From assembly GCA_947500415.1 (NCBI GenBank), contig CANMRT010000002.1, forward strand, positions 186,001 through 250,000: DNA of 64,000 bases, in the 5' to 3' direction. This DNA is from an uncultured Roseicyclus sp. (GTDB lineage: Bacteria; Pseudomonadota; Alphaproteobacteria; Rhodobacterales; Rhodobacteraceae). A program made the translations under genes and the position numbers. Under the pieces are notes generated by a model, which did not search any database, was not told the origin of the DNA, and saw only the letters and a list, made by a program, of their open reading frames with translations. Positions 1 to 64,000 of the stretch are shown here, piece after piece. Position 1 is the first letter of the stretch. Every line of letters starts with the position of its first letter.

Positions 1-1
1 T

Positions 2-139
2 CGAGTCTGGGGCAGGGACATCTATGTCGACAGCCGCACCGTCGATGTCCACGTGGGCCGATTGCGCAAAGCCTTGAAAGCCGGTGAGGCAGGCGATCCC
101 ATCCGCACAGTGCGCGGCGCAGGCTATGCGTTAGGTTAA
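2..139 (+). CDS. phoB: Response regulator C-terminal fragment, PhoB-like (partial)
   Basis: The first 46 codons are the end of a winged-helix DNA-binding domain of the OmpR/PhoB family, cut by the window edge. The recognition helix region reads TVDVHVGRLRKAL and the terminal hairpin reads IRTVRGAGYALG, then TAA. PhoB-type regulators bind direct-repeat promoter boxes after phosphorylation. The wording is closest to PhoB, the phosphate-starvation regulator, but the receiver domain is outside the window, so another OmpR-family member is possible. Its 3' end overlaps the convergent amidohydrolase gene by 9 bp. Confidence 0.75.
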   Translation, partial: RVWGRDIYVDSRTVDVHVGRLRKALKAGEAGDPIRTVRGAGYALG

Positions 140-1060
140 CGTCAGGCTGTAAGCTTTTGTTGCTGAATGGATAAACACGTCGTTACGTGCATTAATCGGT
201 ACTGCGTTCGCAATCTCTTCAATGCAATTCTGATACGGTTTCACAAGCTTCTCGACCGGATAATTGCTGCCCCACATCACGCGTTCCGAGCCGAAACTGA
301 CCATGATGTCGTCGATGTAAGGCTGAACAGCCGCCGCGCCAAATTTGTCCCAACCGCTGTCATACATGCCCCAGCCGCTGAGCTTGATCCATGTATTTGG
401 CCGTGCTGCCATCAGCGCAACCGCCTCCGTCCAAGCCTCATAACCCTCAGCGCGCTGATCGTAGGGACAAAGCGCATGGTCGATGATGACACGCAGGGCA
501 GGGGTCGCGGATAGCGTCTCCACCGCCAGTTCCGCCTGCTCAGGATACATCTGCAGGTCGAACGTCAGCCCGTCACCCTCCAACCGCTTCAACCCCTCAC
601 ACCATTGTTTTTCCTTCATAAAGTCGCGCGGCGCAAAGCTGAGATCAGGTCGATGGTCCAAGCGGCCAACGATCTGACGAATACCGCAGAACCCATTGAA
701 CGCCGCATGTCGCGCGAGCGTTTCTGCCAGATCGTCAGCGCTCAAATCCGACAATCCAACAATCTTAACCGCATGACCACACCGATCCGCCTCAGCCTGA
801 ACAAAAGCCGTCTCAGCGACCGGATCAGGTAGGGCGCCATCGGTCTGCACATGCACCGTGGCACGTGGCGAAACCTCAGCCTCCGCCAGAAACTCTTCCA
901 TCAGATAGTCGCGCTGAATCGGCGTCGGATCGCCAAACGGCTTGGGCGCACCAATGTCGCGCAGCCATACGTAACCGACGTCGTCTCCGCGGCTTTCAGG
1001 CGCCCAAACGTGGTGATGCGCGTCGATATAGCCGGAAGGGAGGAGGTCTTTCAGCGCCAT
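131..1060 (-). CDS. Amidohydrolase family protein (COG3618, lactonase-type)
   Basis: A 309-residue protein of the amidohydrolase-2 family, a TIM-barrel group that includes L-fuconolactonase, L-rhamnonolactonase and 2-pyrone-4,6-dicarboxylate lactonase. The N-terminal metal motif is IDAHHHVW (residues about 12-19). Further signatures are IIDHALCPYD in the middle, IKLSGWGMY, and a late MWGSNYPVE, where these enzymes carry the catalytic Asp; here the residue before YPVE is Asn, and the family varies at this place (GSDWP/GSNYP). The probable reaction is hydrolysis of a sugar lactone or similar ester; the substrate cannot be told. The upstream 107 bp is AT-rich and carries a 16-bp palindrome. It sits after prpE-ridA on the same strand but is probably a separate transcript. 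Confidence 0.8.
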   Translation of the reverse strand: MALKDLLPSGYIDAHHHVWAPESRGDDVGYVWLRDIGAPKPFGDPTPIQRDYLMEEFLAEAEVSPRATVHVQTDGALPDPVAETAFVQAEADRCGHAVKIVGLSDLSADDLAETLARHAAFNGFCGIRQIVGRLDHRPDLSFAPRDFMKEKQWCEGLKRLEGDGLTFDLQMYPEQAELAVETLSATPALRVIIDHALCPYDQRAEGYEAWTEAVALMAARPNTWIKLSGWGMYDSGWDKFGAAAVQPYIDDIMVSFGSERVMWGSNYPVEKLVKPYQNCIEEIANAVPINARNDVFIHSATKAYSLTLT

Positions 1061-1148
1061 GTCTCACATTCCATTTAGCCAGTAATCTTGATTATGTTAA
1101 ATATAGAGATAGTAGCGACTAACGTTACAAAGCAATGACTTAAGCCGT

Positions 1149-1164
1149 TGTGCACGCGTGCACA
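1149..1164. repeat. Perfect 16-bp palindrome TGTGCACGCGTGCACA after ridA
   Basis: A perfect inverted repeat that can also fold as a 6-bp hairpin with a CGCG loop. It begins 3 bp after the ridA stop codon and lies about 85 bp upstream of the amidohydrolase start. It could be an operator for the amidohydrolase promoter or a 3'-end hairpin of the ridA message. A 14/16 match lies at 44772-44787, again 3 bp after a stop codon. Confidence 0.6.
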
Positions 1165-1167
1165 GGC

Positions 1168-1509
1168 CTATGCCACGGCCGCTGTGACGATCATCTCCAC
1201 CTTCAACACGTCCCGCGCGAGCTTTGCTTCACCACAGGCGCGCGCCGGCGCATGACCTTCGGGCACCCAGGCGTTCCAGACTTCGTTCATTGCCGCGAAG
1301 TCCGCCATGTCCGCCAGCCAGATCGTCACCTGCAACATATGCTCGCGGCTCGATCCTGCTTGCTCCAGCAACGCATCCACACGGCGCAAGCACTCAACGG
1401 TCTGCTCGGTGATGTTAGCGCCCTCGCCCACCTGACCAGTCAGATACACGACGCCATTGTGCTTGACGATCTTCGACGACCGCACACCTGGTTCAATCCG
1501 CTCAATCAT
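1168..1509 (-). CDS. RidA/YjgF family protein
   Basis: A 113-residue member of the RidA (YjgF/YER057c/UK114) family, small trimeric proteins whose best-known activity is hydrolysis of reactive enamine/imine intermediates made by PLP enzymes. Seen: [13 protein letters not shown] near residue 18, the segment [19 protein letters not shown], and the C-terminal [12 protein letters not shown], where the Arg of the PAR motif anchors the substrate carboxylate. The start ATG overlaps the prpE stop (ATGA), so the two are translationally coupled. The pairing suggests a role linked to the CoA-ligase substrate, but this is inference. It may belong to a Rid subgroup without deaminase activity. Confidence 0.85.
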
Positions 1510-3407
1510 CCGACCAATCCCTTTGTCTTCAAGACATCCGCAATCTCATCCAGGATCGCCGGATCATCAATCGCCGCCGGCATCTTGTAGGCCTCGGCAT
1601 CCGCGATCTTCTGCATCGTCCCACGCAGAACTTTGCCAGAGCGTGTCTTCGGCAACCGCTGTACCGCCACAGCGGTCTTGAACGCAGCCACAGCACCAAT
1701 CTCAAACCGGACCATCTTTACCAGCTCGGCACAGATCTCATCCTCCGGCCGGTTCACACCCGCTTTGGTCACAAAGAACCCAAGCGGCATTTGGCCCTTA
1801 AGATCATCGGCCTTTCCAACAACTGCGCATTCCGCAACGTCCTTGTGATGTGCGAGAACCTCTTCCATCGCTCCAGTAGACAGCCTGTGGCCCGCCACGT
1901 TGATGATGTCGTCCGTGCGCGCCATGATGTGGAGATAACCGTCTTCATCTATGACACCGGCGTCGGACGTCGCATAATATCCTGGGAAATCATTGAGATA
2001 GCTAGATCTGAACCGATCTTCCGCGTTCCAAAGCGTTGGTAGGCAACTTGGCGGCAGTGGCAGTTTCACCACGATATTGCCGAGCGTTCCCGCCGGCACT
2101 GGGGCGCCGGAATCATCCAGAACCTGCATGTCGTAGCCCGGCATCGGCACACCCGGCGAGCCATGTTTCACAGGCAATTTCTCTACACCCATGGGCACCG
2201 CAGAAATCGCCCATCCGGTCTCTGTCTGCCACCAATGGTCGACTACGGGCACGCCCAAATGTTCCTCCGCCCATTGTAAAGTCGCAGGGTCCGAGCGTTC
2301 GCCCGCCAGGAACAGCGACCGCAGGCCGGAAAGGTCATAATCCTCCATCAATGCGGCTTCAGGGTCCTGCCCCCGGATCGCGCGGAAGGCTGTAGGCGCG
2401 GTGAACAGCACCCTCACATCATGCTCCGCGATCACACGCCAGAACGCGCCCGCATCGGGCGTACCGACCGGTTTGCCTTCATATACCACGCTCGTGCAGC
2501 CCGCGAGCAGCGGCGCGTAGCAAATGTAGGAATGACCAACGACCCATCCAACATCAGAGGCGGCCCAGAAAACCTCGCCCGGCCCGACGTCGTAGATATT
2601 CGCCATCGACCAATGCAGCGCCACCATGTGCCCACCGGTGTCGCGCACCACGCCCTTGGGCTGACCTGTCGTGCCAGAGGTGTAAAGGATGTAAGCCGGA
2701 TCCGTTGCGGCAACTTCTGCGCATTCCGCGCGACGTCCCTCGGCACGTGCAGCGGCCATGGCTTCGGCCCAGTCCAGATCGCGACCTTCCGTCAGTTCAC
2801 AAGGCTGAACCTCTCGCTGAAGGATCAAACATGCAGCAGGCTTTACTTGAGCAAAATCAATCGCTTCATTCAGCAAGCTCATGTAATCAATCACGCGTCC
2901 TGGCTCGATCCCGCAGGAGGCTGAGATCACGGCTTTTGCGCCCGCATCATCAATCCGTGTCGCCAGCTCTGGCGCGGCAAAACCACCAAATACAACAGAA
3001 TGAACCGCCCCAATCCGCGCACAGGCGAGCATTGCAATCACCGCCTCAGCCACCATCGGCATGTAGAGGATCACGCGATCCCCCTGCCCCACGCCCATAC
3101 CTTCCAGCACGGCACCAAGCGTGGCGACCTCATCGAGCAGCTCCGCATAGGTGATCTTGCGTTGCGTATCCGTCACTGGGCTGTCGTAGATCAGCGCAAG
3201 GCGGTCGCCATGACCGGCCTCCACGTGGCGGTCAACCGCATTCCAGCAAGTGTTGCACGTCGCATCCGAAAACCACCGCCCGTAAACACCTGCATCCGGG
3301 TCAAAGATCGTCTCAGGCGTTTTGATCCAATCCACGCCCTGCGCCGCCTCGGCCCAGAAAGCGTCAGGGTTCGCGGACCAGGCCGCGTAGGTGTCTTTGT
3401 AGCTCAT
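1506..3407 (-). CDS. prpE: Propionyl-CoA synthetase (propionate-CoA ligase)
   Basis: 633 residues, the usual length for PrpE/Acs-type AMP-forming ligases. It activates propionate with ATP and CoA. The adenylation P-loop reads [15 protein letters not shown], and the Arg-Asp-x-Gly-Gly-His that follows is typical of PrpE rather than Acs. The WWQTETGWA motif and the C-terminal [17 protein letters not shown], with the catalytic Lys of motif A10, are intact. The start at 3407 is chosen because [10 protein letters not shown] is the conserved N-terminus and AAGGGACAAGAC precedes it as ribosome binding site; in-frame codons further upstream lack homology. It overlaps ridA by 4 bp. The methylcitrate genes are not in the window. 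Confidence 0.92.
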
Positions 3408-3516
3408 GTCTTGTCCCTTCAGACGTCGCAACGGACGCGCTCCGTTCGGCATGTTGCAACTGCCGCGTGGGGCGGTCAATCTGCGTTACCGCTGACTGTG
3501 ACGAAAGGGCATTGCC

Positions 3517-3915
3517 GTGACGCTGACTACCACCGCCGCCGAAATGGTCGCCGCCGCCCGCGCGCGCATTGATGAGGTCGAGACAAAGGACCTGATCGCG
3601 CAGCTGGATGACCCTGATCTGGTCGTGGTCGATATCCGCGACATCCGTGAACGCCAACGTTCTGGATTCATCCCGGGCGCGGTCCACGCACCGCGCGGCA
3701 TGATCGAATTCTGGGTCGACCCGGAAAGCCCCTACCACAAGCCCGTCTTCGCGCAGTCCGGCAAGCGTTATGTCTTTCATTGCGCATCCGGCTGGCGCTC
3801 GGCCCTCACCGTCGCAACACTTCAAGACATGGGCTTTGACGCCGCCCATTTAAAAGAGGGTTTTTCGACCTGGGCTGACCAAGGCGGGCCGATCGAGCAC
3901 TCCGACAAAGATTAA
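3517..3915 (+). CDS. Rhodanese-like domain protein
   Basis: 132 residues consisting of a single rhodanese domain. The active-site loop is FHCASGWRSA (about residue 88), with Cys as the presumed persulfide carrier and Arg in the loop. The N-terminal part carries VVVDIRDIRERQ and the GAVHAPRG segment typical of the fold. It probably transfers sulfur from thiosulfate or a persulfide; the acceptor is unknown. It starts with GTG at 3517, preceded by GAAAGGGCA. It is divergent from prpE (109-bp spacer) and lies 59 bp upstream of aroQ. Confidence 0.85.
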   Translation: MTLTTTAAEMVAAARARIDEVETKDLIAQLDDPDLVVVDIRDIRERQRSGFIPGAVHAPRGMIEFWVDPESPYHKPVFAQSGKRYVFHCASGWRSALTVATLQDMGFDAAHLKEGFSTWADQGGPIEHSDKD

Positions 3916-3974
3916 CCACGCTTTGACGCAGGCCAGCACTTGAATATAGAGTGCCGCCAAAGGGATAGGACAAA

Positions 3975-4409
3975 ATGAAGTTTCTGGTGCTCAATGGCCC
4001 GAACCTCAACCTTCTGGGGGAGCGGGAGCCTGACATCTACGGGGCCGCGACGCTCGCAGATGTGGAGGCTGACTGCATGGCCTTGGCCCGTGACTTGGGC
4101 TGCGAAGTAGATTTTCGCCAATCGAACCACGAAGGTGGGATGGTCGACGCGCTTCACGATGTGCGCCATACCCACCAAGGCGTCATCATCAACGCCGGCG
4201 CCTATACCCATACCTCCATCGCGCTGCGTGACGCCATCAATGGGATCAACCTGCCCACGATCGAGCTGCACGTTTCAAACATCCACGCGCGCGAAGAATT
4301 TCGCCACCACTCCATGATTGCCGGGGCCTGCCTTGGCGTCATCGCGGGGCTTGGCACCTCAGGCTACGGCTTGGCTGTCCGCGCCCTTCACTCCCATCTC
4401 TCGAGCTGA
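3975..4409 (+). CDS. aroQ: Type II 3-dehydroquinate dehydratase
   Basis: 144 residues, full length for the dodecameric type II enzyme of the shikimate pathway, which dehydrates 3-dehydroquinate. Signatures: LNGPNLNLLGEREP at the N-terminus with the flexible-lid Arg, RQSNHEGGMVD, INAGAYTHTSIALRDA with the active-site Asn and His region, and IELHVSNIHAREEFRH. The ribosome binding site AAGGGATAGGACA precedes the ATG. It lies 13 bp before the LuxR gene and may be cotranscribed with it. Confidence 0.96.
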   Translation: MKFLVLNGPNLNLLGEREPDIYGAATLADVEADCMALARDLGCEVDFRQSNHEGGMVDALHDVRHTHQGVIINAGAYTHTSIALRDAINGINLPTIELHVSNIHAREEFRHHSMIAGACLGVIAGLGTSGYGLAVRALHSHLSS

Positions 4410-4422
4410 GGATCCCCCCTTC

Positions 4423-5226
4423 ATGAAACGCCTCCGCCCTTATCTGCAAATGACGACCGTCGAAGACCTGTGGACGCACCACACTCAAGTCTTGGCGTCC
4501 TACGGCTTTGACCGGGTGTTCTATGGCTTCAACGCCTTCCGGGGCGCGGGCCTTTACGACAATCCCGAAGATGCGCTGCTGCTGACCAATATGCCCACAG
4601 ATTATGTTGAGGCTTATGTCGACGGCGGCATGTTCCGCAACGGCGTGATGATGCGGTGGGCGATTGCCAACACCGGCGCTGCCTCCTGGCGCGACGTCTT
4701 CACTGCCATGGCCCATGAAGAGCCATCGCAGGGCGAGTTGGCCATGCGTGGCTTGAACGAAAAGCACGGGATCACGGCGGGCTATACCATCAGCTTCCCA
4801 ATGGCGATCAAGAACGCCAACGCGGGTATCGGCATGGCCGTCAAAAAAGGTATGGGCCAGGATGAGGCCGATGCGATCTGGGAAGAGCACGGTGCAGATA
4901 TCGAAACGATCTGCCATGTAGCCCACCTGTGCATCCTGCAATTGCCTGCCACTGGCCAGCGCAAGCTGCTGACTCCGCGCCAATCCGAAGTGCTGGAGCT
5001 TGTGGCCGACGGAAAAACCATGGCCGACATCGCCCTGCTGCTTGAACGCAACGTGGCCACAGTCGAAAAACACCTGCGCGGCGCACGCGATGCTTTGGGC
5101 GTTGAAACGACGGCTCAGGCGGTCCGAAAGGCCTCCATCCTCAACCAGATATTCCGTCTGGACGATAAGGAGGACAAGACCGCGCGCCTGCCTCATCTAA
5201 CCGGCTCTGTCGGCGACAGACGCTAA
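4423..5226 (+). CDS. LuxR-family regulator with autoinducer-binding-like domain (solo)
   Basis: 267 residues. The N-terminal part (about 15-170) matches the autoinducer-binding domain; the C-terminal part (about 190-250) is a LuxR helix-turn-helix with LTPRQSEVLELVADGKTM and VATVEKHLRGARDALG. No luxI-type synthase is nearby. In the ligand region, FRNGVMMRW stands where AHL receptors usually show Asp-Pro, so classical AHL binding is doubtful. The start at 4423 follows GAGGATCCCCCC weakly and removes an upstream extension that overlaps aroQ. An intrinsic terminator lies downstream at 5315-5336. Targets cannot be told. Confidence 0.85.
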   Translation: MKRLRPYLQMTTVEDLWTHHTQVLASYGFDRVFYGFNAFRGAGLYDNPEDALLLTNMPTDYVEAYVDGGMFRNGVMMRWAIANTGAASWRDVFTAMAHEEPSQGELAMRGLNEKHGITAGYTISFPMAIKNANAGIGMAVKKGMGQDEADAIWEEHGADIETICHVAHLCILQLPATGQRKLLTPRQSEVLELVADGKTMADIALLLERNVATVEKHLRGARDALGVETTAQAVRKASILNQIFRLDDKEDKTARLPHLTGSVGDRR

Positions 5227-5314
5227 GCGCGGCGGAATCACCGGCTGAATCAATTGCATCGCTCCTCGTTCCAAGGGGCTGATTTGGGTGATTTCGTTGT
5301 TTCAGACCCAAAAC

Positions 5315-5336
5315 CTGTCCTTTTAGACAGTTTTTT
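5315..5336 (+). terminator. Intrinsic terminator after the LuxR gene
   Basis: Stem CTGTC/GACAG (5315-5319 with 5326-5330), loop CTTTTA, followed by six T. It lies about 90 bp after the LuxR stop codon, and a 7-bp inverted repeat TTTGGGT/ACCCAAA lies just before it. Confidence 0.65.
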
Positions 5337-5419
5337 GACCATCGGGTAAGGATTTCCGCATCTATCTTGCGCGGGAGTGTTTTGGCATTCTGCAATCGTT
5401 CCGTGAGTGATGGCAATTA

Positions 5420-5681
5420 CGGCCAGGAACACCGGGCCTTGGTGGCGGCATTTTTCCGCCACCGGGTCCACCCAAAGGTCGCCCCTCGCGACCGGCGGGG
5501 CTCGAAGCGGGTGGTGTGTATTTATCAGCACCCGATATCCGCTTCGGGGAAACGGATCGGCCGCTGTCCCTCGGCCCATTCGACATTACGAACCGGCGCT
5601 CTTTGTCCCTTGTCCCTCGCGCCGGGTGTTCACTGAAGAAGCGGCGTTGCCTATGTCCCTGGGCGACGCCGTTTTCTGTTT
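5420..5681 (+). ncRNA. Candidate structured small RNA with four TGTCCCT loop motifs
   Basis: The plus strand shows successive perfect stems. GGTGGCGG/CCGCCACC is at 5441-5463. GGTCGC/GCGACC with loop CCCTC is at 5477-5493. CGAAGCGG/CCGCTTCG with an inner stem is at 5503-5546. GGCCG/CGGCC with loop CTGTCCCT is at 5559-5576. CCGGCGC/GCGCCGG, with a 19-nt loop holding TGTCCCT twice, is at 5593-5625. CGGCGTTGCC/GGCGACGCCG, with loop TATGTCCCTG, is at 5642-5671 and is followed by TTTTCTGTTT. The four motif copies start at 5565, 5604, 5611 and 5654, all unpaired. Loops with C-rich anti-Shine-Dalgarno sequence are typical of alphaproteobacterial trans-acting sRNAs. I do not see RNase P, tmRNA, SRP or 6S signatures. 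The 5' end is not defined. Confidence 0.6.
5642..5675 (+). terminator. Intrinsic terminator of the candidate RNA
   Basis: A 10-bp stem with one G-T pair and a 10-nt loop containing TGTCCCT, followed by TTTTCTGTTT. The T-rich side gives plus-strand direction. Confidence 0.7.
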
Positions 5682-5739
5682 GCGCCAGGCGGCACGCTTG
5701 CGCGCGATAAATAGACGGAAGCAGGACCAACTATGTGCC

Positions 5740-6339
5740 TTAGTTTGCGTCCCGTCTTTCGTAGATGCCTTCGATCAGGATGAAGTTACCGCCGTCACAT
5801 TGCCGGGCAATTTCTTCTAGATCATGAAAGCTCCGCCTGAATTCGTTCAGCGTCGATTGGTCTAAGGCTGACCCATACTGGCTACTGCCCAAGGGCGTTG
5901 GTGCAAGGTTTGTGAACCGCTCCAACAATCCTGTTTCCGCGATCTGTTCAAATTCAGCATCGTCGCGCAATGAAACCAGAAACTGAAACGATTCTGGAGT
6001 CCTCCAAGATCCGCCAACAACAAAACTGGTAAGAGAACATTCCGACTCAGCAACATCTGCACGAGCGTAGAATTCCACGTCGTTAGGTAGGGCTGGGCAA
6101 ACCCCATCCAAATTCACCACGCCGCCGTGGCCGGTACAGCTGGCATCATCGGTGTGGCCATATTCTGTGAGGATCTCCGCCGCCAACATGCTGCCCAAAA
6201 CGAAGTTCACGCGCCTGGCCACAAACCCTGAGTTCTGCAAGCCAAAAAAGATCGGGGAAGCGCCGAGAATTGGAACCACGATCAGGGCCGTTAGAAACAG
6301 CGGAAATAATTCATGCCTGACAAATGCTCTCAAATTCAT
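5740..6339 (-). CDS. Hypothetical protein, membrane-anchored
   Basis: 199 residues, not recognised. One hydrophobic segment near the N-terminus (LFPLFLTALIVVPILGASPIF, about residues 12-32) looks like a signal anchor. The remainder is soluble and acidic, with four Cys (in DASCTGHGG, VCPALP, ESECSLT and ARQCDGG) that could form two disulfides in the periplasm. The base composition is visibly less GC-rich than its neighbours, and no strong ribosome binding site precedes the ATG, so it may be recently acquired or poorly expressed. The gene runs convergent to the candidate RNA. Confidence 0.6.
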   Translation of the reverse strand: MNLRAFVRHELFPLFLTALIVVPILGASPIFFGLQNSGFVARRVNFVLGSMLAAEILTEYGHTDDASCTGHGGVVNLDGVCPALPNDVEFYARADVAESECSLTSFVVGGSWRTPESFQFLVSLRDDAEFEQIAETGLLERFTNLAPTPLGSSQYGSALDQSTLNEFRRSFHDLEEIARQCDGGNFILIEGIYERRDAN

Positions 6340-6366
6340 TGAGACTGGCTAACACAAAACGTCGAC

Positions 6367-6399
6367 AAAAATAGGGGCAGAGGATTTCTCCCCTGCCCC
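6367..6399 (-). terminator. Intrinsic terminator after tsf
   Basis: On the minus strand, GGGGCAGGGG pairs with CCTCTGCCCC around a short loop, followed by TATTTTTG. It lies 28 bp after the tsf stop and ends the rpsB-tsf transcript. Confidence 0.8.
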
Positions 6400-6426
6400 A
6401 TCACTGTCCATCACTTGTAGCTGAAT

Positions 6427-7302
6427 TTAGCCTTGAGCCGCTTTTGCGACCTCTTCTGCGAAGTTCTCTTCCTTCTTCTCGATGCCTTCACCCACTTCGA
6501 GGCGGACGAAGCCAAGGATCTCGGCACCGGCCTCTTTCGCCGCGTCGCCGACTGTCAGGTCAGGGTTCACAACGAAAGCCTGGTTCACCAGCGTGACCTC
6601 GGCCATGTACTTTTTCATGCGGCCCACAATCATTTTCTCGATGACCTGCTCGGGCTTGCCGCTTTCGCGCGCGATGTCCATCTGGACCTGCTTTTCCTTC
6701 TCGACCACGGCTGGGTCCAGATCAGCTTCGCTGAGCGACGCGGGGTTCACGGCGGCCACGTGCATCGCGACCTGCTTGGCGAATGCTTCATCGCCACCCT
6801 TGGTCGCTACCAAAACGCCGATCTTGCCCATGCCGTCAGCAGCCGCGTTGTGCACATAGGACACAACCTGATCGCCCGACAGTTTGGCCATGCGGCGTAC
6901 CGACATGTTCTCACCAATGGTGGCCACTTTCGCAGTCACGGTGTCGGCAACGGATTTGCCACCCATGTCAGCGGCCAGAAGCGCGTCAAGATCGTCGGCC
7001 TTCAGCGCGACGTCTGCGATGCCCGCAACCATCTCCTGAAACTCGGCGTTCTTGCCAACAAAGTCAGTTTCCGAGTTCACCTCAACGGCAACACCCATGC
7101 CACCGTCAACGGCGACGGCCACAAGGCCCTCAGCCGCCGTACGGCCGGATTTCTTGGCGGCTTTCGCCAGGCCTTTGGTGCGCAGCCAATCAACGGCGGC
7201 TTCCATGTCGCCATCGGTCTCGGTCAGCGCCTTCTTGGCGTCCATCATGCCTGCGCCGGTTGTGTCGCGCAGCTCTTTCACCATGCTTGCGGTGATAGCC
7301 AT
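6427..7302 (-). CDS. tsf: Elongation factor Ts
   Basis: 291 residues, usual length for EF-Ts, the nucleotide exchange factor that regenerates EF-Tu-GTP. The N-terminal UBA-like domain holds [19 protein letters not shown]. The core contains [12 protein letters not shown], the TDFV segment that contacts EF-Tu. The last part carries [16 protein letters not shown] and [17 protein letters not shown] strong CAGGAGATATGAC precedes the ATG. It follows rpsB with an 88-bp spacer containing a 9-bp hairpin, the common rpsB-tsf arrangement. Confidence 0.98.
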
Positions 7303-7329
7303 GTCATATCTCCTGAAATGGGAAATGTC

Positions 7330-7363
7330 GGGTCGGGGCCCGTTTCAAACGTCTCCCCGACCC
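7330..7363 (-). promoter_or_regulatory. Hairpin in the rpsB-tsf spacer
   Basis: Perfect 9-bp stem GGGTCGGGG/CCCCGACCC with a 16-nt loop between rpsB and tsf. No T-run follows on the minus strand, so it is more likely an mRNA processing or attenuation element than a full terminator. Confidence 0.5.
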
Positions 7364-7390
7364 TCATGTCAGTCTTGTGTCGCGAAAGCC

Positions 7391-8218
7391 TTAGCTTTCT
7401 GCGGGCGTCTCGGCGGCGGCCTCTTCGGCGGGTGCCTCTGCTGCAGCTTCCTCGGCAGGCGCTTCAGTCAGCGCCTCTTCGACGGAGCCTTCTTCCAGCG
7501 CACCCAGATCGACACCAGCGGTTTCCATCTGTGTGGTCATCCCGTCAAGCGCCGCGCGGCTGATCAGATCGCAGTAAAGCGCGATTGCGCGGGCTGCGTC
7601 ATCGTTGCCGGGGATGATGTAATCGACACCATCGGGCGAGCAGTTGGTATCAACCACAGCCACAACCGGGATACCCAGCTTCTTGGCTTCGGCAATGGCA
7701 AGGTCTTCCTTGTTGACGTCGATCACGAAGATCAGGTCAGGCAGACCGCCCATTTCACGGATACCACCGAGCGAGGCCTGAAGCTTCGCCTGGTCACGTT
7801 CCATGCCAAGACGTTCCTTCTTGGTCAGACCTTCGAGCGAGCCGTCAGCCTGCTTTTCGTCGATCTCTTTCAGGCGGCTGATCGAGTTGGAAACGGTTTT
7901 CCAGTTCGTCAGCGTGCCACCCAGCCAGCGGTGGTTCATGTAGTACTGTGCGCAACGCTCGGCGGCATCGGCGATCGGCTTTTGAGCCTGACGCTTGGTG
8001 CCTACGAACAAGATGCGGCCACCCTTGGCGACGGTTTCTCGTACGGCGACAAGCGCCTGTTCGAGCATCGGATGCGTCTGCGTCAGGTCGAGGATGTGAA
8101 TGCCATTGCGGTCACCATAGATGAACTCGCCCATACGGGGGTTCCAACGTTGGGTCTGGTGGCCGAAGTGAACGCCAGCTTCAAGAAGCTGCCGCATGGA
8201 GAAATCAGGAAGCGCCAT
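7391..8218 (-). CDS. rpsB: 30S ribosomal protein S2
   Basis: 275 residues from the conserved start [19 protein letters not shown]. Signatures: [53 protein letters not shown], and [17 protein letters not shown]. The C-terminal tail is a low-complexity Ala-Glu-Pro run with a repeated AEEAAAE unit, common in Rhodobacteraceae S2. The start at 8218 has AAAAGGAAAAC in front; an in-frame extension upstream lacks homology. S2 binds late in 30S assembly and is generally autoregulated, which fits the structured leader. Confidence 0.98.
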
Positions 8219-8280
8219 GCTTGTTTTCCTTTTCCGGTTTATACCTGAGCGAGGGATCAGAGGCGGATGCCTCAACCGGT
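8219..8280 (-). promoter_or_regulatory. Structured rpsB 5' leader
   Basis: Just upstream of the rpsB ribosome binding site, CCGGTT/AACCGG (8234-8239 with 8274-8279) encloses GAGGC/GCCTC (8260-8264 with 8269-8273), a compound hairpin in the leader. In other bacteria S2 represses its own mRNA through a leader structure, and this is the expected place. I cannot match it to a named leader family. Confidence 0.4.
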
Positions 8281-8467
8281 GGACCGTACGGGGATGTCTC
8301 CCGCCGCAAGGCCCGCCCTCACCTGTGAAGTGCGCGCGACTTAGGCTGTTTTAGGTTAGGGTGCAAGAGCTTTGGTGTCAGATCGTCCCCCAAAGACGCG
8401 GTATGGAATTCTGGGGTTAGGTTTGAAAAGCTTGGGTGGCGCCGTTGAAGGCCCTAACTCCCATTGC

Positions 8468-9124
8468 ATGATCGCAATAGATGATCTTTCAGCGGCCTTG
8501 TCGCATGTCTTCTGGATTGGCGGCGGCAGCGGCGCGGGCAAGTCCACCGTTGCCCGCAGATTGGCAGAGATTCACAAAGCGACTCTATACGATACTGACC
8601 TCGCAATGCCCGGGCATGCAGAGCGGTGCGATCCGAAGATATGTCCACGCCTTTCAGAGTTCACAAACATGAATATGGATGAGCGTTGGGTTCTCCGGAC
8701 GCCGCAATCCATGCTCGACAGCTTTCATTGGTTCGAAGGCGAGGGCTTTCAATTCATAATTGAAGACCTACTGACGCTGCCGAGAGACAGACCGATCATT
8801 GCAGAGGGCTTTCGGCTATTGCCGCGTTTGGTTGCACCCCTGCTGCAAGACCGCACGCGCGCAATTTGGTTGCTGCCGACACCCGCGTTTCGCCGGATCG
8901 CCTTTGATGCACGCGCATCGACTTGGGACATTCCAAATCGGACCAGCAATCCGGATAAAGCTCTCGCAAACCTTTTGTCGAGAGATGCGCTCTTCACCGA
9001 ACGGCTCAAAGGGGACATTGAAGCGCTTGGACTTGGCTCGAATGTCGTGGATGGAAGTCTGACCGAAGGTCAACTTCTTCAGGTAGTTGATAGAAATCTC
9101 TTCGGCGAAACCGGCCCAACGTGA
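8468..9124 (+). CDS. P-loop NTPase, kinase-like, unknown substrate
   Basis: About 218 residues. The Walker A motif GGGSGAGKSTVAR sits near residue 18, followed by LYDTDLAMPGHAERC and a later IIAEGFRLLPRLVAPLL. The layout (P-loop, DTD, a helical lid region rich in Arg) resembles small-molecule or nucleotide kinases of the AAA_18/AAA_33 type. I do not recognise the substrate. The start is uncertain: ATG at 8468 gives a compact domain, while an upstream TTG at 8372 in the same frame would add 32 residues without visible homology. It is divergent from rpsB and 158 bp before ppk2. Confidence 0.65.
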   Translation: MIAIDDLSAALSHVFWIGGGSGAGKSTVARRLAEIHKATLYDTDLAMPGHAERCDPKICPRLSEFTNMNMDERWVLRTPQSMLDSFHWFEGEGFQFIIEDLLTLPRDRPIIAEGFRLLPRLVAPLLQDRTRAIWLLPTPAFRRIAFDARASTWDIPNRTSNPDKALANLLSRDALFTERLKGDIEALGLGSNVVDGSLTEGQLLQVVDRNLFGETGPT

Positions 9125-9282
9125 TGCCCTCTATCCACTGACATCACGCCTTGGCCGCTAAACAAGCACGGCATGGCGTCCTCGCTACCCGCCTATTTCA
9201 CGCCGCTTCCCTTGATCCACATCAACGCGCTCCACGCACCAGTGCCTTACGCTTCTCGCCACGCAACAGCAGGAGATTGGGA

Positions 9283-10194
9283 ATGGCGCGAGATGCGGCG
9301 AACGAACCATTGGCGAAGATAAACAGCGTCAGCCCGGATACGATTCCGGGATCCAATATCGTGGGCTTTGATCAGGGCGACTATCCCTACCCTACCAAAA
9401 TGCCCACCAAGGAATACGAGGCTGAAAAAGCCGCCCTTCAGGTTGAGCTCTTGAAAGTACAGCACTGGGTCGAAGAGACGGGCCAGAAGATCGTCATGCT
9501 CTTCGAGGGCCGCGATGCTGCCGGCAAGGGTGGCACCATCAAACGGTTCATGGAGCATCTCAATCCGCGCGGTGCCCGCGTTGTGGCGCTCAACAAACCT
9601 TCAGATGAAGAGCGCGGCCAATGGTTCTTCCAACGCTATATCAAGCATCTGCCCACCGCCGGTGAAATCGTGCTTTACGACCGCTCGTGGTACAATAGGG
9701 CCGGTGTTGAGCGTGTGATGGATTTCTGCGCGCCCGAGGAATACCTCGAATTCATGCGCCAGACGCCCGAACTGGAACGGATGCTCACCCGCTCGGGCAT
9801 AAAGCTCTATAAATACTGGTTCTCAGTTACCCAAGACGAACAGCGCCGCCGTTTCCAATCCCGCGAAACCGATCCGCTCAAACAATGGAAGCTGTCGCCT
9901 ATCGACCGCGCCAGCCTCGACAAGTGGGATGACTACACCGAAGCGAAAGAGGCGATGTTTTTCTACACTGATACCGCTGATGCGCCTTGGACGATGATCC
10001 GATCCAATGACAAGAAGCGCGCGCGTTTGGGATGTTTGCGGCACTTCCTGTCGGGCCTCGATTACCCGGACAAGGACCTATTCGTCGTTCAAGAACCTGA
10101 TCCGTTGATCGTAAGCCACGCCCAAAGCGTGGTGCATGAAGCCGACCATATTCTATCGAGATCCTTGCACCCCAAATCCCGCAAGGGGCGCTAG
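9283..10194 (+). CDS. ppk2: Polyphosphate kinase 2
   Basis: 303 residues, typical for a one-domain PPK2, which transfers phosphate between inorganic polyphosphate and nucleoside diphosphates or monophosphates. Walker A is FEGRDAAGKGGTIKRF; the second motif reads YDRSWYNRAGVERVM with the catalytic Asp and Arg. The lid region carries KLYKYWFSVTQDEQRRRF and the WKLSPID segment typical of class I. Start 9283 follows AGGAGATTGGGA. A bidirectional terminator separates it from the convergent GNAT gene. Confidence 0.93.
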   Translation: MARDAANEPLAKINSVSPDTIPGSNIVGFDQGDYPYPTKMPTKEYEAEKAALQVELLKVQHWVEETGQKIVMLFEGRDAAGKGGTIKRFMEHLNPRGARVVALNKPSDEERGQWFFQRYIKHLPTAGEIVLYDRSWYNRAGVERVMDFCAPEEYLEFMRQTPELERMLTRSGIKLYKYWFSVTQDEQRRRFQSRETDPLKQWKLSPIDRASLDKWDDYTEAKEAMFFYTDTADAPWTMIRSNDKKRARLGCLRHFLSGLDYPDKDLFVVQEPDPLIVSHAQSVVHEADHILSRSLHPKSRKGR

Positions 10195-10199
10195 GCAGT

Positions 10200-10230
10200 G
10201 GTGTGGGCCGACGCCATCGCGGCCCACACC
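10200..10230. terminator. Bidirectional terminator between ppk2 and GNAT gene
   Basis: Perfect 10-bp stem GGTGTGGGCC/GGCCCACACC with an 11-nt loop between two convergent stop codons, followed on the plus strand by ATGTTTT. Confidence 0.7.
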
Positions 10231-10236
10231 ATGTTT

Positions 10237-10812
10237 TCACTCCAACACCAGCAGCACCCACTCAGTGCGGTCGGTGTCCCAATCGCCCTTAACCAAGGCG
10301 CGTCGGGCAACCTCGCGGAACCCGAGGCTGTGGTATAGCGCCTCTGCCGGGGCGTTTCCGGCGGCGAGGATTATACTGGCCCCCTGCCCTTCGGGTCTGG
10401 CCGCCAAGGCCTCTTCCAACAAGAAACGCCCCAAACCCTGTCCGCGTGCAACTGGCAAAACCGCCAGCACATTCACATAAAGCGTGCCCGGTGCCATGTT
10501 CTCCAACTCGATGAGCGGCACGAACATATCGGGCGTGTCCGGCGTGATCTCTTCCGGTTCGGGGTAGACGTCATAGGTGATGATCATCCCCTTCGGCGCT
10601 CTGTCGACCGTGCCAACCACGGCGTTGCGCCAAGAGAATGCGCCTTCATCACGCCCGGCGCGGGCCATGCCCACGTCCATTGGTGTTTCATCGCCCTGCA
10701 CCATAGCGGCCCATAGGGTCATCGGCAGGCCTTCGCCCGCCATATCCACGAGCTGCGCCATCAAGGGCACATCGGCCCGCATCGCCGGACGGGATGCCAA
10801 ATCATGCGGCAT
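10237..10812 (-). CDS. GNAT family N-acetyltransferase
   Basis: 191 residues. The acetyl-CoA site is visible as VLPVARGQGLGRFLLEEAL (motif A, R-x-x-G-x-G), followed by SIILAAGNAPAEALYHSLGF (motif B). These enzymes acetylate amines on small molecules or proteins; the acceptor here cannot be told. The gene overlaps the end of the homocysteine methyltransferase gene by 11 bp and is probably cotranscribed with it. Confidence 0.85.
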   Translation of the reverse strand: MPHDLASRPAMRADVPLMAQLVDMAGEGLPMTLWAAMVQGDETPMDVGMARAGRDEGAFSWRNAVVGTVDRAPKGMIITYDVYPEPEEITPDTPDMFVPLIELENMAPGTLYVNVLAVLPVARGQGLGRFLLEEALAARPEGQGASIILAAGNAPAEALYHSLGFREVARRALVKGDWDTDRTEWVLLVLE

Positions 10813-11767
10813 GATGGTGACCTCCCGAGCAACTGTGGCCTACGGCTGCAATATGGCGATGGTCCGTGCCACAGCACCCACCGATCACTTTCATTCCCGG
10901 CACCTCCGACATCATTGCTGCATGGAGCGCACCAAATTCCACCGGATCGCCAGCGTCCAGCTCTTCTGCTTCATCCAGTTCAGCGTGGCTCATCCGGCTG
11001 GCGTTGGACCGCAGCCCACCCAGACGTTTCGTCCATGCCTCGCCCCGCAGGATCGCCGCGTAGTGATCGGGATGCGCGCAGTTGATCATATAGTAGAGCG
11101 GCGAAGCCCCAGCTGCGGCATCCACTTCAGCCGCTGCCTCCGCCACGCTTTGCCCAGATGGCATCGCGCCGTTCGTCTCGACCGTGAAAGAAATCACACA
11201 AGGCAATCCCGCCAGCTCAGCGGCGCGCGCCACGCCAATCGCCTCTTCCACATGGGTCATCGTCACAGCGCTGACCATATCGACGCGAGCCTTCGCAAAG
11301 CTGGCCATCTGATGCGCATGATAAGCCTCATAGGCCGCAGCCGATTTCATCTCGCCCGGCGCATATCCATCGCCCTCGGGCCCGATCACGCCGTTCAAGA
11401 CAACGTCCACGCCCTTGGCCACCCAAGGGGCCGCGAGATCCACGGCAAAGGCTGCGGCGTCGGCATTCGCCTGCGCAATCACCCCGGCCGAAAGTCCAAG
11501 CTTCTCCCCCCAACCCGCACTCGCGCGCCAAGTGGGCGTGTCCAGCACAAAGCCGGTGCCATTCTCATGGGCCAGCCTCAGAAAGCCATCGTAATAGCGC
11601 GTAAGCGCCGCGCGTCCGTTTTCCGTTCCAAGCAAAGGAAACGCTGCAAACTCCGGCAAGTCGAAGCCGTCGTGGAAAATCAAAGTCGTCTCCAACCCGC
11701 CATCCGTCAAATACGGGCGGGACGCAGACAGCAACACCGCGAGGCGTGGGTGGTCCAAATGGTCCAT
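10802..11767 (-). CDS. Homocysteine S-methyltransferase family protein
   Basis: 321 residues. This zinc-dependent family moves a methyl group to homocysteine from donors such as S-methylmethionine or betaine. The N-terminal LTDGGLETTLIF is the usual start of the barrel. The zinc ligands are the Cys in YYMINCAHPDH and the Cys pair in IGGCCGTDHRHI. Start 11767 is preceded by CAGGATAG; upstream codons lack homology. The extreme C-terminus is unusual, HSCSGGHHHAA, a short Cys/His-rich tail. Donor specificity cannot be decided. Confidence 0.87.
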   Translation of the reverse strand: MDHLDHPRLAVLLSASRPYLTDGGLETTLIFHDGFDLPEFAAFPLLGTENGRAALTRYYDGFLRLAHENGTGFVLDTPTWRASAGWGEKLGLSAGVIAQANADAAAFAVDLAAPWVAKGVDVVLNGVIGPEGDGYAPGEMKSAAAYEAYHAHQMASFAKARVDMVSAVTMTHVEEAIGVARAAELAGLPCVISFTVETNGAMPSGQSVAEAAAEVDAAAGASPLYYMINCAHPDHYAAILRGEAWTKRLGGLRSNASRMSHAELDEAEELDAGDPVEFGALHAAMMSEVPGMKVIGGCCGTDHRHIAAVGHSCSGGHHHAA

Positions 11768-11933
11768 GGTGTCTATCCTGATAAAATTGAGGCTCAACGT
11801 TGCGAACAATTTCCATCAACGCCGGACCCGCTGGAAAAATCACATGCGAAGCCCGCGACCAAGGTAAGGTTTTCCGCACCTCCCAACCAAGCATGATCTT
11901 GCAAAGCCTTAATCAGCGCGCCATTGAACGCCC

Positions 11934-12824
11934 ATGACAATGCGCCCTGATATCCTGTGCATCGGTGCCGTCCTTTGGGACATCATCGGTCGCACACCAC
12001 TTCCTATGGTGCAGGGCAACGATAAGCCCGGCCAGATCACGCGCCTGCCCGGTGGTGTCGCCCTCAACATCGCCATGGCTCTACGCGGTTTCGACCTGCG
12101 CGTGGCGCTGCTTTCGGCGGTTGGAAAAGACACCGAAGGCCGCGACCTGCTCGCCGCTTGCAACGATCTCGGCCTCGACACTTCCTTCCTGCACATCGAC
12201 GCATCCCTGCCCACCGACCGCTACATGGCAATCGAAGCGCAGGGCGCGCTGGTCGCGGCCATCGCCGATGCGCAAACGCTGGAACAGGTTGGCGACCGTA
12301 TCCTCAAGCCATTGGCCGATGGCACCCTCGGCTCCGTCGCCGCGCCATGGACCGGCCCTGTGGCCCTCGACGGCAACCTTAGCGAAAGCCTGTTGGACGA
12401 CATATCCCGCAGCCCGCTGTTCTCCCAAGCCGATCTCCGCATCGCCCCCGCCTCCCCCGGCAAGGCAGAGCGTCTGCGCCCCTTCCTCGCCCTGCCCCGC
12501 GCCACGCTTTACGTGAACCGTGAAGAGGCGGGCCTGATTACTGGCACCAACCCCGCCAATGCCGCCGCAGCAGCCGAGGCCATGTTGCGCGCAGGCGCGG
12601 GTCGCGTGCTGGTAACCGAAGGCGCACAGATGGCCGTTGATGCCACCGCCGACGGCACGCTGACCCAATCGCCGCCAGCCGTCGAAGCCGTGCGCATCAC
12701 CGGCGCAGGCGACACCTTCATGGCCGCCCATATCGCCGCTGAAATCGCCGGAAAGCCCCGTGACGCGGCACTCGAAGCCGCCGTCTCCGCCGCCGCCCGC
12801 TATGTCGCTGGAGAGGCTCCATGA
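11934..12824 (+). CDS. psuK: PfkB-type kinase, pseudouridine kinase
   Basis: 296 residues of the PfkB/ribokinase fold. The catalytic motif is ITGAGDTFMAAHIAAEIAG with the base Asp; the N-terminal glycine pair is in RLPGGVALNIAMALRGF. It overlaps the downstream psuG by 4 bp (ATGA), which makes pseudouridine the likely substrate: the kinase makes pseudouridine 5'-phosphate for PsuG to split. The pair degrades the modified base from RNA turnover. No clear ribosome binding site precedes the ATG at 11934, and a second ATG lies 6 bp on. Confidence 0.88.
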   Translation: MTMRPDILCIGAVLWDIIGRTPLPMVQGNDKPGQITRLPGGVALNIAMALRGFDLRVALLSAVGKDTEGRDLLAACNDLGLDTSFLHIDASLPTDRYMAIEAQGALVAAIADAQTLEQVGDRILKPLADGTLGSVAAPWTGPVALDGNLSESLLDDISRSPLFSQADLRIAPASPGKAERLRPFLALPRATLYVNREEAGLITGTNPANAAAAAEAMLRAGAGRVLVTEGAQMAVDATADGTLTQSPPAVEAVRITGAGDTFMAAHIAAEIAGKPRDAALEAAVSAAARYVAGEAP

Positions 12825-13729
12825 CCCTGCCCCTGATCTTGTCCCCGGAAGTCGCCGCCGCCAAATCCGAAGGGGCCGCCATCGTCGCGCTGGAAAGCAC
12901 GATCATCACCCACGGGATGCCCTACCCGCAAAACTTGGAAACCGCGCGCCTTGTGGAAGATGACGTGCGCCAATCCGGTGCCGTGCCCGCCACCATCGCG
13001 GTAATGGACCACGCCATCCACATCGGCCTGACAGATGCGCAACTCGAAGCGCTCGCCCAGGCCAAAAACGTCGCAAAGCTCTCCCGCGCTGACCTCGCAG
13101 TGTGCCTCGCCACCGGCGGCACCGGGGCCACCACGGTCGCCGCCACCATGATCTGCGCGCATCTTGCAGACATCCATGTTTTCGCCACGGGTGGCATCGG
13201 CGGCGTTCACAAAGGCGCGGAGGAGACCTTCGACATTTCCGCCGATCTTCAGGAACTGTCCGCAACCCCCGTCACGGTCGTCGGTGCTGGTGCAAAAGCC
13301 ATCCTCGACTTACCCAAAACGCTCGAAGTCCTCGAAACCCTCGGCGTCCCGGTCATCGCCTATGGCCAACCCGCCTTCCCCGCTTTTTGGAGCCGCGATA
13401 GCGGCCTGCCCGCGCCGCTCCAACTCGACGAACCGGCCCAGATCGCAGCCGCCCATAAGATGCGCGGCGACCTTGGCCTTCCCGGCGGCCAACTGGTCGC
13501 CAATCCGATCCCGCACGAAGCGGAAATCCCCGCAGCGACCCTCGCGCCTATGATCGCGCAGGCCCAGGCTGAGGCCGACGCGCAAGGCATTGCGGGAAAA
13601 GGCGTCACGCCCTTCCTTTTGCAACGCCTTTTTGAGCTGACCGAGGGCGCCACACTCACGGCAAACATCGCACTCGTGCGCAATAATGCCCGCGTTGCGG
13701 CCCAAATTGCCCAACATTTGCGCGCCTAA
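12821..13729 (+). CDS. psuG: Pseudouridine-5'-phosphate glycosidase
   Basis: 302 residues, standard length. PsuG reversibly cleaves the C-C glycosidic bond of pseudouridine 5'-phosphate into uracil and ribose 5-phosphate, and uses a Lys and a Mn-binding Asp. Visible signatures: ALESTIITHGMPYPQN near the N-terminus with the catalytic Glu, a Gly-rich ATGGTGATTVAATM, HVFATGGIGGVHKGAE, and NPIPHEAEIP near the end. Coupled to psuK by a 4-bp overlap. Confidence 0.95.
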   Translation: MTLPLILSPEVAAAKSEGAAIVALESTIITHGMPYPQNLETARLVEDDVRQSGAVPATIAVMDHAIHIGLTDAQLEALAQAKNVAKLSRADLAVCLATGGTGATTVAATMICAHLADIHVFATGGIGGVHKGAEETFDISADLQELSATPVTVVGAGAKAILDLPKTLEVLETLGVPVIAYGQPAFPAFWSRDSGLPAPLQLDEPAQIAAAHKMRGDLGLPGGQLVANPIPHEAEIPAATLAPMIAQAQAEADAQGIAGKGVTPFLLQRLFELTEGATLTANIALVRNNARVAAQIAQHLRA

Positions 13730-13811
13730 GCTCGCGGGCACATCTGGACGCTTGTGTGCATCCCTGCGCGCGCCTAGATAACCCCATGTATAGAACAGCA
13801 GCTGACGGCCC

Positions 13812-14522
13812 ATGAAACTGCCCCAACCGGATCAACCGCCCAAGCGCGGTTTGTTCTCTTCACTCAGATCGAATTTCCTAACCGGATTGATCGTGATCGC
13901 CCCCATCGGCATCACGATCTGGCTGATATGGACGTTGACGGGCTGGATCGACAGCTGGGTGCTGCCGTTCATCCCCGACCGTTACAATCCCTCACTGCTG
14001 ATCGCTGAGTGGACGGGCATCAACATCAACATCCGCGGCATCGGCGTTGTAACGTTCTTTCTGTTCACCATGCTTGTGGGCTGGATTGCCAAGGGCCTGA
14101 TCGGGCGGTCGATGATCCGATGGGCCGAGTCTCTCGTCCTGTCGATCCCGGTCATCCGCACCGTCTATTCCGGCCTCAAACAGATCGCCGAAACGGTGCT
14201 GCAACAAGGCCAGCAGAACTTCGACAAGGCCTGCCTCGTGCAATATCCGCGCGAAGGGATCTGGGCGATTGCCTTCATTTCAACCTCCGCTAAGGGTGAG
14301 ATCGCGGCCAAGGTTGATGAAGAGATGGTGTCGGTCTTCCTGCCCACCACGCCGAATCCAACGTCTGGCTTCCTGTTGTTTGTCCCCCGGAAAGACGTGA
14401 TCATTCTGGATATGACCGTGGAAGACAGCGCCAAGCTGATCATCTCCGCCGGTCTGGTCTACCCCAACGGCGAAGACGCCAAGAAAATGGTCGAGGCGCA
14501 GGTGCAAGACGCCGCCGAATGA
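13812..14522 (+). CDS. DUF502 family membrane protein
   Basis: 236 residues. Two N-terminal transmembrane segments (LTGLIVIAPIGITIWLIWTL, about 23-42, and GVVTFFLFTMLVGWIAKGLI, about 78-97) precede a soluble domain with IPVIRTVYSGLKQIAETVL and SGFLLFVPRKDVIILDMTVE, the hallmark order of the DUF502 family. Function is unknown in bacteria; some plant members are in the plasma membrane or Golgi. It overlaps the next gene by 4 bp. Confidence 0.88.
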   Translation: MKLPQPDQPPKRGLFSSLRSNFLTGLIVIAPIGITIWLIWTLTGWIDSWVLPFIPDRYNPSLLIAEWTGININIRGIGVVTFFLFTMLVGWIAKGLIGRSMIRWAESLVLSIPVIRTVYSGLKQIAETVLQQGQQNFDKACLVQYPREGIWAIAFISTSAKGEIAAKVDEEMVSVFLPTTPNPTSGFLLFVPRKDVIILDMTVEDSAKLIISAGLVYPNGEDAKKMVEAQVQDAAE

Positions 14523-15034
14523 GCGGGCGCTTCTACGTTATCACCGGCTGTTCCGGCGGCGGCAAATCCACATTGATCGAAGCGTTGGCCGAGGCTGGCC
14601 ACAACGTTGTCCGCGAGCCCGGACGTCGCATCATCGCGTCCGGTGGCCCCCTGCCGTGGGACGATATGGCAGGCTTCGCGTATGCCGCGATTGCGATGGC
14701 CGAAACCGACTATGACGCGGCCCGCACGCTGAAAGGGCCAGTCTTCTTCGACCGTGGCCTGATCGACGCCGTCTTCGCCCTGTCCCACGCCACGGGCCAG
14801 CCGCCTGACCTTACCCGCATCGCGCAACGTCCCTATGCAAACACCGTCTTTTTTGCCCCGCCCTGGCCGAACCTCTTCACCAACGACCCGGACAGACAAC
14901 ACGGATGGGCCGAGGCCCTGGCCGAACATGACAGGCTGGCGCAGGCCTACCCCACGCTGGGGCACACGCTCACCCCGCTTCCCAAATCCTCCGTCGCGCA
15001 ACGCGTTGCGCACGTTTTGGCGCTGGCGCAGTAA
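14519..15034 (+). CDS. AAA_28-type ATPase, small P-loop protein
   Basis: 171 residues. Walker A is ITGCSGGGKSTLIEAL at the N-terminus, followed by VVREPGRRIIASGG and a VFFDRGLIDAVFAL strand-helix with the Walker B-like Asp. This is the AAA_28 predicted-ATPase family, resembling small kinases; the substrate is unknown. Start ATG overlaps the DUF502 stop (ATGA), so the two are coupled. Confidence 0.8.
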   Translation: MSGRFYVITGCSGGGKSTLIEALAEAGHNVVREPGRRIIASGGPLPWDDMAGFAYAAIAMAETDYDAARTLKGPVFFDRGLIDAVFALSHATGQPPDLTRIAQRPYANTVFFAPPWPNLFTNDPDRQHGWAEALAEHDRLAQAYPTLGHTLTPLPKSSVAQRVAHVLALAQ

Positions 15035-15075
15035 GCCAATGGGTGTCCAAGGCGCATCAGGCTATAGGTGATCGC

Positions 15076-16281
15076 ATGTTAGACGGCCTCGATGACATTG
15101 ATTGGGAAACGCTCATCCACGCCTATGGGCCAGCCTCGGACATTCCCGATGATCTGCGCGCTTTGCTCAGCCCCGATGAGAAAACCGCAACGAACGCGCT
15201 TTGGCGTCTGTTCGGAAACATCCATCATCAAGGCACGGTGTATATGGCCACGCCCCCGGCCATTCCTTTCCTGACAGAGAGTGCCCTCGCCCTTCCGCCT
15301 GATCGCGCGGCCGGTGTCGTCGATTTGCTGTCGGCCATGCTGGACTATGCAGCTGACCTCATGATCGAAGACGGGCTGACCGTCGCTGCATTCCGCGAAA
15401 AGATGCGAGCCTAGGAAGCGGCGCTTGATCCCAAGGCTCTGGCGGAATGTAAGGAATTCGGCTGTCTTCCCACGGCAATCGCTGAGACCTATGACGCCGT
15501 GATGGCGCGGATCCCTGTTTTGATGGAAGGGCTGGATACCGAGCATCCCACCCTCCAGATCGCTCTGTTTGGGCTACTGGCGGACGCGCCTGAACGCAGC
15601 GAGATGGCCGAATCCCTCGCCGAACGCGTCCTGTTTTCCGGCACATCCGACGAGGTCGCCCAAGTCAGCGCGGTGGAATGCTTGCGACGCTTGGGGCTGT
15701 TTGACGAGGTCACGGATTTTGGGCTGATCTTCGAAAACCTCACCATCGACGGCGCTTCCCCGTTTCTGACCGCCTATGTCGTGCTGGCCCAAAGCAAGAC
15801 CGGCCAAGCAGGCAAGGAAGACTTGCTGCGCGTTCTGCAAAAAGCCGACCGCTTGTACGAGATTGACCGCATGAACGCACGCGGCGGAGGCTGGACAGCG
15901 CCCCGCATCGCAGGCGCGCTGGTGCCTTGGGCAGACACCGACAAAGAGCGGATTTGCGAGGCGATCATGGGCGCGATTTCCGCCGCACGAACGGTCAAGG
16001 CCAGCCCGGATGACGTGATCGCCGTGCTGGTTCGGGTCCTGGCCAGCCCGCAGCCCGCGCAGGACTATTTTACCGACAAGCGCCCGTCCGACCTCACGCC
16101 TTTGGAAAAGCGAGCGTTGTTGCACATCGCCGAATTCGGCACATGGAAATTGCGCGGCAATTGGTTCGCTAATTTTTCGCAGCAAATGCGGTCATACGGC
16201 CTTCCCGACAAGCCCGACGCATTGGAGCGGTTTGCCGGTGCTAATAAGCGCGGCGTGATTGCGCGCCTGTTGGGGCGCTGA
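15076..16281 (+). pseudogene. HEAT-repeat-like protein gene interrupted by an amber codon
   Basis: Reading from ATG 15076 (N-terminus MLDGLDDIDWETLIHAYG, preceded by AGGTGA), the frame is open for 112 codons, meets TAG at 15412-15414, then continues in the same frame without another stop to TGA at 16279-16281. The stretch between the TAG and the next ATG (15499) is also protein-like (LDPKALAECKEFGC), so there is one ancestral gene of about 401 codons with a single point change, possibly CAG or GAG to TAG. Proteins beginning this way are helical-repeat (HEAT-like) proteins of unknown role. Two short peptides, readthrough or a sequencing error are the alternatives. Confidence 0.75.
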
Positions 16282-16282
16282 C

Positions 16283-16313
16283 AAAAGGGCCGCCCCCGTC
16301 TGTGAAGCGGCCC
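16283..16313 (-). terminator. Probable terminator after the solute-binding protein gene
   Basis: Stem GGGCCGC/GCGGCCC (16287-16293 with 16307-16313); read on the minus strand it is followed by TTTTG. It lies about 85 bp after the solute-binding protein stop and could also serve the convergent HEAT-like gene. Confidence 0.5.
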
Positions 16314-16398
16314 AATCGTGGTTGGCGAAAGGTTAACAGAAACGGAATTTCTTTCTGAAACAATAACTTAACCCCGCTTATCAAGCGTGATAAATGGC

Positions 16399-18207
16399 CT
16401 ACTCCTCTTCCATCCACCAGACATCAGGCTGCCAGCCGATCCAGTCGCCGTAGATCGGGATGTAGTCGGGGTAATTCAGTTCAGAGTTGAAGGCCAACCG
16501 GCTGATCGGATTGTGATGGAAGGGCACGACGTACCGCTGCGAGATCAGCACCCGATCCAGCGCCCGAACAGCGGCGCGGTAATCGTCCTGGCTCGGCGCG
16601 CTCAGCATCTCGTCGACCATCGCTTCAATCGCCGGATGACAGGCCCCCATCATATTGCGGGAGCCTTCGACCTCGACCATCTCGCAGCCCCAATAAAGGC
16701 GCTGCTCATTACCCGGGCTCAGGCTCAGGCCCCGCCGGTAATAGGTCATATCGAAGTCGTAGACGTCCGTGCGCTCCCGATATTGCGCACTGTCCACCCG
16801 CGTGATCGTCACGTCGATGCCAACCCGGTTCAGCGCCTCGGCGTAGATATTGGCAATGGAGTCGTTCTCAGACGAGCCGGTCTGCAACAGGATTTCAAAC
16901 GTGACGGGCCCATCCGGCCCGGTCATGACACCCTCTTCCACGGTGAACCCGGCTTCTTCCATTAAGGCAATTGCCTGCCGGATCCCTGCGCGGTTCCGCT
17001 CTGATCCATCCGAGACGGGAAGCTCGTAGCCTTCCAGCGCACCCGGCAGCAGATCGTCGGCAAAAGGTGCCAGATACTCAGCCACACGCCCCTCAGCCGC
17101 GCCCGGCTCCATCGAAAGCGGAGAGTTCGCGTAGTATGACGTGATGCGCGGATCAACGCCGCCGTTCACAGTCTGATTGATGAACTCAAAGTTGAACGCC
17201 TGGATCAGCGCCTCACGCACACGCCAATCATCAAACGGAGCACGGCGACTATTCATGACAAAGCCGGTGATGCCGGACGGCCGCTGATGAGCAACCTCCG
17301 CCAACTCAACCTCACCATTCTGGACACGCGGGAAATCGTAATTGTCAGCCCAACCCTGCGCGGAGGTCTCACGCATCGTTGTCACAAGCCCGCTGGTAAA
17401 GGCTTCCCGCATCGCGTTGCCGTCGCCGAAAAATTCCATACGGATTTCGTCGATCACATTGGTCCCGCGCCGGAATGGAACATCCGCACCCCAATAATCC
17501 GGGTTGCGGCGCAGGCTGACGAAACGACCCGCCTCAAAATCATCGATGATATAAGGCGCCGTGGTGATTGGGATATTGGTCAGCCCACTCTCGGTGAACT
17601 CTGTCTCTTCCCATTGGGCCGCCTGAAGGATCGGGCGCAGGCCCATGATCATGGCAAGCTCGCGATCCGCCTCGGCTAGGTTGATGCGAACGGACCGCTC
17701 TCCCGTGGCCTCAATCCCCTCCACACGGGTCCAGGACCCAAGATAACGCGGGTGACCTTGTGTTCCGAGCGTCTCGAACGACCAGATCACATCGTCCACC
17801 GTGACGGGGCTGCCGTCTGAGAACGCCGCTTCTTCGCGCAGAGTGAATTCCACCCAAGTATGATCGTCGGCGACCTCCACCGTTTCGGCTAGAAGACCGT
17901 AGAGCGTAAACGGCTCGTCATAGGAGCGCCCCAGAAGCGATTCGTATGCCAAGAATCGCAGCTGCCAGGGAACCGAACCTTCGCGGATATGAGGATTTAG
18001 CGAATCGAATGAGCCGACTTCACCGGTAACGATTCGCCCGCCCGTGGGGGCATCGGGATTGGCATAGGGTAGATGCGTGAAGTCCGCCGCCAGCGCCGGT
18101 TCTCCATACATGGCGATCCCGTGTGACGGCTCTGCAATGGCAGGGCTGGCCAATGCCAACCCCAGCGCCACAACACCTGCCCTTTTGATGAAACAATGCG
18201 TTTGCAT
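16399..18207 (-). CDS. ABC transporter solute-binding protein, family 5 (YejA-like)
   Basis: 602 residues. A signal peptide (VVALGLALASPAIAEPSHG, about 9-27) precedes the family-5 periplasmic binding fold: LPYANPDAPTGGRIVTGEVG, ESLLGRSYDEPFTLYGLLA, and YAEALNRVGIDVTITRVD. Length and the early HGIAMYGEPALAADF segment resemble the YejA-like group for peptides. No permease or ATPase genes adjoin it, so its partners must be elsewhere. AGGAGG lies 11 bp before the ATG; the palindrome TTGTGCACAA lies between them. It is divergent from an RNA candidate and bdhA. Confidence 0.9.
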   Translation of the reverse strand: MQTHCFIKRAGVVALGLALASPAIAEPSHGIAMYGEPALAADFTHLPYANPDAPTGGRIVTGEVGSFDSLNPHIREGSVPWQLRFLAYESLLGRSYDEPFTLYGLLAETVEVADDHTWVEFTLREEAAFSDGSPVTVDDVIWSFETLGTQGHPRYLGSWTRVEGIEATGERSVRINLAEADRELAMIMGLRPILQAAQWEETEFTESGLTNIPITTAPYIIDDFEAGRFVSLRRNPDYWGADVPFRRGTNVIDEIRMEFFGDGNAMREAFTSGLVTTMRETSAQGWADNYDFPRVQNGEVELAEVAHQRPSGITGFVMNSRRAPFDDWRVREALIQAFNFEFINQTVNGGVDPRITSYYANSPLSMEPGAAEGRVAEYLAPFADDLLPGALEGYELPVSDGSERNRAGIRQAIALMEEAGFTVEEGVMTGPDGPVTFEILLQTGSSENDSIANIYAEALNRVGIDVTITRVDSAQYRERTDVYDFDMTYYRRGLSLSPGNEQRLYWGCEMVEVEGSRNMMGACHPAIEAMVDEMLSAPSQDDYRAAVRALDRVLISQRYVVPFHHNPISRLAFNSELNYPDYIPIYGDWIGWQPDVWWMEEE

Positions 18208-18217
18208 TTGTGCACAA
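18208..18217. promoter_or_regulatory. Palindrome TTGTGCACAA before the solute-binding protein start
   Basis: A perfect 10-bp palindrome directly upstream of the ATG, between ribosome binding site and start. It could be an operator or affect translation. Chance is possible. Confidence 0.25.
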
Positions 18218-18298
18218 TCCTCCTGCGGCCCGATTTTGTTGTAACATCACGCTATCCGGGCCGGATAACGAGGGCAAACTTTTCGGTTGGACATGGGC

Positions 18299-18399
18299 CA
18301 AGTCATTGCTTATAAAGGGGTCACTGCTCGATAGGTTTCTTGCCTGTATGAAACCTGCCTCAATGACTTAACCCTGGCTTCGTGCCAGGGTTTTTTTTT
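18299..18399 (+). ncRNA. Candidate structured RNA with intrinsic terminator
   Basis: On the plus strand, AAGTCATTG (18300-18308) can pair with CAATGACTT (18361-18369), enclosing AGGTTTC/GAAACCT (18333-18339 with 18350-18356, loop TTGCCTGTAT). A strong intrinsic terminator follows at once. A possible promoter TTGGAC-18-TATAAA (18287-18316) overlaps the outer 5' arm, so either the RNA starts upstream and uses the long stem, or starts near 18322 and keeps only the inner hairpin. It may be a free small RNA or a premature-termination leader for bdhA, whose start is 109 bp beyond. No known family recognised. Confidence 0.45.
18370..18399 (+). terminator. Strong intrinsic terminator upstream of bdhA
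   Basis: AACCCTGGC/GCCAGGGTT (18370-18378 with 18384-18392), loop TTCGT, and nine consecutive T from 18391. No plus-strand coding sequence ends just before it, which implies a noncoding transcript or leader. Confidence 0.85.
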
Positions 18400-18507
18400 G
18401 TGCAGGACCCCGCCGATGGCTCGGCAACCCTCCGCCCATCCCACCCTCTGTTCATTTCGCACCTGCAGCATTACCGTGCCGCAAACTCGAACGAACGGAG
18501 CGACCCA

Positions 18508-19293
18508 ATGGCCCTTACCACCGACCTTTCCGGCAAAACCGCAGTGATCACCGGCTCCAACTCCGGCATTGGCCTAGGCGTCGCGCAGGAGCTGGCTCGC
18601 GCCGGTGCGAACGTTATCCTGAATTCATACACCGACCGCGATGAAGACCACGCACTAGCCGAGGGAATCGCCGCCGAACACGGTGTGACGGCCCGCTACA
18701 TCAAAGCTGACCTTTCCAAAGGTAATGAGGCGCGCGCGCTGGTCGAACAGGCGGGCGCTTGCGACATCCTCATCAACAACGCCGGCATCCAGCATGTTGC
18801 CCCCATCGACGAATTCCCGGTCGAGAAGTGGGACGCGATCATGGCGATCATGCTCAACTCCGTCTTCCACACGACGGCCGTGGCCTTGCCAATGATGCGC
18901 GCCGCCGGTTGGGGCCGCGTGATCAACATCTCATCGGCGCACGGCCTGACAGCATCGCCCTACAAATCGGCCTACGTGTCGGCCAAGCACGGTGTGGTCG
19001 GCATGACCAAAGTGGTCGCATTGGAAACCGCGAAAGAGCCGATCACGGCGAACGCCATTTGTCCCGGCTACGTCCTGACCCCTCTGGTCGAAAGCCAAAT
19101 CCCCGATACGGCCAAGAAATACGGAATGACCGAGGAAGAGGCGAAGCAGAAGGTCATCCTCGAACGCCAACCCTCCAAGGAATTCGCAACGACCGAGCAG
19201 CTTGGCGGTTTGGCCGCATTCCTGTGCTCCCCCGCCGCCGATCAGATCACCGGCACAACCATCAGCGTGGACGGCGGCTGGACGGCTTTGTGA
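18508..19293 (+). CDS. bdhA: 3-hydroxybutyrate dehydrogenase
   Basis: 261 residues of the short-chain dehydrogenase family. NAD site: ITGSNSGIGLGVAQELA; NNAGIQHVAPIDEFP; catalytic Ser in INISSAHGLTASPYKSAY and the Tyr-x-x-x-Lys in YVSAKHG. The segments IQHVAPIDEFPVEKWDAIMAI and ICPGYVLTPLVE are typical of D-beta-hydroxybutyrate dehydrogenases, which oxidise D-3-hydroxybutyrate to acetoacetate in polyhydroxybutyrate turnover. Start 18508 follows ACGGAGCGACCC; an upstream in-frame start has no support. Confidence 0.9.
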   Translation: MALTTDLSGKTAVITGSNSGIGLGVAQELARAGANVILNSYTDRDEDHALAEGIAAEHGVTARYIKADLSKGNEARALVEQAGACDILINNAGIQHVAPIDEFPVEKWDAIMAIMLNSVFHTTAVALPMMRAAGWGRVINISSAHGLTASPYKSAYVSAKHGVVGMTKVVALETAKEPITANAICPGYVLTPLVESQIPDTAKKYGMTEEEAKQKVILERQPSKEFATTEQLGGLAAFLCSPAADQITGTTISVDGGWTAL

Positions 19294-19372
19294 CGGAAGC
19301 TTCGATTTCCACGCAAAGCGTCACGAAACTGTTGCATGATGAAAATATGCGACACCCCAAGGAGTGACCAAG

Positions 19373-19810
19373 ATGTCTGAACCAACGCCTGCCGGACGCG
19401 ACAAGCTTGAAATCAGCAACATGTTCCTTTGCGGCTCCACCTTCACCGACGTCAGCCTGAAGGACGCCGAGTTCCGAGATACGCATCTGATGAACGCGCT
19501 TGTCGATGACGTGAACGCACAAGGTATGCGGTTTCACAACGTCAACTTGTCAGAGACGCAATTCAAGGACGTTAATCTGGCTCAGGCGCAGGTCGTCTAC
19601 GCGAATCTGACCGGCTTTTCGGTCACCGATGCCATTATGACCGACGCTTTGATTACCAACGTCAACCTCACCGGCGTGACCCTGTCGAACGTAAACATGA
19701 CCGGGGCCGCGATCAGCAATGCGAATATGTCGGATATGACAATCAATGACATCAAGGTCAGCGACATGATCGCCCTTTGGGAACAGACGCACTCCGATGG
19801 CAACGCCTAA
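19373..19810 (+). CDS. Pentapeptide-repeat-like protein
   Basis: 145 residues. From about residue 35 the sequence cycles every five residues with Val/Asn/Leu/Met at the stacked positions (HNVNLSETQFKDVNLAQAQ, then NVNLTGVTLSNVNMTGAAIS), a degenerate pentapeptide repeat expected to make a right-handed square beta-helix. No enzymatic motif. AAGGAG lies 8 bp before ATG 19373; a GTG 9 bp upstream overlaps that site and is unlikely. The 3' end overlaps the patatin gene by 14 bp, so the two proteins are probably made together. Role unknown; repeats of this type often mediate protein binding. Confidence 0.75.
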   Translation: MSEPTPAGRDKLEISNMFLCGSTFTDVSLKDAEFRDTHLMNALVDDVNAQGMRFHNVNLSETQFKDVNLAQAQVVYANLTGFSVTDAIMTDALITNVNLTGVTLSNVNMTGAAISNANMSDMTINDIKVSDMIALWEQTHSDGNA

Positions 19811-20831
19811 ACGGATCAACCTCGCCCTTCAGGGCGGAGGCGCCCACGGGGCGTTCACGTGGGGCGTGCTGGACGCGATCCTAGCTTGTGAAGAGCTTGA
19901 AATTGCCGCGATGTCCGGCACTTCGGCCGGCGCGTTGAATGGCGCGGCCGTGAAGTCAGGGCTTAGCCGGGGTTCCCGTACTTTAGCCGCTGAGAAACTG
20001 GAAGAGCTTTGGGAACAGGTCGGCGCCATCACAGACGACGCTTTCACGCCCTGGCTCAACATGATCTCGCCGCAGGCTGTCAGTTTTGCCATCGAAAGCT
20101 CCCTGCCCTTCGCGATTGGCGACAGCGTCAGCCGCATGGTCAGCCCCTACGCCAGCGGGCCGTTTTACCGGAACCCGCTCAAGCCGATCGTCTCGAAATT
20201 CGACTACGACCACATTTGTTGCGACGACGGTCCTGCATTCTGCATCTGCGCCACAAACGTACGCACCGGTAAGATCCGCATCTTCTCAGGCGATGAAATC
20301 GCACCTGCCTCCATAATGGCATCCGCCTGCTTGCCCACCATGTTCCGCGCGGTTGAGATCGACGATCCCCAAACCGGCGAGACGGAGGCCTACTGGGACG
20401 GCGGCTATACTGGCAATCCGGCGCTCTTCCCGCTGTTTGGCCCCGACCTGCCGCGCGACGTGGTGATCGTGAACATCAACCCGCTCTACCGAGAAGAGGT
20501 CCCAACGTCGGCCCGTGGTATCCAGAACCGCATCAATGAGATCAGCTTTAACACCTCGCTCCTGCGCGAATTGCGGGCCATCGATTTCGTGCAACGCCTG
20601 CTACACAAAGGCGCCGTGAACGACAACGCGATGAAAGACATGCTGATCCACATGATCGCAGATGACGATCTGATGCGGCAGTTGTCCGTGGCCACCAAAC
20701 TGGTCGCCACACCGCAGATCCTGCATCAATTGCGGGATGCCGGCCGCGCTTCGGCGGAGTCGTTCATCTCCAACCATTTCGACCAAATCGGCGAGGATAG
20801 CACCGTCGATCTGCGCGCCATGTTCGAATAG
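19797..20831 (+). CDS. Patatin-like phospholipase family protein
   Basis: 344 residues. Oxyanion loop LQGGGAHGAFTWGVLD at the N-terminus, nucleophile elbow SGTSAGALNG (G-x-S-x-G), and the dyad Asp in YWDGGYTGNPALFPL. These three define the patatin Ser-Asp hydrolase family, which cleaves acyl chains from lipids. The C-terminal ~100 residues are helical without recognised domain. No signal peptide, so it probably acts in the cytoplasm or at the inner leaflet. Overlaps the pentapeptide-like gene; next to a MIP channel 9 bp downstream. Confidence 0.92.
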   Translation: MATPKRINLALQGGGAHGAFTWGVLDAILACEELEIAAMSGTSAGALNGAAVKSGLSRGSRTLAAEKLEELWEQVGAITDDAFTPWLNMISPQAVSFAIESSLPFAIGDSVSRMVSPYASGPFYRNPLKPIVSKFDYDHICCDDGPAFCICATNVRTGKIRIFSGDEIAPASIMASACLPTMFRAVEIDDPQTGETEAYWDGGYTGNPALFPLFGPDLPRDVVIVNINPLYREEVPTSARGIQNRINEISFNTSLLRELRAIDFVQRLLHKGAVNDNAMKDMLIHMIADDDLMRQLSVATKLVATPQILHQLRDAGRASAESFISNHFDQIGEDSTVDLRAMFE

Positions 20832-20840
20832 GTCAGACAA

Positions 20841-21503
20841 ATGCCCACCCTGCCCCATCGCTTGCTTGCCGAGGCCCTCGGCACCGCTTTTCTGCTGATT
20901 GCTGTTGTCGGCTCGGGCATCATGGCGGAGGCCTTGAGTGGCGGGAACACCGGCCTCGCCCTCCTGGCCAATGCCATTGCGACAGGCGTGGCACTATATG
21001 TGTTGATCACGATCTTCGGCCCTATCTCTGGCGCGCATTTCAATCCAGCAGTCACACTCGTGTTCACCCTGCGGCAGGAAATTACGATTCCCCACGCTGG
21101 CGCCTACATCGCCACGCAAATCGCCGCTGGAATTGCGGGGGTCTGGCTGGCCCATGTGATGTTTGAGCTACCGATCCTTCAGGCCTCAACCACCACGCGG
21201 ACCGGTACTGGACAATGGGCGGCCGAAATCACCGCCACCTTCGGGCTGCTTCTGATAATTCTAGGCGGCTTGCGCCATGCGCCAGCACAAGTCCCTGCAC
21301 TCGTCGCGGCCTACATCACCGGCGCCTATTGGTTCACGGCGTCGACCAGCTTTGCTAACCCCGCCGTCACCATCGCGCGCGCCTTCAGTGACACCTTCGC
21401 AGGCATCGCGCCCGGCGATGTTGCCCCTTTCATCGCCGCTCAAATCACCGGCGCCCTGATTGCCCTGGCGGCCGCGCGCATCCTCTACGCGACGCGCTCC
21501 TGA
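20841..21503 (+). CDS. MIP family channel (aquaporin/glyceroporin-like)
   Basis: 220 residues with six predicted transmembrane segments and the two half-helix motifs GAHFNPAVT (about 64-72) and FANPAVTIARAF (about 172-183), both with intact Asn-Pro-Ala. The Arg five residues after the second motif is the selectivity Arg. It conducts water or small neutral solutes; the pore residues are not enough to choose between water, glycerol or metalloid acids. Downstream of the patatin gene with a 9-bp gap, so probably in the same transcript. Confidence 0.9.
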   Translation: MPTLPHRLLAEALGTAFLLIAVVGSGIMAEALSGGNTGLALLANAIATGVALYVLITIFGPISGAHFNPAVTLVFTLRQEITIPHAGAYIATQIAAGIAGVWLAHVMFELPILQASTTTRTGTGQWAAEITATFGLLLIILGGLRHAPAQVPALVAAYITGAYWFTASTSFANPAVTIARAFSDTFAGIAPGDVAPFIAAQITGALIALAAARILYATRS

Positions 21504-21598
21504 CAAAGCGCTCCCCTCTTTCATCTTGGCAAATGTAACTCCGTCGGAGCACACGGCCCAATGCAGACCGTGCGCGGGGGCAGTGCACTCAAACCCGC

Positions 21599-22225
21599 CT
21601 AGCCGATAGACGTCACCCATAAAATCGTGGCGTCGTCATCGGAGGTTGAGATCACATTGTGCCCCATCGCCGCGTCATAATAGGCGCTGTCGCCGCGCAC
21701 CATATCGATGGGTTGGTAGAATTCCGTGAACAACCGCACAGCCCCGGTCAGCACGTAGAGGAATTCCTCCCCCTCGTGCCGCACCCAGCCGTCGAATTCC
21801 TCAAAACTGCGCGCCCGAATGCGTGCTCTGTATGGCAGCATATTCTTCTGGGTCAGCTGATCGGCGAGCAACTCATGTTCATAGGTCGTCGTGGCATAGG
21901 CTTTCCCCTCGCCGCGCGCGGTCGAGATCAACCGACCACCGGCTTGTGGGGACGCCTTGGGCGTAAACAACTGCGGCACGGAAATGCCCAAGCCCACGGC
22001 CAACTTTTTCAATGCATCATAAGTGGGCGACATCTGCCCATTCTCGATTTTCGACAGCGTCGACCGCGCTAGCCCCGCGTGTTGGGCGGCCTGTTCCAGC
22101 GTCCAGGCACGGGCTTTGCGCAATTCGCGCACGCGCGCAGCCAAATCAACGGGCGCAGGCGGCGCGTCTTCGCCCGAGGCGCGGGCCAGCTGGATCAATG
22201 GGGGCTCACAGGATTGGTCGCTCAT
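21599..22225 (-). CDS. XRE-family regulator with C-terminal cupin
   Basis: 208 residues. The N-terminal HTH_3 domain (about 28-85) reads LRKARAWTLEQAAQHAGLARSTLSKIENGQMSP; the C-terminal cupin_2 part reads HEGEEFLYVLTGAVRLF. Members of this class are usually local repressors whose cupin senses a small molecule. The gene is divergent from a five-gene operon with only 66 bp between starts, so this operon is its likely target. Start 22225 is chosen because the region upstream in frame has no homology and overlaps the divergent gene. Confidence 0.9.
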   Translation of the reverse strand: MSDQSCEPPLIQLARASGEDAPPAPVDLAARVRELRKARAWTLEQAAQHAGLARSTLSKIENGQMSPTYDALKKLAVGLGISVPQLFTPKASPQAGGRLISTARGEGKAYATTTYEHELLADQLTQKNMLPYRARIRARSFEEFDGWVRHEGEEFLYVLTGAVRLFTEFYQPIDMVRGDSAYYDAAMGHNVISTSDDDATILWVTSIG

Positions 22226-22291
22226 GGACTGTGCAGTAGCGCAGGCCGGGCTGCGCTTGCAACCGGACGCGCGCTTGCTTAGGCCCGCGCC

Positions 22292-23761
22292 ATGAAACCG
22301 CCCCGTCATTTCAATATCGTCGAGCACGTCCTGGCGCCCGCGAAAACAGACCCCGACAAGATCGCGCTTGCCGTGCTTGGCCCGTCGCGGGCGGAGCGGT
22401 GGTCCTATGCGCGGCTCGCGGAGGCTGTGGCCTGTGCTGCGGGCGGTTTGCGCGAGCGCGGTGTCCGCCCCGGCGATCACGTGATGCTCCGCCTGACCAA
22501 CTCCGCCACTTTCCCAATCGCCTTTTTGGGCGCAATCGCGGCCCGCGCTATACCCGTCGTGACCTCCGCCGCCTTGACCGCCCGGGAGGTCACAGCCCTC
22601 ACTGCAGTCATCGCTCCAAACGCCATAATCGCCGACCCCAACACCGCCTTGCCTGAGTGCGATGCGCCGGTCTTCGGCCCAGAGGTTCTGGACGGCTCAC
22701 CTATCGAACCCGCCAAATCCTTCGCAGAAGACGCGGCCTACATCGTCTTCACATCAGGCACCTCCGGCAAACCAAAGGCTGTGCGTCATGCCCACCGCGC
22801 GATCTGGGCGCGGGGCATGATGGTTGAGGGCTGGTATGGCCTGCAATCCACAGACCGCGTCCTGCACGCGGGCGCGCTTAACTGGACCTATACGCTCGGC
22901 ACCGGCTTGCTGGACCCTTGGACCATGGGGGCGACCGCTCTGGTGCCCGCCGAGGGCACTGACCCCACCACTCTGGGACTTCTGGCCAAACGCCACGACG
23001 CGACGATCCTCGCGGGCTCCCCCGGCCTTTTCCGCAAATTGCTGGCGCGCGACCTGCCCGCCCTCCCCAAGCTGCGCCACGCGCTCTCTGCGGGCGAGGC
23101 GTTGCCGCCAAGCATCCGCGCGCGTTGGCACGCGACAACCGGCACCGACATTCATGAGGCTTTGGGGATGTCCGAGTGCTCCACTTTTCTGTCAGGCTCT
23201 CCAACTCGCCCCGCTCCCGAAGGCTGCATTGGTTATGCGCAGGAAGGGCGCAATCTAAGCGTCTTGGATAAGACTGGCGCGAGCGTTCCTGACGGCACAA
23301 CAGGCCTTCTTGCCATCCACAAAAGCGATCTGGGCCTCACTTGCGGCACTTCCGGTCCTGACGGCAAGGTGACCCTGCCACTTTCGGGCGACTGGTTTGT
23401 CACGGGCGATCTGGTCACACGCCGCCCAGATGGTGCCTACACCTACCATGGGCGCGCCGATGATGTGCTGACGGCCGGCGGCTTTCGCATCGCACCTGCC
23501 GAAATCGAGGCCGCCTTCGACGGCGCACCAGGCGTCACCGAATGCGCCGCGCTGACCGTTGAACCCAACCCGGAAACCACCCTTCTCGCCCTTGCCTATT
23601 CCGGTACGGCCAGCGAAGATGATCTCGCACGCCAGGCCGAACCCATCCTAGCCAAACACAAACGCCCCCGCGCCTATCTGCGCCTCGACGCTTTGCCGCG
23701 TGGCGGGAACGGCAAACTGAACCGCCGCGCCTTGGCGCACGCGGTAAAGGACCTGATATGA
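22292..23761 (+). CDS. AMP-dependent acyl-CoA synthetase/ligase family protein
   Basis: 489 residues, slightly short for the ANL family. P-loop FTSGTSGKPKAVRHAHRA (about 152-169), LGMSECSTF in place of the usual Gly-x-Thr-Glu motif, GRADDVLTAGGFRIAPAEIE (A8), and the catalytic Lys in RGGNGKLNRRAL near the end. It would activate a carboxylic acid as acyl-AMP and then, most likely, CoA ester. Substrate unknown; the organisation is nearest to ligases for short or aromatic acids. First gene of a five-gene overlapping operon; overlaps the next by ATGA. Confidence 0.87.
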   Translation: MKPPRHFNIVEHVLAPAKTDPDKIALAVLGPSRAERWSYARLAEAVACAAGGLRERGVRPGDHVMLRLTNSATFPIAFLGAIAARAIPVVTSAALTAREVTALTAVIAPNAIIADPNTALPECDAPVFGPEVLDGSPIEPAKSFAEDAAYIVFTSGTSGKPKAVRHAHRAIWARGMMVEGWYGLQSTDRVLHAGALNWTYTLGTGLLDPWTMGATALVPAEGTDPTTLGLLAKRHDATILAGSPGLFRKLLARDLPALPKLRHALSAGEALPPSIRARWHATTGTDIHEALGMSECSTFLSGSPTRPAPEGCIGYAQEGRNLSVLDKTGASVPDGTTGLLAIHKSDLGLTCGTSGPDGKVTLPLSGDWFVTGDLVTRRPDGAYTYHGRADDVLTAGGFRIAPAEIEAAFDGAPGVTECAALTVEPNPETTLLALAYSGTASEDDLARQAEPILAKHKRPRAYLRLDALPRGGNGKLNRRALAHAVKDLI

Positions 23762-24414
23762 TCAAGCTCGACATCCTTTCCGACCCCATCTGCCCTTGGT
23801 GCTACATCGGATGGTCCAACCTCGCCCGCGCTATGGAGGCCAAGGCGAACCACCCTTTCACAATCGAATGGCATCCGTTTCAGTTGAACCCCGACATGCC
23901 CGCCGAAGGCATGGATCGCCGTGCCTATCTGGAGGGTAAATTCGCCGGGAAAGAGAACGCCGTGCGCGCCTATGCCCCCGTTGTCGAGAAGGGCGAAGAG
24001 GCCGGGCTGACGCTCAACCTCGAAAACATCCGCCGTACGCCGAACACGCTCAACGCCCACCGTCTGATCCATTGGGCCGGGATCGAAGGGCGCCAGACGC
24101 CTGCTGTTCTGGCCCTGTTCCGGGCCTATTTCGTTGATGGCCGGGACATCGGTGACATTCCGACCCTCGTGGATATTGCCGAGAGCGTCGGGCTGGACCG
24201 TGCCATGATCGAAAAGCTCTATAACGGCACGTCCGATGCGCAATCCATCCGGGACCGCGATGCCCACGCTCGCGAACGTGGTGTTCAGGCCGTGCCGACT
24301 TTCATCGTCGCCTCGCAACACGCTGTTCCCGGCGCGCAGCCCCCACAGCAATGGGAAGCGATCATCGACGACCTCAACGAACAACTCGCCAAGCATCAAG
24401 AGGCCGAGGGTTGA
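23758..24414 (+). CDS. DsbA family oxidoreductase, FrnE-like
   Basis: 218 residues of the DsbA/2-hydroxychromene-2-carboxylate isomerase superfamily. SDPICPWCYIGW holds the active-site CPWC near residue 12 and VQAVPTFIV the cis-Pro loop. No signal peptide, so it is cytoplasmic like FrnE and related proteins, which act as dithiol oxidoreductases or GSH-dependent isomerases. It overlaps both neighbours by 4 bp. Confidence 0.9.
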   Translation: MIKLDILSDPICPWCYIGWSNLARAMEAKANHPFTIEWHPFQLNPDMPAEGMDRRAYLEGKFAGKENAVRAYAPVVEKGEEAGLTLNLENIRRTPNTLNAHRLIHWAGIEGRQTPAVLALFRAYFVDGRDIGDIPTLVDIAESVGLDRAMIEKLYNGTSDAQSIRDRDAHARERGVQAVPTFIVASQHAVPGAQPPQQWEAIIDDLNEQLAKHQEAEG

Positions 24415-24887
24415 TCACGGCGCACCTTCCGGCGGGCTATGTCTTGGCCCGATCCCAAAGGTGGAGCGGCCTTGTTTTGTGGGCCGCGATGGCCGGGGCC
24501 ATCTTCCCCGACTTCGATCTTTTGTTCTTCTACTTCGTCGACGACCGCGCCATCCACCACCACCGGTATTGGGTCCATGCCCCTGCATTTGCCTTCGCAA
24601 GCTCTGCACTTTTTTACATCGCCGCGCGCCTGTTCGCGCCGCACCTGCGGCCTGCGGCCCTTGCGTTTGGGGCCGCGTGGTTGCTGCACATCTGTCTCGA
24701 CAGCCTGACTGGTGGCATCATGTGGCTCTGGCCATTCTCCGGTGATCTCTTCCGGCTGATCGAAGTGCCCGGCCGCGAAGGAGTGCCATGGTTGGTAGCC
24801 TTCCTGACCCATTGGACGATGGTGTTCGAATTGCTCATCTGGGCCGCAGCGATATGGTTCTTGTGGCGCGCGAGGGCGGAGCGATGA
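24411..24887 (+). CDS. Membrane-bound metal-dependent hydrolase-like protein
   Basis: About 158 residues, four transmembrane segments. The N-terminal TAHLPAGYVLAR and the Asp/His pattern FPDFDLLFFYF, HHHRYWVHAP and LLHICLDSLTGG resemble the YdjM/DUF457 group of predicted membrane metal hydrolases. Start is taken as TTG 24411, which overlaps the preceding TGA (TTGA) like the other junctions of this operon; an upstream ATG would lie deep in the previous gene. Function not known. Confidence 0.75.
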   Translation: MITAHLPAGYVLARSQRWSGLVLWAAMAGAIFPDFDLLFFYFVDDRAIHHHRYWVHAPAFAFASSALFYIAARLFAPHLRPAALAFGAAWLLHICLDSLTGGIMWLWPFSGDLFRLIEVPGREGVPWLVAFLTHWTMVFELLIWAAAIWFLWRARAER

Positions 24888-25429
24888 TCTTCGGCCTGAT
24901 CCTGGGCCTCGGGGCCTGTGCTACCTGGGGCGTGATCCTGTGGTGGTCCGAGCGGGACGCAATGACCGGCCCTTGGCCGCCGGAGCAGGGCAACATCCCA
25001 ACCGCCCTCTGGTCGTGGGGGCTGACCATATTGATCTACGTGGGTCTGTTTCAGACATGGACGGTGCCCACGGGCCCTTGGGCCTGGCTCATTTGGACAA
25101 TCGCCCTCAGCATAGGTTTCGCAGGCAGTGCCCTTCAAACCTGGGGCATGGCGAACCTGCGCCTAGCGGGCACCAGCGGTTGGGACGTGGGCGTTTACAC
25201 ATGCGGCGCATACGCTTGGTCGCGCCACCCGCAATACGTTGGCCAAGCAGCGGGATTTCTGGGCTTCGCCATTCTTCTGGGCCACCTGCCTGGCTGGATC
25301 ATCTCTGTTGCTGCCATGGTAACGCTCTACGCCGCCGCTCAGGTCGAAGAGGCCGCGTTGGAAGCCCGCAATCCGGACTACGCCACCTATAAGGCCCGCG
25401 TCCCATTCCTGTTGGGAAAGCCCGCATGA
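24884..25429 (+). CDS. Isoprenylcysteine/PEMT-type membrane methyltransferase-like protein
   Basis: 181 residues with about five transmembrane segments. The C-terminal signature YAWSRHPQYVGQAAGFLGFA followed by AQVEEAALEARNPDYATYKARVPF is that of the ICMT/PEMT/DUF1295 group, where the Arg-His-Pro and Glu-Glu residues bind S-adenosylmethionine. It probably methylates a small lipophilic molecule; a methyltransferase fold without activity is possible. ATGA overlaps on both sides. Confidence 0.82.
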   Translation: MIFGLILGLGACATWGVILWWSERDAMTGPWPPEQGNIPTALWSWGLTILIYVGLFQTWTVPTGPWAWLIWTIALSIGFAGSALQTWGMANLRLAGTSGWDVGVYTCGAYAWSRHPQYVGQAAGFLGFAILLGHLPGWIISVAAMVTLYAAAQVEEAALEARNPDYATYKARVPFLLGKPA

Positions 25430-26649
25430 GTGCCACCGACACCCCACAGCCGATCCCGCGGCTTTCGACGGGTGAGTTCATCGCGCTCATGGGCATGATG
25501 TTCGCCACCATTGCATTTTCCATCGATGCGATGCTGCCGGCCCTGCCCGAAATTGCAGCACATCTCTCGCCCGACGCGCCCAACTACGCGCAGCTTGTCA
25601 TCACCAGCTTTGTCATGGGCATGGGCGTGGGCACCCTTGTGACCGGTCCCCTGTCGGATGCCTTCGGGCGCAAAACAATCATCATCGCTTTCGCGGCCCT
25701 TTACATGGTCGGCGCAGCGCTCGCCTGGGCGGCGTCCAGCATGGAGTTGCTGATTGCGGCGCGTATAATCCAGGGACTTGGGGCGGCAGGGCCGCGCGTG
25801 GCCTCCATGGCGTTGATCCGCGACCTCTATACCGGGCGTGAGATGGCCCGCATCATCTCCTTCGCGATGCTGGTCTTCACCGTCTTTCCCGCCGTTGCCC
25901 CATTGATCGGTCATGGCATTATCGAGCTTTTCGGCTGGCGCGCCATTTTCCTCAGCTTCCTTCTATTTTCGCTTGTCTCCGTCGGCTGGCTCACCATTCG
26001 GCAGGCCGAAACCCACCCGCCCGCAAGCCGTCGCAAACTGAACGCAGCCGAGCTCTGGGCCGGGACGCGCGAGGCGCTGTCTCTGCGCCAGATGCAGCTT
26101 TCCATACTTGTGCAATCGATTATCTACGGACTGCTCTTCGGGACAATCACATCGATCCAACCCATCTTCGACCGCACCTATGGTTGGGGCGAGTACTTCC
26201 ACTGGTTCTTCTTTGCGATTGCGGTTCTGTCGGCCCCTGCGGCGCCCCTGAACGGGCGGCTCGTTGTGCGGCTTGGAATGCGGCCGCTGATCCGACGGGC
26301 GCTCTGGGCGCAAACCGTATTCTCGAGCTTGTTCGTGATGCTCTTGCTAAGTGGTGCTGCTGGAGGGTCTGAGATCTGGTTCTACGTTGGCTGGTCCGTC
26401 ACTGTCTTTGCACTGATGGGGTTCACCATCGGCAACCTCAACGCGCTGGCGCTGGAACCATTAGGCCATATTGCGGGTCTCGCAGCTTCCCTAATGGGGG
26501 CTTTGGCGACAGTTGCGGGGGCTATCTTGGGCACGGGCATCGGCCAACTCTACAACGGTACGGCCATTCCGCTTGCGGCGTCTGTGCTGGCCCTGTCATT
26601 CATGGGCGCATTGGTCATGCGCTACATGCCGCGCGAGGGGCGTGACTGA
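25426..26649 (+). CDS. MFS transporter, Bcr/CflA family
   Basis: 407 residues, 12 predicted transmembrane segments. Motif A is GPLSDAFGRKTIII, and the 'GAAGPRVASMALIRDLY' stretch with the preceding RIIQGLG is characteristic of the Bcr/CflA drug-resistance exporters. It is the last gene of the five-gene operon and could export the product or a toxic intermediate. Its stop abuts the convergent DUF2306 gene with no gap. Confidence 0.92.
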   Translation: MSATDTPQPIPRLSTGEFIALMGMMFATIAFSIDAMLPALPEIAAHLSPDAPNYAQLVITSFVMGMGVGTLVTGPLSDAFGRKTIIIAFAALYMVGAALAWAASSMELLIAARIIQGLGAAGPRVASMALIRDLYTGREMARIISFAMLVFTVFPAVAPLIGHGIIELFGWRAIFLSFLLFSLVSVGWLTIRQAETHPPASRRKLNAAELWAGTREALSLRQMQLSILVQSIIYGLLFGTITSIQPIFDRTYGWGEYFHWFFFAIAVLSAPAAPLNGRLVVRLGMRPLIRRALWAQTVFSSLFVMLLLSGAAGGSEIWFYVGWSVTVFALMGFTIGNLNALALEPLGHIAGLAASLMGALATVAGAILGTGIGQLYNGTAIPLAASVLALSFMGALVMRYMPREGRD

Positions 26650-27369
26650 CTATTCCGCCGGTTGCGGAACCGCTGCCTGCCGCCGCGCTGTGCGCCACCA
26701 CCATATGGCAACGACGATCACATTCGGGACCCAGCAGGTCCAGCCGAGGTATGGAAACACGACATCCATGTCCCAGAACAACCGCAGGATGGGCAGTTGC
26801 AGGCGGAATGAGACAGCCCCGAAGCTTAGCGACGCCATCATCACCATCCAGCGCTTGTGCAGCTCGTAATTCTTGCGACGGATGTGCCAGATGCCCATCA
26901 CAAGCGCGGTGAACCACGCCACAGACCCCATCGCAAAGCCAAGTTCGGACCACAGCGGGTAAGACATGTTGAAACTAATCGGTGGGGTCGTCAGGGATGC
27001 AATGACCACAATCGGCACCATCGCCCACCCAAGATAAACATGCTTGCGTCGGTCTCCGCGTCGCCACATGCGACTGACTTGCAGCGGCGTCAGTAGAACC
27101 GCCAAACCACCGGCAACCATATGAACGGCAAGGATGGAGCCCACGTTCTCGATGTGATGCGCGACATGGTCGGCCCCGCGCGAGATACCTTCGACAACAA
27201 AGCCCATCCAGGTTGCGTCAAACCCCTGCCCCCAATTCGGGAAAACCCCGTAGAACAGGCCCGGCGGGACGAATTTAAAGGCTGAGGCGGCGGACAAGGC
27301 CGAGAACAGCAGGAAGGCATACCACCCCCATTTGGGCATTTCGCGTCTGGATTTTGGAGTGTCTGACAT
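26650..27369 (-). CDS. DUF2306 family membrane protein
   Basis: 239 residues, about six transmembrane segments. HHIENVGSILAVHMVAGGLA, HVYLGWAMVPIVVIASL and NYELHKRWMVMMASLSFGAV match the DUF2306 pattern, in which several His residues lie in the membrane near heme-like positions. Function unknown; a redox or heme-binding role has been suggested by the His distribution only. Convergent with the MFS gene, and upstream of it lies the end of mfd. Confidence 0.82.
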   Translation of the reverse strand: MSDTPKSRREMPKWGWYAFLLFSALSAASAFKFVPPGLFYGVFPNWGQGFDATWMGFVVEGISRGADHVAHHIENVGSILAVHMVAGGLAVLLTPLQVSRMWRRGDRRKHVYLGWAMVPIVVIASLTTPPISFNMSYPLWSELGFAMGSVAWFTALVMGIWHIRRKNYELHKRWMVMMASLSFGAVSFRLQLPILRLFWDMDVVFPYLGWTCWVPNVIVVAIWWWRTARRQAAVPQPAE

Positions 27370-27440
27370 CTGCTCATGTCGCCTTTGACGTTTAAGGACG
27401 TCGCGCTTTGTCGTGGTTTACCCTGAAACCGACCCGCTCA

Positions 27441-30400
27441 TCAATGCATCGCCTTTGCAGGCGCCTTGCCTTCTGCCTGCATGGCCAGATCGCGCGCAAT
27501 GGCAAACGCGCCTTTGATTTTGTCGCTGTCTTTCTTCCAGTCACGGCGCACGACAATCTTGTTGTCGCGCACCTTCGCCAAGCCGTTCTGGTCCTGCACA
27601 AAGGCCACCAAACCGCCGGGGTTCGGGAACTTGTCGTTGTGAAACTGGATCGTGGCCCCCTTCGGCCCGGCGTCGAGCTTGGCGATATGGGCGCGCTTGC
27701 ACATCGCCTTGATGCGCACCACCAAGAGCAGTGTGTTGACCTCTTTGGGGAGCGTTCCAAAGCGATCAATCAGTTCAGCCGCGAAGCCTTCTAGATCGAC
27801 CTTGGTTTCAAGCTGTGACAGGCGGCGATAAAGCCCCAGTCGCACATCCAGATCGGGCACATAAGCCTCTGGGATCAGGACTGGAACGCCAAGGTTGATC
27901 TGCGGAGACCACTGACCATCCCCTTCGCCCGGAAGCCCCTCCGCCTCGCCGGAACGGATCTTGGCAATCGCCTCCTCCAGCATGGATTGATAAAGCTCGA
28001 ACCCGACCTCTTTCACGTGGCCCGATTGCTCTTCGCCCACGATATTGCCCGCACCCCGAATATCGAGGTCTTGGCTCGCGATTGTGAAACCAGCGCCAAG
28101 GCTGTCGAGGCTCCCCAGCACCCGCAACCGCTTCTCGGCCGTGGGCGTGAGCTTCCCGCGCGGTTTCGTTGTCAGATACGCATAGGCGCGCGTCTTCGAC
28201 CGCCCGACACGCCCGCGGATCTGGTAGAGTTGCGCCAGCCCGAACCTGTCGGCCCGGTGAATGACCATTGTATTGGCAGTAGGAATGTCAATTCCGCTCT
28301 CCACAATCGTTGTGGCCAACAACACATCGTATTTCCCGTCGTAGAAGGCGACCATCCGGTCATCCAACTCGCCTGCCGCCATCTGGCCATGAGCTACGAC
28401 ATAAGTGACCTCAGGCACGTGTTCGCGCAGGAATTCCTCGATCTCCGGCAGGTCCTGGATGCGCGGAACCACATAGAACGTCTGCCCGCCCCTGTAATGC
28501 TCGCGCAGCAGCGCCTCGCGGATCGTGACCGTATCGAATTCAGAAACGTAGGTGCGGATCGCCAAACGGTCGACGGGCGGTGTGCCAATCAGGCTCAGGT
28601 CCCGCACGCCACTCAGCGACATCTGCAACGTGCGCGGGATCGGCGTGGCCGACAGTGTCAGCACGTGCACGTCCGAGCGCATCTCTTTCAGCCGCTCCTT
28701 GTGGGTCACACCGAAGCGCTGTTCCTCATCGATAATCAGCAACCCGAGGTTCTGGATCTTCACCTGTTTGGCCAGCACCGCATGGGTGCCGATCACGATG
28801 TCCACCGACCCATCGGCAAGCCCCTTGCGTGTCAGCTCCGCCTCCTTCGTCCCGACAAACCGCGACAACTGCCGCACGTTGATCGGGAAGCCCCGGAACC
28901 GTTCGCCAAAGGTTTTCGCGTGTTGCCGGGCCAGCAAGGTCGTGGGCGCAATCACGGCCACCTGCATCCCACTTGCTGCTGCCACAAAGGCTGCGCGCAT
29001 GGCGACTTCCGTTTTGCCAAAGCCAACATCGCCGACCACAAGCCGGTCCATCGGCCGCCCGAGCGTCAGGTCATCAAGCACATCGGCGATCGCTGTCAGC
29101 TGGTCGTCCGTCTCCTCATATGGGAAGCGCGCATTGAATGCCTCCCACATATCACCCGGCGGCTCGTAGATCGGGGCCTTGCGCAACTCCCGCTCAGCAG
29201 CAATGCGGATCAGCTTGTCAGCGATCTGTCGGATCCGCTCCTTCAGCTTCGCCTTTTTCGCCTGCCACGCCCCACCGCCCAACTTGTCCAGCAGACCCTC
29301 ATCATGGCCATAGCGGCTGAGCAATTCGATATTCTCGACCGGCAGAAACAAGCGGTCCCCACCCGCATATTCCAACGCCACACATTCATGGGGCGCGCCG
29401 ACCGCAGTCACGGTTTGCAAGCCGGTGTAGCGCCCGACGCCGTGGTCTACGTGCACGACCAGATCACCGGGGCTGAGGCTTTGCGCCTCGGTCAGATAGT
29501 TCTCGGCCCGCTTCACCTTGCGTTTAGGTCGGATCAACCGGTCGCCCAACACGTCTTGTTCCGAGATCACGGTAATCCCGCCGCCGGTGAACCCTTCTTC
29601 CAGTGGCCAAACCACAAGGTTTAGGCTACCTGGCCCGCCAATGTCGCGCGCATCGGCGATCCGTTTGACCTCACCAAGACCTTCATCTTCCAGCAACCCC
29701 TCAAGCCGCTCCCTCGCGCCGTCAGACCAGCTGGCAATAACTACGGCGCCATCCTCACGCTTTGCACGAACATGATCGGCCAATGCACCGAAAAGGCTCA
29801 AATTTTCCTGCTGACGCTCTGGTGCAAAACTACGCCCGATCCGACCGCCTGCATCAATGATGTCCGGACCACTCGCCGCAGAATGGACCGAGAATTGCAT
29901 CAGGCGGTGGCCACCAGTCGCCTTCTCCCAAGCCTTCTCATCCAGATACAGTAACTCAGGCGGCGCGGGCTTGTAGACCGTGTCGAGCCGCCCCTTTTGC
30001 GTCAGTGCTGTCTTCCGCGTGTCGTATTGATCGGTGATGCTTTCCCACCGCGCGATACGCTGCGGGACGCTTTGATCATCCAGCGTGATTGTCGCGCCCG
30101 GCAGATAATCAAACAGCGTTTCCAACCGTTCATGGAAAAACGGCAGCCAATGCTCCATGCCTTGCGCCTTGCGGCCTGCTGTCACGGCCTCGTAGAGCGG
30201 GTCCTCAGACCCACCTGCCCCAAACTCCACTCTGTAATTCTGCCGAAACCGAGCAATCGCGGCCTCGTCAAGGATCACCTCTGACACAGGCGCCAGTTCC
30301 ACCCGTTCCAACTTCTCCGCGGTCCGCTGCGTTGCCGGATCAAACCGCCGCGCACCGTCCAGAACGTCTCCGAACAAGTCCAACCGCACCGGCTGCGCCT

Positions 30401-30899
30401 CGCCCGGTGGCCAGACGTCGATTATGCCGCCCCGCACCGCATAATCGCCCGGCTCCGTCACGGTAGGTGCTTGCACATAACCCATGCGAACGAGGAAGCC
30501 GCGCAGGGCCTCCTCATCGATCCGCCCGTCGACCTGTGCCACAAAGGCGGAAGAGGCAAGCAGATCGCGCGGCGGCACATATTGGGTGGCCGCATTCAGG
30601 GTCGTCAGAACGATGAAGCTACCGCTCAAGCCGCCTGCAAGGGCCGCCAAGGTCGCCATACGCGCCGCCGAAATCTCGGCCTGCGGGCTGACGCGGTCGT
30701 ACGGCAAGCAATCCCAGCCGGGGAATTCTAACACCGGCACCGTTGGGTCGAAGAACCGCAACGCCTCTGCCATGGCGCGCAACCGCTTGTCATCGCGCGC
30801 CACATGCACAACCGGGCCTGACGCGGCTTCGCGCAGGACCAGTGTGGCGTCGAACCCCTCAGGGGCGCCACCGCAAAGGATATGTCTGGGATCAGCCAT
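27441..30899 (-). CDS. mfd: Transcription-repair coupling factor
   Basis: 1152 residues, full length. Mfd displaces RNA polymerase stalled at DNA damage and recruits UvrA. Order visible: UvrB-like module (about 1-330) ; CarD-like RNA polymerase interaction domain around LSPGDLVVHVDHGVGRYTGL (about 480); translocase with Walker A VVGDVGFGKTEVAMRA and LLIIDEEQRFGVTHKER; VLTLSATPIPRTLQ; helicase C with VVAHGQMAAGELDDRM and LYQIRGRVGRSKTRAYAY; C-terminal TRCF domain. The start has GGAGGTCAGG upstream. No frameshift. Confidence 0.98.
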   Translation of the reverse strand: MADPRHILCGGAPEGFDATLVLREAASGPVVHVARDDKRLRAMAEALRFFDPTVPVLEFPGWDCLPYDRVSPQAEISAARMATLAALAGGLSGSFIVLTTLNAATQYVPPRDLLASSAFVAQVDGRIDEEALRGFLVRMGYVQAPTVTEPGDYAVRGGIIDVWPPGEAQPVRLDLFGDVLDGARRFDPATQRTAEKLERVELAPVSEVILDEAAIARFRQNYRVEFGAGGSEDPLYEAVTAGRKAQGMEHWLPFFHERLETLFDYLPGATITLDDQSVPQRIARWESITDQYDTRKTALTQKGRLDTVYKPAPPELLYLDEKAWEKATGGHRLMQFSVHSAASGPDIIDAGGRIGRSFAPERQQENLSLFGALADHVRAKREDGAVVIASWSDGARERLEGLLEDEGLGEVKRIADARDIGGPGSLNLVVWPLEEGFTGGGITVISEQDVLGDRLIRPKRKVKRAENYLTEAQSLSPGDLVVHVDHGVGRYTGLQTVTAVGAPHECVALEYAGGDRLFLPVENIELLSRYGHDEGLLDKLGGGAWQAKKAKLKERIRQIADKLIRIAAERELRKAPIYEPPGDMWEAFNARFPYEETDDQLTAIADVLDDLTLGRPMDRLVVGDVGFGKTEVAMRAAFVAAASGMQVAVIAPTTLLARQHAKTFGERFRGFPINVRQLSRFVGTKEAELTRKGLADGSVDIVIGTHAVLAKQVKIQNLGLLIIDEEQRFGVTHKERLKEMRSDVHVLTLSATPIPRTLQMSLSGVRDLSLIGTPPVDRLAIRTYVSEFDTVTIREALLREHYRGGQTFYVVPRIQDLPEIEEFLREHVPEVTYVVAHGQMAAGELDDRMVAFYDGKYDVLLATTIVESGIDIPTANTMVIHRADRFGLAQLYQIRGRVGRSKTRAYAYLTTKPRGKLTPTAEKRLRVLGSLDSLGAGFTIASQDLDIRGAGNIVGEEQSGHVKEVGFELYQSMLEEAIAKIRSGEAEGLPGEGDGQWSPQINLGVPVLIPEAYVPDLDVRLGLYRRLSQLETKVDLEGFAAELIDRFGTLPKEVNTLLLVVRIKAMCKRAHIAKLDAGPKGATIQFHNDKFPNPGGLVAFVQDQNGLAKVRDNKIVVRRDWKKDSDKIKGAFAIARDLAMQAEGKAPAKAMH

Positions 30900-30949
30900 G
30901 GAGCGCCTGACCTCCGCCGCCGCGCGGCCATGTCAAGGCGCCCGGCAAG

Positions 30950-31471
30950 CTATCCGCCGAGCGGGCCGACATTCACGTTCTGATACATGCCCCAGAAGGC
31001 AGTGATGAAGATGAAAACTACGCCAAGCATTTGCACCATAATCCGATGCTGCCGCAGAAACTTTGGCACATCAGAATAGCCATCTTCGTGTAGCCGCTGC
31101 GAGGTCCAAACCCCAAGCGCCAGAACCAGCATCGAGGGGCAGAGCAACAGGAAGATCGCCTGGCAGAACTCTACGCCATATATCCACCCGGTGATGGCCA
31201 AACCGGTCAGTAGGAACGTCGCAAAGGCCGTCGCAGGAACGGAAGAGGATTCGGCATAACGCAACATCCGTTCCGCGTTCATTCGGGTCAGAACCATCAT
31301 ATCTGCTTCGGCCTGCGCATCGCCGCGTTTTGCGCGGCTTACCAAATGGAACGGAACGCCAATTGTCCAATGGCTCAACGAAGACCACAGGATCGCCAGA
31401 ACGATCCAGTACCACATGTTCGAAAACGACCTGAGGTTGATCACTTGTGTGACGAGATCGAAGAAATCCAA
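30950..31471 (-). CDS. Small membrane protein annotated in relatives as a SufBCD-complex component
   Basis: 173 residues if it starts at TTG 31471 (LDFFDLVTQVINLRSFSNMWYW), the point where related alphaproteobacterial proteins begin; another in-frame TTG at 31537 would add 22 residues. Three or four hydrophobic segments follow (MWYWIVLAILWSSLSHW, FATFLLTGLAITGWIYGVEF, IFLLLCPSMLVLALGVW, LGVVFIFITAFWGMY). I know the family only under the weak label component of SufBCD complex; nothing here shows a role in Fe-S assembly. Confidence 0.65.
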   Translation of the reverse strand: MDFFDLVTQVINLRSFSNMWYWIVLAILWSSLSHWTIGVPFHLVSRAKRGDAQAEADMMVLTRMNAERMLRYAESSSVPATAFATFLLTGLAITGWIYGVEFCQAIFLLLCPSMLVLALGVWTSQRLHEDGYSDVPKFLRQHRIMVQMLGVVFIFITAFWGMYQNVNVGPLGG

Positions 31472-31616
31472 GGAGGCGCTCTTGTTCGCTGGCGGCTGAA
31501 TTGGGCCGTTATAGGCGCGGCCTTCCCCGGATGCCAACCCCCGCGAGATGCTTGCGTGACAAGCGTTGCCGTGGCACCCCTGTCAACGAAACATGACGAC
31601 CGAAAGATCTGACAAA

Positions 31617-32615
31617 ATGAGCGTGAACCAAGCCCCTTTCCCGCTGACCCGTTTCCGCCGCACCCGCGCTGCGGCCCCGATCCGTAACCTAGTGCGCGAA
31701 AGCAATCTGAGCGTGCATGATCTGATTTGGCCGGTCTTTGTCTTTGCGGGCACGAATGAACGCCAGAAGGTCGCCTCCATGCCCGGTGTGGAACGTTTGT
31801 CGGTCGATCTGCTGGTTGAAGCCGCCCGTGAAGCGGCCTCTCTCGGTATCCCCGCGATCTGTATCTTTCCCTACACTGACCCGTCGCTGAAAACGGAACT
31901 CTGTGAAGAGGCCTGGAACCCCGACAACCTGTCGAACCGCGCCATTCGCGCGATCCGAGACGCTGGCATCGACGTCGCGATCATGACCGACATCGCGCTC
32001 GACCCGTACAACGCCAATGGCCATGACGGCATCGTGCACGACGGGATCATCGTCAATGATGAAACGGTGGAGGCGCTCGTGAAGATGGCCTTGGCTCAGG
32101 CCGAAGCAGGCGCCGACATCCTTGGCCCCTCTGACATGATGGACGGCCGCATCGGCGCGATCCGGTCAGCTCTTGAAGAGAATGGGCACACCAACGTCAC
32201 GATCATGTCCTACGCCGCCAAATTCGCCAGCGCCTTTTACGGCCCGTTCCGCGATGCCGTCGGCGCATCCGGCGCGCTTAACGGCGACAAGAAAACTTAC
32301 CAGATCGATCCGCTGAATGCGCATGAGGCACTGCGTTGCGTGGAACGCGACCTGCGGGAAGGCGCCGACATGGTTATGGTCAAACCTGGGTTGCCCTATT
32401 TGGACATGTGCCGGCAGGTGAAGGATCGCTTCGGCGCGCCGACCTACGCCTACCAAGTCAGCGGCGAATACGCGATGATCGAGGCCGCGGCAGCCAATGG
32501 CTGGATCGACGGCGAGAAGGTAATGCTGGAAAGCCTCATGGCCTTCCGACGTGCAGGCTGCGACGGTGTGCTCAGCTATTTTGCCCCAAGGGTTGCGCGC
32601 ATCCTCAACGGATAG
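31617..32615 (+). CDS. hemB: Delta-aminolevulinic acid dehydratase (porphobilinogen synthase)
   Basis: 332 residues. HemB condenses two 5-aminolevulinate molecules to porphobilinogen for tetrapyrrole synthesis. Schiff-base lysines lie in MSYAAKFASAFYGPFRDA and in MVMVKPGLPYLDM. The metal-site segment reads DIALDPYNANGHDG, with no Cys triplet, as in magnesium-type enzymes of alphaproteobacteria. Start 31617 (MSVNQAPFPLTRFRR) is the conserved N-terminus; an earlier in-frame codon is not supported. Confidence 0.97.
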   Translation: MSVNQAPFPLTRFRRTRAAAPIRNLVRESNLSVHDLIWPVFVFAGTNERQKVASMPGVERLSVDLLVEAAREAASLGIPAICIFPYTDPSLKTELCEEAWNPDNLSNRAIRAIRDAGIDVAIMTDIALDPYNANGHDGIVHDGIIVNDETVEALVKMALAQAEAGADILGPSDMMDGRIGAIRSALEENGHTNVTIMSYAAKFASAFYGPFRDAVGASGALNGDKKTYQIDPLNAHEALRCVERDLREGADMVMVKPGLPYLDMCRQVKDRFGAPTYAYQVSGEYAMIEAAAANGWIDGEKVMLESLMAFRRAGCDGVLSYFAPRVARILNG

Positions 32616-32744
32616 CGGCCCCGTAGGCAAAAACCCGCAGACCTAGTGGTTTCGCGGATGACAAGTGCCACATTTCGGCGTATTCTTGCCGCCAAGGACC
32701 GGAGCGCAAAGTTCCGGCAGAGGCAAATAGGCAAGGTATTCCCC

Positions 32745-33305
32745 ATGGCAGATGGTATTTCCAGACGTTCTCTTCTTCTCGGCGCGGGCGCCACACCGCT
32801 TCTTGCGGCGTGCGGCAACCCGCTTGGCAATTCGAACGGACCCCGCATCGATAGCCGTGTGGATGCAGCGGTCGACTTCATGGTGGCTGAGGTTCCGGGC
32901 ACCCAAGATCTCGTGAACAATGCATCGGGCATGTTGGTCATGCCGCTGATCACGGAAGCAGGCTTTGGCTTCGGCGGCGCATACGGCCGCGGCGCACTGC
33001 GCGTCGGCGGCGCGACGGTCGATTACTATTCTGCCGTCTCCGGTTCCTTCGGCCTCCAGATCGGCGCGCAACAATATGCCCACACCCTGTTCTTCATGAA
33101 CCCCAGCGCGCTTTCCGAATTCCGGAACTCGGTTGGTTGGTCCGTCGGCGCGGATGTCCGGTACGCGGTCAATACCAACGCAGGCGCCTTGGGCTTCGAC
33201 ACTGCAACATTGGCTGAGCCGGTCATCGCTGTGATCTACGGCCAAGCGGGCCTGATCATCGGAGCCACTCTCGATGGCACCCGCTACACGCGGATCATTC
33301 CCTAA
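32745..33305 (+). CDS. Lipid-binding SYLF domain lipoprotein
   Basis: 186 residues. The N-terminus RRSLLLGAGATPLLAACGN combines a twin-Arg-like start with a lipobox (LLAAC, Cys about 22), so it is a probable lipoprotein. The rest matches the SYLF/Ysc84 domain: VNNASGMLVMPLITEAGFGFGGAYG, YYSAVSGSFGLQIGAQQ, LIIGATLDGTRYTRI. SYLF domains bind phosphoinositides in eukaryotes; the bacterial role is unknown. AAGGTATTCCCC precedes ATG 32745. Confidence 0.85.
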   Translation: MADGISRRSLLLGAGATPLLAACGNPLGNSNGPRIDSRVDAAVDFMVAEVPGTQDLVNNASGMLVMPLITEAGFGFGGAYGRGALRVGGATVDYYSAVSGSFGLQIGAQQYAHTLFFMNPSALSEFRNSVGWSVGADVRYAVNTNAGALGFDTATLAEPVIAVIYGQAGLIIGATLDGTRYTRIIP

Positions 33306-33381
33306 GGCGCTGCTCGCGCAAGCGTGACTGGATGCGGCCCCCGAGCCGCGTCATCCTTCCGGCATCATTCCCGGAGGTTTT

Positions 33382-33846
33382 ATGCTGCGCACTCTCTTTG
33401 CCCTGATCCTGCTAACCCTGCCCGCCACCGCTCAGGATGTGGCCGACGTCGCCCCCCTACCCGGATGGCAGATCCACACCACCACGTATGACTTTGACAC
33501 GCTTGTCACCCGCACCCGCGACGCCGTCAGCGCCAATGGCATGGCCGTTGTGACCCAGGCTGGCCCAACCGGAGCCGCCGCACGGCGCGGTATTGAGATC
33601 CCCGGCAACCGTGTGATCGGCGCCTTCAACAACGACTTCGCCGTGCGTCTTCTACGCTTGTCGACCGAGGCGATGATCCACGCACCCATCCGCCTCTACG
33701 TCACCGAAAACATCGATGGCACTGCAACCCTCTCCTACATCTCGCCCACGACCCTTCTGGACCCCTACGGCGAAGCGGTTTCGGACGTGGCGTTAGAGCT
33801 GGACACCGTGTTCGCCGCCATTGCCGAGGACGCCGTCGCGCGATAG
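33382..33846 (+). CDS. DUF302 family protein, exported
   Basis: 154 residues. Signal peptide LRTLFALILLTLPATAQ (about 2-18). The mature part has the DUF302 plan: a ferredoxin-like fold with FDTLVTRTRDAVSANGM at the start and LPIRLYV-like strand LRLSTEAMIHAPIRLYVTE before DGTATLSYISP. Function unknown. GGAGG lies 5 bp before the ATG. It precedes the penicillin-acylase-type gene by 42 bp on the same strand. Confidence 0.8.
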   Translation: MLRTLFALILLTLPATAQDVADVAPLPGWQIHTTTYDFDTLVTRTRDAVSANGMAVVTQAGPTGAAARRGIEIPGNRVIGAFNNDFAVRLLRLSTEAMIHAPIRLYVTENIDGTATLSYISPTTLLDPYGEAVSDVALELDTVFAAIAEDAVAR

Positions 33847-33888
33847 ATGCGGACGATGGCGTAACCTACGGCAAAGGACCGACCGCCC

Positions 33889-36366
33889 ATGATCACCCTG
33901 TTGCGATGGCTGACGCGGCTTGTGGCTGCCGGTATCGTGGTGGTCGTTCTGGTCGCGTCGCTCGCCTATTGGATGGCCGGACGCTCAATCCCCGACTATG
34001 AGGCTGATTGGACCCTGCCCGGCCTTGATGGCGAAGTTGAGATTGTGCGCAACACCGCCGCCGTGCCTCACATCTTCGCGCTTACCGACCATGATGTGCA
34101 CTTCGGCCTGGGCTTCGTCCATGCCCAGGATCGGCTCTGGCAGATGCTGATGTATCGCCGCACCGCGCAGGGACGTCTGTCGGAGCTCTTCGGCACCCGG
34201 ACGTTGGAAATCGATGACCTGATGCGCAGGCTAGACCTCGACGGGCACGCAACGCGCTCGCTCGATGCGTTCACCGAGGAAAGCTTGGGCGCTCTACAAG
34301 CCTACGCGGACGGAGTGAATGCATGGCTTCGCCTTGTGGGGTCCGAGGCCCTGGGCCGTGGTGCACCTGAACTGTTCCTGTTCGAGCCGGAAATCGCCCC
34401 TTGGCGGCCAAACGACTCCGTCGCCATCTCGATCCTTCTGGCCATGGAAACCGCCACGCATCATGAAAATGAGATTCTGCGCGCCCGCACCTCGCTGGCG
34501 TTGCCAGAGCCTGAGCGTATCATCGACATCATGCCCGACGCACCCGGCACCGGCGCGGCAGAACTCGGCGATATCGCCTCTACCCTGGAACTGCCCCGAA
34601 CGCTCTTTGCTGATGCAGGACCTGACGGCGCACGCGACGCATTGCACCCGAATGCCGAAGGGATGAACCGGGGCGGCGCGTCGAATGTTTGGGCTGCCAC
34701 GCCCGCGCGCTCCGCCGCCGGTGGCGCGCTTATGGCCTCGGACCCCCACGTCACGCTGACGGCCCCATCAAGCTGGTATCTGGCCCGGTTGGAACTTGCG
34801 ACCGGCGGCGTCATTGGCGCGACGATCCCGGGCATGCCAAGCGTTCTGAATGGGCGTTCCGAGCGGCTCAGCTGGGGCATCACGGCCGCCTATCTCGATG
34901 ACATCGACTTTTACGTTGAAGAGATTAATCCCGACAATCCGCAGCAATATCGCACGCCCGAGGGATGGGCTGATTTCGAGACGCGGCGCGAGATCATACA
35001 GATCGCGGGAGAGGCCCCCGTTACGATCACCCTGCGCGAAACCGAAAATGGCCCCGTCATCCCCGGCGGCCATTGGGGCCTAGGTAATGTAACACCCGCA
35101 GGTCACGTCATGTCGATGCGCTGGACCGCGTTGAGCGATGAATTCACCTCAATCCAAACCGGCCTGCGCCTGATGCGTGCCCGTACGGTGGAAGAGGCGT
35201 TGGAAACCGGCGAAGACTTTGTGGCCCCTGCCGCCAACCTTTTGGTGGCCTCCGCCGACGGCGAGATCGGGATGCAGGTCATCGGTCACATGCCATGGCG
35301 CTTGATCGAGCACGAAACGCAGGCTCGCATGCCGTCGCGCGGCTGGATCGAGGGCAACCGTTGGCAGGGCATCACGCAATTCTTCGCAAACCCCACGTTC
35401 CTCGACCCAGAAAGCGGCGTGTTGGGGAACACCAACAACAAGATGGTCGACCGCGATTTCCCGTTGCACCTGTCGTTTTATTGGGGCGACACACAGCGCA
35501 TCGATCGCCTCAGCCGATTGATGGAGGCTCGCGCGGTCCACACCCGCGACAGTTTCATAGAGGCGCAGCTTGATACCGTCTCACCCGCAGCGAGGAACCT
35601 TCTGCCGCTGGTCGCGCGTGATCTTTGGTTTGCTGGAGAGCCCGCAGCCGCCGGCACACCGGAACGTCGTCGCCAACGAGCATTAGAATTGCTGGCCGAT
35701 TGGAACGGCGAAATGAACCAGCATCTGCCTGAGCCGTTGATCTTCGCGTCCTGGATGCGGCATCTGCAGCAGCGCCTGATCCGTGATGATATCGGCCCGC
35801 TGGCCGAGGAGTTCTGGCAAGTCGAACCGGTATTCCTCGAACGCGTTTTCCGTGACATCGGTGGCGCTTCCATCTGGTGCGATGTGCGCCCTTCAACAGC
35901 GGATGAAAGCTGCACCGACATTGCGCGCGTGGCGTTAGATGAAGCGTTGCAAGAGTTGTCGGAAAGCTACGGCGACGACATCGAAAGCTGGCGCTGGGGT
36001 GCCGCCCATGAGGCACTCCACGAGCATCCCGTGCTTGGCGAAACGCGTCTATTTTCCTGGATCGTGAACATCCGCCAAGCCACATCCGGCGGCGACTTTA
36101 CCCTCAACCGTGCGGCCACACCGGGCACCGGACCAGAGCCATACCTGAACACCCATGCAGCGGGATACCGCGGCGTCTACGATTTCGCCGATCCCGACAG
36201 CTCTGTCTTCATTATCGCCACGGGACAATCGGGCCATCCGCTAAGCCGACACTACGACGATCTGGGCGATCTGTGGCGGCGTGGGGAATATGTGCCGATG
36301 ACATTGGACCCAGATCTCGCACGCGCCGGCAATCTTGGGATCACGCGACTTACGCCGGCACCATAA
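33889..36366 (+). CDS. Penicillin acylase family N-terminal-nucleophile hydrolase
   Basis: 825 residues. A membrane anchor or signal (AAGIVVVVLVASLAYWMAG, about 13-31) leads an alpha chain and, after a linker, the beta chain. The autoprocessing site is visible as NRGGASNVWA, where Ser before Asn-Val-Trp becomes the N-terminal nucleophile. HVTLTAPSSWYLARLE and NTNNKMVDRDFPLHLS are family motifs. It hydrolyses amide bonds; family members include penicillin G acylases and AHL acylases, and the substrate here is unknown. Its end overlaps the convergent EAL gene by 17 bp. Confidence 0.9.
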   Translation: MITLLRWLTRLVAAGIVVVVLVASLAYWMAGRSIPDYEADWTLPGLDGEVEIVRNTAAVPHIFALTDHDVHFGLGFVHAQDRLWQMLMYRRTAQGRLSELFGTRTLEIDDLMRRLDLDGHATRSLDAFTEESLGALQAYADGVNAWLRLVGSEALGRGAPELFLFEPEIAPWRPNDSVAISILLAMETATHHENEILRARTSLALPEPERIIDIMPDAPGTGAAELGDIASTLELPRTLFADAGPDGARDALHPNAEGMNRGGASNVWAATPARSAAGGALMASDPHVTLTAPSSWYLARLELATGGVIGATIPGMPSVLNGRSERLSWGITAAYLDDIDFYVEEINPDNPQQYRTPEGWADFETRREIIQIAGEAPVTITLRETENGPVIPGGHWGLGNVTPAGHVMSMRWTALSDEFTSIQTGLRLMRARTVEEALETGEDFVAPAANLLVASADGEIGMQVIGHMPWRLIEHETQARMPSRGWIEGNRWQGITQFFANPTFLDPESGVLGNTNNKMVDRDFPLHLSFYWGDTQRIDRLSRLMEARAVHTRDSFIEAQLDTVSPAARNLLPLVARDLWFAGEPAAAGTPERRRQRALELLADWNGEMNQHLPEPLIFASWMRHLQQRLIRDDIGPLAEEFWQVEPVFLERVFRDIGGASIWCDVRPSTADESCTDIARVALDEALQELSESYGDDIESWRWGAAHEALHEHPVLGETRLFSWIVNIRQATSGGDFTLNRAATPGTGPEPYLNTHAAGYRGVYDFADPDSSVFIIATGQSGHPLSRHYDDLGDLWRRGEYVPMTLDPDLARAGNLGITRLTPAP

Positions 36367-37606
36367 ACCTGCTTTGTGCCCGCGTCGTTGCCAGCGCCTG
36401 CTCCAACGGCATGGGCTTGCCCAACAACCAACCCTGCCCGCGATGCACACCCAGTTCCCGCAGCGTCTTTGCTTCGGCTTCGGTCTCGATCCCTTCAGCC
36501 ACAAGCAGGGCCCCGGTCTCGTGAGTGTAATGCATCAGAGCCGCGCAAAGCGCTCTCAGGGCTTGATCCCCATCGATCCCCGACACCAGCGACCGATCCA
36601 GCTTGATCAATTCAGGTTGCAACCGCGCAATTTGCTGCAGGCCGGAATAGCCCGCCCCCGCATCATCGACAGCGATACGGACCCCAAGGGCGCGCAGGTC
36701 CACAAGGGCACGCGACAAGGCAGCGCCGTCATTGACCGCCGCATGTTCTGTCACCTCCAACACGATCCGCGTCGGATCCGAAGCGGCAAACAAGGCCTGC
36801 AATTCACCCGAAGCCACCAAATCCGGCCCGGCATTTACAGAAAGATAAAGCGGTGCCGGGATCAATGGCAGAACGCATAACGTCGCCTCTAGCACACATA
36901 ATTCCAGATCGACCCCTAGTCCGATATTGGCCGCCTCATCAAACCATTGGTCCGGGCTGCGCACAGGCTCCGCATCAAAACGACACAACGCTTCAAACCC
37001 GGTGATGGTCCGGGAGGCGAGGTCGTGGATCGGTTGGAACACCATGCGAAAGTGCCCCCCAGACATGACAGAGCGTACGCGCGCCTCAACCTCCAACTCG
37101 ATGCTGCGCACCTCCAACCCGGCCTGAACCTCAGACTGTGCCAGTTTCGCGAACATCTTCATGATGTTCAGATCGCGCTCGTTCAAACCCGGATTGGGCG
37201 TTGGCGATAGACAACAGAACATACCATAGACGGTCCCGTTCGACCGGCGGATCGGCACGCTGACATGGGCGCCGATGGGCACCGCTTGGGTGATTGGAAG
37301 CCCAATCGCAAAGGGGTTGGCGGAGGTGTCGGGAATGAGCTCGGGCAAACGTCCATCAAGGATATGGGTGCAATAGACCTCTTCCAACGGCATATCATCG
37401 TCGGGCTTGATCACATGCTCCAACCCTGGCGCATCGACCGCGCGGAACACCGTCTTGTCGTCTACGAACTCCGACAGATACGCGACTTCCATGCCCAGAT
37501 GGCAACGAACACTATTCAGGATTTCTTGAATGACATCGTGCGATTGCATGGCCGGTTCATAGTCTGAAGCTGGCCCAAACAAGCCGGGCAAGTGCATGTC
37601 CACCAT
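36350..37606 (-). CDS. GAF-EAL protein, probable c-di-GMP phosphodiesterase
   Basis: 418 residues. An N-terminal GAF domain (about 25-165, with VSVPIRRSNGTVYGMFCCLS) is followed by an EAL domain (about 180-405). EAL motif GFEALCRFD, metal and catalytic segments SVNAGPD, EVTEHAAV, IAVDDAGAGYSGL, IKLDRSLV and VAEGIETEAE are present, so hydrolysis of cyclic di-GMP is plausible. No GGDEF domain or transmembrane segment, so it is a soluble signal-responsive enzyme. The start lies near codon AUG at 37606. Confidence 0.92.
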   Translation of the reverse strand: MVDMHLPGLFGPASDYEPAMQSHDVIQEILNSVRCHLGMEVAYLSEFVDDKTVFRAVDAPGLEHVIKPDDDMPLEEVYCTHILDGRLPELIPDTSANPFAIGLPITQAVPIGAHVSVPIRRSNGTVYGMFCCLSPTPNPGLNERDLNIMKMFAKLAQSEVQAGLEVRSIELEVEARVRSVMSGGHFRMVFQPIHDLASRTITGFEALCRFDAEPVRSPDQWFDEAANIGLGVDLELCVLEATLCVLPLIPAPLYLSVNAGPDLVASGELQALFAASDPTRIVLEVTEHAAVNDGAALSRALVDLRALGVRIAVDDAGAGYSGLQQIARLQPELIKLDRSLVSGIDGDQALRALCAALMHYTHETGALLVAEGIETEAEAKTLRELGVHRGQGWLLGKPMPLEQALATTRAQSRFMVPA

Positions 37607-37677
37607 AGCGCGAATCTCTCACTCAAATCCTTTCCCCTGACGTCGCATGAGACGAGTTAAGACTTCGTGAGGACGGA

Positions 37678-38985
37678 TCAGAGCGCACGGAACGCCTTCT
37701 CCTGCCGGGCGGTCCAGCGCACGGTCAGAACCGTTTCCGCCTCGCCCGCAACCTCGCCTTCGACGATCCCCTGCTCGAACAACCACGCCCGTTTGCGGCC
37801 ATCGGAATGGGACAACGTCAGCACACTCTCATGACGCGGCGGCGACAGCGCCTCGGCCACAGCCGCCAGCATCGGGTCCATGCCCTCACCGGTCAGCGCT
37901 GACGTCGCAAAGACCTCCGCACGTCTCTCCGCTTCAGTACGGCGCGCCTCAGCTGCCTCCGGGTCCAAACGATCGATCTTGTTCCAGACCTCGATCAGCG
38001 GGGCGGCTTCCCGCACCCCCAAACCGGCAAGGATCGTTGTGACATCCTGCGCCTGTTCCACAGTTTCCGGGTGGCTGATGTCGCGCACATGCACGATCAG
38101 ATCCGCGTCCAAAACCTCTTCCAATGTGGCGCGGAAGGCCGCGACCAGTTGCGTTGGCAAATCGCTGATGAACCCCACCGTGTCGGACAGGATCACCTCG
38201 GTCCCGTCGGGAAGTTTCACGGCCCGCATTGTGGGGTCAAGTGTGGCGAACAGCATGTCTTTCGCCATCACCTCCGCGCCCGTTAACCGATTGAACAGTG
38301 TTGATTTTCCCGCGTTGGTATATCCCACAAGTGCCACCACAGGATAGGGCACCTTCTTCCGTGCCGAACGGTGCAGCGCACGCGTCTTCACCACCTTCTG
38401 TAACTGCCGCCGGATGCGTGTAACCGCCTCGTCAATCGCGCGCCTGTCGGCCTCGATCTGCGTTTCACCGGGGCCACCCACAAAGCCGAGCCCGCCGCGC
38501 TGACGTTCAAGGTGGGTCCAGGCCCGCACAAGTCGCGTACGTTGATAACTCAGCGCCGCCAGCTCCACCTGCAACACGCCCTCACGTGTTGCCGCCCGAT
38601 CCGCGAAAATCTCAAGGATCAGGCCAGTCCGATCAAGCAGCTTACATCCCCACTTCTTCTCCAGATTGCGTTGCTGCACCGGTGTCACCGGTCCATCGAT
38701 CAGCACAAGGCCGATATCCAGCGCTTCGATCAGATCATGCAGTTCATCAATCTTGCCTTTGCCAAACAGCAATCCCGGCTGCGCCCTTGGCAGGCGGACC
38801 ACTTGCACGTCGACAACCGCCAGATCTGGCAAGGCCGCGGCCAATGCTACAGCTTCATCCAAAGCGAACTCCGCCCCGCGACGGGCGCGGTCAGACTGAA
38901 TGTCAGGATGCAATACTAGAGCGCGCATCGGGCCTTTGCCCAATGCGTCGTCGGCGTCGTCAGAGGAGCTGCGTGATGCGCTCAC
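37678..38985 (-). CDS. hflX: GTPase HflX
   Basis: 435 residues. Ribosome-associated GTPase that splits stalled ribosomes after heat stress. N-terminal domain with [17 protein letters not shown] and ILEIFADRA; linker [19 protein letters not shown]; GTPase motifs [18 protein letters not shown] (G1), [17 protein letters not shown] (G3), NKIDRLD (G4). Starts with GTG at 38985, overlapping the hfq stop (GTGA). The hfq-hflX pair is conserved in proteobacteria. Confidence 0.96.
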
Positions 38986-39215
38986 TCTTCCCCGTCATAA
39001 AGATTGATAGGCTGCGCCGGCATCACGGTGGAAATCGCGTGCTTGTAGACCAACTGGCTTTGACCGTCGCGCCGTAGCAACACACAGAAGTTGTCAAACC
39101 ACGTAATAACGCCCTGAAGCTTCACGCCATTGATCAAAAAGATGGTGACAGGAACCTTTGTCTTGCGGACGTGATTCAGAAACGCGTCCTGCAAGTTTTG
39201 TTTGTTTTCGGCCAT
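38982..39215 (-). CDS. hfq: RNA chaperone Hfq
   Basis: 77 residues, full length for an alphaproteobacterial Hfq. Sm1 motif [23 protein letters not shown] and Sm2 motif [10 protein letters not shown] with the Tyr-Lys-His. N-terminus [15 protein letters not shown]. Hfq brings small RNAs to target mRNAs, and is the natural partner for the RNA candidates in this window. It overlaps hflX by 4 bp. Confidence 0.98.
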
Positions 39216-39340
39216 TTAGTATCACGCCCCGTTGATATTCTTGGGCCAGGTTGATCCCGGCACCTCTCCCGCGTGGGCATACTATGTCGCCCTTCGCGCG
39301 GGATTTCCACCCCTGTTCAATAACTTGGGTGACGTCGGCG

Positions 39341-40858
39341 TCAATCGCGCCAAAACGATGGATTGAAGAGCGCGATCAAGACAAGGGTTTCGATGCGTCC
39401 CACAATCATCGCCGCGGCACAGATCAGCTTGGCCGCATCCGACAGCGTGAAGAAGTCCACCGGCACCTCTCCGGCTACGCCTGCCAACGGACCCGTTGTG
39501 GTCAGGGTCGCAATCGCAAGGATCATCGCCTCTTCAAACGACAACCCCGTCAGGGCTAGCGCGACCATCACCGCTGCCATCGACAAGATAAACAGCATGA
39601 ACACGACCCAGGCGATATAGGCCCCTTCCCGCCTGATGCGTCGCCCCAGTCGCCCGGCGCCCGCGACGGAATTCGGATAGACCAGCTTCCCAATCTCCCG
39701 AACGCCATGTTTATAGAGCGCATAGACCCGCAGCAGCTTCACGCCGCCCGCTGTAGTCGCCACGCCACCGCCCATCAAGACGAGGCCAACAAGCAGTAGC
39801 CCTGGTGATTGCAGGCCCGACCAATCCCGCGCAGCGCCCCAACTGTCCGAGACGAAACCCGTTGTGGTCAGGAATGAGATCACCGTAAAGAACGCGCCCC
39901 ATAGCGCTTCAAAAGCAGCGCGGCCGTCCGCTAGCTCGTTCACCTCCAACGCGCCGAGCCAGTGGCGAGTGAAGAGGAGCGTCGGCAGGACAACGCCGGC
40001 AAATATGGCCAGGCGGATCTCGCGGTCTTTCGTCAAGCGTTCGCGCAATTCGCGCCCGATCCCGCTGGCATAGGTCCGCCGCGATAATGCGAATACGAAG
40101 AAGATAAGGATCAGCGCCTCACCCATGACGCCCGTGGGACGGCCCTCCAGGCCACCCACCGGGCTAATGCCAGACGTCGCAAGCGTGGACATGGAATGAA
40201 CTGCCGCGACCAAGGGACGTTCTCCGACCGCATACATGGCAAACCCAAGCACAAGGGTCAGGCCCACATAAATCGGTGTCAGCCGTAGCGCGTGCTTGCG
40301 CAAACGGTCCGAGGCGTTGGCCGCCTGCATCTGCCCCCGCGCGGGCCCGGCGTGGCCCTGCACGGCAGCCTCAGACGTCACTTCGTATCCGCCAAGGTTC
40401 AACGGCGCCAGAACAGCAAAGGCCGTGATCCAGATCAGCAGACCGCCCATCCAGCCCACCAATCCGCGCCACAGGTGCACGACCGGGTCCAACCGCGCCG
40501 GATCAAACACCTCCGCGCCGGTGGTCGTCAGGGCCGAGGCCATATCGAGGTAAACATTGATGAACCGCGTATTTCCTACCGCTTGATCCATCGGCCATGC
40601 CAGCACAACGGGCAGCCAAAGGTAGGCGAGGAAGACAGTCGCCAAGTGGCTCCGCTCAGATGGTGGGCGGCGCGGCCTTTGGCTGGCAAACCCCAAAAGG
40701 AACGCCGCCATCACGACCATCAGGCCAATGTAGAAGTAGTCGCGCGCCGAGGAATGATAGCCCAGATATGCACCGACCGCCGCCGGGATCAGCATCGCCC
40801 CGCCAGCCGCAAACAGCAGCACCGTGAAAAAGGGCAAATTGCGGAAATAGGCGGCCAT
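39341..40858 (-). CDS. trkH: Trk potassium uptake membrane subunit TrkH
   Basis: 505 residues, about ten transmembrane segments with four pore-loop repeats of the Trk/Ktr type: TTTGAEVFD, STLATSGISPVGG, TTTGFVSDSW and a final TTTGPLAGVAGE near residue 460 that gives K+ selectivity. Imports K+ together with TrkA. Lies 9 bp after trkA in the same direction. Confidence 0.95.
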   Translation of the reverse strand: MAAYFRNLPFFTVLLFAAGGAMLIPAAVGAYLGYHSSARDYFYIGLMVVMAAFLLGFASQRPRRPPSERSHLATVFLAYLWLPVVLAWPMDQAVGNTRFINVYLDMASALTTTGAEVFDPARLDPVVHLWRGLVGWMGGLLIWITAFAVLAPLNLGGYEVTSEAAVQGHAGPARGQMQAANASDRLRKHALRLTPIYVGLTLVLGFAMYAVGERPLVAAVHSMSTLATSGISPVGGLEGRPTGVMGEALILIFFVFALSRRTYASGIGRELRERLTKDREIRLAIFAGVVLPTLLFTRHWLGALEVNELADGRAAFEALWGAFFTVISFLTTTGFVSDSWGAARDWSGLQSPGLLLVGLVLMGGGVATTAGGVKLLRVYALYKHGVREIGKLVYPNSVAGAGRLGRRIRREGAYIAWVVFMLFILSMAAVMVALALTGLSFEEAMILAIATLTTTGPLAGVAGEVPVDFFTLSDAAKLICAAAMIVGRIETLVLIALFNPSFWRD

Positions 40859-40867
40859 CGCGGGCGG

Positions 40868-42244
40868 TCAGAAGAAGTCGATGGAGACTTGCAGCAAAGC
40901 CTCAACCGCAGGCACATCCGCAGTTAGCGCGAAGATCACGATGGCATCGCCATCTTCGATCCGCGTGGTGCCAGTGGGTCGGAACACCTTGCGCCCCCGC
41001 TGCACGGCCCCCACCAATGCGCCTTCCGGGAAATCAATGTCCCGGATCGCACGGCCTGAGATGGGCGAAGTCGACAGCACCTGCGCCTCGATGATCTCAG
41101 CTTCAGCATCGCCGATGGAATAGACACCCCTTACCCGCCCGTGTCGGATATGGCGCAAGATCGACGACACCGTCGTTGCGCGTGGGCTGACATAGGCGTC
41201 GATCCCCAGAGGCTCCATCAACGGAACCAGCGTCGGGTCGTTCACAAGGCTGATCGACATATCAGCCCCCGCCGATTTCGCGCGTACACCGGCCAGCATG
41301 TTGGTCTTGTCGTCGTCGGTCAGGCAAAGCACCACATCGGCCCGCTCAACGCCGGCTTCCCGCAGCAGCTCCATATCCAAACCGTCACCGTGCAGCACAA
41401 TCGTGCGCTCCAACGCATCGGCCGCAACCTCGGCGCGCGCCCGGTTTGCCTCAATCACCCGCGTGCGCATTCGGGTCTCAGACTGCTCCAGTTTACGAGC
41501 AACCGTCAGACCGACGTTGCCACCGCCCACAATCAGCACGCGCTCGGCCTTCGTGCGCGTCTTTCCGAAAATATCCAAGGTGCGCGACACATCATCCGCA
41601 TGAGTAAAGACGTAGATCTGATCGCCCGCGAACAGCTGGTCGCCCGGCTCCGGCGCGAAGAGCTTCGCGTTCCGGCGAACACCGACAACAATCGCCCTGA
41701 GCGTCGAGAACAGTTCAGACAATTGCCGCAACGGCGTATCCAGCACCGGGCAATCCTCATCCAGCGCGATGCCAAGCAGCTTTGCGTCACCGCCCAGGAA
41801 ACTCTCTGTATCGAAAGTCGAGGGCGAGGCGATCCGGTTTAGCACCGCTTCCGCGACCTCCATCTCGGGCGAGATTACCACGTCGATCGGCAGGTGATCC
41901 CTGCGGTAGAGGTCCGAATAAATCGCTTGCAAATAGCTCTGCGCCCTCAGTCGCGCGATCTTGCGCGGCACGGCAAAGACAGAATGCGCGACCTGACACG
42001 TCACCATGTTCACTTCGTCCGAGAACGTGGCCGCAATCACCATATCCGCATCCCGCGCGCCCGCGCGGTCCAGCACGTCAGGATGCGAGGCAAACCCCGT
42101 CAGCCCCTGCACGTCCAGCGTATCGGTCGCACGCCGCACCAGATCGGGGTTGTTATCAACCACCGTCACATCGTTGTTTTCCGAGGAGAGGTGTCGCGCA
42201 ATCTGCCAGCCAACCTGGCCCGCGCCACAAATGATGACCTTCAT
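40868..42244 (-). CDS. trkA: Trk potassium uptake NAD-binding subunit TrkA
   Basis: 458 residues in two RCK halves. Rossmann motifs IICGAGQVGWQIARHL at the start and VLIVGGGNVGLTVARKLE near residue 235; each half ends in a TrkA_C-type regulatory domain. It gates TrkH in response to nucleotides. No defect seen. In related genomes trkA follows ntrX directly; here three divergent genes lie between. Confidence 0.96.
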   Translation of the reverse strand: MKVIICGAGQVGWQIARHLSSENNDVTVVDNNPDLVRRATDTLDVQGLTGFASHPDVLDRAGARDADMVIAATFSDEVNMVTCQVAHSVFAVPRKIARLRAQSYLQAIYSDLYRRDHLPIDVVISPEMEVAEAVLNRIASPSTFDTESFLGGDAKLLGIALDEDCPVLDTPLRQLSELFSTLRAIVVGVRRNAKLFAPEPGDQLFAGDQIYVFTHADDVSRTLDIFGKTRTKAERVLIVGGGNVGLTVARKLEQSETRMRTRVIEANRARAEVAADALERTIVLHGDGLDMELLREAGVERADVVLCLTDDDKTNMLAGVRAKSAGADMSISLVNDPTLVPLMEPLGIDAYVSPRATTVSSILRHIRHGRVRGVYSIGDAEAEIIEAQVLSTSPISGRAIRDIDFPEGALVGAVQRGRKVFRPTGTTRIEDGDAIVIFALTADVPAVEALLQVSIDFF

Positions 42245-42398
42245 GTCAGAGGTCCGCCTTCCAGCATCAAAAAGGTTGTGCAGGATTGGCAGGTTGGGCG
42301 GCAGGCGTCAACGGGCGGTGCAATGCCTCAAGTTTCATTTCCACGCCACAGGCTCCCCGAACACGCTTGCGAAACAGTGCCAAAGCCCAACCCACGCG

Positions 42399-42434
42399 CC
42401 AGTTGCATAGCTGACCCTCCCCTACGGCAACTGG
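42399..42434. promoter_or_regulatory. 8-bp inverted repeat upstream of hemerythrin gene
   Basis: CCAGTTGC (42399-42406) and GCAACTGG (42427-42434) separated by 20 bp, 48 bp before the hemerythrin ATG, in the spacer divergent from trkA. Could be an operator or a leader hairpin. Confidence 0.3.
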
Positions 42435-42481
42435 TGCAACAGCCCCATCCTCCCCACGTCTTTGGCGAAAGGAGTGATCAG

Positions 42482-43048
42482 ATGCTCGACACCTACACCA
42501 TTCGCAAAGATGACATGCCGGCAGAGCTTGGGTTCCTGCTTGATCGCTATCCGCGTGACAGTTGGCCAGACCATCCAGGCTTCAAGGAAAAGACCCGCCA
42601 CTGGCTTGGCGCGCACCAGATGTTTCGCCGTGTGGCGGAGTTGATCCGTGTGGACACCGAAGAGATGCTGGATAAGCAAAGGGCGCTCGACGACTACGCC
42701 GGACGGCTTTCGTACTATGGAGGCAACCTCGTGGGCAATCTGCACGGCCACCATGGCTGGGAAGATCACAGCTACTTTCCGGAACTGGCCGCGGCGGACC
42801 CTCGGTTCGAGGCGGGGTTGGAGTTGCTGGAAAAGGACCACGCCGACCTTGATCTGGTGCTCGATACCTTCACCCGCCAGGCCAACCGCGTTATCAAACT
42901 CGCGCATCTGGACGAGGCGCAGGCGCGCGAAGAGGCCGGTCAAGTCCATCAATCCGCCACGGCGATTGAGGCCTTTCTAAAACGTCATCTCAGTGATGAG
43001 GAAGAACTGGCCGTGCCAATCATCTTGCATCACCGCCTCAGAGGGTGA
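42482..43048 (+). CDS. Hemerythrin domain protein
   Basis: 188 residues. The diiron ligands of the hemerythrin fold appear as WLGAHQMFRRV, HGHHGWEDHSYFPEL (H-x-x-x-E), EKDHADLDLVLD and FLKRHLSDEEELAVPIILHH. It may bind oxygen or nitric oxide or take part in iron or redox sensing. AAAGGAGTGATCAG precedes ATG 42482, which sets the start; the longer frame upstream is antisense to trkA and not coding. First of three plus-strand genes between trkA and ntrX. Confidence 0.88.
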   Translation: MLDTYTIRKDDMPAELGFLLDRYPRDSWPDHPGFKEKTRHWLGAHQMFRRVAELIRVDTEEMLDKQRALDDYAGRLSYYGGNLVGNLHGHHGWEDHSYFPELAAADPRFEAGLELLEKDHADLDLVLDTFTRQANRVIKLAHLDEAQAREEAGQVHQSATAIEAFLKRHLSDEEELAVPIILHHRLRG

Positions 43049-43058
43049 CACTGGTCGA

Positions 43059-44099
43059 ATGACCAATGACACCTCCGTCCAGGAAGATCAGGACAACGCC
43101 AAACAACGCCGCGCACGAGGTGAATTCGTGCGCGGCGTCAGTGGGTTTCGCCGCGCCATCGGTGATCCCGATTTCCCGCCCGAACCGGGCCGCTATCACC
43201 TCTTCGTCGCGCTCAATTGCCCGTGGTGCCATCGTGTTACCCTCGCCCGCGCCGTTCTTGGCCTTCAGAACAGCATCACGATGGACGTGGCCTTCCCCAA
43301 CCGCACCGGCGACGATGATCCAGACGGCCCGAACCTTTGGGAATTCGCGCCTGACCGCGTGGCCTCACTGACCGGCCAGACGTTGCCGGAATGCACGCCC
43401 GAGACTGGAACCGGAGAAGCCCTGCGATTGGCGAAAGAGATCTATCGCCGCGAAGGGTCCGAGGAGCAATCGGTCCCCATCCTCTACGACAAGATCGCGA
43501 GACGCATAGTCAACAACGAGAGCGCCGAAATCATTCGCATGCTCGACGTCCATGCCGATGCGTTGAATGGCGGGACGGCGGAGGCAAAACGCGTGCGCCT
43601 TCTGCCGGACGACGCCGACCTTATGAAGCAGATCGGCGCCCTCAACGACCGTATCTACGTCACGATCAACAACGGGGCCTACAAAGCCGGTTTCTCCTCG
43701 GATCAAGCCATCTATGGGCAAGCGTTCGAAGCCTACTTTGAAACGCTCAATGCCCTCGAAACGCTGCTATCTGACGGGCGCGATTACCTAACGGGCGAAA
43801 CTTTCACCGAGGCCGACCTGCGTCTCTTTCCAACGCTCTACCGCCACGATCCGGTCTATTACGTCCGCATGAAACTGAATGGGGCCCGCATTCTCGACCA
43901 CCCATACCTCTGGCGCTGGCTATGCCGGGTCTATGCAATCGAAGGTGTCGCGGATGCCGGATCGCTGGTCCATTGCCGACAAGGCTATTTCGGTCGTAGT
44001 TGGAATGGTGTGGTGCCTCTCGGCCCGTTTAAGCCGATGCCCTATCCAGCAGCCTACAGCCACCCGGAACTTGCGGAGCCCGATGTGGGGAAAGCATAG
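43059..44099 (+). CDS. Xi-class glutathione S-transferase (glutathionyl-hydroquinone reductase-like)
   Basis: 346 residues. Thioredoxin-fold N-terminal domain with the active-site Cys in ALNCPWCHRVTLARAV; helical C-terminal domain with TEADLRLFPTLYRHDPVYYV and SHPELAEPD. The motif CPWCH and length fit glutathionyl-hydroquinone reductases (YqjG/PcpF type), which remove glutathione from quinone conjugates. Start 43059 lies just after the hemerythrin gene (10 bp), so the two are probably cotranscribed. Confidence 0.88.
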   Translation: MTNDTSVQEDQDNAKQRRARGEFVRGVSGFRRAIGDPDFPPEPGRYHLFVALNCPWCHRVTLARAVLGLQNSITMDVAFPNRTGDDDPDGPNLWEFAPDRVASLTGQTLPECTPETGTGEALRLAKEIYRREGSEEQSVPILYDKIARRIVNNESAEIIRMLDVHADALNGGTAEAKRVRLLPDDADLMKQIGALNDRIYVTINNGAYKAGFSSDQAIYGQAFEAYFETLNALETLLSDGRDYLTGETFTEADLRLFPTLYRHDPVYYVRMKLNGARILDHPYLWRWLCRVYAIEGVADAGSLVHCRQGYFGRSWNGVVPLGPFKPMPYPAAYSHPELAEPDVGKA

Positions 44100-44206
44100 C
44101 GGAGCCTTGCAACGATCACCCGTTTTTCAGTGCCTAAACCATTGCTATTGAGCGACAGGGCCAAGCCCACTACGCCTGAAGCATTCATCTTGTGGAGCTT
44201 TCAATA

Positions 44207-44668
44207 ATGCACCGATTTCTTCTCGGTACCCTTGCAGCGGCAACCCTCGCCGCTTGTGTTTCCGACACCGTTTATCACGCCCCCGGCGTCAGCGTGGCCA
44301 GCCGAGATGCCACCTTCGCCCAATGTGAGGCACAATCCCTGCGCCAATATCCAGTGCGGAATGAAACACGCTTCCGTCCGCCTACGTTCATTCCCGCGAC
44401 AGAGACCTGCGATGCGGCGGGCATCTGCACGCGAACAGAAGGCTATTGGGAACCGGGCGATGCCTACACCGTCGACATCAACGCCGACTTCCGGCGCACA
44501 GCGACGCAAGGCTGCATGGGCGCCAATGGCTTTTCTCGGATCGAGCTTCCGTTCTGTGAGGAAGGCACGGCCGTCAGCCAATCCACAACAATCCCGACAC
44601 TAAACGGCGGGACCTGTCTCTTACGCCAACGCGGGTCCGAGCCGTTGATCGTGAACCCTGCCGGCTGA
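44207..44668 (+). CDS. Hypothetical lipoprotein
   Basis: 153 residues. N-terminus MHRFLLGTLAAATLAACVSD with lipobox LAAC at about 17. The mature part has six further Cys, including CDAAGICTR and FCEEG, which could form disulfides. I do not recognise a domain. Start 44207 rather than a codon 15 bp upstream because MHRFLLG begins the signal peptide. A strong hairpin terminator follows at 44682-44713. Confidence 0.7.
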   Translation: MHRFLLGTLAAATLAACVSDTVYHAPGVSVASRDATFAQCEAQSLRQYPVRNETRFRPPTFIPATETCDAAGICTRTEGYWEPGDAYTVDINADFRRTATQGCMGANGFSRIELPFCEEGTAVSQSTTIPTLNGGTCLLRQRGSEPLIVNPAG

Positions 44669-44681
44669 TCAAATTCAAGCC

Positions 44682-44713
44682 CCCGACATTTCTACAACCA
44701 TAGAAATGTCGGG
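44682..44713. terminator. Bidirectional terminator, 13-bp stem
   Basis: CCCGACATTTCTA/TAGAAATGTCGGG, perfect, loop CAACCA, followed by a pyrimidine-rich run ending CTTTT on the plus strand. It separates the lipoprotein gene from the convergent ntrX. Confidence 0.75.
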
Positions 44714-44771
44714 CCCACTCTTCTCTTTTGTATTCCATGGCTTAACGGATTACAGCACGGCGTGTCATGCG

Positions 44772-44787
44772 CGAGCACGCGTGCACA
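44772..44787. repeat. Second copy of the GCACGCGTGCACA palindrome after ntrX
   Basis: Matches the site at 1149-1164 in 14 of 16 positions; the core GCACGCGTGC is perfectly palindromic. Its end is exactly 3 bp from the ntrX stop codon, the same distance as at ridA, and both stops are TAG. Confidence 0.5.
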
Positions 44788-44790
44788 AAC

Positions 44791-46188
44791 CTACCCCTCG
44801 CTGACCTGCGCCACCCGCGTGCCCGCCTTTGAGGTCGTCACAACCCCCAGTGATTTCAGCTTCCGATGCAGCGCCGACCGCTCCATGCCAACGAAGCTCG
44901 CCGTGCGGCTGATATTACCCCCGAACCGATTGATCTGAGCCATCAGGTACTGCCGCTCAAACAGCTCCCGCGCTTCTCGCAGCGGCAGCGTCGTAAGCGA
45001 AGCCGACAGCGCAATATCCTCCTCCGAGGTCGGCGCCTCCGTCTGACCCGGCAAATCCCGCGCCTCGATCGGTCCGGTCCCCTCGCCCAGGATCAGCACC
45101 CGTTCTATCATGTTCTTCAATTGCCGCACGTTCCCCGGCCAAGTCATCGTCTGCAACATCGCCGCCGCATCGTCCCCTAGCTCTCGCGCTGTCATGCCCT
45201 GGTCGCGGTTGAAAAGGTCAATGAAATACCGCGCGAGCTCTGGAATATCCTCGCGCCGATCCTCAAGGCTGGGTACCTCTACAGGTACGACATTCAAGCG
45301 GTGATAAAGCTCCTCGCGGAACCGCCCCGCATCGATTTCGGCCTGCAAATCTCGCGTCGTGGACGACACTACGCGCAAATCCACACGAACCTTCGCCGTG
45401 CCACCCACACGTGTGAAGCTCTGGTCGACCAACACCCGCAGGATCTTTGCCTGCGTGGCCAGCGGCATATCAGCGACCTCGTCAAAGTAGATCACTCCAC
45501 CATGGGCCTGCTCCAACAAGCCCTGCTCAACACCGCGCTGCTGGCTTTCGCGTCCGAACAAAACCTCTTCCATGTGATCCGGTTGAATGGAGGCGCTGGA
45601 AACGGTCACAAACGGCGCATCCGCCCGGTTCGATTCCGCATGCACATACCGCGCCGCTACTTCCTTGCCCGCGCCTGGCCCGCCGGTCAGCATCACGCGG
45701 CCATTGGACTTCGTGACCTTATCCAACTGGCTTTTCAGCGTCCGGAATGCAGACGAACTGCCCACCATATCGGTTGAGCGCGTATCCTGCCGCCGCAACG
45801 CCGAGTTCTCACGCCGCAGACGAGACGTCTCCATTGCCCGCTTAATCACCACCATCAGCTGGTCAATGTTGAAGGGCTTTTCGATGAAGTCGTAGGCCCC
45901 TTGCTTGATGGCAGCGACCGCAATCTCAACGTTGCCATGACCCGAGATAATAACCACCGGCACTTCCGGATTGTCGCGCTTCACATGGCCAAGAATATCG
46001 ATCCCATCCATCGAGCTGTCTTTAAGCCAGATGTCCAAAATCATCAGCCCCGGTTGACTTTTGTTCAACTCGGCCATGCATTCATCGGACGAGCCCGCCA
46101 TCCTTGTGGAAAAGCCCTCGTCTTCCAGAATATCGCAGATCAGCTCGCGGATATCGCGTTCGTCGTCGACGACCAGAATGTCACTCAT
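44791..46188 (-). CDS. ntrX: Nitrogen regulator NtrX
   Basis: 465 residues. Receiver domain (LVVDDERDIRELICDILEDEG, phosphorylation Asp in GLMILDIWLKD), AAA+ domain with Walker A LTGGPGAGKEVAARYVH and Walker B GGVIYFDEVADM, and a Fis-type HTH NISRTASFVGMERSALHRKL at the C-terminus. The GAFTGA loop used to touch sigma-54 is absent (LFGRESQQRGVEQ at that place), as is usual for alphaproteobacterial NtrX. It is the partner of NtrY; 3 bp separate the two genes. Confidence 0.95.
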   Translation of the reverse strand: MSDILVVDDERDIRELICDILEDEGFSTRMAGSSDECMAELNKSQPGLMILDIWLKDSSMDGIDILGHVKRDNPEVPVVIISGHGNVEIAVAAIKQGAYDFIEKPFNIDQLMVVIKRAMETSRLRRENSALRRQDTRSTDMVGSSSAFRTLKSQLDKVTKSNGRVMLTGGPGAGKEVAARYVHAESNRADAPFVTVSSASIQPDHMEEVLFGRESQQRGVEQGLLEQAHGGVIYFDEVADMPLATQAKILRVLVDQSFTRVGGTAKVRVDLRVVSSTTRDLQAEIDAGRFREELYHRLNVVPVEVPSLEDRREDIPELARYFIDLFNRDQGMTARELGDDAAAMLQTMTWPGNVRQLKNMIERVLILGEGTGPIEARDLPGQTEAPTSEEDIALSASLTTLPLREARELFERQYLMAQINRFGGNISRTASFVGMERSALHRKLKSLGVVTTSKAGTRVAQVSEG

Positions 46189-46191
46189 CTT

Positions 46192-48450
46192 TTACTCTCC
46201 ATGCCTGTCGGGCAATCGCGGCAACGTAATGCGTGCCATAGCGCCTAGATGCGCGCCGTCACTGAACGGCTCTGCATCTAGAAGCTCCAGCGTGCCGCCA
46301 TGCTCCTCGATTATTTTCTTAACGATGGGCAGGCCAAGGCCTGTGCCCTTGTCGCGGGTGGTCACGTAAGGTTCGAACAGTTTCGCACGGTCAGGCGGAA
46401 GGCCGATCCCATTGTCTGATATGTCGATGCGTACGGTGTCTTCGGCGATGTACATTGCCACGCGCAGTTCAGGCACATGATCCTCCGGCGCGCCTTTTTC
46501 CTGCAGGCTTTCAATGGCTTCCCCGCCGTTCTTCAACAGGTTCGTCAAAGCTTGCCCGATCATCGTCGGATCAACCTCAGCCATCGCGGGCCGATCCGGA
46601 ATGTCGGTCACAAATCGCACCTCGGGCTGCCCCGCGCGCTGTAGCAGGACGGCATTGTTCAGCAGTTGAACCACATCATCGACCCTTGTTTCCGGTTCTG
46701 GCATCCGTGCGAATTTGGAGAATTCATCGACGATACGGCGTAGATCGTTGGTCTGGCGCACGATTACTTCGGTCATCTGCTCCAAAGATGCTTTATCTTC
46801 ATCCTCCAAGCGTTTGGAGAACTTGCGATTAATACGCTCGGCACTCAGCTGGATCGGGGTCAAAGGGTTCTTGATTTCATGGGCGATCCGGCGCGCAACA
46901 TCGCCCCAGGCGGCCATGCGTTGCGCACTGACAAGCTGAGTTACATCGTCGAAGGCCACCACGTATCCCTCGGGTGCGCCGTCGAGGTTTCGCCGTGTCG
47001 CCATTCGCACCAGCAGGCTTTCCTGCTTGCCGTTACGGGTCAGCTTGATCTCTTCCTGCACCGACTCCGCCGCGGTGTTGGTTAGCCGTTTGAAGAGCGG
47101 TGCGAACTCCGGCACCGCAGCCTCCAGTGTCAGGCCGCTATCGCGTTGTTCCACCATCGAAAGCAGGCGAATGGCAGATCGGTTCATGAAGTCGACTCGA
47201 CCTGATTCCTCCAACCCGATCACACCCGCCGTCACCGAAGACAGTACTGAGTCGAACAGACGGCGTCGCTCCTCAGTGGATGCATTCTGCTCAACCAACG
47301 TCTCGCGCTGGCCCTTCAATTGCAGAGTCATCTGGTTGAAGAGCCGCCCGAGCATGGCGATTTCATCATCCGACGTTTCCTCCGGCACGCGCACGTCCAG
47401 ATCGCCTTGGCCTACCCTCTGCGCGGCGCCCGCCAGCCGTCCCACAGGGCGCGATAAGCGCTCGCCAAAGCTGAGGCCTGCCCAGATTGCGGCAAGGATC
47501 ATCAGGGTCGCAAAGCCCAAGTACAGAAGGGCAAAGTCGAACAACAGGCGGCCACGATCCGCCTCAACCTGGCGGTAAAGCAGCACGGTTTGTTCGGTCT
47601 CATCGAGGAGTGAGATAATCTGACCATCGACCTCGCGGCTGATGTAGAGATAGCGGTCGGGAAAGGCCGCTAGGCGGTACAGCGCGCGGAATTCGTTTTG
47701 TTCGCGATCTTCGGACAGGACCACTTCGCCTTCCGCCGCCAAGGCGAGATCAGCAGCAGTGGGTTCGTCATAGTCAAAGAGATAGGATCGCTCGCCGCGG
47801 GCGCGAATTTCTCCTGCACCATCAATGACAAAGGCCTCGCGCAGCCCACGTTGAATCTGTTGCTGCCCTTGGCTGAGTACTTGCCGCAGATCCCCGTCGC
47901 TGAGGAATGGGACGGCCCGGCGATTGAGGTTCAGGAAAGCACCGAGGGCCCGGGCGTCTTGTTCAAGGTCGTCGCGGTGTTCTTCCTGATAAGCGACTGC
48001 CGCGTCCACAGAGTTGCCGAGCGCAGTGGAAACCCTGTCGGAGAACCAACCTTCAAGGCCCATGTTCACGCTGAGAACAGCCAGGATCGCGACCACCACA
48101 GTCGGCACAAGCGCCACGGCACCGAAGATCGTCGTAAGCCGCAAGTGGAGGCGAGAGCCCGCAGATTCCGCGCGACGTGAGGCGACGATGCGAGCCAACT
48201 CACGCAAAACAAGTGTTGCAATAACAAGGATGTAGACAAAATCGGCCAGCAGGATGAACGTACGCGCAGTCGGGTCGGTCAGCTCACTAAGCGGACGAAA
48301 GGCAAGGTATGTGGCAAGCGCCAGAATCGGAGCGAGGACGATTAGGCCGATAGTCGCAAAGGATCGCACGCGCCTATTGCGCCGCAGACCTGCTACGCGT
48401 TCCAGAAACGGCTGAGTTTCACCCATTGTTCGGGCGGGATCGTCCACCAC
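46192..48450 (-). CDS. ntrY: Sensor histidine kinase NtrY
   Basis: 752 residues. Several N-terminal transmembrane segments (FATIGLIVLAPILALATYLAF and others), a periplasmic sensor part, HAMP (GLSFGERLSRPVGRL), PAS, H-box DVARRIAHEIKNPLTPIQLS and ATP-binding motifs NLLKNGGEAIE and GTGLGLPIVKKIIEEHGG. It responds to redox or nitrogen conditions in related bacteria. Starts with GTG at 48450 preceded by GGGGGATGTGA; an ATG 24 bp on is possible. A 90-bp spacer separates it from ntrC. Confidence 0.95.
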   Translation of the reverse strand: MVDDPARTMGETQPFLERVAGLRRNRRVRSFATIGLIVLAPILALATYLAFRPLSELTDPTARTFILLADFVYILVIATLVLRELARIVASRRAESAGSRLHLRLTTIFGAVALVPTVVVAILAVLSVNMGLEGWFSDRVSTALGNSVDAAVAYQEEHRDDLEQDARALGAFLNLNRRAVPFLSDGDLRQVLSQGQQQIQRGLREAFVIDGAGEIRARGERSYLFDYDEPTAADLALAAEGEVVLSEDREQNEFRALYRLAAFPDRYLYISREVDGQIISLLDETEQTVLLYRQVEADRGRLLFDFALLYLGFATLMILAAIWAGLSFGERLSRPVGRLAGAAQRVGQGDLDVRVPEETSDDEIAMLGRLFNQMTLQLKGQRETLVEQNASTEERRRLFDSVLSSVTAGVIGLEESGRVDFMNRSAIRLLSMVEQRDSGLTLEAAVPEFAPLFKRLTNTAAESVQEEIKLTRNGKQESLLVRMATRRNLDGAPEGYVVAFDDVTQLVSAQRMAAWGDVARRIAHEIKNPLTPIQLSAERINRKFSKRLEDEDKASLEQMTEVIVRQTNDLRRIVDEFSKFARMPEPETRVDDVVQLLNNAVLLQRAGQPEVRFVTDIPDRPAMAEVDPTMIGQALTNLLKNGGEAIESLQEKGAPEDHVPELRVAMYIAEDTVRIDISDNGIGLPPDRAKLFEPYVTTRDKGTGLGLPIVKKIIEEHGGTLELLDAEPFSDGAHLGAMARITLPRLPDRHGE

Positions 48451-48540
48451 TCACATCCCCCAATTCCGTTGCTCGATCGGGCTGACAGGCCCGGTGGCGC
48501 GGGGTGCCTGTTCCCCGATTGCCACGCAACTGTTGCGAGA

Positions 48541-49920
48541 TTACATCAATTTGCGCCGCCGCGTAACCCGAATATCGAGGTCCGTGATCTTTTTTCTCAA
48601 GGTATTGCGGTTGATGCCCAAAAGGTCGGCACATTTGGCCTGATTGCCGCCCGTCGCGTCCAAGGCGATCTCAATCAGGGGTAGCTCCACCTCACGCAGG
48701 ATACGAGTGTAGAGACCGGGGGCCGGAAGCACCCCACCATGAAGATCAAAGTAACGCCGTAAGTGCTTGGCAACACTGGCAGAAAGCTTGTCACCTTCAC
48801 CGCCGCCGGAAATCAGTGGCTCGATCGCGGGCTGGCTTCCGAGGACGGCTTCGACCTCGGCCAAGGTGATTTGCTCGGTACTTGCGGTCACGGTCAGGCG
48901 ACGGATCGTATTTTCAAGCTGGCGCGCATTTCCGGGCCAGGAATAGGCGCGGATCAAGTCCAAGGCGTCGTCGGCAAAGCGTCGTGCAGGCGCGCCGTCA
49001 CGCTCGGAACGCGCCAGAAAATGGTTTGCCAACAAGGGGATATCGTCCACCCGCTCCCGCAAGGAGGGCACAGCGATACCAACACCGCCTAGCCGATAGA
49101 AGAGATCCTGACGGAAAACGCCGGCCTCCATCTTCTCCATCAGATCCTTTTGCGAGGTTGCCATGATGCGGGGGCCGCCGTCGGACATAGTGTCGAGCAT
49201 CCGGACGATCTTGGCCTGCGCCTCTTCCGAGAGGTCGCCCACTTCGTCGAAGAGGATCGAGCCGCCCTTGGCCCGCGCGAGGATCGTTGAGGGGCCATCG
49301 ACGCCGTCCAAGTCGGGTGCGGAGGCCACGACAAAGGGCAAAGTGCGCCTGTCCGAGAAGTCGTGAATAGCGCGCGCAATCAATGACTTACCCGTTCCGG
49401 ACTCACCCGTGACCAGCACGGTGAGATCGGTGTTCATGACCCGCGCCACCAGCCGATAAAGCGCCTGCATAACGGGGGTTCGGCCGACGAGTGGAAGGTC
49501 TTCGCCGGTGGTTGGGGCGGTCTCGGATGTGGATTTCGCGCTGGTTTGCAGGCGGCGCTTTTGTTCCAGCGCGCGGGCGGCGCGTTTCATAAGGTCGGGC
49601 AGGTCAAACGGCTTGGGTAGGTAGTCGTAGGCTTCCTTCTCCGTCGCCTGAATCGCCGTCATGATCGTGTTCTGGGCAGAGATGATTATGACCGGCAGGC
49701 CCGGACGCTCCGCCGTGATTTTCGGCAGCGTTTCCAGACCGTTACCATCCGGCATGACAACGTCGGATATGACCAGATCGCCTTTCCCCTCCTCAACCCA
49801 GCGCATCAGGGTCATCAGCGACGAGGTTGCATGAACCTTACAGCCTGCGCGGGTCAGCGCCTGGGTCAGAACGGTGCGGATTGTGCGGTCGTCGTCGGCT
49901 ACAAGAACGGTGCCGTCCAT
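48541..49920 (-). CDS. ntrC: Nitrogen regulator NtrC (GAFTGA-less type)
   Basis: 459 residues. Receiver with [18 protein letters not shown] and Asp in [16 protein letters not shown]+ domain with Walker [20 protein letters not shown] and [18 protein letters not shown]-terminal Fis [23 protein letters not shown]. The segment that should hold GAFTGA reads [16 protein letters not shown], so the sigma-54 contact loop is missing. Rhodobacter capsulatus NtrC has the same feature and activates the housekeeping polymerase. Activated by NtrB under nitrogen limitation. Preceded by a 155-bp spacer with palindromic repeats. Confidence 0.95.
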
Positions 49921-49940
49921 GGATCAGTACCCTTTCGAGA

Positions 49941-50056
49941 TGCGTTCATGTGAACGCAGATGCGTCCAGCTGAGCAGTTTTTTTCGCGAAAATGCGTTCA
50001 GATGAACGGATTTCGATGCGTTCATCTGAACAGATTGATTTGCGTTCAAGTGAACG
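49941..50056. repeat. Five palindromic repeats TGCGTTCA-N2-TGAACG in the ntrB-ntrC spacer
   Basis: Units start at 49941, 49961, 49993, 50017 and 50041. The first is a perfect 18-bp palindrome TGCGTTCATGTGAACGCA; the second is degenerate (TGCGTCCAGCTGAGCA); the last three keep TGCGTTCA and TGAAC. Spacing is 20, 32, 24 and 24 bp, so some units fall on one helix face only in part. They fill the gap between two genes that are normally almost adjacent. They may be operators for an internal ntrC promoter or a short repeat expansion. Confidence 0.8.
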
Positions 50057-50075
50057 GGTTTTTTGCGGCTATGGA

Positions 50076-51146
50076 TCATATCGCCTGTTCCTTCGGAGCG
50101 ATGGGCAGCGAAATGCGAAATGCGGTGCGGCCCGGCACGCTATCGACGCTGATCAGGCCGTCATGGTCCGACACGATTTTCGAGATCAGGGCGAGGCCAA
50201 GACCCGTGCCGTTTTCGCGGCCCGACACGAAGGGCTCAAAAATGTCCTGCACGAGTTCGGCGGGGATGCCCGGGCCATCGTCGATCACTTCGATCTGAAG
50301 GGGCACTGCCGCGCCGGTGCCATCCTGGCGGCGGACTTTCAGGCCGAGTTCGTAGAAGGTGCGTATACGGATGGTGCCGCCGGTCGCCCCGGCTTCCGCT
50401 GCGTTCTTGAGGAGGTTCAGCACCACTTGCAGTAACTGGTCGAGATCGGCCCATGTGGCAGGAAGGGATGGGTCGTAGTCGTCCTCGATCGTCATATGGG
50501 CGGCAAAACCAAGTGCGGCAGATTTGCGGGCACGATCCAAGACATCGTGGACGTTGACGGCGCGGCGATCCGGTGGACGGACGTTGCCGAAGTCTTCCAC
50601 CTGTTCGAGGAGCTTCAGAACACGGCGCGTTTCGGCCACGATCAGATCGGTCAGCTCCATATCTTCAGGCGAGAGGTTCATCGACAAAAGCTGAGCAGCA
50701 CCCGTGATGCCCGCGAGGGGGTTCTTGATTTCGTGGGCCAACATCTCAGCCATGCCGATGGCGGATTTTGCGGCGGTTTTGGAAGACATTGCGCGGTCCA
50801 TTCGGCCCTGCATTTCGCGGCTTTCAAGCAGCACCAACACGTGATCGGGGCGATCCCCGAGGCTGGCAATCTGGACGTCACAGGACACCGGCTTGCGGCT
50901 ACCGGTTCCAACATCAACGGCATTCACGAACAGGTCCGATTGAGCGGAGCGGACGCGTGCGAAGCTTTCCTCAAGGGGCGCATCGACGAAGATCTTGTCC
51001 CAGACCGGGTGATCCAGAAGGCTGCGGCGCGATGCGTTCAAAAAGGCCTCTGCCGCCGGGTTTACATCGGCGATGCGGTCGCTGGCATCGAGGATCAGCG
51101 CGGGGATCGGGAGAGAAGCCCATAGGGCGTTGGTGGCGCTGGTCAT
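50076..51146 (-). CDS. ntrB: Nitrogen sensor kinase NtrB
   Basis: 356 residues, soluble. N-terminal PAS (PALILDASDRIADVNPAAEAF), H-box MLAHEIKNPLAGITGAAQLL, N-box LNLLKNAAEAG, G-boxes VIDDGPGIP and GTGLGLALISKI. NtrB is controlled by PII protein and phosphorylates NtrC. It overlaps dusB by 4 bp (ATGA), forming a dusB-ntrB unit; the following ntrC is 155 bp away. Confidence 0.95.
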   Translation of the reverse strand: MTSATNALWASLPIPALILDASDRIADVNPAAEAFLNASRRSLLDHPVWDKIFVDAPLEESFARVRSAQSDLFVNAVDVGTGSRKPVSCDVQIASLGDRPDHVLVLLESREMQGRMDRAMSSKTAAKSAIGMAEMLAHEIKNPLAGITGAAQLLSMNLSPEDMELTDLIVAETRRVLKLLEQVEDFGNVRPPDRRAVNVHDVLDRARKSAALGFAAHMTIEDDYDPSLPATWADLDQLLQVVLNLLKNAAEAGATGGTIRIRTFYELGLKVRRQDGTGAAVPLQIEVIDDGPGIPAELVQDIFEPFVSGRENGTGLGLALISKIVSDHDGLISVDSVPGRTAFRISLPIAPKEQAI

Positions 51147-52183
51147 GCGACGGCCCTCAAATCCGAGGCAAGCGCGACAGGTAAGAGCGCCAACACCTGC
51201 GTCGGCTCAGGTTCTGTCAGAATACGCTTGTGCAGGTCACGAGGCGTAGCTGCGGCATCCATGTACCAGCCGAGGTGTTTGCGGGCGACCTTCGCGCCGA
51301 GAGCTGTGCCGTAGAACGACAGCATGTCCTCGTAGTGGTCCGCGACCATATCGGTGAAGTCTTGGCCCGTTGGGAGAACTGGCGCGCGCGTGTCGTAGAG
51401 GGCATGGCCGATTTCGGCCAAGAGCCATGGTGCGCCTTGAATGCCACGCCCAACCATGACGCCGTCTGCACCGGAACAGCGCAGCGCCTGTATGGCGGAG
51501 GGGGCGTCGATGATGTCGCCATTGGCGATGACGGGAATGGTGACGGCGGATTTCACCGCGCGGATGGCGGGCCAGTCGGCGACGCTTTTGTAGAATTGGC
51601 AGCGGGTGCGGCCATGGATCGTGACCATCTGGATGCCCGCCGCTTCGGCGCGCTTCGCGAGGTCAGGTGCGTTCAGGCAATCATCGTCCCAACCGAGGCG
51701 GGTCTTGAGCGTCACGGGGACATCGACGGCGCCAACCACAGCCTCGATCAGACGCAGCGCGTGGTCGGGGTCGCGCATGAGCGCGGAGCCGGAGAGGCCT
51801 CCGGTGACCTTCTTGGCGGGGCAGCCCATGTTGATGTCGATGATCCGTGCGCCCTGCCCGGCTGCAATGCGCGCAGCCTCAGCCATCCAATGCGCCTCAC
51901 GCCCCGCGATCTGGACGGCGGTGGCCTGTTCACCGAACCCAAGCTCAGCCCGCGCGCGGACGGAGGCTTTGGCTTCGACCATCTCCTGGCTTGCGACCAT
52001 CTCGGACACGACAAGACCCGCCCCGAAGCGTGCCACCAGACGGCGGAACGGCAGATCAGTGATCCCGGCCATTGGGGCCAGCAGTACCGGAGGGTCCAGC
52101 GTGATATCTGCGATCGACAGAGACAGGGCGCTTAATCCTTGTGCGTTGCCCCCTTCGATAGGGGGAGATTTGGTGGAAGACAA
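51143..52183 (-). CDS. dusB: tRNA-dihydrouridine synthase DusB (NifR3 family)
   Basis: About 346 residues. FMN-dependent enzyme reducing uridine to dihydrouridine in tRNA. Motifs: LLAPMAGITDLPFRRLVARFG, IDINMGCPAKKVTGGLSGSALM with the catalytic Cys, VTIHGRTRCQFY, and GVMVGRGIQGAPWL. Start is uncertain: TTG 52183 has AGAAGG 9 bp before it and gives near-normal length, whereas ATG 52219 has no ribosome binding site and lies in a palindrome. First gene of the ntr cluster, as nifR3-ntrB-ntrC in Rhodobacter. Confidence 0.93.
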   Translation of the reverse strand: MSSTKSPPIEGGNAQGLSALSLSIADITLDPPVLLAPMAGITDLPFRRLVARFGAGLVVSEMVASQEMVEAKASVRARAELGFGEQATAVQIAGREAHWMAEAARIAAGQGARIIDINMGCPAKKVTGGLSGSALMRDPDHALRLIEAVVGAVDVPVTLKTRLGWDDDCLNAPDLAKRAEAAGIQMVTIHGRTRCQFYKSVADWPAIRAVKSAVTIPVIANGDIIDAPSAIQALRCSGADGVMVGRGIQGAPWLLAEIGHALYDTRAPVLPTGQDFTDMVADHYEDMLSFYGTALGAKVARKHLGWYMDAAATPRDLHKRILTEPEPTQVLALLPVALASDLRAVA

Positions 52184-52212
52184 AGTGGTGAGGCCTTCTA
52201 TTTGCACGGATA

Positions 52213-52226
52213 TGTGCATTTGCACA
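52213..52226. promoter_or_regulatory. Inverted repeat TGTGCA-TT-TGCACA between dusB and ispDF
   Basis: A 6-bp inverted repeat with a 2-bp centre in the divergent dusB-ispDF region, sharing the TGTGCA half-site with the palindromes at 1149 and 44772. Possible operator for either gene. Confidence 0.3.
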
Positions 52227-52306
52227 ATAATTAGGCGATGCGCCGCAAAAAGCGACAGATGCATATCGGATTGTGTGCGGAATGCGCCTCGCCTATCACA
52301 AATCCC

Positions 52307-53452
52307 ATGGATGAGAGGCCCCAAAACCTGACTGCCGTGATCGTGGCCGCTGGACGTGGCACGCGGGCCGGTGGGGACGTTCCGAAGCAATGGCGCTTGG
52401 TTGCTGGGCGCAGTGTTGTTGAGTGGAGTGTGTCGCGCTTTGCGGCGCATCCGGCGGGCATCGATGTGGTGCTCGTGATCCACCCGAAGGATGCCGCGCT
52501 TCTAGAGGGCTTGGACCTTCCCAGTATGCTGCGCGTCGTGCACGGCGGCGCAGACCGGGCGGCCTCAGTCAAAGCGGGCCTAGCGGCCTGTTCTGACGGG
52601 ATTGTCCTGATCCACGATGTGGCACGGCCCTGTGTGACGTTTGAAGTGATCTCTGCCGTGATTGCAGGTGTCCGCGCGCAAGGGGCCGCGGCCCCGGCGC
52701 TGGCCGTGACCGACGCGCTGTGGCGCGGGGCCGAGACGGTTGCGGGCACGCAGGATCGCGACGGATTGTGGCGAGCGCAAACACCGCAAGGGTTTGAGAC
52801 GGCGGCGATTGTGGCGGCGCATGAGGCTTTTGAGGGTGCACCTGCGGATGACGTGGAGGTGGCCCGCGCTGCGGGCATCGACGTGGCGATTGTTCCGGGC
52901 GATGAGGCCAATCTGAAGATTACGACCCCGCAGGATTTCGCGCGGGCGGAGGCGCTTTTGAAAGGCGATAAGATGGATATTCGTGTGGGCAACGGCTTTG
53001 ACGTGCACCGGTTCGGGCCGGGCGATCAGGTGTGGCTGTGCGGTGTGTCGGTGCCCCATGAGCGGGGCTTGCAGGGGCATTCCGATGCGGACGTGGGTCT
53101 GCACACGGTGACTGATGCGATCTACGGCGCGCTGGCGGAGGGGGATATCGGCACGCATTTCCCGCCGAGTGACCCGCAATGGAAGGGCGCGGAGAGCCAT
53201 ATTTTTCTGACCCATGCAGTGGAATTGGCGGCGCAGCGCGGGTTTGAGATTTCGAATGCGGATCTGACGTTGATGTGTGAGCGGCCCAAGATCGGGCCGG
53301 TGGCGAGTGCGATGCGAGCGCGGCTGGCGGAGTTGCTGCGGATTGAGGTCGGGCGCGTGTCGGTCAAGGCGACCACGACGGAGCGCTTGGGATTCACGGG
53401 ACGGGAAGAAGGGATCGCGGCGATGGCCACGGTGACGCTGGTGGCGCGATGA
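52307..53452 (+). CDS. ispDF: Bifunctional IspD-IspF enzyme of isoprenoid synthesis
   Basis: 381 residues in two fused domains of the MEP pathway. IspD (about 1-220): [20 protein letters not shown] binds [12 protein letters not shown] and [11 protein letters not shown] follow; it makes CDP-methylerythritol. IspF (about 225-381): [15 protein letters not shown] with metal Asp-His, [35 protein letters not shown] and [17 protein letters not shown]; it makes the cyclodiphosphate. The fusion is normal in alphaproteobacteria. Start 52307 is chosen by homology; a frame open from 52238 would add 23 residues. Overlaps pgpA by 4 bp. Confidence 0.95.
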
Positions 53453-53934
53453 CGCGGTTGATTGCGACGGTGGGCGGTGTGGGGCTGTTGCGGCCCGCGC
53501 CTGGGACTTGGGGCAGTCTTGTGGGGCTGGCGCTGGGGGTGGTGTTGCATATGCTGGGCGGCGCGCTCTTGCTGGTGTTGGCGACGCTTGCCGTGACGGC
53601 GCTCGGCTATTGGGCCGTGAACGTCGAGGTGGGCGCGTCAGAGGATGATCCGAGCGAGATCGTGATCGACGAGGTCGCCGGGCAATGGGTGGCGCTGTGG
53701 CCGGTGTCGGTGGGCGCATCACTGACGATGGTGGATATCCTGTCGCTCTATCCGGGTCTTATTACCGCGTTCCTCGCGTTCCGGTTCTTCGACATCCTCA
53801 AGCCCGGGCCTGTTGGATGGGCGGATCAGCAGCATGGCGCGTTTGGGATCATGGCCGACGACGTGATCGCGGGATGGCTCGCGGCAATGATCGTGGCGCT
53901 GTTCGCGGTGCTGGCACATCTGGTGTTCGTGTGA
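53449..53934 (+). CDS. pgpA: Phosphatidylglycerophosphatase A
   Basis: 161 residues, four hydrophobic segments. [18 protein letters not shown] and [16 protein letters not shown] are the PgpA signatures (Asp-Glu in DEVAGQ and the Pro-Gly-Thr-Gly/Trp loop). It dephosphorylates phosphatidylglycerol phosphate in the inner membrane. Overlaps ispDF and pncC by 4 bp each, so the three are coupled. Confidence 0.92.
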
Positions 53935-54407
53935 GTGCCGAGGCGGTCAATGAGGCGCTGCGGGCGGTAGGCAAAATGCTGGCCACTGCGGAGAGCTGCA
54001 CGGGCGGGTTGATTGCGGGGGCGGTAACGGATGTGCCGGGAAGCTCTGACGTTATGGACCGGGGCTTTGTGACCTATTCCAATGCTGCGAAGACCGAAAT
54101 GCTTGGCGTGGCCCCTGCCCTGATTGAGACGCACGGCGCGGTGTCGGAGCCTGTGGCGCATGCCATGGCTGAGGGGGCGCTTTCGCGGTCAGCGGCGGAT
54201 ATCGCGGTGTCCGTGACCGGCGTGGCTGGTCCCGGTGGGTCGGAGCACAAGCCCGAGGGCGTGGTGTGTTTCGGGCTTGCCATGGAGGGGCGCGAAACCT
54301 TGGTGGAGACGGTGCAATTCGGCGCGGTGGGGCGGCCGAACGTGCGACACCGGACAGTAAAGCACGCTCTTTCAATGATACTGGATGCGCTGAAATCTGA
54401 GGCGTAG
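53931..54407 (+). CDS. pncC: Nicotinamide-nucleotide amidase (CinA C-terminal domain)
   Basis: 158 residues, the stand-alone CinA_C form. ATAESCTGGLIAGAVTDVPGSS holds the catalytic Ser region, followed by GFVTYSNAAKTEMLGV, GAVSEPVAHAMAEGA, and VTGVAGPGGSEHKPEGVV. It recycles NMN to NaMN in pyridine nucleotide salvage. Starts at GTG 53931, overlapping the pgpA stop (GTGA). Confidence 0.93.
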   Translation: MSAEAVNEALRAVGKMLATAESCTGGLIAGAVTDVPGSSDVMDRGFVTYSNAAKTEMLGVAPALIETHGAVSEPVAHAMAEGALSRSAADIAVSVTGVAGPGGSEHKPEGVVCFGLAMEGRETLVETVQFGAVGRPNVRHRTVKHALSMILDALKSEA

Positions 54408-54574
54408 CCCAGTTCAGCTGCCTATTTTTCGCGCAGATTTGAAACCGCATAGGTTTTCAGCGCCTCAAACCCCCATTGCCTCTTTTTCCCGCAAGCGCTT
54501 CGCGGTCAGTCCCATTCCGGGAAGTGCGGTCTGGGAACCGCTTGAGAGAGATAACTGGGAAGGGGACATCCGAT

Positions 54575-55756
54575 ATGAACGGAGCCGATACCGCATGGAT
54601 CATCGTCGCAACGGCGCTGGTCCTGTTCATGACATTGCCTGGCCTTGCGCTGTTTTACGGGGGCCTTGTGCGCGCCCGCAACGTGCTGAGCGTCTTCATG
54701 CAATGCTTTTCGATTGCCTGTTTGATGAGCGTCCTCTGGTTGGCCGTGGGGTATTCCATCGCTTTTGGCGAGGCCAACGCGTTCTGGGGTGGGTTGGAGC
54801 ATGCCTTCCTTGCGGGCATCGACGCAGACACGCTGTCTGGCACGATCCCCGAAGTGCTGTTCTTTGCCTTTCAGATGACCTTCGCGATCATCACCCCTGC
54901 CCTGATCGTCGGCGCTTATGTGGAGCGGATCAGCTACGGCTTCGTGATGGCTTTCTCGGCGCTGTGGATGTTGATCTGCTACGCGCCGGTGGCCCATTGG
55001 ATCTGGGGCGGCGGATTGTTGGCCGGTGCGGAATGGTCGCTGTTTGAAAACGGCGTGAACGATTTCGCGGGCGGCATTGTGGTGCACCAGACTGCTGGTC
55101 TTGCCGCATTGATCCTCGCGTTCTTCCTGGGGCAGCGGAAGGACAAGTCCAAGCCGCCACACAATCCCGGCATGGTGATGATCGGGGCGGCGATGCTGTG
55201 GGTCGGTTGGTTCGGCTTCAACGGCGGCTCGCAACTGGCCGCGGACGGTGGCGCAGCGATGGCGCTGACGGTTACGCATATCTCGGCCGCGACGGCATCG
55301 CTGACCTGGGCGTTGTGGGAACGCATACGCTACGGGAAAGCCTCGCTCGTGGGCATGGTGACGGGCACGATTGCGGGCCTGGCCTCCATCACCCCTGCGT
55401 CGGGCTCGGTCGGGCCGGTTGAGGCGTTGATCATCGGCGGTGTTGCCGGTGTGATGTGTCAGGTGCTCTGCGGTGTCGTGAAGGATCTAATGAAGATCGA
55501 CGACACGCTTGATGTCTTCGCCGTGCACGGTGTGGGCGGCATGTTCGGCATCATCATGCTGGTTGTATTCGGCCATGCAGGTGCGACTGAACAGTTCGGC
55601 GGTTTGGCCGTGGTCGGCGCCTGGACGATTGTGACGACGACGGTGATCATTCTGGTCGTGAAAGCGATCTTCCAGCTGCGGGTTGAGGAAGAGGACGAAT
55701 ACACCGGCCTTGACCTGTCGTCCCATGGCGAGCGCGCCTACGACATGACGTCGTAA
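54575..55756 (+). CDS. amtB: Ammonium transporter
   Basis: 393 residues, about eleven transmembrane segments, no N-terminal signal peptide. ALFYGGLVRARNVLSVFMQ, GGIVVHQTAGLAALILA with the first pore His, VGWFGFNGGSQLAADG, and DVFAVHGVGGMFGIIML with the second pore His. Conducts ammonium; normally gated by the PII protein GlnK, but no glnK adjoins. GGGAAGGGGACATCC precedes ATG 54575. It stands near the ntr genes, which control nitrogen assimilation. A terminator follows. Confidence 0.96.
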   Translation: MNGADTAWIIVATALVLFMTLPGLALFYGGLVRARNVLSVFMQCFSIACLMSVLWLAVGYSIAFGEANAFWGGLEHAFLAGIDADTLSGTIPEVLFFAFQMTFAIITPALIVGAYVERISYGFVMAFSALWMLICYAPVAHWIWGGGLLAGAEWSLFENGVNDFAGGIVVHQTAGLAALILAFFLGQRKDKSKPPHNPGMVMIGAAMLWVGWFGFNGGSQLAADGGAAMALTVTHISAATASLTWALWERIRYGKASLVGMVTGTIAGLASITPASGSVGPVEALIIGGVAGVMCQVLCGVVKDLMKIDDTLDVFAVHGVGGMFGIIMLVVFGHAGATEQFGGLAVVGAWTIVTTTVIILVVKAIFQLRVEEEDEYTGLDLSSHGERAYDMTS

Positions 55757-55780
55757 GTTGCTCTTAAAGATTTAAGAGAG

Positions 55781-55811
55781 CGCCCGGCTATTGGTCGGGC
55801 GTTTCCTTTTT
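55781..55811 (+). terminator. Intrinsic terminator after amtB
   Basis: CGCCCG/CGGGCG (55781-55786 with 55796-55801) with a 9-nt loop and a T-rich tail TTTCCTTTTT. A separate 8-bp inverted repeat CTCTTAAA/TTTAAGAG (55761-55778) with a 2-nt centre lies just before it. Confidence 0.75.
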
Positions 55812-55861
55812 GGGTCTGGAAAGAAGGGGATCGGCCACCTTTGGCCTTGTCCCGAGCTCGG

Positions 55862-56326
55862 TCAGGCGGTTTCGGCAGCCCCTGCCCCGTAGAGCGCATG
55901 GGCCCGTGTTTCGAACGCGCGGACGATGCGTTGCATGGCGTCCATGAAGAACAGGCCAGCCGCCCCTTGCAGCAGGCGGTTCTTGAATTCGAAATCGACG
56001 TGGAAGTTCACGTCACAGCCGGTTTCGGTCTCCACAAACTCCCAGTTGGAGATGAGGTGTTTGAACGGTCCGTCGACGTATTCGGTGTCGATCCGGCGGG
56101 TTTCCTCAAACAGGGTCACGCGGCTGAGGAACTTTTCGCGGAACATCTTAAAGCCCACGACCATGTCGGCATGCATCAGCGCGTGGTCGCCCTTATCCTC
56201 GACCGAGCGCACACGGGTGGCGATGGTCCATGGAATGAAATCGGGATACCGGGCCACGTCGGCGACCAGATCGTACATTTGCTGCGCCGTGTAGGGCAGC
56301 TTGCGGGTCTCAGAGTGGGTGGGCAT
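55862..56326 (-). CDS. START/COQ10-type protein, RatA-like
   Basis: 154 residues of the polyketide-cyclase/ubiquinone-binding family. YTAQQMYDLVADVARYPDFIPW opens the fold, followed by ADMVVGFKMFREKFLSRV, GPFKHLISNWEF and the C-terminal FEFKNRLLQGAAGLFF. The family contains COQ10, which chaperones ubiquinone, and RatA, which inhibits ribosome association. Which role applies cannot be told. Start 56326 follows GGCGAAAGGGGCCC. Its start is divergent from hpt. Confidence 0.88.
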   Translation of the reverse strand: MPTHSETRKLPYTAQQMYDLVADVARYPDFIPWTIATRVRSVEDKGDHALMHADMVVGFKMFREKFLSRVTLFEETRRIDTEYVDGPFKHLISNWEFVETETGCDVNFHVDFEFKNRLLQGAAGLFFMDAMQRIVRAFETRAHALYGAGAAETA

Positions 56327-56421
56327 GGGCCCCTTTCGCCTTTTCGTCCTGAGAGTCATGTCATAAACCTGTCCGGCGATTGCAAGGTTCCAGCAGTCGG
56401 TTTGGGGGATTTGGGGGCGAA

Positions 56422-56961
56422 ATGGCGCAGCAGGGTTACACTGTCGAAAAGATGATTTCGGCCAAGGCGATTGCCGCGCGGATCGAGGATCTGGCCCGCG
56501 AGATCGAGGCCGAGTTCAAGGGCACCGACAAACTGGTGGTTGTTGGGCTGTTGCGAGGGAGCTTCGTGTTCATTGCCGATCTGGTGCGCGAGATCGACCT
56601 GCCGGTGGAGGTCGATTTTTTGGAGGCGTCGAGCTACGGCAATGCGATGGAAAGCTCGCGCGAGGTGCGCATCCTGAAGGACTTGCGCGGGGAAATTCAG
56701 GGGCGGGATGTGCTGGTTGTCGAGGATATCGTTGATACCGGGCACACGCTGAAGCACGTTGTGGGTCTTCTGGCGCAGCGTGAACCGGCGCGGATGAAGA
56801 CGATTGCGCTACTGGACAAGCCGACCCGGCGCGAAGTGGATGTGCGGGCCGATTGGATCGGATTTGAGATCCCGGACGAGTTTGTTGTGGGCTATGGCAT
56901 TGATTACGCGCAGCGAAATCGGAACATGCCGTTCATTGGCAAAGTGACTATGGACGGATAG
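56422..56961 (+). CDS. hpt: Hypoxanthine phosphoribosyltransferase
   Basis: 179 residues. PRPP motif [17 protein letters not shown] (about 102-118); earlier [19 protein letters not shown]; Mg- and base-binding part [36 protein letters not shown] and [18 protein letters not shown] near the end. Purine salvage. The start is set by GGGGGCGAAATG; the longer frame upstream is not supported. Confidence 0.95.
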
Positions 56962-57073
56962 CCTGTGGCTATCCCGCAACGAGCTTACCCGACGTAAGAC
57001 GCGTCCCGAATTTCCTTGTGACTCATGCAATGCGTCCAAGCATTATTGGGTCATTCGATCATTGGGGGCGATC

Positions 57074-58045
57074 ATGAACAGATTTTTCAGCACCACCGCT
57101 ATACTTCTCGCACTGACCACAGCGCCGGCGTTTGCCGGGCCAATTGATCCCAGCTATGCGCCAAGTGGCACGATCACCTTTGGCTTTCTGAACTTCGACA
57201 ACGGGCTCGCAAGCGACGACCAGCAGTTCTACGATATCGAGATCAACGGGCGCATTCCGCTGAGCGCGGCCTTTGGCATTGAATACGGAGCGGACGTTGG
57301 CGGCCTGTTCGGCGAGGATCTGAACTACAATGCCTATACGCTCTACGGATATTACGAAGTTGCACCGGGCCAGGAGCTGCAAGCGGGTCTTGCGCCATCG
57401 GCGCTCGAAATCCTGTTGCGGGATGACAGGTTGGCGTATGGCGAGTTCCAGACCGATACCACGCTACTGTTCCTGACCGCTCCGGTTGCGGAGTTGATCC
57501 GCCGGGACGAAGATGAAAGCTATATCGCGCTACGCTACGCTGGTGAATTTGGCGCCATTCGCGTGGCGGCTTCCGGCCATTTCAATTCCGATGGTGACGG
57601 GTCGATCTATTCGGCAGCAGCCCGGTATCAGAGCGTGGATGATGCTGTGGTGGATTATTGGGTTGGTGGCGGGCTAGAGACCGTTGAAAGCCCATCGGCA
57701 GATAATTCAACGCGGACATTTCTGGCTGGCGGGTTAGACTTCGGCGACGTCGATGTGACCATTGAATACGTTCTGGGGGACTCGCCAATTTTCGGTCCGG
57801 ACACCTCGGTCGTGAGCGGCGAAGTTCTGTACGGGCCGCGATCTCCTGGGTTCCTTGGTGATCTGGCGTTCGCGTTTGAATACACCTACGGCTCGGCAAA
57901 CTCGGGCGACTTTTCGATCTATGGGATCGGCGCGGAGTATACCCACGAGTCCGGTTTAGGTGTGGCGGGGTCGTTCAGTCGGCGAGAATCTTCGGGCTCA
58001 CTGGACGTGGACCAAATGGTGCTTGAGGCATTCCTGACGTTCTAG
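57074..58045 (+). CDS. Outer-membrane beta-barrel protein, porin-like
   Basis: 323 residues with signal peptide FFSTTAILLALTTAPAFAGP (about 4-23). The mature sequence alternates short polar and nonpolar strands (SGTITFGFLNFDNGL, AYTLYGYYEVAPGQELQAGL, VDVTIEYVLGDSPIF) and ends in Phe (EAFLTF), the pattern of a beta-barrel with C-terminal aromatic. It resembles roseobacter porins in layout; substrate is not known. GGGGGCGATC precedes ATG 57074. Confidence 0.78.
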   Translation: MNRFFSTTAILLALTTAPAFAGPIDPSYAPSGTITFGFLNFDNGLASDDQQFYDIEINGRIPLSAAFGIEYGADVGGLFGEDLNYNAYTLYGYYEVAPGQELQAGLAPSALEILLRDDRLAYGEFQTDTTLLFLTAPVAELIRRDEDESYIALRYAGEFGAIRVAASGHFNSDGDGSIYSAAARYQSVDDAVVDYWVGGGLETVESPSADNSTRTFLAGGLDFGDVDVTIEYVLGDSPIFGPDTSVVSGEVLYGPRSPGFLGDLAFAFEYTYGSANSGDFSIYGIGAEYTHESGLGVAGSFSRRESSGSLDVDQMVLEAFLTF

Positions 58046-58194
58046 ACCTCAAGGCTTGGCAGAGTTTCGCCGCCTATGCAGGCAAACACAGGCACCGTGC
58101 GCCAGTGCACGTAGCGGTGTGTTGACAGGTTGTCGCAGGTCCTTAGGCTTTCGGGACTGGACGATGCCAGTTCACGCCAACACGGAGCCAGCCC

Positions 58195-58656
58195 ATGATC
58201 CATTCCAGACTTATTCTTTCCGCCGCCCTCGCCGGTGGTGTTGCCCTGAGCGCCACGGCCCAGGAGAGCAATCCTGCCGTTGATGCGCGCCAAGGCCAGT
58301 TTCAGATCATGGCGCTGAACATCGGTGTTTTGGGCAATATGGCCCGCGGCAATACTGAGTATGACGCGGAAGCCGCACAGGCTGCGGCCAACAACCTTCT
58401 GACGATGAGCCAGATTGACCAGCGCTTCCACTGGGTTCCCGGCACCGACAATGAAAGCATCGAAGGCACCCGCGCCCTGCCTGCTATCTGGGAAGAGGGC
58501 AGCCGTGTGATAGAGATTTGGGGTGAGTTTGGTACGGGCGCAGAAGGCCTTGCCGCTGTCGCCGGTGACGGGCTTGATGCGATGCGCGCGGCCCTTGGCC
58601 CCGTGGGGGCAGCTTGCGGATCCTGCCACGACGATTACCGCGCCGCCGCCAACTGA
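58195..58656 (+). CDS. Cytochrome c' (class II cytochrome c556-type)
   Basis: 153 residues. Signal peptide ILSAALAGGVALSATAQE (about 6-23) and a four-helix bundle with the haem motif CGSCH close to the C-terminus (CGSCHDDYRAAAN), as in class II cytochromes. Located in the periplasm; may bind NO or carry electrons. The next gene, a dihaem cytochrome, starts 3 bp after its stop. Confidence 0.92.
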   Translation: MIHSRLILSAALAGGVALSATAQESNPAVDARQGQFQIMALNIGVLGNMARGNTEYDAEAAQAAANNLLTMSQIDQRFHWVPGTDNESIEGTRALPAIWEEGSRVIEIWGEFGTGAEGLAAVAGDGLDAMRAALGPVGAACGSCHDDYRAAAN

Positions 58657-58658
58657 TC

Positions 58659-59549
58659 ATGCGCGGCTTTGTCCGCTTTGTGTTGATCCTGGGCCTTGTC
58701 GCGGTTGCGGCAGGGCTCTGGTTGACGCGGCCCATCTCGATCCCGGAGGAAGAGGTCGCGGGGCTGACCGGCGATGCGGAGGCCGGTGAAGCGGTGTTCT
58801 GGGCTGCCGGATGCGCGTCGTGCCATTCCGCGGATGAAGCCGAGGGCGAGGCACGCCTTGTACTAAGCGGCGGGCAGGCTTTTCCTAGCGATTTCGGCAC
58901 GTTCCGGGCGCCCAATATCTCAAGTAACCCCGAGCACGGGATTGGCGATTGGACGCTGGCGGAATTTCTGACGGCGCTTCAAAACGGGATAAGCCCTGAG
59001 GGGCAGCACTACTATCCCGCATTCCCTTACACCGCCTACCGGCTGGCTGAGCGCCAAGATTTGGTGGACCTGTTTGCCTTCATGCAAACGCTGCCGGCCT
59101 CAGACGCGATCTCCCTGCCCCATGAGGTTGGATTTCCATTCTCCATCCGGCGGGCTGTTGGGGCGTGGAACTTGCTGCATCTGCGTGATGAGTTCACCGT
59201 CGAAGACCCGCTTTCGGACGAGGAGACGCGGGGGCGCTATCTGGCAGAGGCGCTGGCCCATTGCGGTGAGTGTCATACGCCAAGGAATGCATTGGGTGGG
59301 TTGGACCGTGGGGCATGGTTGACCGGTGCCCCGGATCCGTCCGGGCAGGGTCGTATCCCCGACCTGACACCTGAGGCGCTTGGATGGTCCACCGGTGAAA
59401 TCGCGGCCTATCTGAATGACGGCTTCACGCCCGATTTCGACGTCGCAGGCGGGCACATGCAATCGGTGATCCAGAACATGGCGCGATTGACCGAAGCCGA
59501 CCGTGCCGCCATCGCCGCCTATTTGCTGCACGCACGCGATGACAATTAA
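58659..59549 (+). CDS. Dihaem cytochrome c, membrane-anchored
   Basis: 296 residues. N-terminal anchor FVLILGLVAVAAGLWL (about 7-22). Two haem motifs, CASCH (about 55) and CGECH (about 200), each within a class I cytochrome c fold, with the ligand Met candidates in LFAFMQTLP and GGHMQSVIQNMA. Resembles cytochrome subunits of alcohol, gluconate or thiosulfate dehydrogenases and probably accepts electrons from a periplasmic enzyme. Cotranscribed with cytochrome c'. Confidence 0.9.
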   Translation: MRGFVRFVLILGLVAVAAGLWLTRPISIPEEEVAGLTGDAEAGEAVFWAAGCASCHSADEAEGEARLVLSGGQAFPSDFGTFRAPNISSNPEHGIGDWTLAEFLTALQNGISPEGQHYYPAFPYTAYRLAERQDLVDLFAFMQTLPASDAISLPHEVGFPFSIRRAVGAWNLLHLRDEFTVEDPLSDEETRGRYLAEALAHCGECHTPRNALGGLDRGAWLTGAPDPSGQGRIPDLTPEALGWSTGEIAAYLNDGFTPDFDVAGGHMQSVIQNMARLTEADRAAIAAYLLHARDDN

Positions 59550-59611
59550 CCAGACCGAAAGACGAAGCGCAGTAAGCCGACAGTGACTGAGAGATCTATC
59601 CCGGGTTTGCC

Positions 59612-61030
59612 ATGGCTGCTTCGCTTCAACACTCCTCCTCCGTTGCAGATCATGACACCGGCCATGCCGCGCTCGCGCAATTGGGGGCGTTGGCTGAGCA
59701 GACGGGCCAAAACATAGTTGAGCTTGCCGGCGCCTTGGAGATGATCGATGCCGATGCGGCGGCGCAACTGGATGTCGTTGAAGATGTCTCGGCCCAGGCC
59801 CGTGATCTGACGCGTATGACCCACGATATGACCGACGGGCTAGGCGCTGTGGCCAAGGCCAATACACGCGCATTGGAGTCAGTCGAAGGATCGGTCGCGG
59901 CCCTGCGCAAGTCGACCGAACAATCGCGCGAGGTCGCGGAATGGGTTGGTGAGTTGGACAGCTCGCTCGCCTCAGTCGAGACGACGTTGAAGTCGGTACG
60001 CTTGGCAAACCAGCGCATCGCCGAGATCGCCAGACAAGTGAACATTCTTGCCGTCAATGCCCGGATCGAGGCTGCGCGCGCAGGCGACATGGGGCGCGGG
60101 TTTGCGGTGGTGGCCGAGGCGATCAATGCCCTGTCCAAGGAAACGGCCGATGCGGCGCAGGACGTTTCGACCACTACGGAAACGCTCAAGACGCTGGTTG
60201 TGGACCTGCGCGAGGACACCGTAACGGTCACACAAAACGCAGAAGCGGTGCTGGAGGGCGCGGCCAATGCCGACGGATCCCTTGCGCAGATCAGCGATGA
60301 TGTGCGCGCGGCCACCCATGACGCGCTGCAGGTCAGCCAATCCGCGCAACAAGCACGTGGGGCGATTGATCGTTTCTCCCCCGCCTTTGCGGGGCTGAGC
60401 ACGGCGCTTCGCAACACGGCCAAAGGGGTTCATGGCGCCACTGAGCGGGCTGAGACGATTGTCGATATCTCAGAACACGCCGTGCAGCTGGCAGTGCAAA
60501 TGGGGGCGTCTTCAAAGGACAGCAGTTTGATTGAGCTGGTACAGGATCGCGCCGCTGATGTTGGCGCCTTGTTCGAGCAAGCGATCCGAGGCGGTCAAAT
60601 CAGCGAAGAGGCGCTTTTTGATACACGTTACGAACCGCTTCCCGGCACCAATCCGCAGCAGTTGATGGCGCGTTTCACCAGACTGACGGATACGGTGTTG
60701 CCACCGGTACAGGAGCCCATCCTGGATGAAGACCCCCGCATCATCTTTTGCATCGCGGTGGATCGGAACGGCTATCTGCCGACGCATAATGTAAAATTCT
60801 CGCAACCGCAGGGAAACGATCCGGTGTGGAACGCGGCCCATTGCCGGAACCGACGCCTGTTCAACGACCGCGTCGGATTGAAAGCAGGACAGAACACTGC
60901 GCCGTTCCTGATGCAGACCTACCGCCGCGATATGGGCGGCGGCAGTTTCGTGTTGATGAAGGACCTTTCCGCCCCAATCCACGTGAATGGACGTCATTGG
61001 GGCGGGTTGCGCATGGGCGTGACGCCGTAA
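59612..61030 (+). CDS. Soluble methyl-accepting chemotaxis protein
   Basis: 472 residues and no transmembrane segment. A coiled-coil signalling domain occupies about 40-290, with the hairpin tip as RQVNILAVNARIEAARAGDMGRGF-type sequence (tip motif near residue 150, Glu-Ala-Ala-Arg-Ala-Gly). The last 130 residues form another domain with IIFCIAVDRNGYLPTHNVKF and NRRLFNDRVGLKAGQN, known from cytoplasmic MCPs and from kinases but without an assigned ligand. Such proteins may act in cytoplasmic chemoreceptor arrays or in other pathways. No che genes are nearby. Confidence 0.9.
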   Translation: MAASLQHSSSVADHDTGHAALAQLGALAEQTGQNIVELAGALEMIDADAAAQLDVVEDVSAQARDLTRMTHDMTDGLGAVAKANTRALESVEGSVAALRKSTEQSREVAEWVGELDSSLASVETTLKSVRLANQRIAEIARQVNILAVNARIEAARAGDMGRGFAVVAEAINALSKETADAAQDVSTTTETLKTLVVDLREDTVTVTQNAEAVLEGAANADGSLAQISDDVRAATHDALQVSQSAQQARGAIDRFSPAFAGLSTALRNTAKGVHGATERAETIVDISEHAVQLAVQMGASSKDSSLIELVQDRAADVGALFEQAIRGGQISEEALFDTRYEPLPGTNPQQLMARFTRLTDTVLPPVQEPILDEDPRIIFCIAVDRNGYLPTHNVKFSQPQGNDPVWNAAHCRNRRLFNDRVGLKAGQNTAPFLMQTYRRDMGGGSFVLMKDLSAPIHVNGRHWGGLRMGVTP

Positions 61031-61065
61031 GCGAAGGTTCTGGCGTTCGCGTTTTCGGTGGCAAG

Positions 61066-62445
61066 TTAGTGGGTCTGCAGGAGTTGAGCCGAACGCGCGA
61101 TGGCGGCACCGCGATCTGCGGCGCTTAACTCACCAGCGAGATCAATGCAGTTTTCGCGGTACTCGGCGCGTGTCTGAGGATTTTCCTCGCGCTCGGCACT
61201 GAAATGGCACCAGGCGACGCCTTCGACCGGATCAACCGGTGACTTGGTGGTGTCGGTCAGGATGTAGGCCAGGTTCTGCGCCCCGAGCGTATGACCGCCC
61301 TCAGCCGCGCGCTGATAAAGATGCGCCGCACCTGCGATGTCGATCACACCGCCCAGGCCTTGCTGCAACATCACACCTAGATCGTTGATCGCACCGAGGT
61401 CATTCTGCTCGGCGGCATGGGTCAGAAGGCGGCGTGCTTCGGGGTAGTCAACCGGACCACCAACGCCATCCCAATGCAGATAGCTGAGCGAGACGCTGGC
61501 ATCGAGGTTGCCCATGTCGTGGCCGATTTCATAAAGGGCGCGTGCGCGAACAGCATCGTCGGGGACGGTCTGATCGCCGTCGACCAGAAGGTCGGCAAGG
61601 TTGACGTGGGACCATTCATCCCCCGCTGAGATCCCACGCTCGTACCATTCGGCAGCGCGGCGCAAATTGACTGGCACACCGGTGGCCCCGTAGTTAAACA
61701 GCAACGCCATATCATTGGCGGCGGCCGCATCGCCCAGATCCCAGGCTTGCAGGTAAAGGCTTTCCGCGCGCGGAACGTCTTCGGGGCCACCGACCGAGAA
61801 TTCGAGCATATAGCCAAGCATCCGCATGCCACGGGCGGACCCCACAGCAACGGTGCGTTCGGCCCATTGCCGAGCAAGGATCGGGTCATCGGGAAAGCCG
61901 TCGCGCCCGTTTAGGTACATGTTGGCCAGGTTTGCGGCGGCATTAGGCTCATCCGCGTTGGCGGCGCGAGTATAAAGATCAACAATCGCGGTCCAGTTCT
62001 GTGGGCCCAGGTGCCCCTGTTCCTGCATCAACGCGTAGCTGTTCATGGCAAATTCATTACCGGCCGCGACGGCGAGTTCATAAAGGCCCTGTGCGCGGGG
62101 CAGATCAACGGCCTGCCCGAGAAGACCATGGTGGTAGACGCGCGCGAGGTTGTGCTGACCACCGTTAAAGCCGAGATCGGCGGAGCGTGTGTAAAGCTCT
62201 AACGCGCGGGTAGGATCGACCGGCAAGCCACCCAATCCATCGTCATACATCAGCGCTAGAAGGTTCATCGCCTCGGCATCGCCGGCGTCGACCAAAGGCA
62301 TCATCAGTTCCGCTGCGCGCGCGAAGTCGCCCGCGTCATAGGCGGCGCGGGCGTCATCATAGGTTTGAGCAGACAGAGGAAGAGACAGGGCAGCCGCGAG
62401 GGCAGCGGCCAAAGCGATGGTCGAAAAACGGGTCATGAGGGGCAT
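61066..62445 (-). CDS. Sel1-like repeat protein, exported
   Basis: 459 residues. Signal peptide LAAALAAALSLPLSAQ (about 12-27) followed by about ten Sel1-type TPR repeats with the pattern A-x-x-L-Y-x-x-A-A-x-x-G (ALMYDDGLGGLPVDP, LARVYHHGLLGQAVDL, LADLLVDGDQTVPDD). Solvent-exposed helical scaffold in the periplasm. Role unknown; Sel1 proteins often mediate envelope or secretion complexes. A second ATG 9 bp downstream (62436) is equally possible; neither has a clear ribosome binding site. Confidence 0.88.
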   Translation of the reverse strand: MPLMTRFSTIALAAALAAALSLPLSAQTYDDARAAYDAGDFARAAELMMPLVDAGDAEAMNLLALMYDDGLGGLPVDPTRALELYTRSADLGFNGGQHNLARVYHHGLLGQAVDLPRAQGLYELAVAAGNEFAMNSYALMQEQGHLGPQNWTAIVDLYTRAANADEPNAAANLANMYLNGRDGFPDDPILARQWAERTVAVGSARGMRMLGYMLEFSVGGPEDVPRAESLYLQAWDLGDAAAANDMALLFNYGATGVPVNLRRAAEWYERGISAGDEWSHVNLADLLVDGDQTVPDDAVRARALYEIGHDMGNLDASVSLSYLHWDGVGGPVDYPEARRLLTHAAEQNDLGAINDLGVMLQQGLGGVIDIAGAAHLYQRAAEGGHTLGAQNLAYILTDTTKSPVDPVEGVAWCHFSAEREENPQTRAEYRENCIDLAGELSAADRGAAIARSAQLLQTH

Positions 62446-62520
62446 CCAGCAGTGAAGGGTGCCCTTAGTATAGACACCCGCCCTGCCCGTGCGAAGTCAG
62501 GTTTTCCCTAGGTGGCCGCT

Positions 62521-63474
62521 TTAGGCCTGGCCGAGTTTGGCCAGCCGATTCTCGCGCAGTCGCGCGAAATCATCGCCTGCGTGATAGGACGAGCGGGTCA
62601 GCGGCGTGGCGGAGACCATCAGGAAGCCTTTGCCCCACGCGGCCTTCTCGTAGCCCGCGAATTCCTCGGGCGTGACGAAACGGTCAACCTTGTGGTGCTT
62701 GGGCGTCGGCTGAAGGTATTGGCCGATGGTCAGAAAGTCGATGTCGGCCGCGCGCATGTCGTCCATGACTTGGTGGACGGCCTGTTTGTCTTCGCCGAGG
62801 CCGACCATGATGCCGGATTTGGTGAAGATCGTCGGGTCCATTTCCTTCACTTGCTGAAGCAAACGGAGGGAGTGGAAGTAGCGCGCGCCGGGGCGGACCT
62901 CTGGGTAGAGGCCTGGGACAGTCTCCAGATTGTGGTTGAAGACGTCGGGTTTGGCATCGACCACAATTTGCAGGGCGTCGGGCGTAGATTTGATGAAATC
63001 GGGTGTCAGGATTTCGATGGTCGTGTCGGGTGCTCGGTGGCGGATGGCGCGGATGGTTTGGGCAAAATGTTCCGCCCCGCCGTCTTCGACATCATCGCGG
63101 TCCACTGAGGTGATCACGACGTGGTTCAGGCCAAGCTTTTGGACCGCATCAGCGACGCGACCCGGTTCAAAGACATCAAGCGGCTCTGGCGGCTTGCCGG
63201 TGGCGATGTTGCAGAATGTGCAGGCGCGCGTGCAAACCTCGCCCATGATCATCATCGTGGCATGGCCTTGGGACCAGCACTCGCCCACGTTCGGGCAGCC
63301 CGCCTCTTCACACACGGTTGTCAGCTTGTGATCCCGCATGATCTTGGCGGTGGCTTTATAGCCCTCGCCCACCGGCGCTTTGACCCTGATCCAGCTGGGT
63401 TTTTTCGGCTGGGGGTTATCGGGGCGGCGCGCCTTTTCCGGGTGGCGCTGTTCGGGGATCTTGAGATCGCGCAT
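62521..63474 (-). CDS. lipA: Lipoyl synthase
   Basis: 317 residues. Radical SAM enzyme that inserts two sulfur atoms into protein-bound octanoyl groups. Two Fe-S cluster motifs: [12 protein letters not shown] for the auxiliary cluster and CTRACTFC for the SAM cluster, then [13 protein letters not shown] and [12 protein letters not shown]-terminal [14 protein letters not shown] present. Full length for alphaproteobacterial LipA. Confidence 0.97.
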
Positions 63475-63504
63475 GGGCTTCCTCGTGAGCGTCGTTTCAC
63501 GTCA

Positions 63505-63516
63505 TTTAACGTTAAA
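63505..63516. promoter_or_regulatory. Palindrome TTTAACGTTAAA upstream of lipA
   Basis: Perfect 12-bp palindrome 30 bp before the lipA start codon; a TTAAC half-site resembles CtrA boxes but lacks the second half at the usual distance. Possible promoter element. Confidence 0.25.
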
Positions 63517-63577
63517 CAATCCCCGCGTCACCCGGGCGAGATGGCACAGCCGCTATGTGTGTGGTGCAAGGATGCAC

Positions 63578-63847
63578 CTAGCCGCCGGTACCGGAGGTCG
63601 AAACGGTCACGGTTGCGCCAGGACGGATCGTCTGGAAGGTGCCCTCTGCCACGGCCCCATCGGCGAGCGAGGTGAAGTAGGACGAACAGGCGGCAAGGAC
63701 CGCGGGCGCGTAGTGCTGCGGACCAACCATCATGACTTGGTCGCATTGGCCGGGCGTCATGCTTTGGGCTGCGGCCTGAGTGCCTAGCGCGCCACCGAAT
63801 GCGAGGGCTGTAGTGAGGATTAGGGCGGAGGAGGATTTGCGAAGCAT
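63578..63847 (-). CDS. Small exported hypothetical protein
   Basis: 89 residues with a signal peptide (ALILTTALAFGGALGTQAAAQ, about 7-27). The mature 60 residues carry two Cys and no recognised motif, ending in a Ser/Thr/Gly run (TVSTSGTGG). AAAGGGAAACGCCT precedes ATG 63847. Unknown function. It is upstream of lipA on the same strand with a 103-bp gap. Confidence 0.65.
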   Translation of the reverse strand: MLRKSSSALILTTALAFGGALGTQAAAQSMTPGQCDQVMMVGPQHYAPAVLAACSSYFTSLADGAVAEGTFQTIRPGATVTVSTSGTGG

Positions 63848-64000
63848 AGGCGTTTCCCTTTGGGTTGGTTCAATTGACTGGCCCATGCGCACAGATCGGC
63901 CCACTGCGCGTAAAGTGCGAAGTGGGCCAGATATGCCTCAAACCTTCAAGGTGTTGAGATCACGGAGATATCTTCAGCGTTACCAGAGTGTTAAGACCCA

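Follow-up and report, generated by a model that had tools for sequence, protein, structure and literature searches.

What is encoded by the GC-rich DNA between a luxR-type gene and tsf in this Roseicyclus genome? A sequence-only reading of the window (the whole 64,000-nt stretch analysed) had placed a candidate regulatory RNA at 5420-5681, with six hairpins in a 513-bp gene-free gap. The family comparisons described below instead put the start of the RNA near 5398, with an extra first hairpin and seven in total. The gap itself (5227-5739) stands if the minus-strand open reading frame (ORF) at 5740-6339 is a gene. This ORF, of 199 aa, lies between the RNA and tsf and had no Pfam match at E <= 0.001. 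That reading had overlooked three things: the 5′ hairpin that the family conserves, the promoter with a dyad behind a luxR gene immediately 5′ of the RNA, and how widely the RNA ranges in the family. The parts of the locus are as follows.

4423-5226, plus strand: luxR-type regulator gene, directly 5′ of the RNA (Pfam: Autoind_bind, 105.7 bits; GerE, 30.6 bits)
5312-5336, plus strand: terminator-like hairpin after luxR and before the RNA promoter (scan: 5315-5330 with T-run, both strands)
5346-5361, no strand assigned: dyad GTAAGG-N4-CCGCAT, which agrees with the family dyad GTAAGG-N4-CCTTAC at 9 of 12 positions and starts at -52
5386-5391, plus strand: -10-like hexamer CATTCT at -12 to -7 (family pattern C-A----T)
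5398-5681, plus strand: putative RNA gene, running from the proposed 5′ end through the terminator (in all 13 genus genomes; family model R1 matches 5398-5471, 33.8 bits)
5398-5430, plus strand: hairpin 1, GTTCC...GGAAC with inner GGC...GCC and invariant GTGAGTGATGGC (alignment, family model)
5434-5469, plus strand: hairpin 2 (fold; covariation of family hairpin 2)
5471-5499, plus strand: hairpin 3, variable in the genus (fold, alignment)
5501-5548, plus strand: hairpin 4, GTATT loop (fold; two-sided changes in the genus)
5553-5582, plus strand: hairpin 5, loop TGTCCCT at 5565-5571 (fold)
5594-5622, plus strand: hairpin 6, loop TGTCCCT at 5604-5610 and 5611-5617 (fold; 3′ limit approximate)
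5638-5681, plus strand: hairpin 7, predicted terminator, loop TGTCCCT at 5654-5660, then GTTTTCTGTTT (fold)

The most visible feature of the region is its repeated loop. TGTCCCT occurs four times on the plus strand of 5420-5681 (at 5565, 5604, 5611, and 5654), as the sequence-only reading had counted, and is absent from the opposite strand. The chance expectation given there, about 0.02, is close to the mean of 0.015 that we obtained from 1,000 dinucleotide-preserving shuffles of the region; on the stricter question of whether any 7-mer reaches at least four copies, 5 of the 1,000 shuffles did so. The copies fall, as described, in the loops of the last three hairpins, with two in hairpin 6. 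In the predicted fold of 5398-5683 the earlier statement that all copies are unpaired applies to the TGTCCC cores; three copies are wholly unpaired, and the fourth has its final T in a pair. The fold of 5421-5683 is strong (-135.1 kcal/mol, z = -5.5), surpassing 200 of 200 shuffles. Hairpin 7, previously called an intrinsic terminator, has a strong stem followed by GTTTTCTGTTT but was not listed by a simple terminator scan, perhaps owing to its loop length. The family's hairpin 1 is absent from the global minimum-energy fold, where 5424-5433 pairs with 5625-5635 instead. This long-range pairing (GGAACACC with GGTGTTC) is an alternative to hairpin 1 and, if the modeled fold is correct, could act as a switch.

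A DNA search (E <= 0.001) of this genome and 60 relatives detected the region in all 13 genomes of the genus and in none of the 48 others. The 13 genomes are not all independent, since two pairs are near-identical at the RNA. In each, the RNA begins with GTTCCGTGAGTGATGGC (window position 5398). Together the 13 RNAs hold 41 copies of TGTCCC, two to four each, compared with 1.84 expected from mononucleotide shuffles; 35 of these copies are fully unpaired, whereas 8% of random 6-mers are. The flanking stems vary, with 29 different 5′ arms under a simple stem-extension rule, and of the 41 pairs predicted for the 5′ domain, 11 show at least one two-sided change within the genus. A coding RNA was considered, given overlapping ORFs of 137 aa (5407-5820) and 89 aa (5367-5636), and rejected: no frame is free of stops across the 13 RNAs.

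The same element was found 3′ of LuxR genes in other genera. An exact 17-mer, GTTCCGTGAGTGRTGGC, is present in 14 of 17 such loci, and the remaining three are matched by a covariance model (L044, 29.0 bits; L036, 24.2 bits; L030 weakly, 15.7 bits, E 0.05). Across the Rhodobacteraceae the 17-mer occurs in 190 of 394 genomes, its reversed control in one; in a class-wide sample of 240 genomes it occurs in two, this genome and another of the family. At least 119 stretches came from a scan of named genomes, including Leisingera, Phaeobacter, Ruegeria, Shimia, Rhodovulum, and Rhodobacter, with a few chance matches in other phyla among the stretches listed. Four exact 17-mer matches in viral contigs were examined as phage-borne copies and set aside as chance, because two of them score 13.8 and 13.5 bits with the model and the others give nothing at E <= 0.1.

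The covariance model was built from the first two hairpins of 47 other-genus sequences, a subset of 109 picked by eye for alignability. Standard pairs fill 96.9% of the cells of this alignment, and 36 cells carry two-sided changes, compared with 11.4 in shuffles (0 of 500 shuffles reach 36). All of the two-sided change is confined to hairpin 2; variation in hairpin 1 consists of G-U changes plus three cells that are unpaired, and gathering the sequences by the 17-mer necessarily left its first 17 columns invariant. The model, built without this genus, recovered all 13 genus loci (26.6 to 36 bits), with 33.8 bits (E 7e-7) for the window. Among genomes at least 90% complete, it matches 242 of 395 in the family (about 60%; 222 of 351 genera), and no match was found in the other 153. 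The search of the Rhodobacteraceae that had been suggested as a check thereby returned a widespread family with covariation above that of shuffles. Rfam 15, in which a match to a known RNA would have been the contrary outcome, gave none at gathering score in the window or in 20 other-genus loci. The proposal of a regulatory RNA with conserved loops is upheld by the loop motif in all 13 genus genomes amid differing stems, by covariation, and by the lack of both an open frame and an Rfam match at gathering score. The most conserved element of the RNA is the 5′ hairpin, and the repeated TGTCCC is a feature of the genus Roseicyclus. The literature compared, PMC4809877 on the small RNAs (sRNAs) of Ruegeria pomeroyi together with PMC5107571, PMC8625941, PMC9779115, and PMC8307010, held no description of the RNA in the text available to us; one of the R. 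pomeroyi sRNAs may be this RNA.

How closely is the RNA tied to the gene before it? Among 149 loci, 141 had more than 300 bases upstream, and at 130 of these 141 a luxR-type gene lies directly 5′ on the same strand. Five of the 11 exceptions score as members of the RNA family (51 to 70 bits), and the other six are chance-like 17-mers, which score at most 19 bits or go unmatched. Across 43 family genomes outside the genus, in a table read off by eye, RNA and LuxR protein occur together in 24 and are both absent from 15, with LuxR only in three and RNA only in one (Fisher p = 8e-8); two of the three LuxR-only genomes (G023 and G084) have weaker RNA matches. The predicted RNA gene, its range in the family, and its tie to an orphan LuxR-type gene are well supported by these comparisons.

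The sequence between the two genes has a conserved layout. Some loci represent the same organism in two collections, leaving 125 distinct upstream sequences, from which the genus's own 13 loci were excluded. Counted from the first G of the RNA, a dyad, GTAAGG-N4-CCTTAC, is centered near -43.5, starting at -51 in 98 of the 125 sequences and at -52 in 18. It scores at least 9 of 12 in 113 of 125, compared with 5 of 125 shuffled sequences. Closer to the RNA, C at -12 (105 of 125), A at -11 (117 of 125), and T at -7 (117 of 125) are conserved, and -12 to -7 would constitute a -10 hexamer, provided that this first G is the true 5′ end. No -35 element is evident. Class II activation by LuxR-type proteins has this layout, with a dyad near -42 and no -35 element. 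The putative promoter is weaker in this genus than in the family: genus dyads score 9 to 11 of 12, the window's copy 9, and 6 of the 13 genomes retain T at -7. The hairpin at 5312-5336 was considered as a lux box and set aside because, with the T-run behind it, it resembles a terminator. A pseudoknot between hairpin 1 and the loops, sought by eye, was not retained either.

The regulator itself carries both Autoind_bind and GerE domains (Pfam). In LuxR-type proteins the aspartate of a DP pair holds the acyl-homoserine lactone. In a profile alignment, the aspartate of the CviR DP pair faces alanine, and of about 130 members of this LuxR group, 105 have Ala there and 18 have Gly, as does the window's protein. 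LuxI-family matches are present in all 13 genus genomes, and none of the places listed for them lies beside this luxR. Because the aspartate is missing and no listed luxI adjoins, the protein is probably an orphan LuxR-type regulator with another or an altered ligand, probably not an ordinary acyl-homoserine lactone.

C-rich loops extend beyond the genus in a different form. ATCCCCA occurs in 75 of 123 LuxR-linked RNAs of the wider set; in these 75 it is fully unpaired in 41, compared with 5% of random 7-mers, and has at least five of its seven bases unpaired in 60, compared with 16%. By fold, 67 of the 123 RNAs have a C-rich hairpin loop, a single one in 61 of the 67, and 56 have none. C-rich loops are thus widespread but not universal, and it is the multiplied TGTCCC form that sets this genus apart.

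Such loops could pair with ribosome-binding sites, and dnaK was the best mRNA candidate. In 12 of 13 genus genomes the dnaK site is AAAGGGACA, complementary to the loop (TGTCCCTT), and in all 13 (dnaK starts L372-L384) it contains AAAGGGAC. Across 35 genomes, this one and 34 of other genera, the mean longest match between site and loop was 5.66, compared with 5.69 when the two were re-paired (permutation p = 0.60), and GGGAC is absent from the dnaK site in three other lineages bearing TGTCCC (G425, G293, and G179). We therefore rejected dnaK as a family-wide target, since loop and site do not covary across genera; within the genus it could still be one. The earlier suggestion of a trans-acting RNA or sponge fits the data, but its best mRNA candidate failed this family-wide test. 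The Hfq protein, to which that suggestion had pointed, is indeed encoded in the window (near 39200, minus strand).

A wider search of the 13 genus genomes for AAGGGACA-N3-9-ATG, in which we read 144 sites among the matches listed, double entries included, returned dnaK, a small lipoprotein, an alpha/beta hydrolase, a rhodanese, and nuoH as recurrent genes. Two genes before luxR, AAGGGACAAGACATG lies at the start of an acyl-CoA synthetase gene (AMP-binding, ACAS_N; 3405-3419, minus strand) and is complementary to the loop. Among the sites read it recurs once, at the orthologous start in G004, and this mRNA is a possible target by complementarity. In 12 genomes the loop form of other genera gave about 295 matches, of which we read 110 loci; recurring among these are the starts of an IMP dehydrogenase gene (Pfam), in two genera, and of an ABC permease gene. 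ATGGGGAT, which complements the ATCCCCAT loop, stands shortly before the IMP dehydrogenase start in L460 and L538, of two genera. None of the candidate mRNA targets so far is convincing, because the shared ancestry of ribosome-binding sites is uncontrolled in these comparisons.

Comparison among genomes attests the predicted RNA gene, its structure, the conservation of its loops, its linkage to LuxR, and the promoter layout of the family. Transcription, LuxR binding, the ligand, the mode of action, and any target we infer, as follows. The promoter, with its dyad near -43.5, no evident -35 element, and a -10 element, would be of the activator type. Most likely, the LuxR-type protein encoded upstream would bind the dyad and switch on the RNA upon meeting its ligand, probably no ordinary acyl-homoserine lactone, and the transcript would end at the intrinsic terminator. 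The C-rich loops would then, most likely, base-pair with several mRNAs at their G-rich ribosome-binding regions, which would impede translation. In Roseicyclus the loop would have become TGTCCC and multiplied to two to four copies, giving higher avidity or more targets. Activation by LuxR is the best-supported step and we consider it likely, although binding to the dyad is putative, being deduced from position and linkage. Pairing with mRNAs could go either way, and the chances are about even that the reading as a whole is right, namely, a stand-alone RNA gene of about 280 nt that is activated by LuxR and acts in trans through C-rich loops.

The same loops invite another explanation, that they titrate a protein or another sRNA in the manner of CsrB and do not pair with mRNAs. 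One short loop displayed by several hairpins with unrelated stems, in copy numbers that vary from two to four between species, is what such a decoy would look like, and the mRNA target searches yielded no convincing one. Outside the genus, however, 61 of the 67 RNAs with any C-rich hairpin loop have a single one, which suits pairing better than titration; we regard a sponge as rather doubtful. A bolder reading, which we offer with similar caution, is a two-gene signaling module present across the family, in which an orphan LuxR has ceased to read ordinary acyl-homoserine lactones, senses a different molecule, and has a multiloop RNA as its main output. The RNA would join a fixed 5′ module for a partner to fast-changing, exchangeable loops that in this genus form a multivalent decoy.

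Control of the RNA is a separate question. It might answer to another regulator or be constitutive, with LuxR a mere neighbor, or the RNA might act on luxR. Five strong RNA matches have no directly adjacent luxR, the dyad is degenerate in this genus, and LuxR binding to it is putative. Against this stand the linkage at 130 of 141 sites, the tight co-occurrence, and the place of the family dyad, which is the usual binding place of LuxR-type activators; we consider control independent of LuxR improbable. As for chance hairpins in GC-rich DNA, some 7-mer does reach four copies in 5 of 1,000 shuffles, but this explanation, to which we assign almost no weight, is refuted by the family-wide conservation and covariation of the RNA, together with its constant genomic location and its promoter. 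We accordingly retain LuxR-activated transcription of a trans-acting RNA as the preferred reading.

Known systems resemble parts of this arrangement. In SgrR-SgrS, OxyR-OxyS, and GcvA-GcvB, the activator gene adjoins the sRNA. Here, too, an activator gene adjoins an sRNA that it seems to control; in contrast, the activator is of the LuxR type, both genes have one orientation, and by Rfam the RNA is no relative of those sRNAs. Protein sponges of the CsrB/RsmZ type present repeated GGA in hairpin loops. Several hairpins sharing one short loop recall them, but the loops here are TGTCCC; GGA occurs in the RNA only at 5426, 5548, and 5554 and in none of the TGTCCC loops. The Vibrio Qrr RNAs are likewise sRNAs wired to a circuit of the quorum-sensing type. 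They act downstream of LuxO and sigma-54, and their target is a master regulator's mRNA, whereas in the present case the protein that seems to stand above the RNA has an autoinducer-binding domain. The nearest Rfam hint was CcsR1 (RF02791; 20.3 bits, E = 0.017), far below its gathering score of 65.3, and a member of our RNA family from another genus gave no CcsR hint at E <= 2. CcsR1-4 of Rhodobacter sphaeroides come from the same family of bacteria and share short GC-rich hairpins and C-rich loops; the CCUCCUCCC motif of CcsR1 is absent from the plus strand of the whole window. According to the portion of PMC8307010 available to us, the CcsR RNAs share a transcript with ccaF1, out of which they are processed, whereas the RNA described here follows luxR and has its own predicted promoter.

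Through its tie to an RNA family, an orphan LuxR would acquire a definite output, and it would become testable which signals the LuxR proteins that lack a partner synthase perceive and what they control. The Rhodobacteraceae rank with the most common marine bacteria and include standard laboratory species. Across them, the combination of a fixed 5′ part with changing loops would provide a natural series for the evolution of sRNA binding loops.
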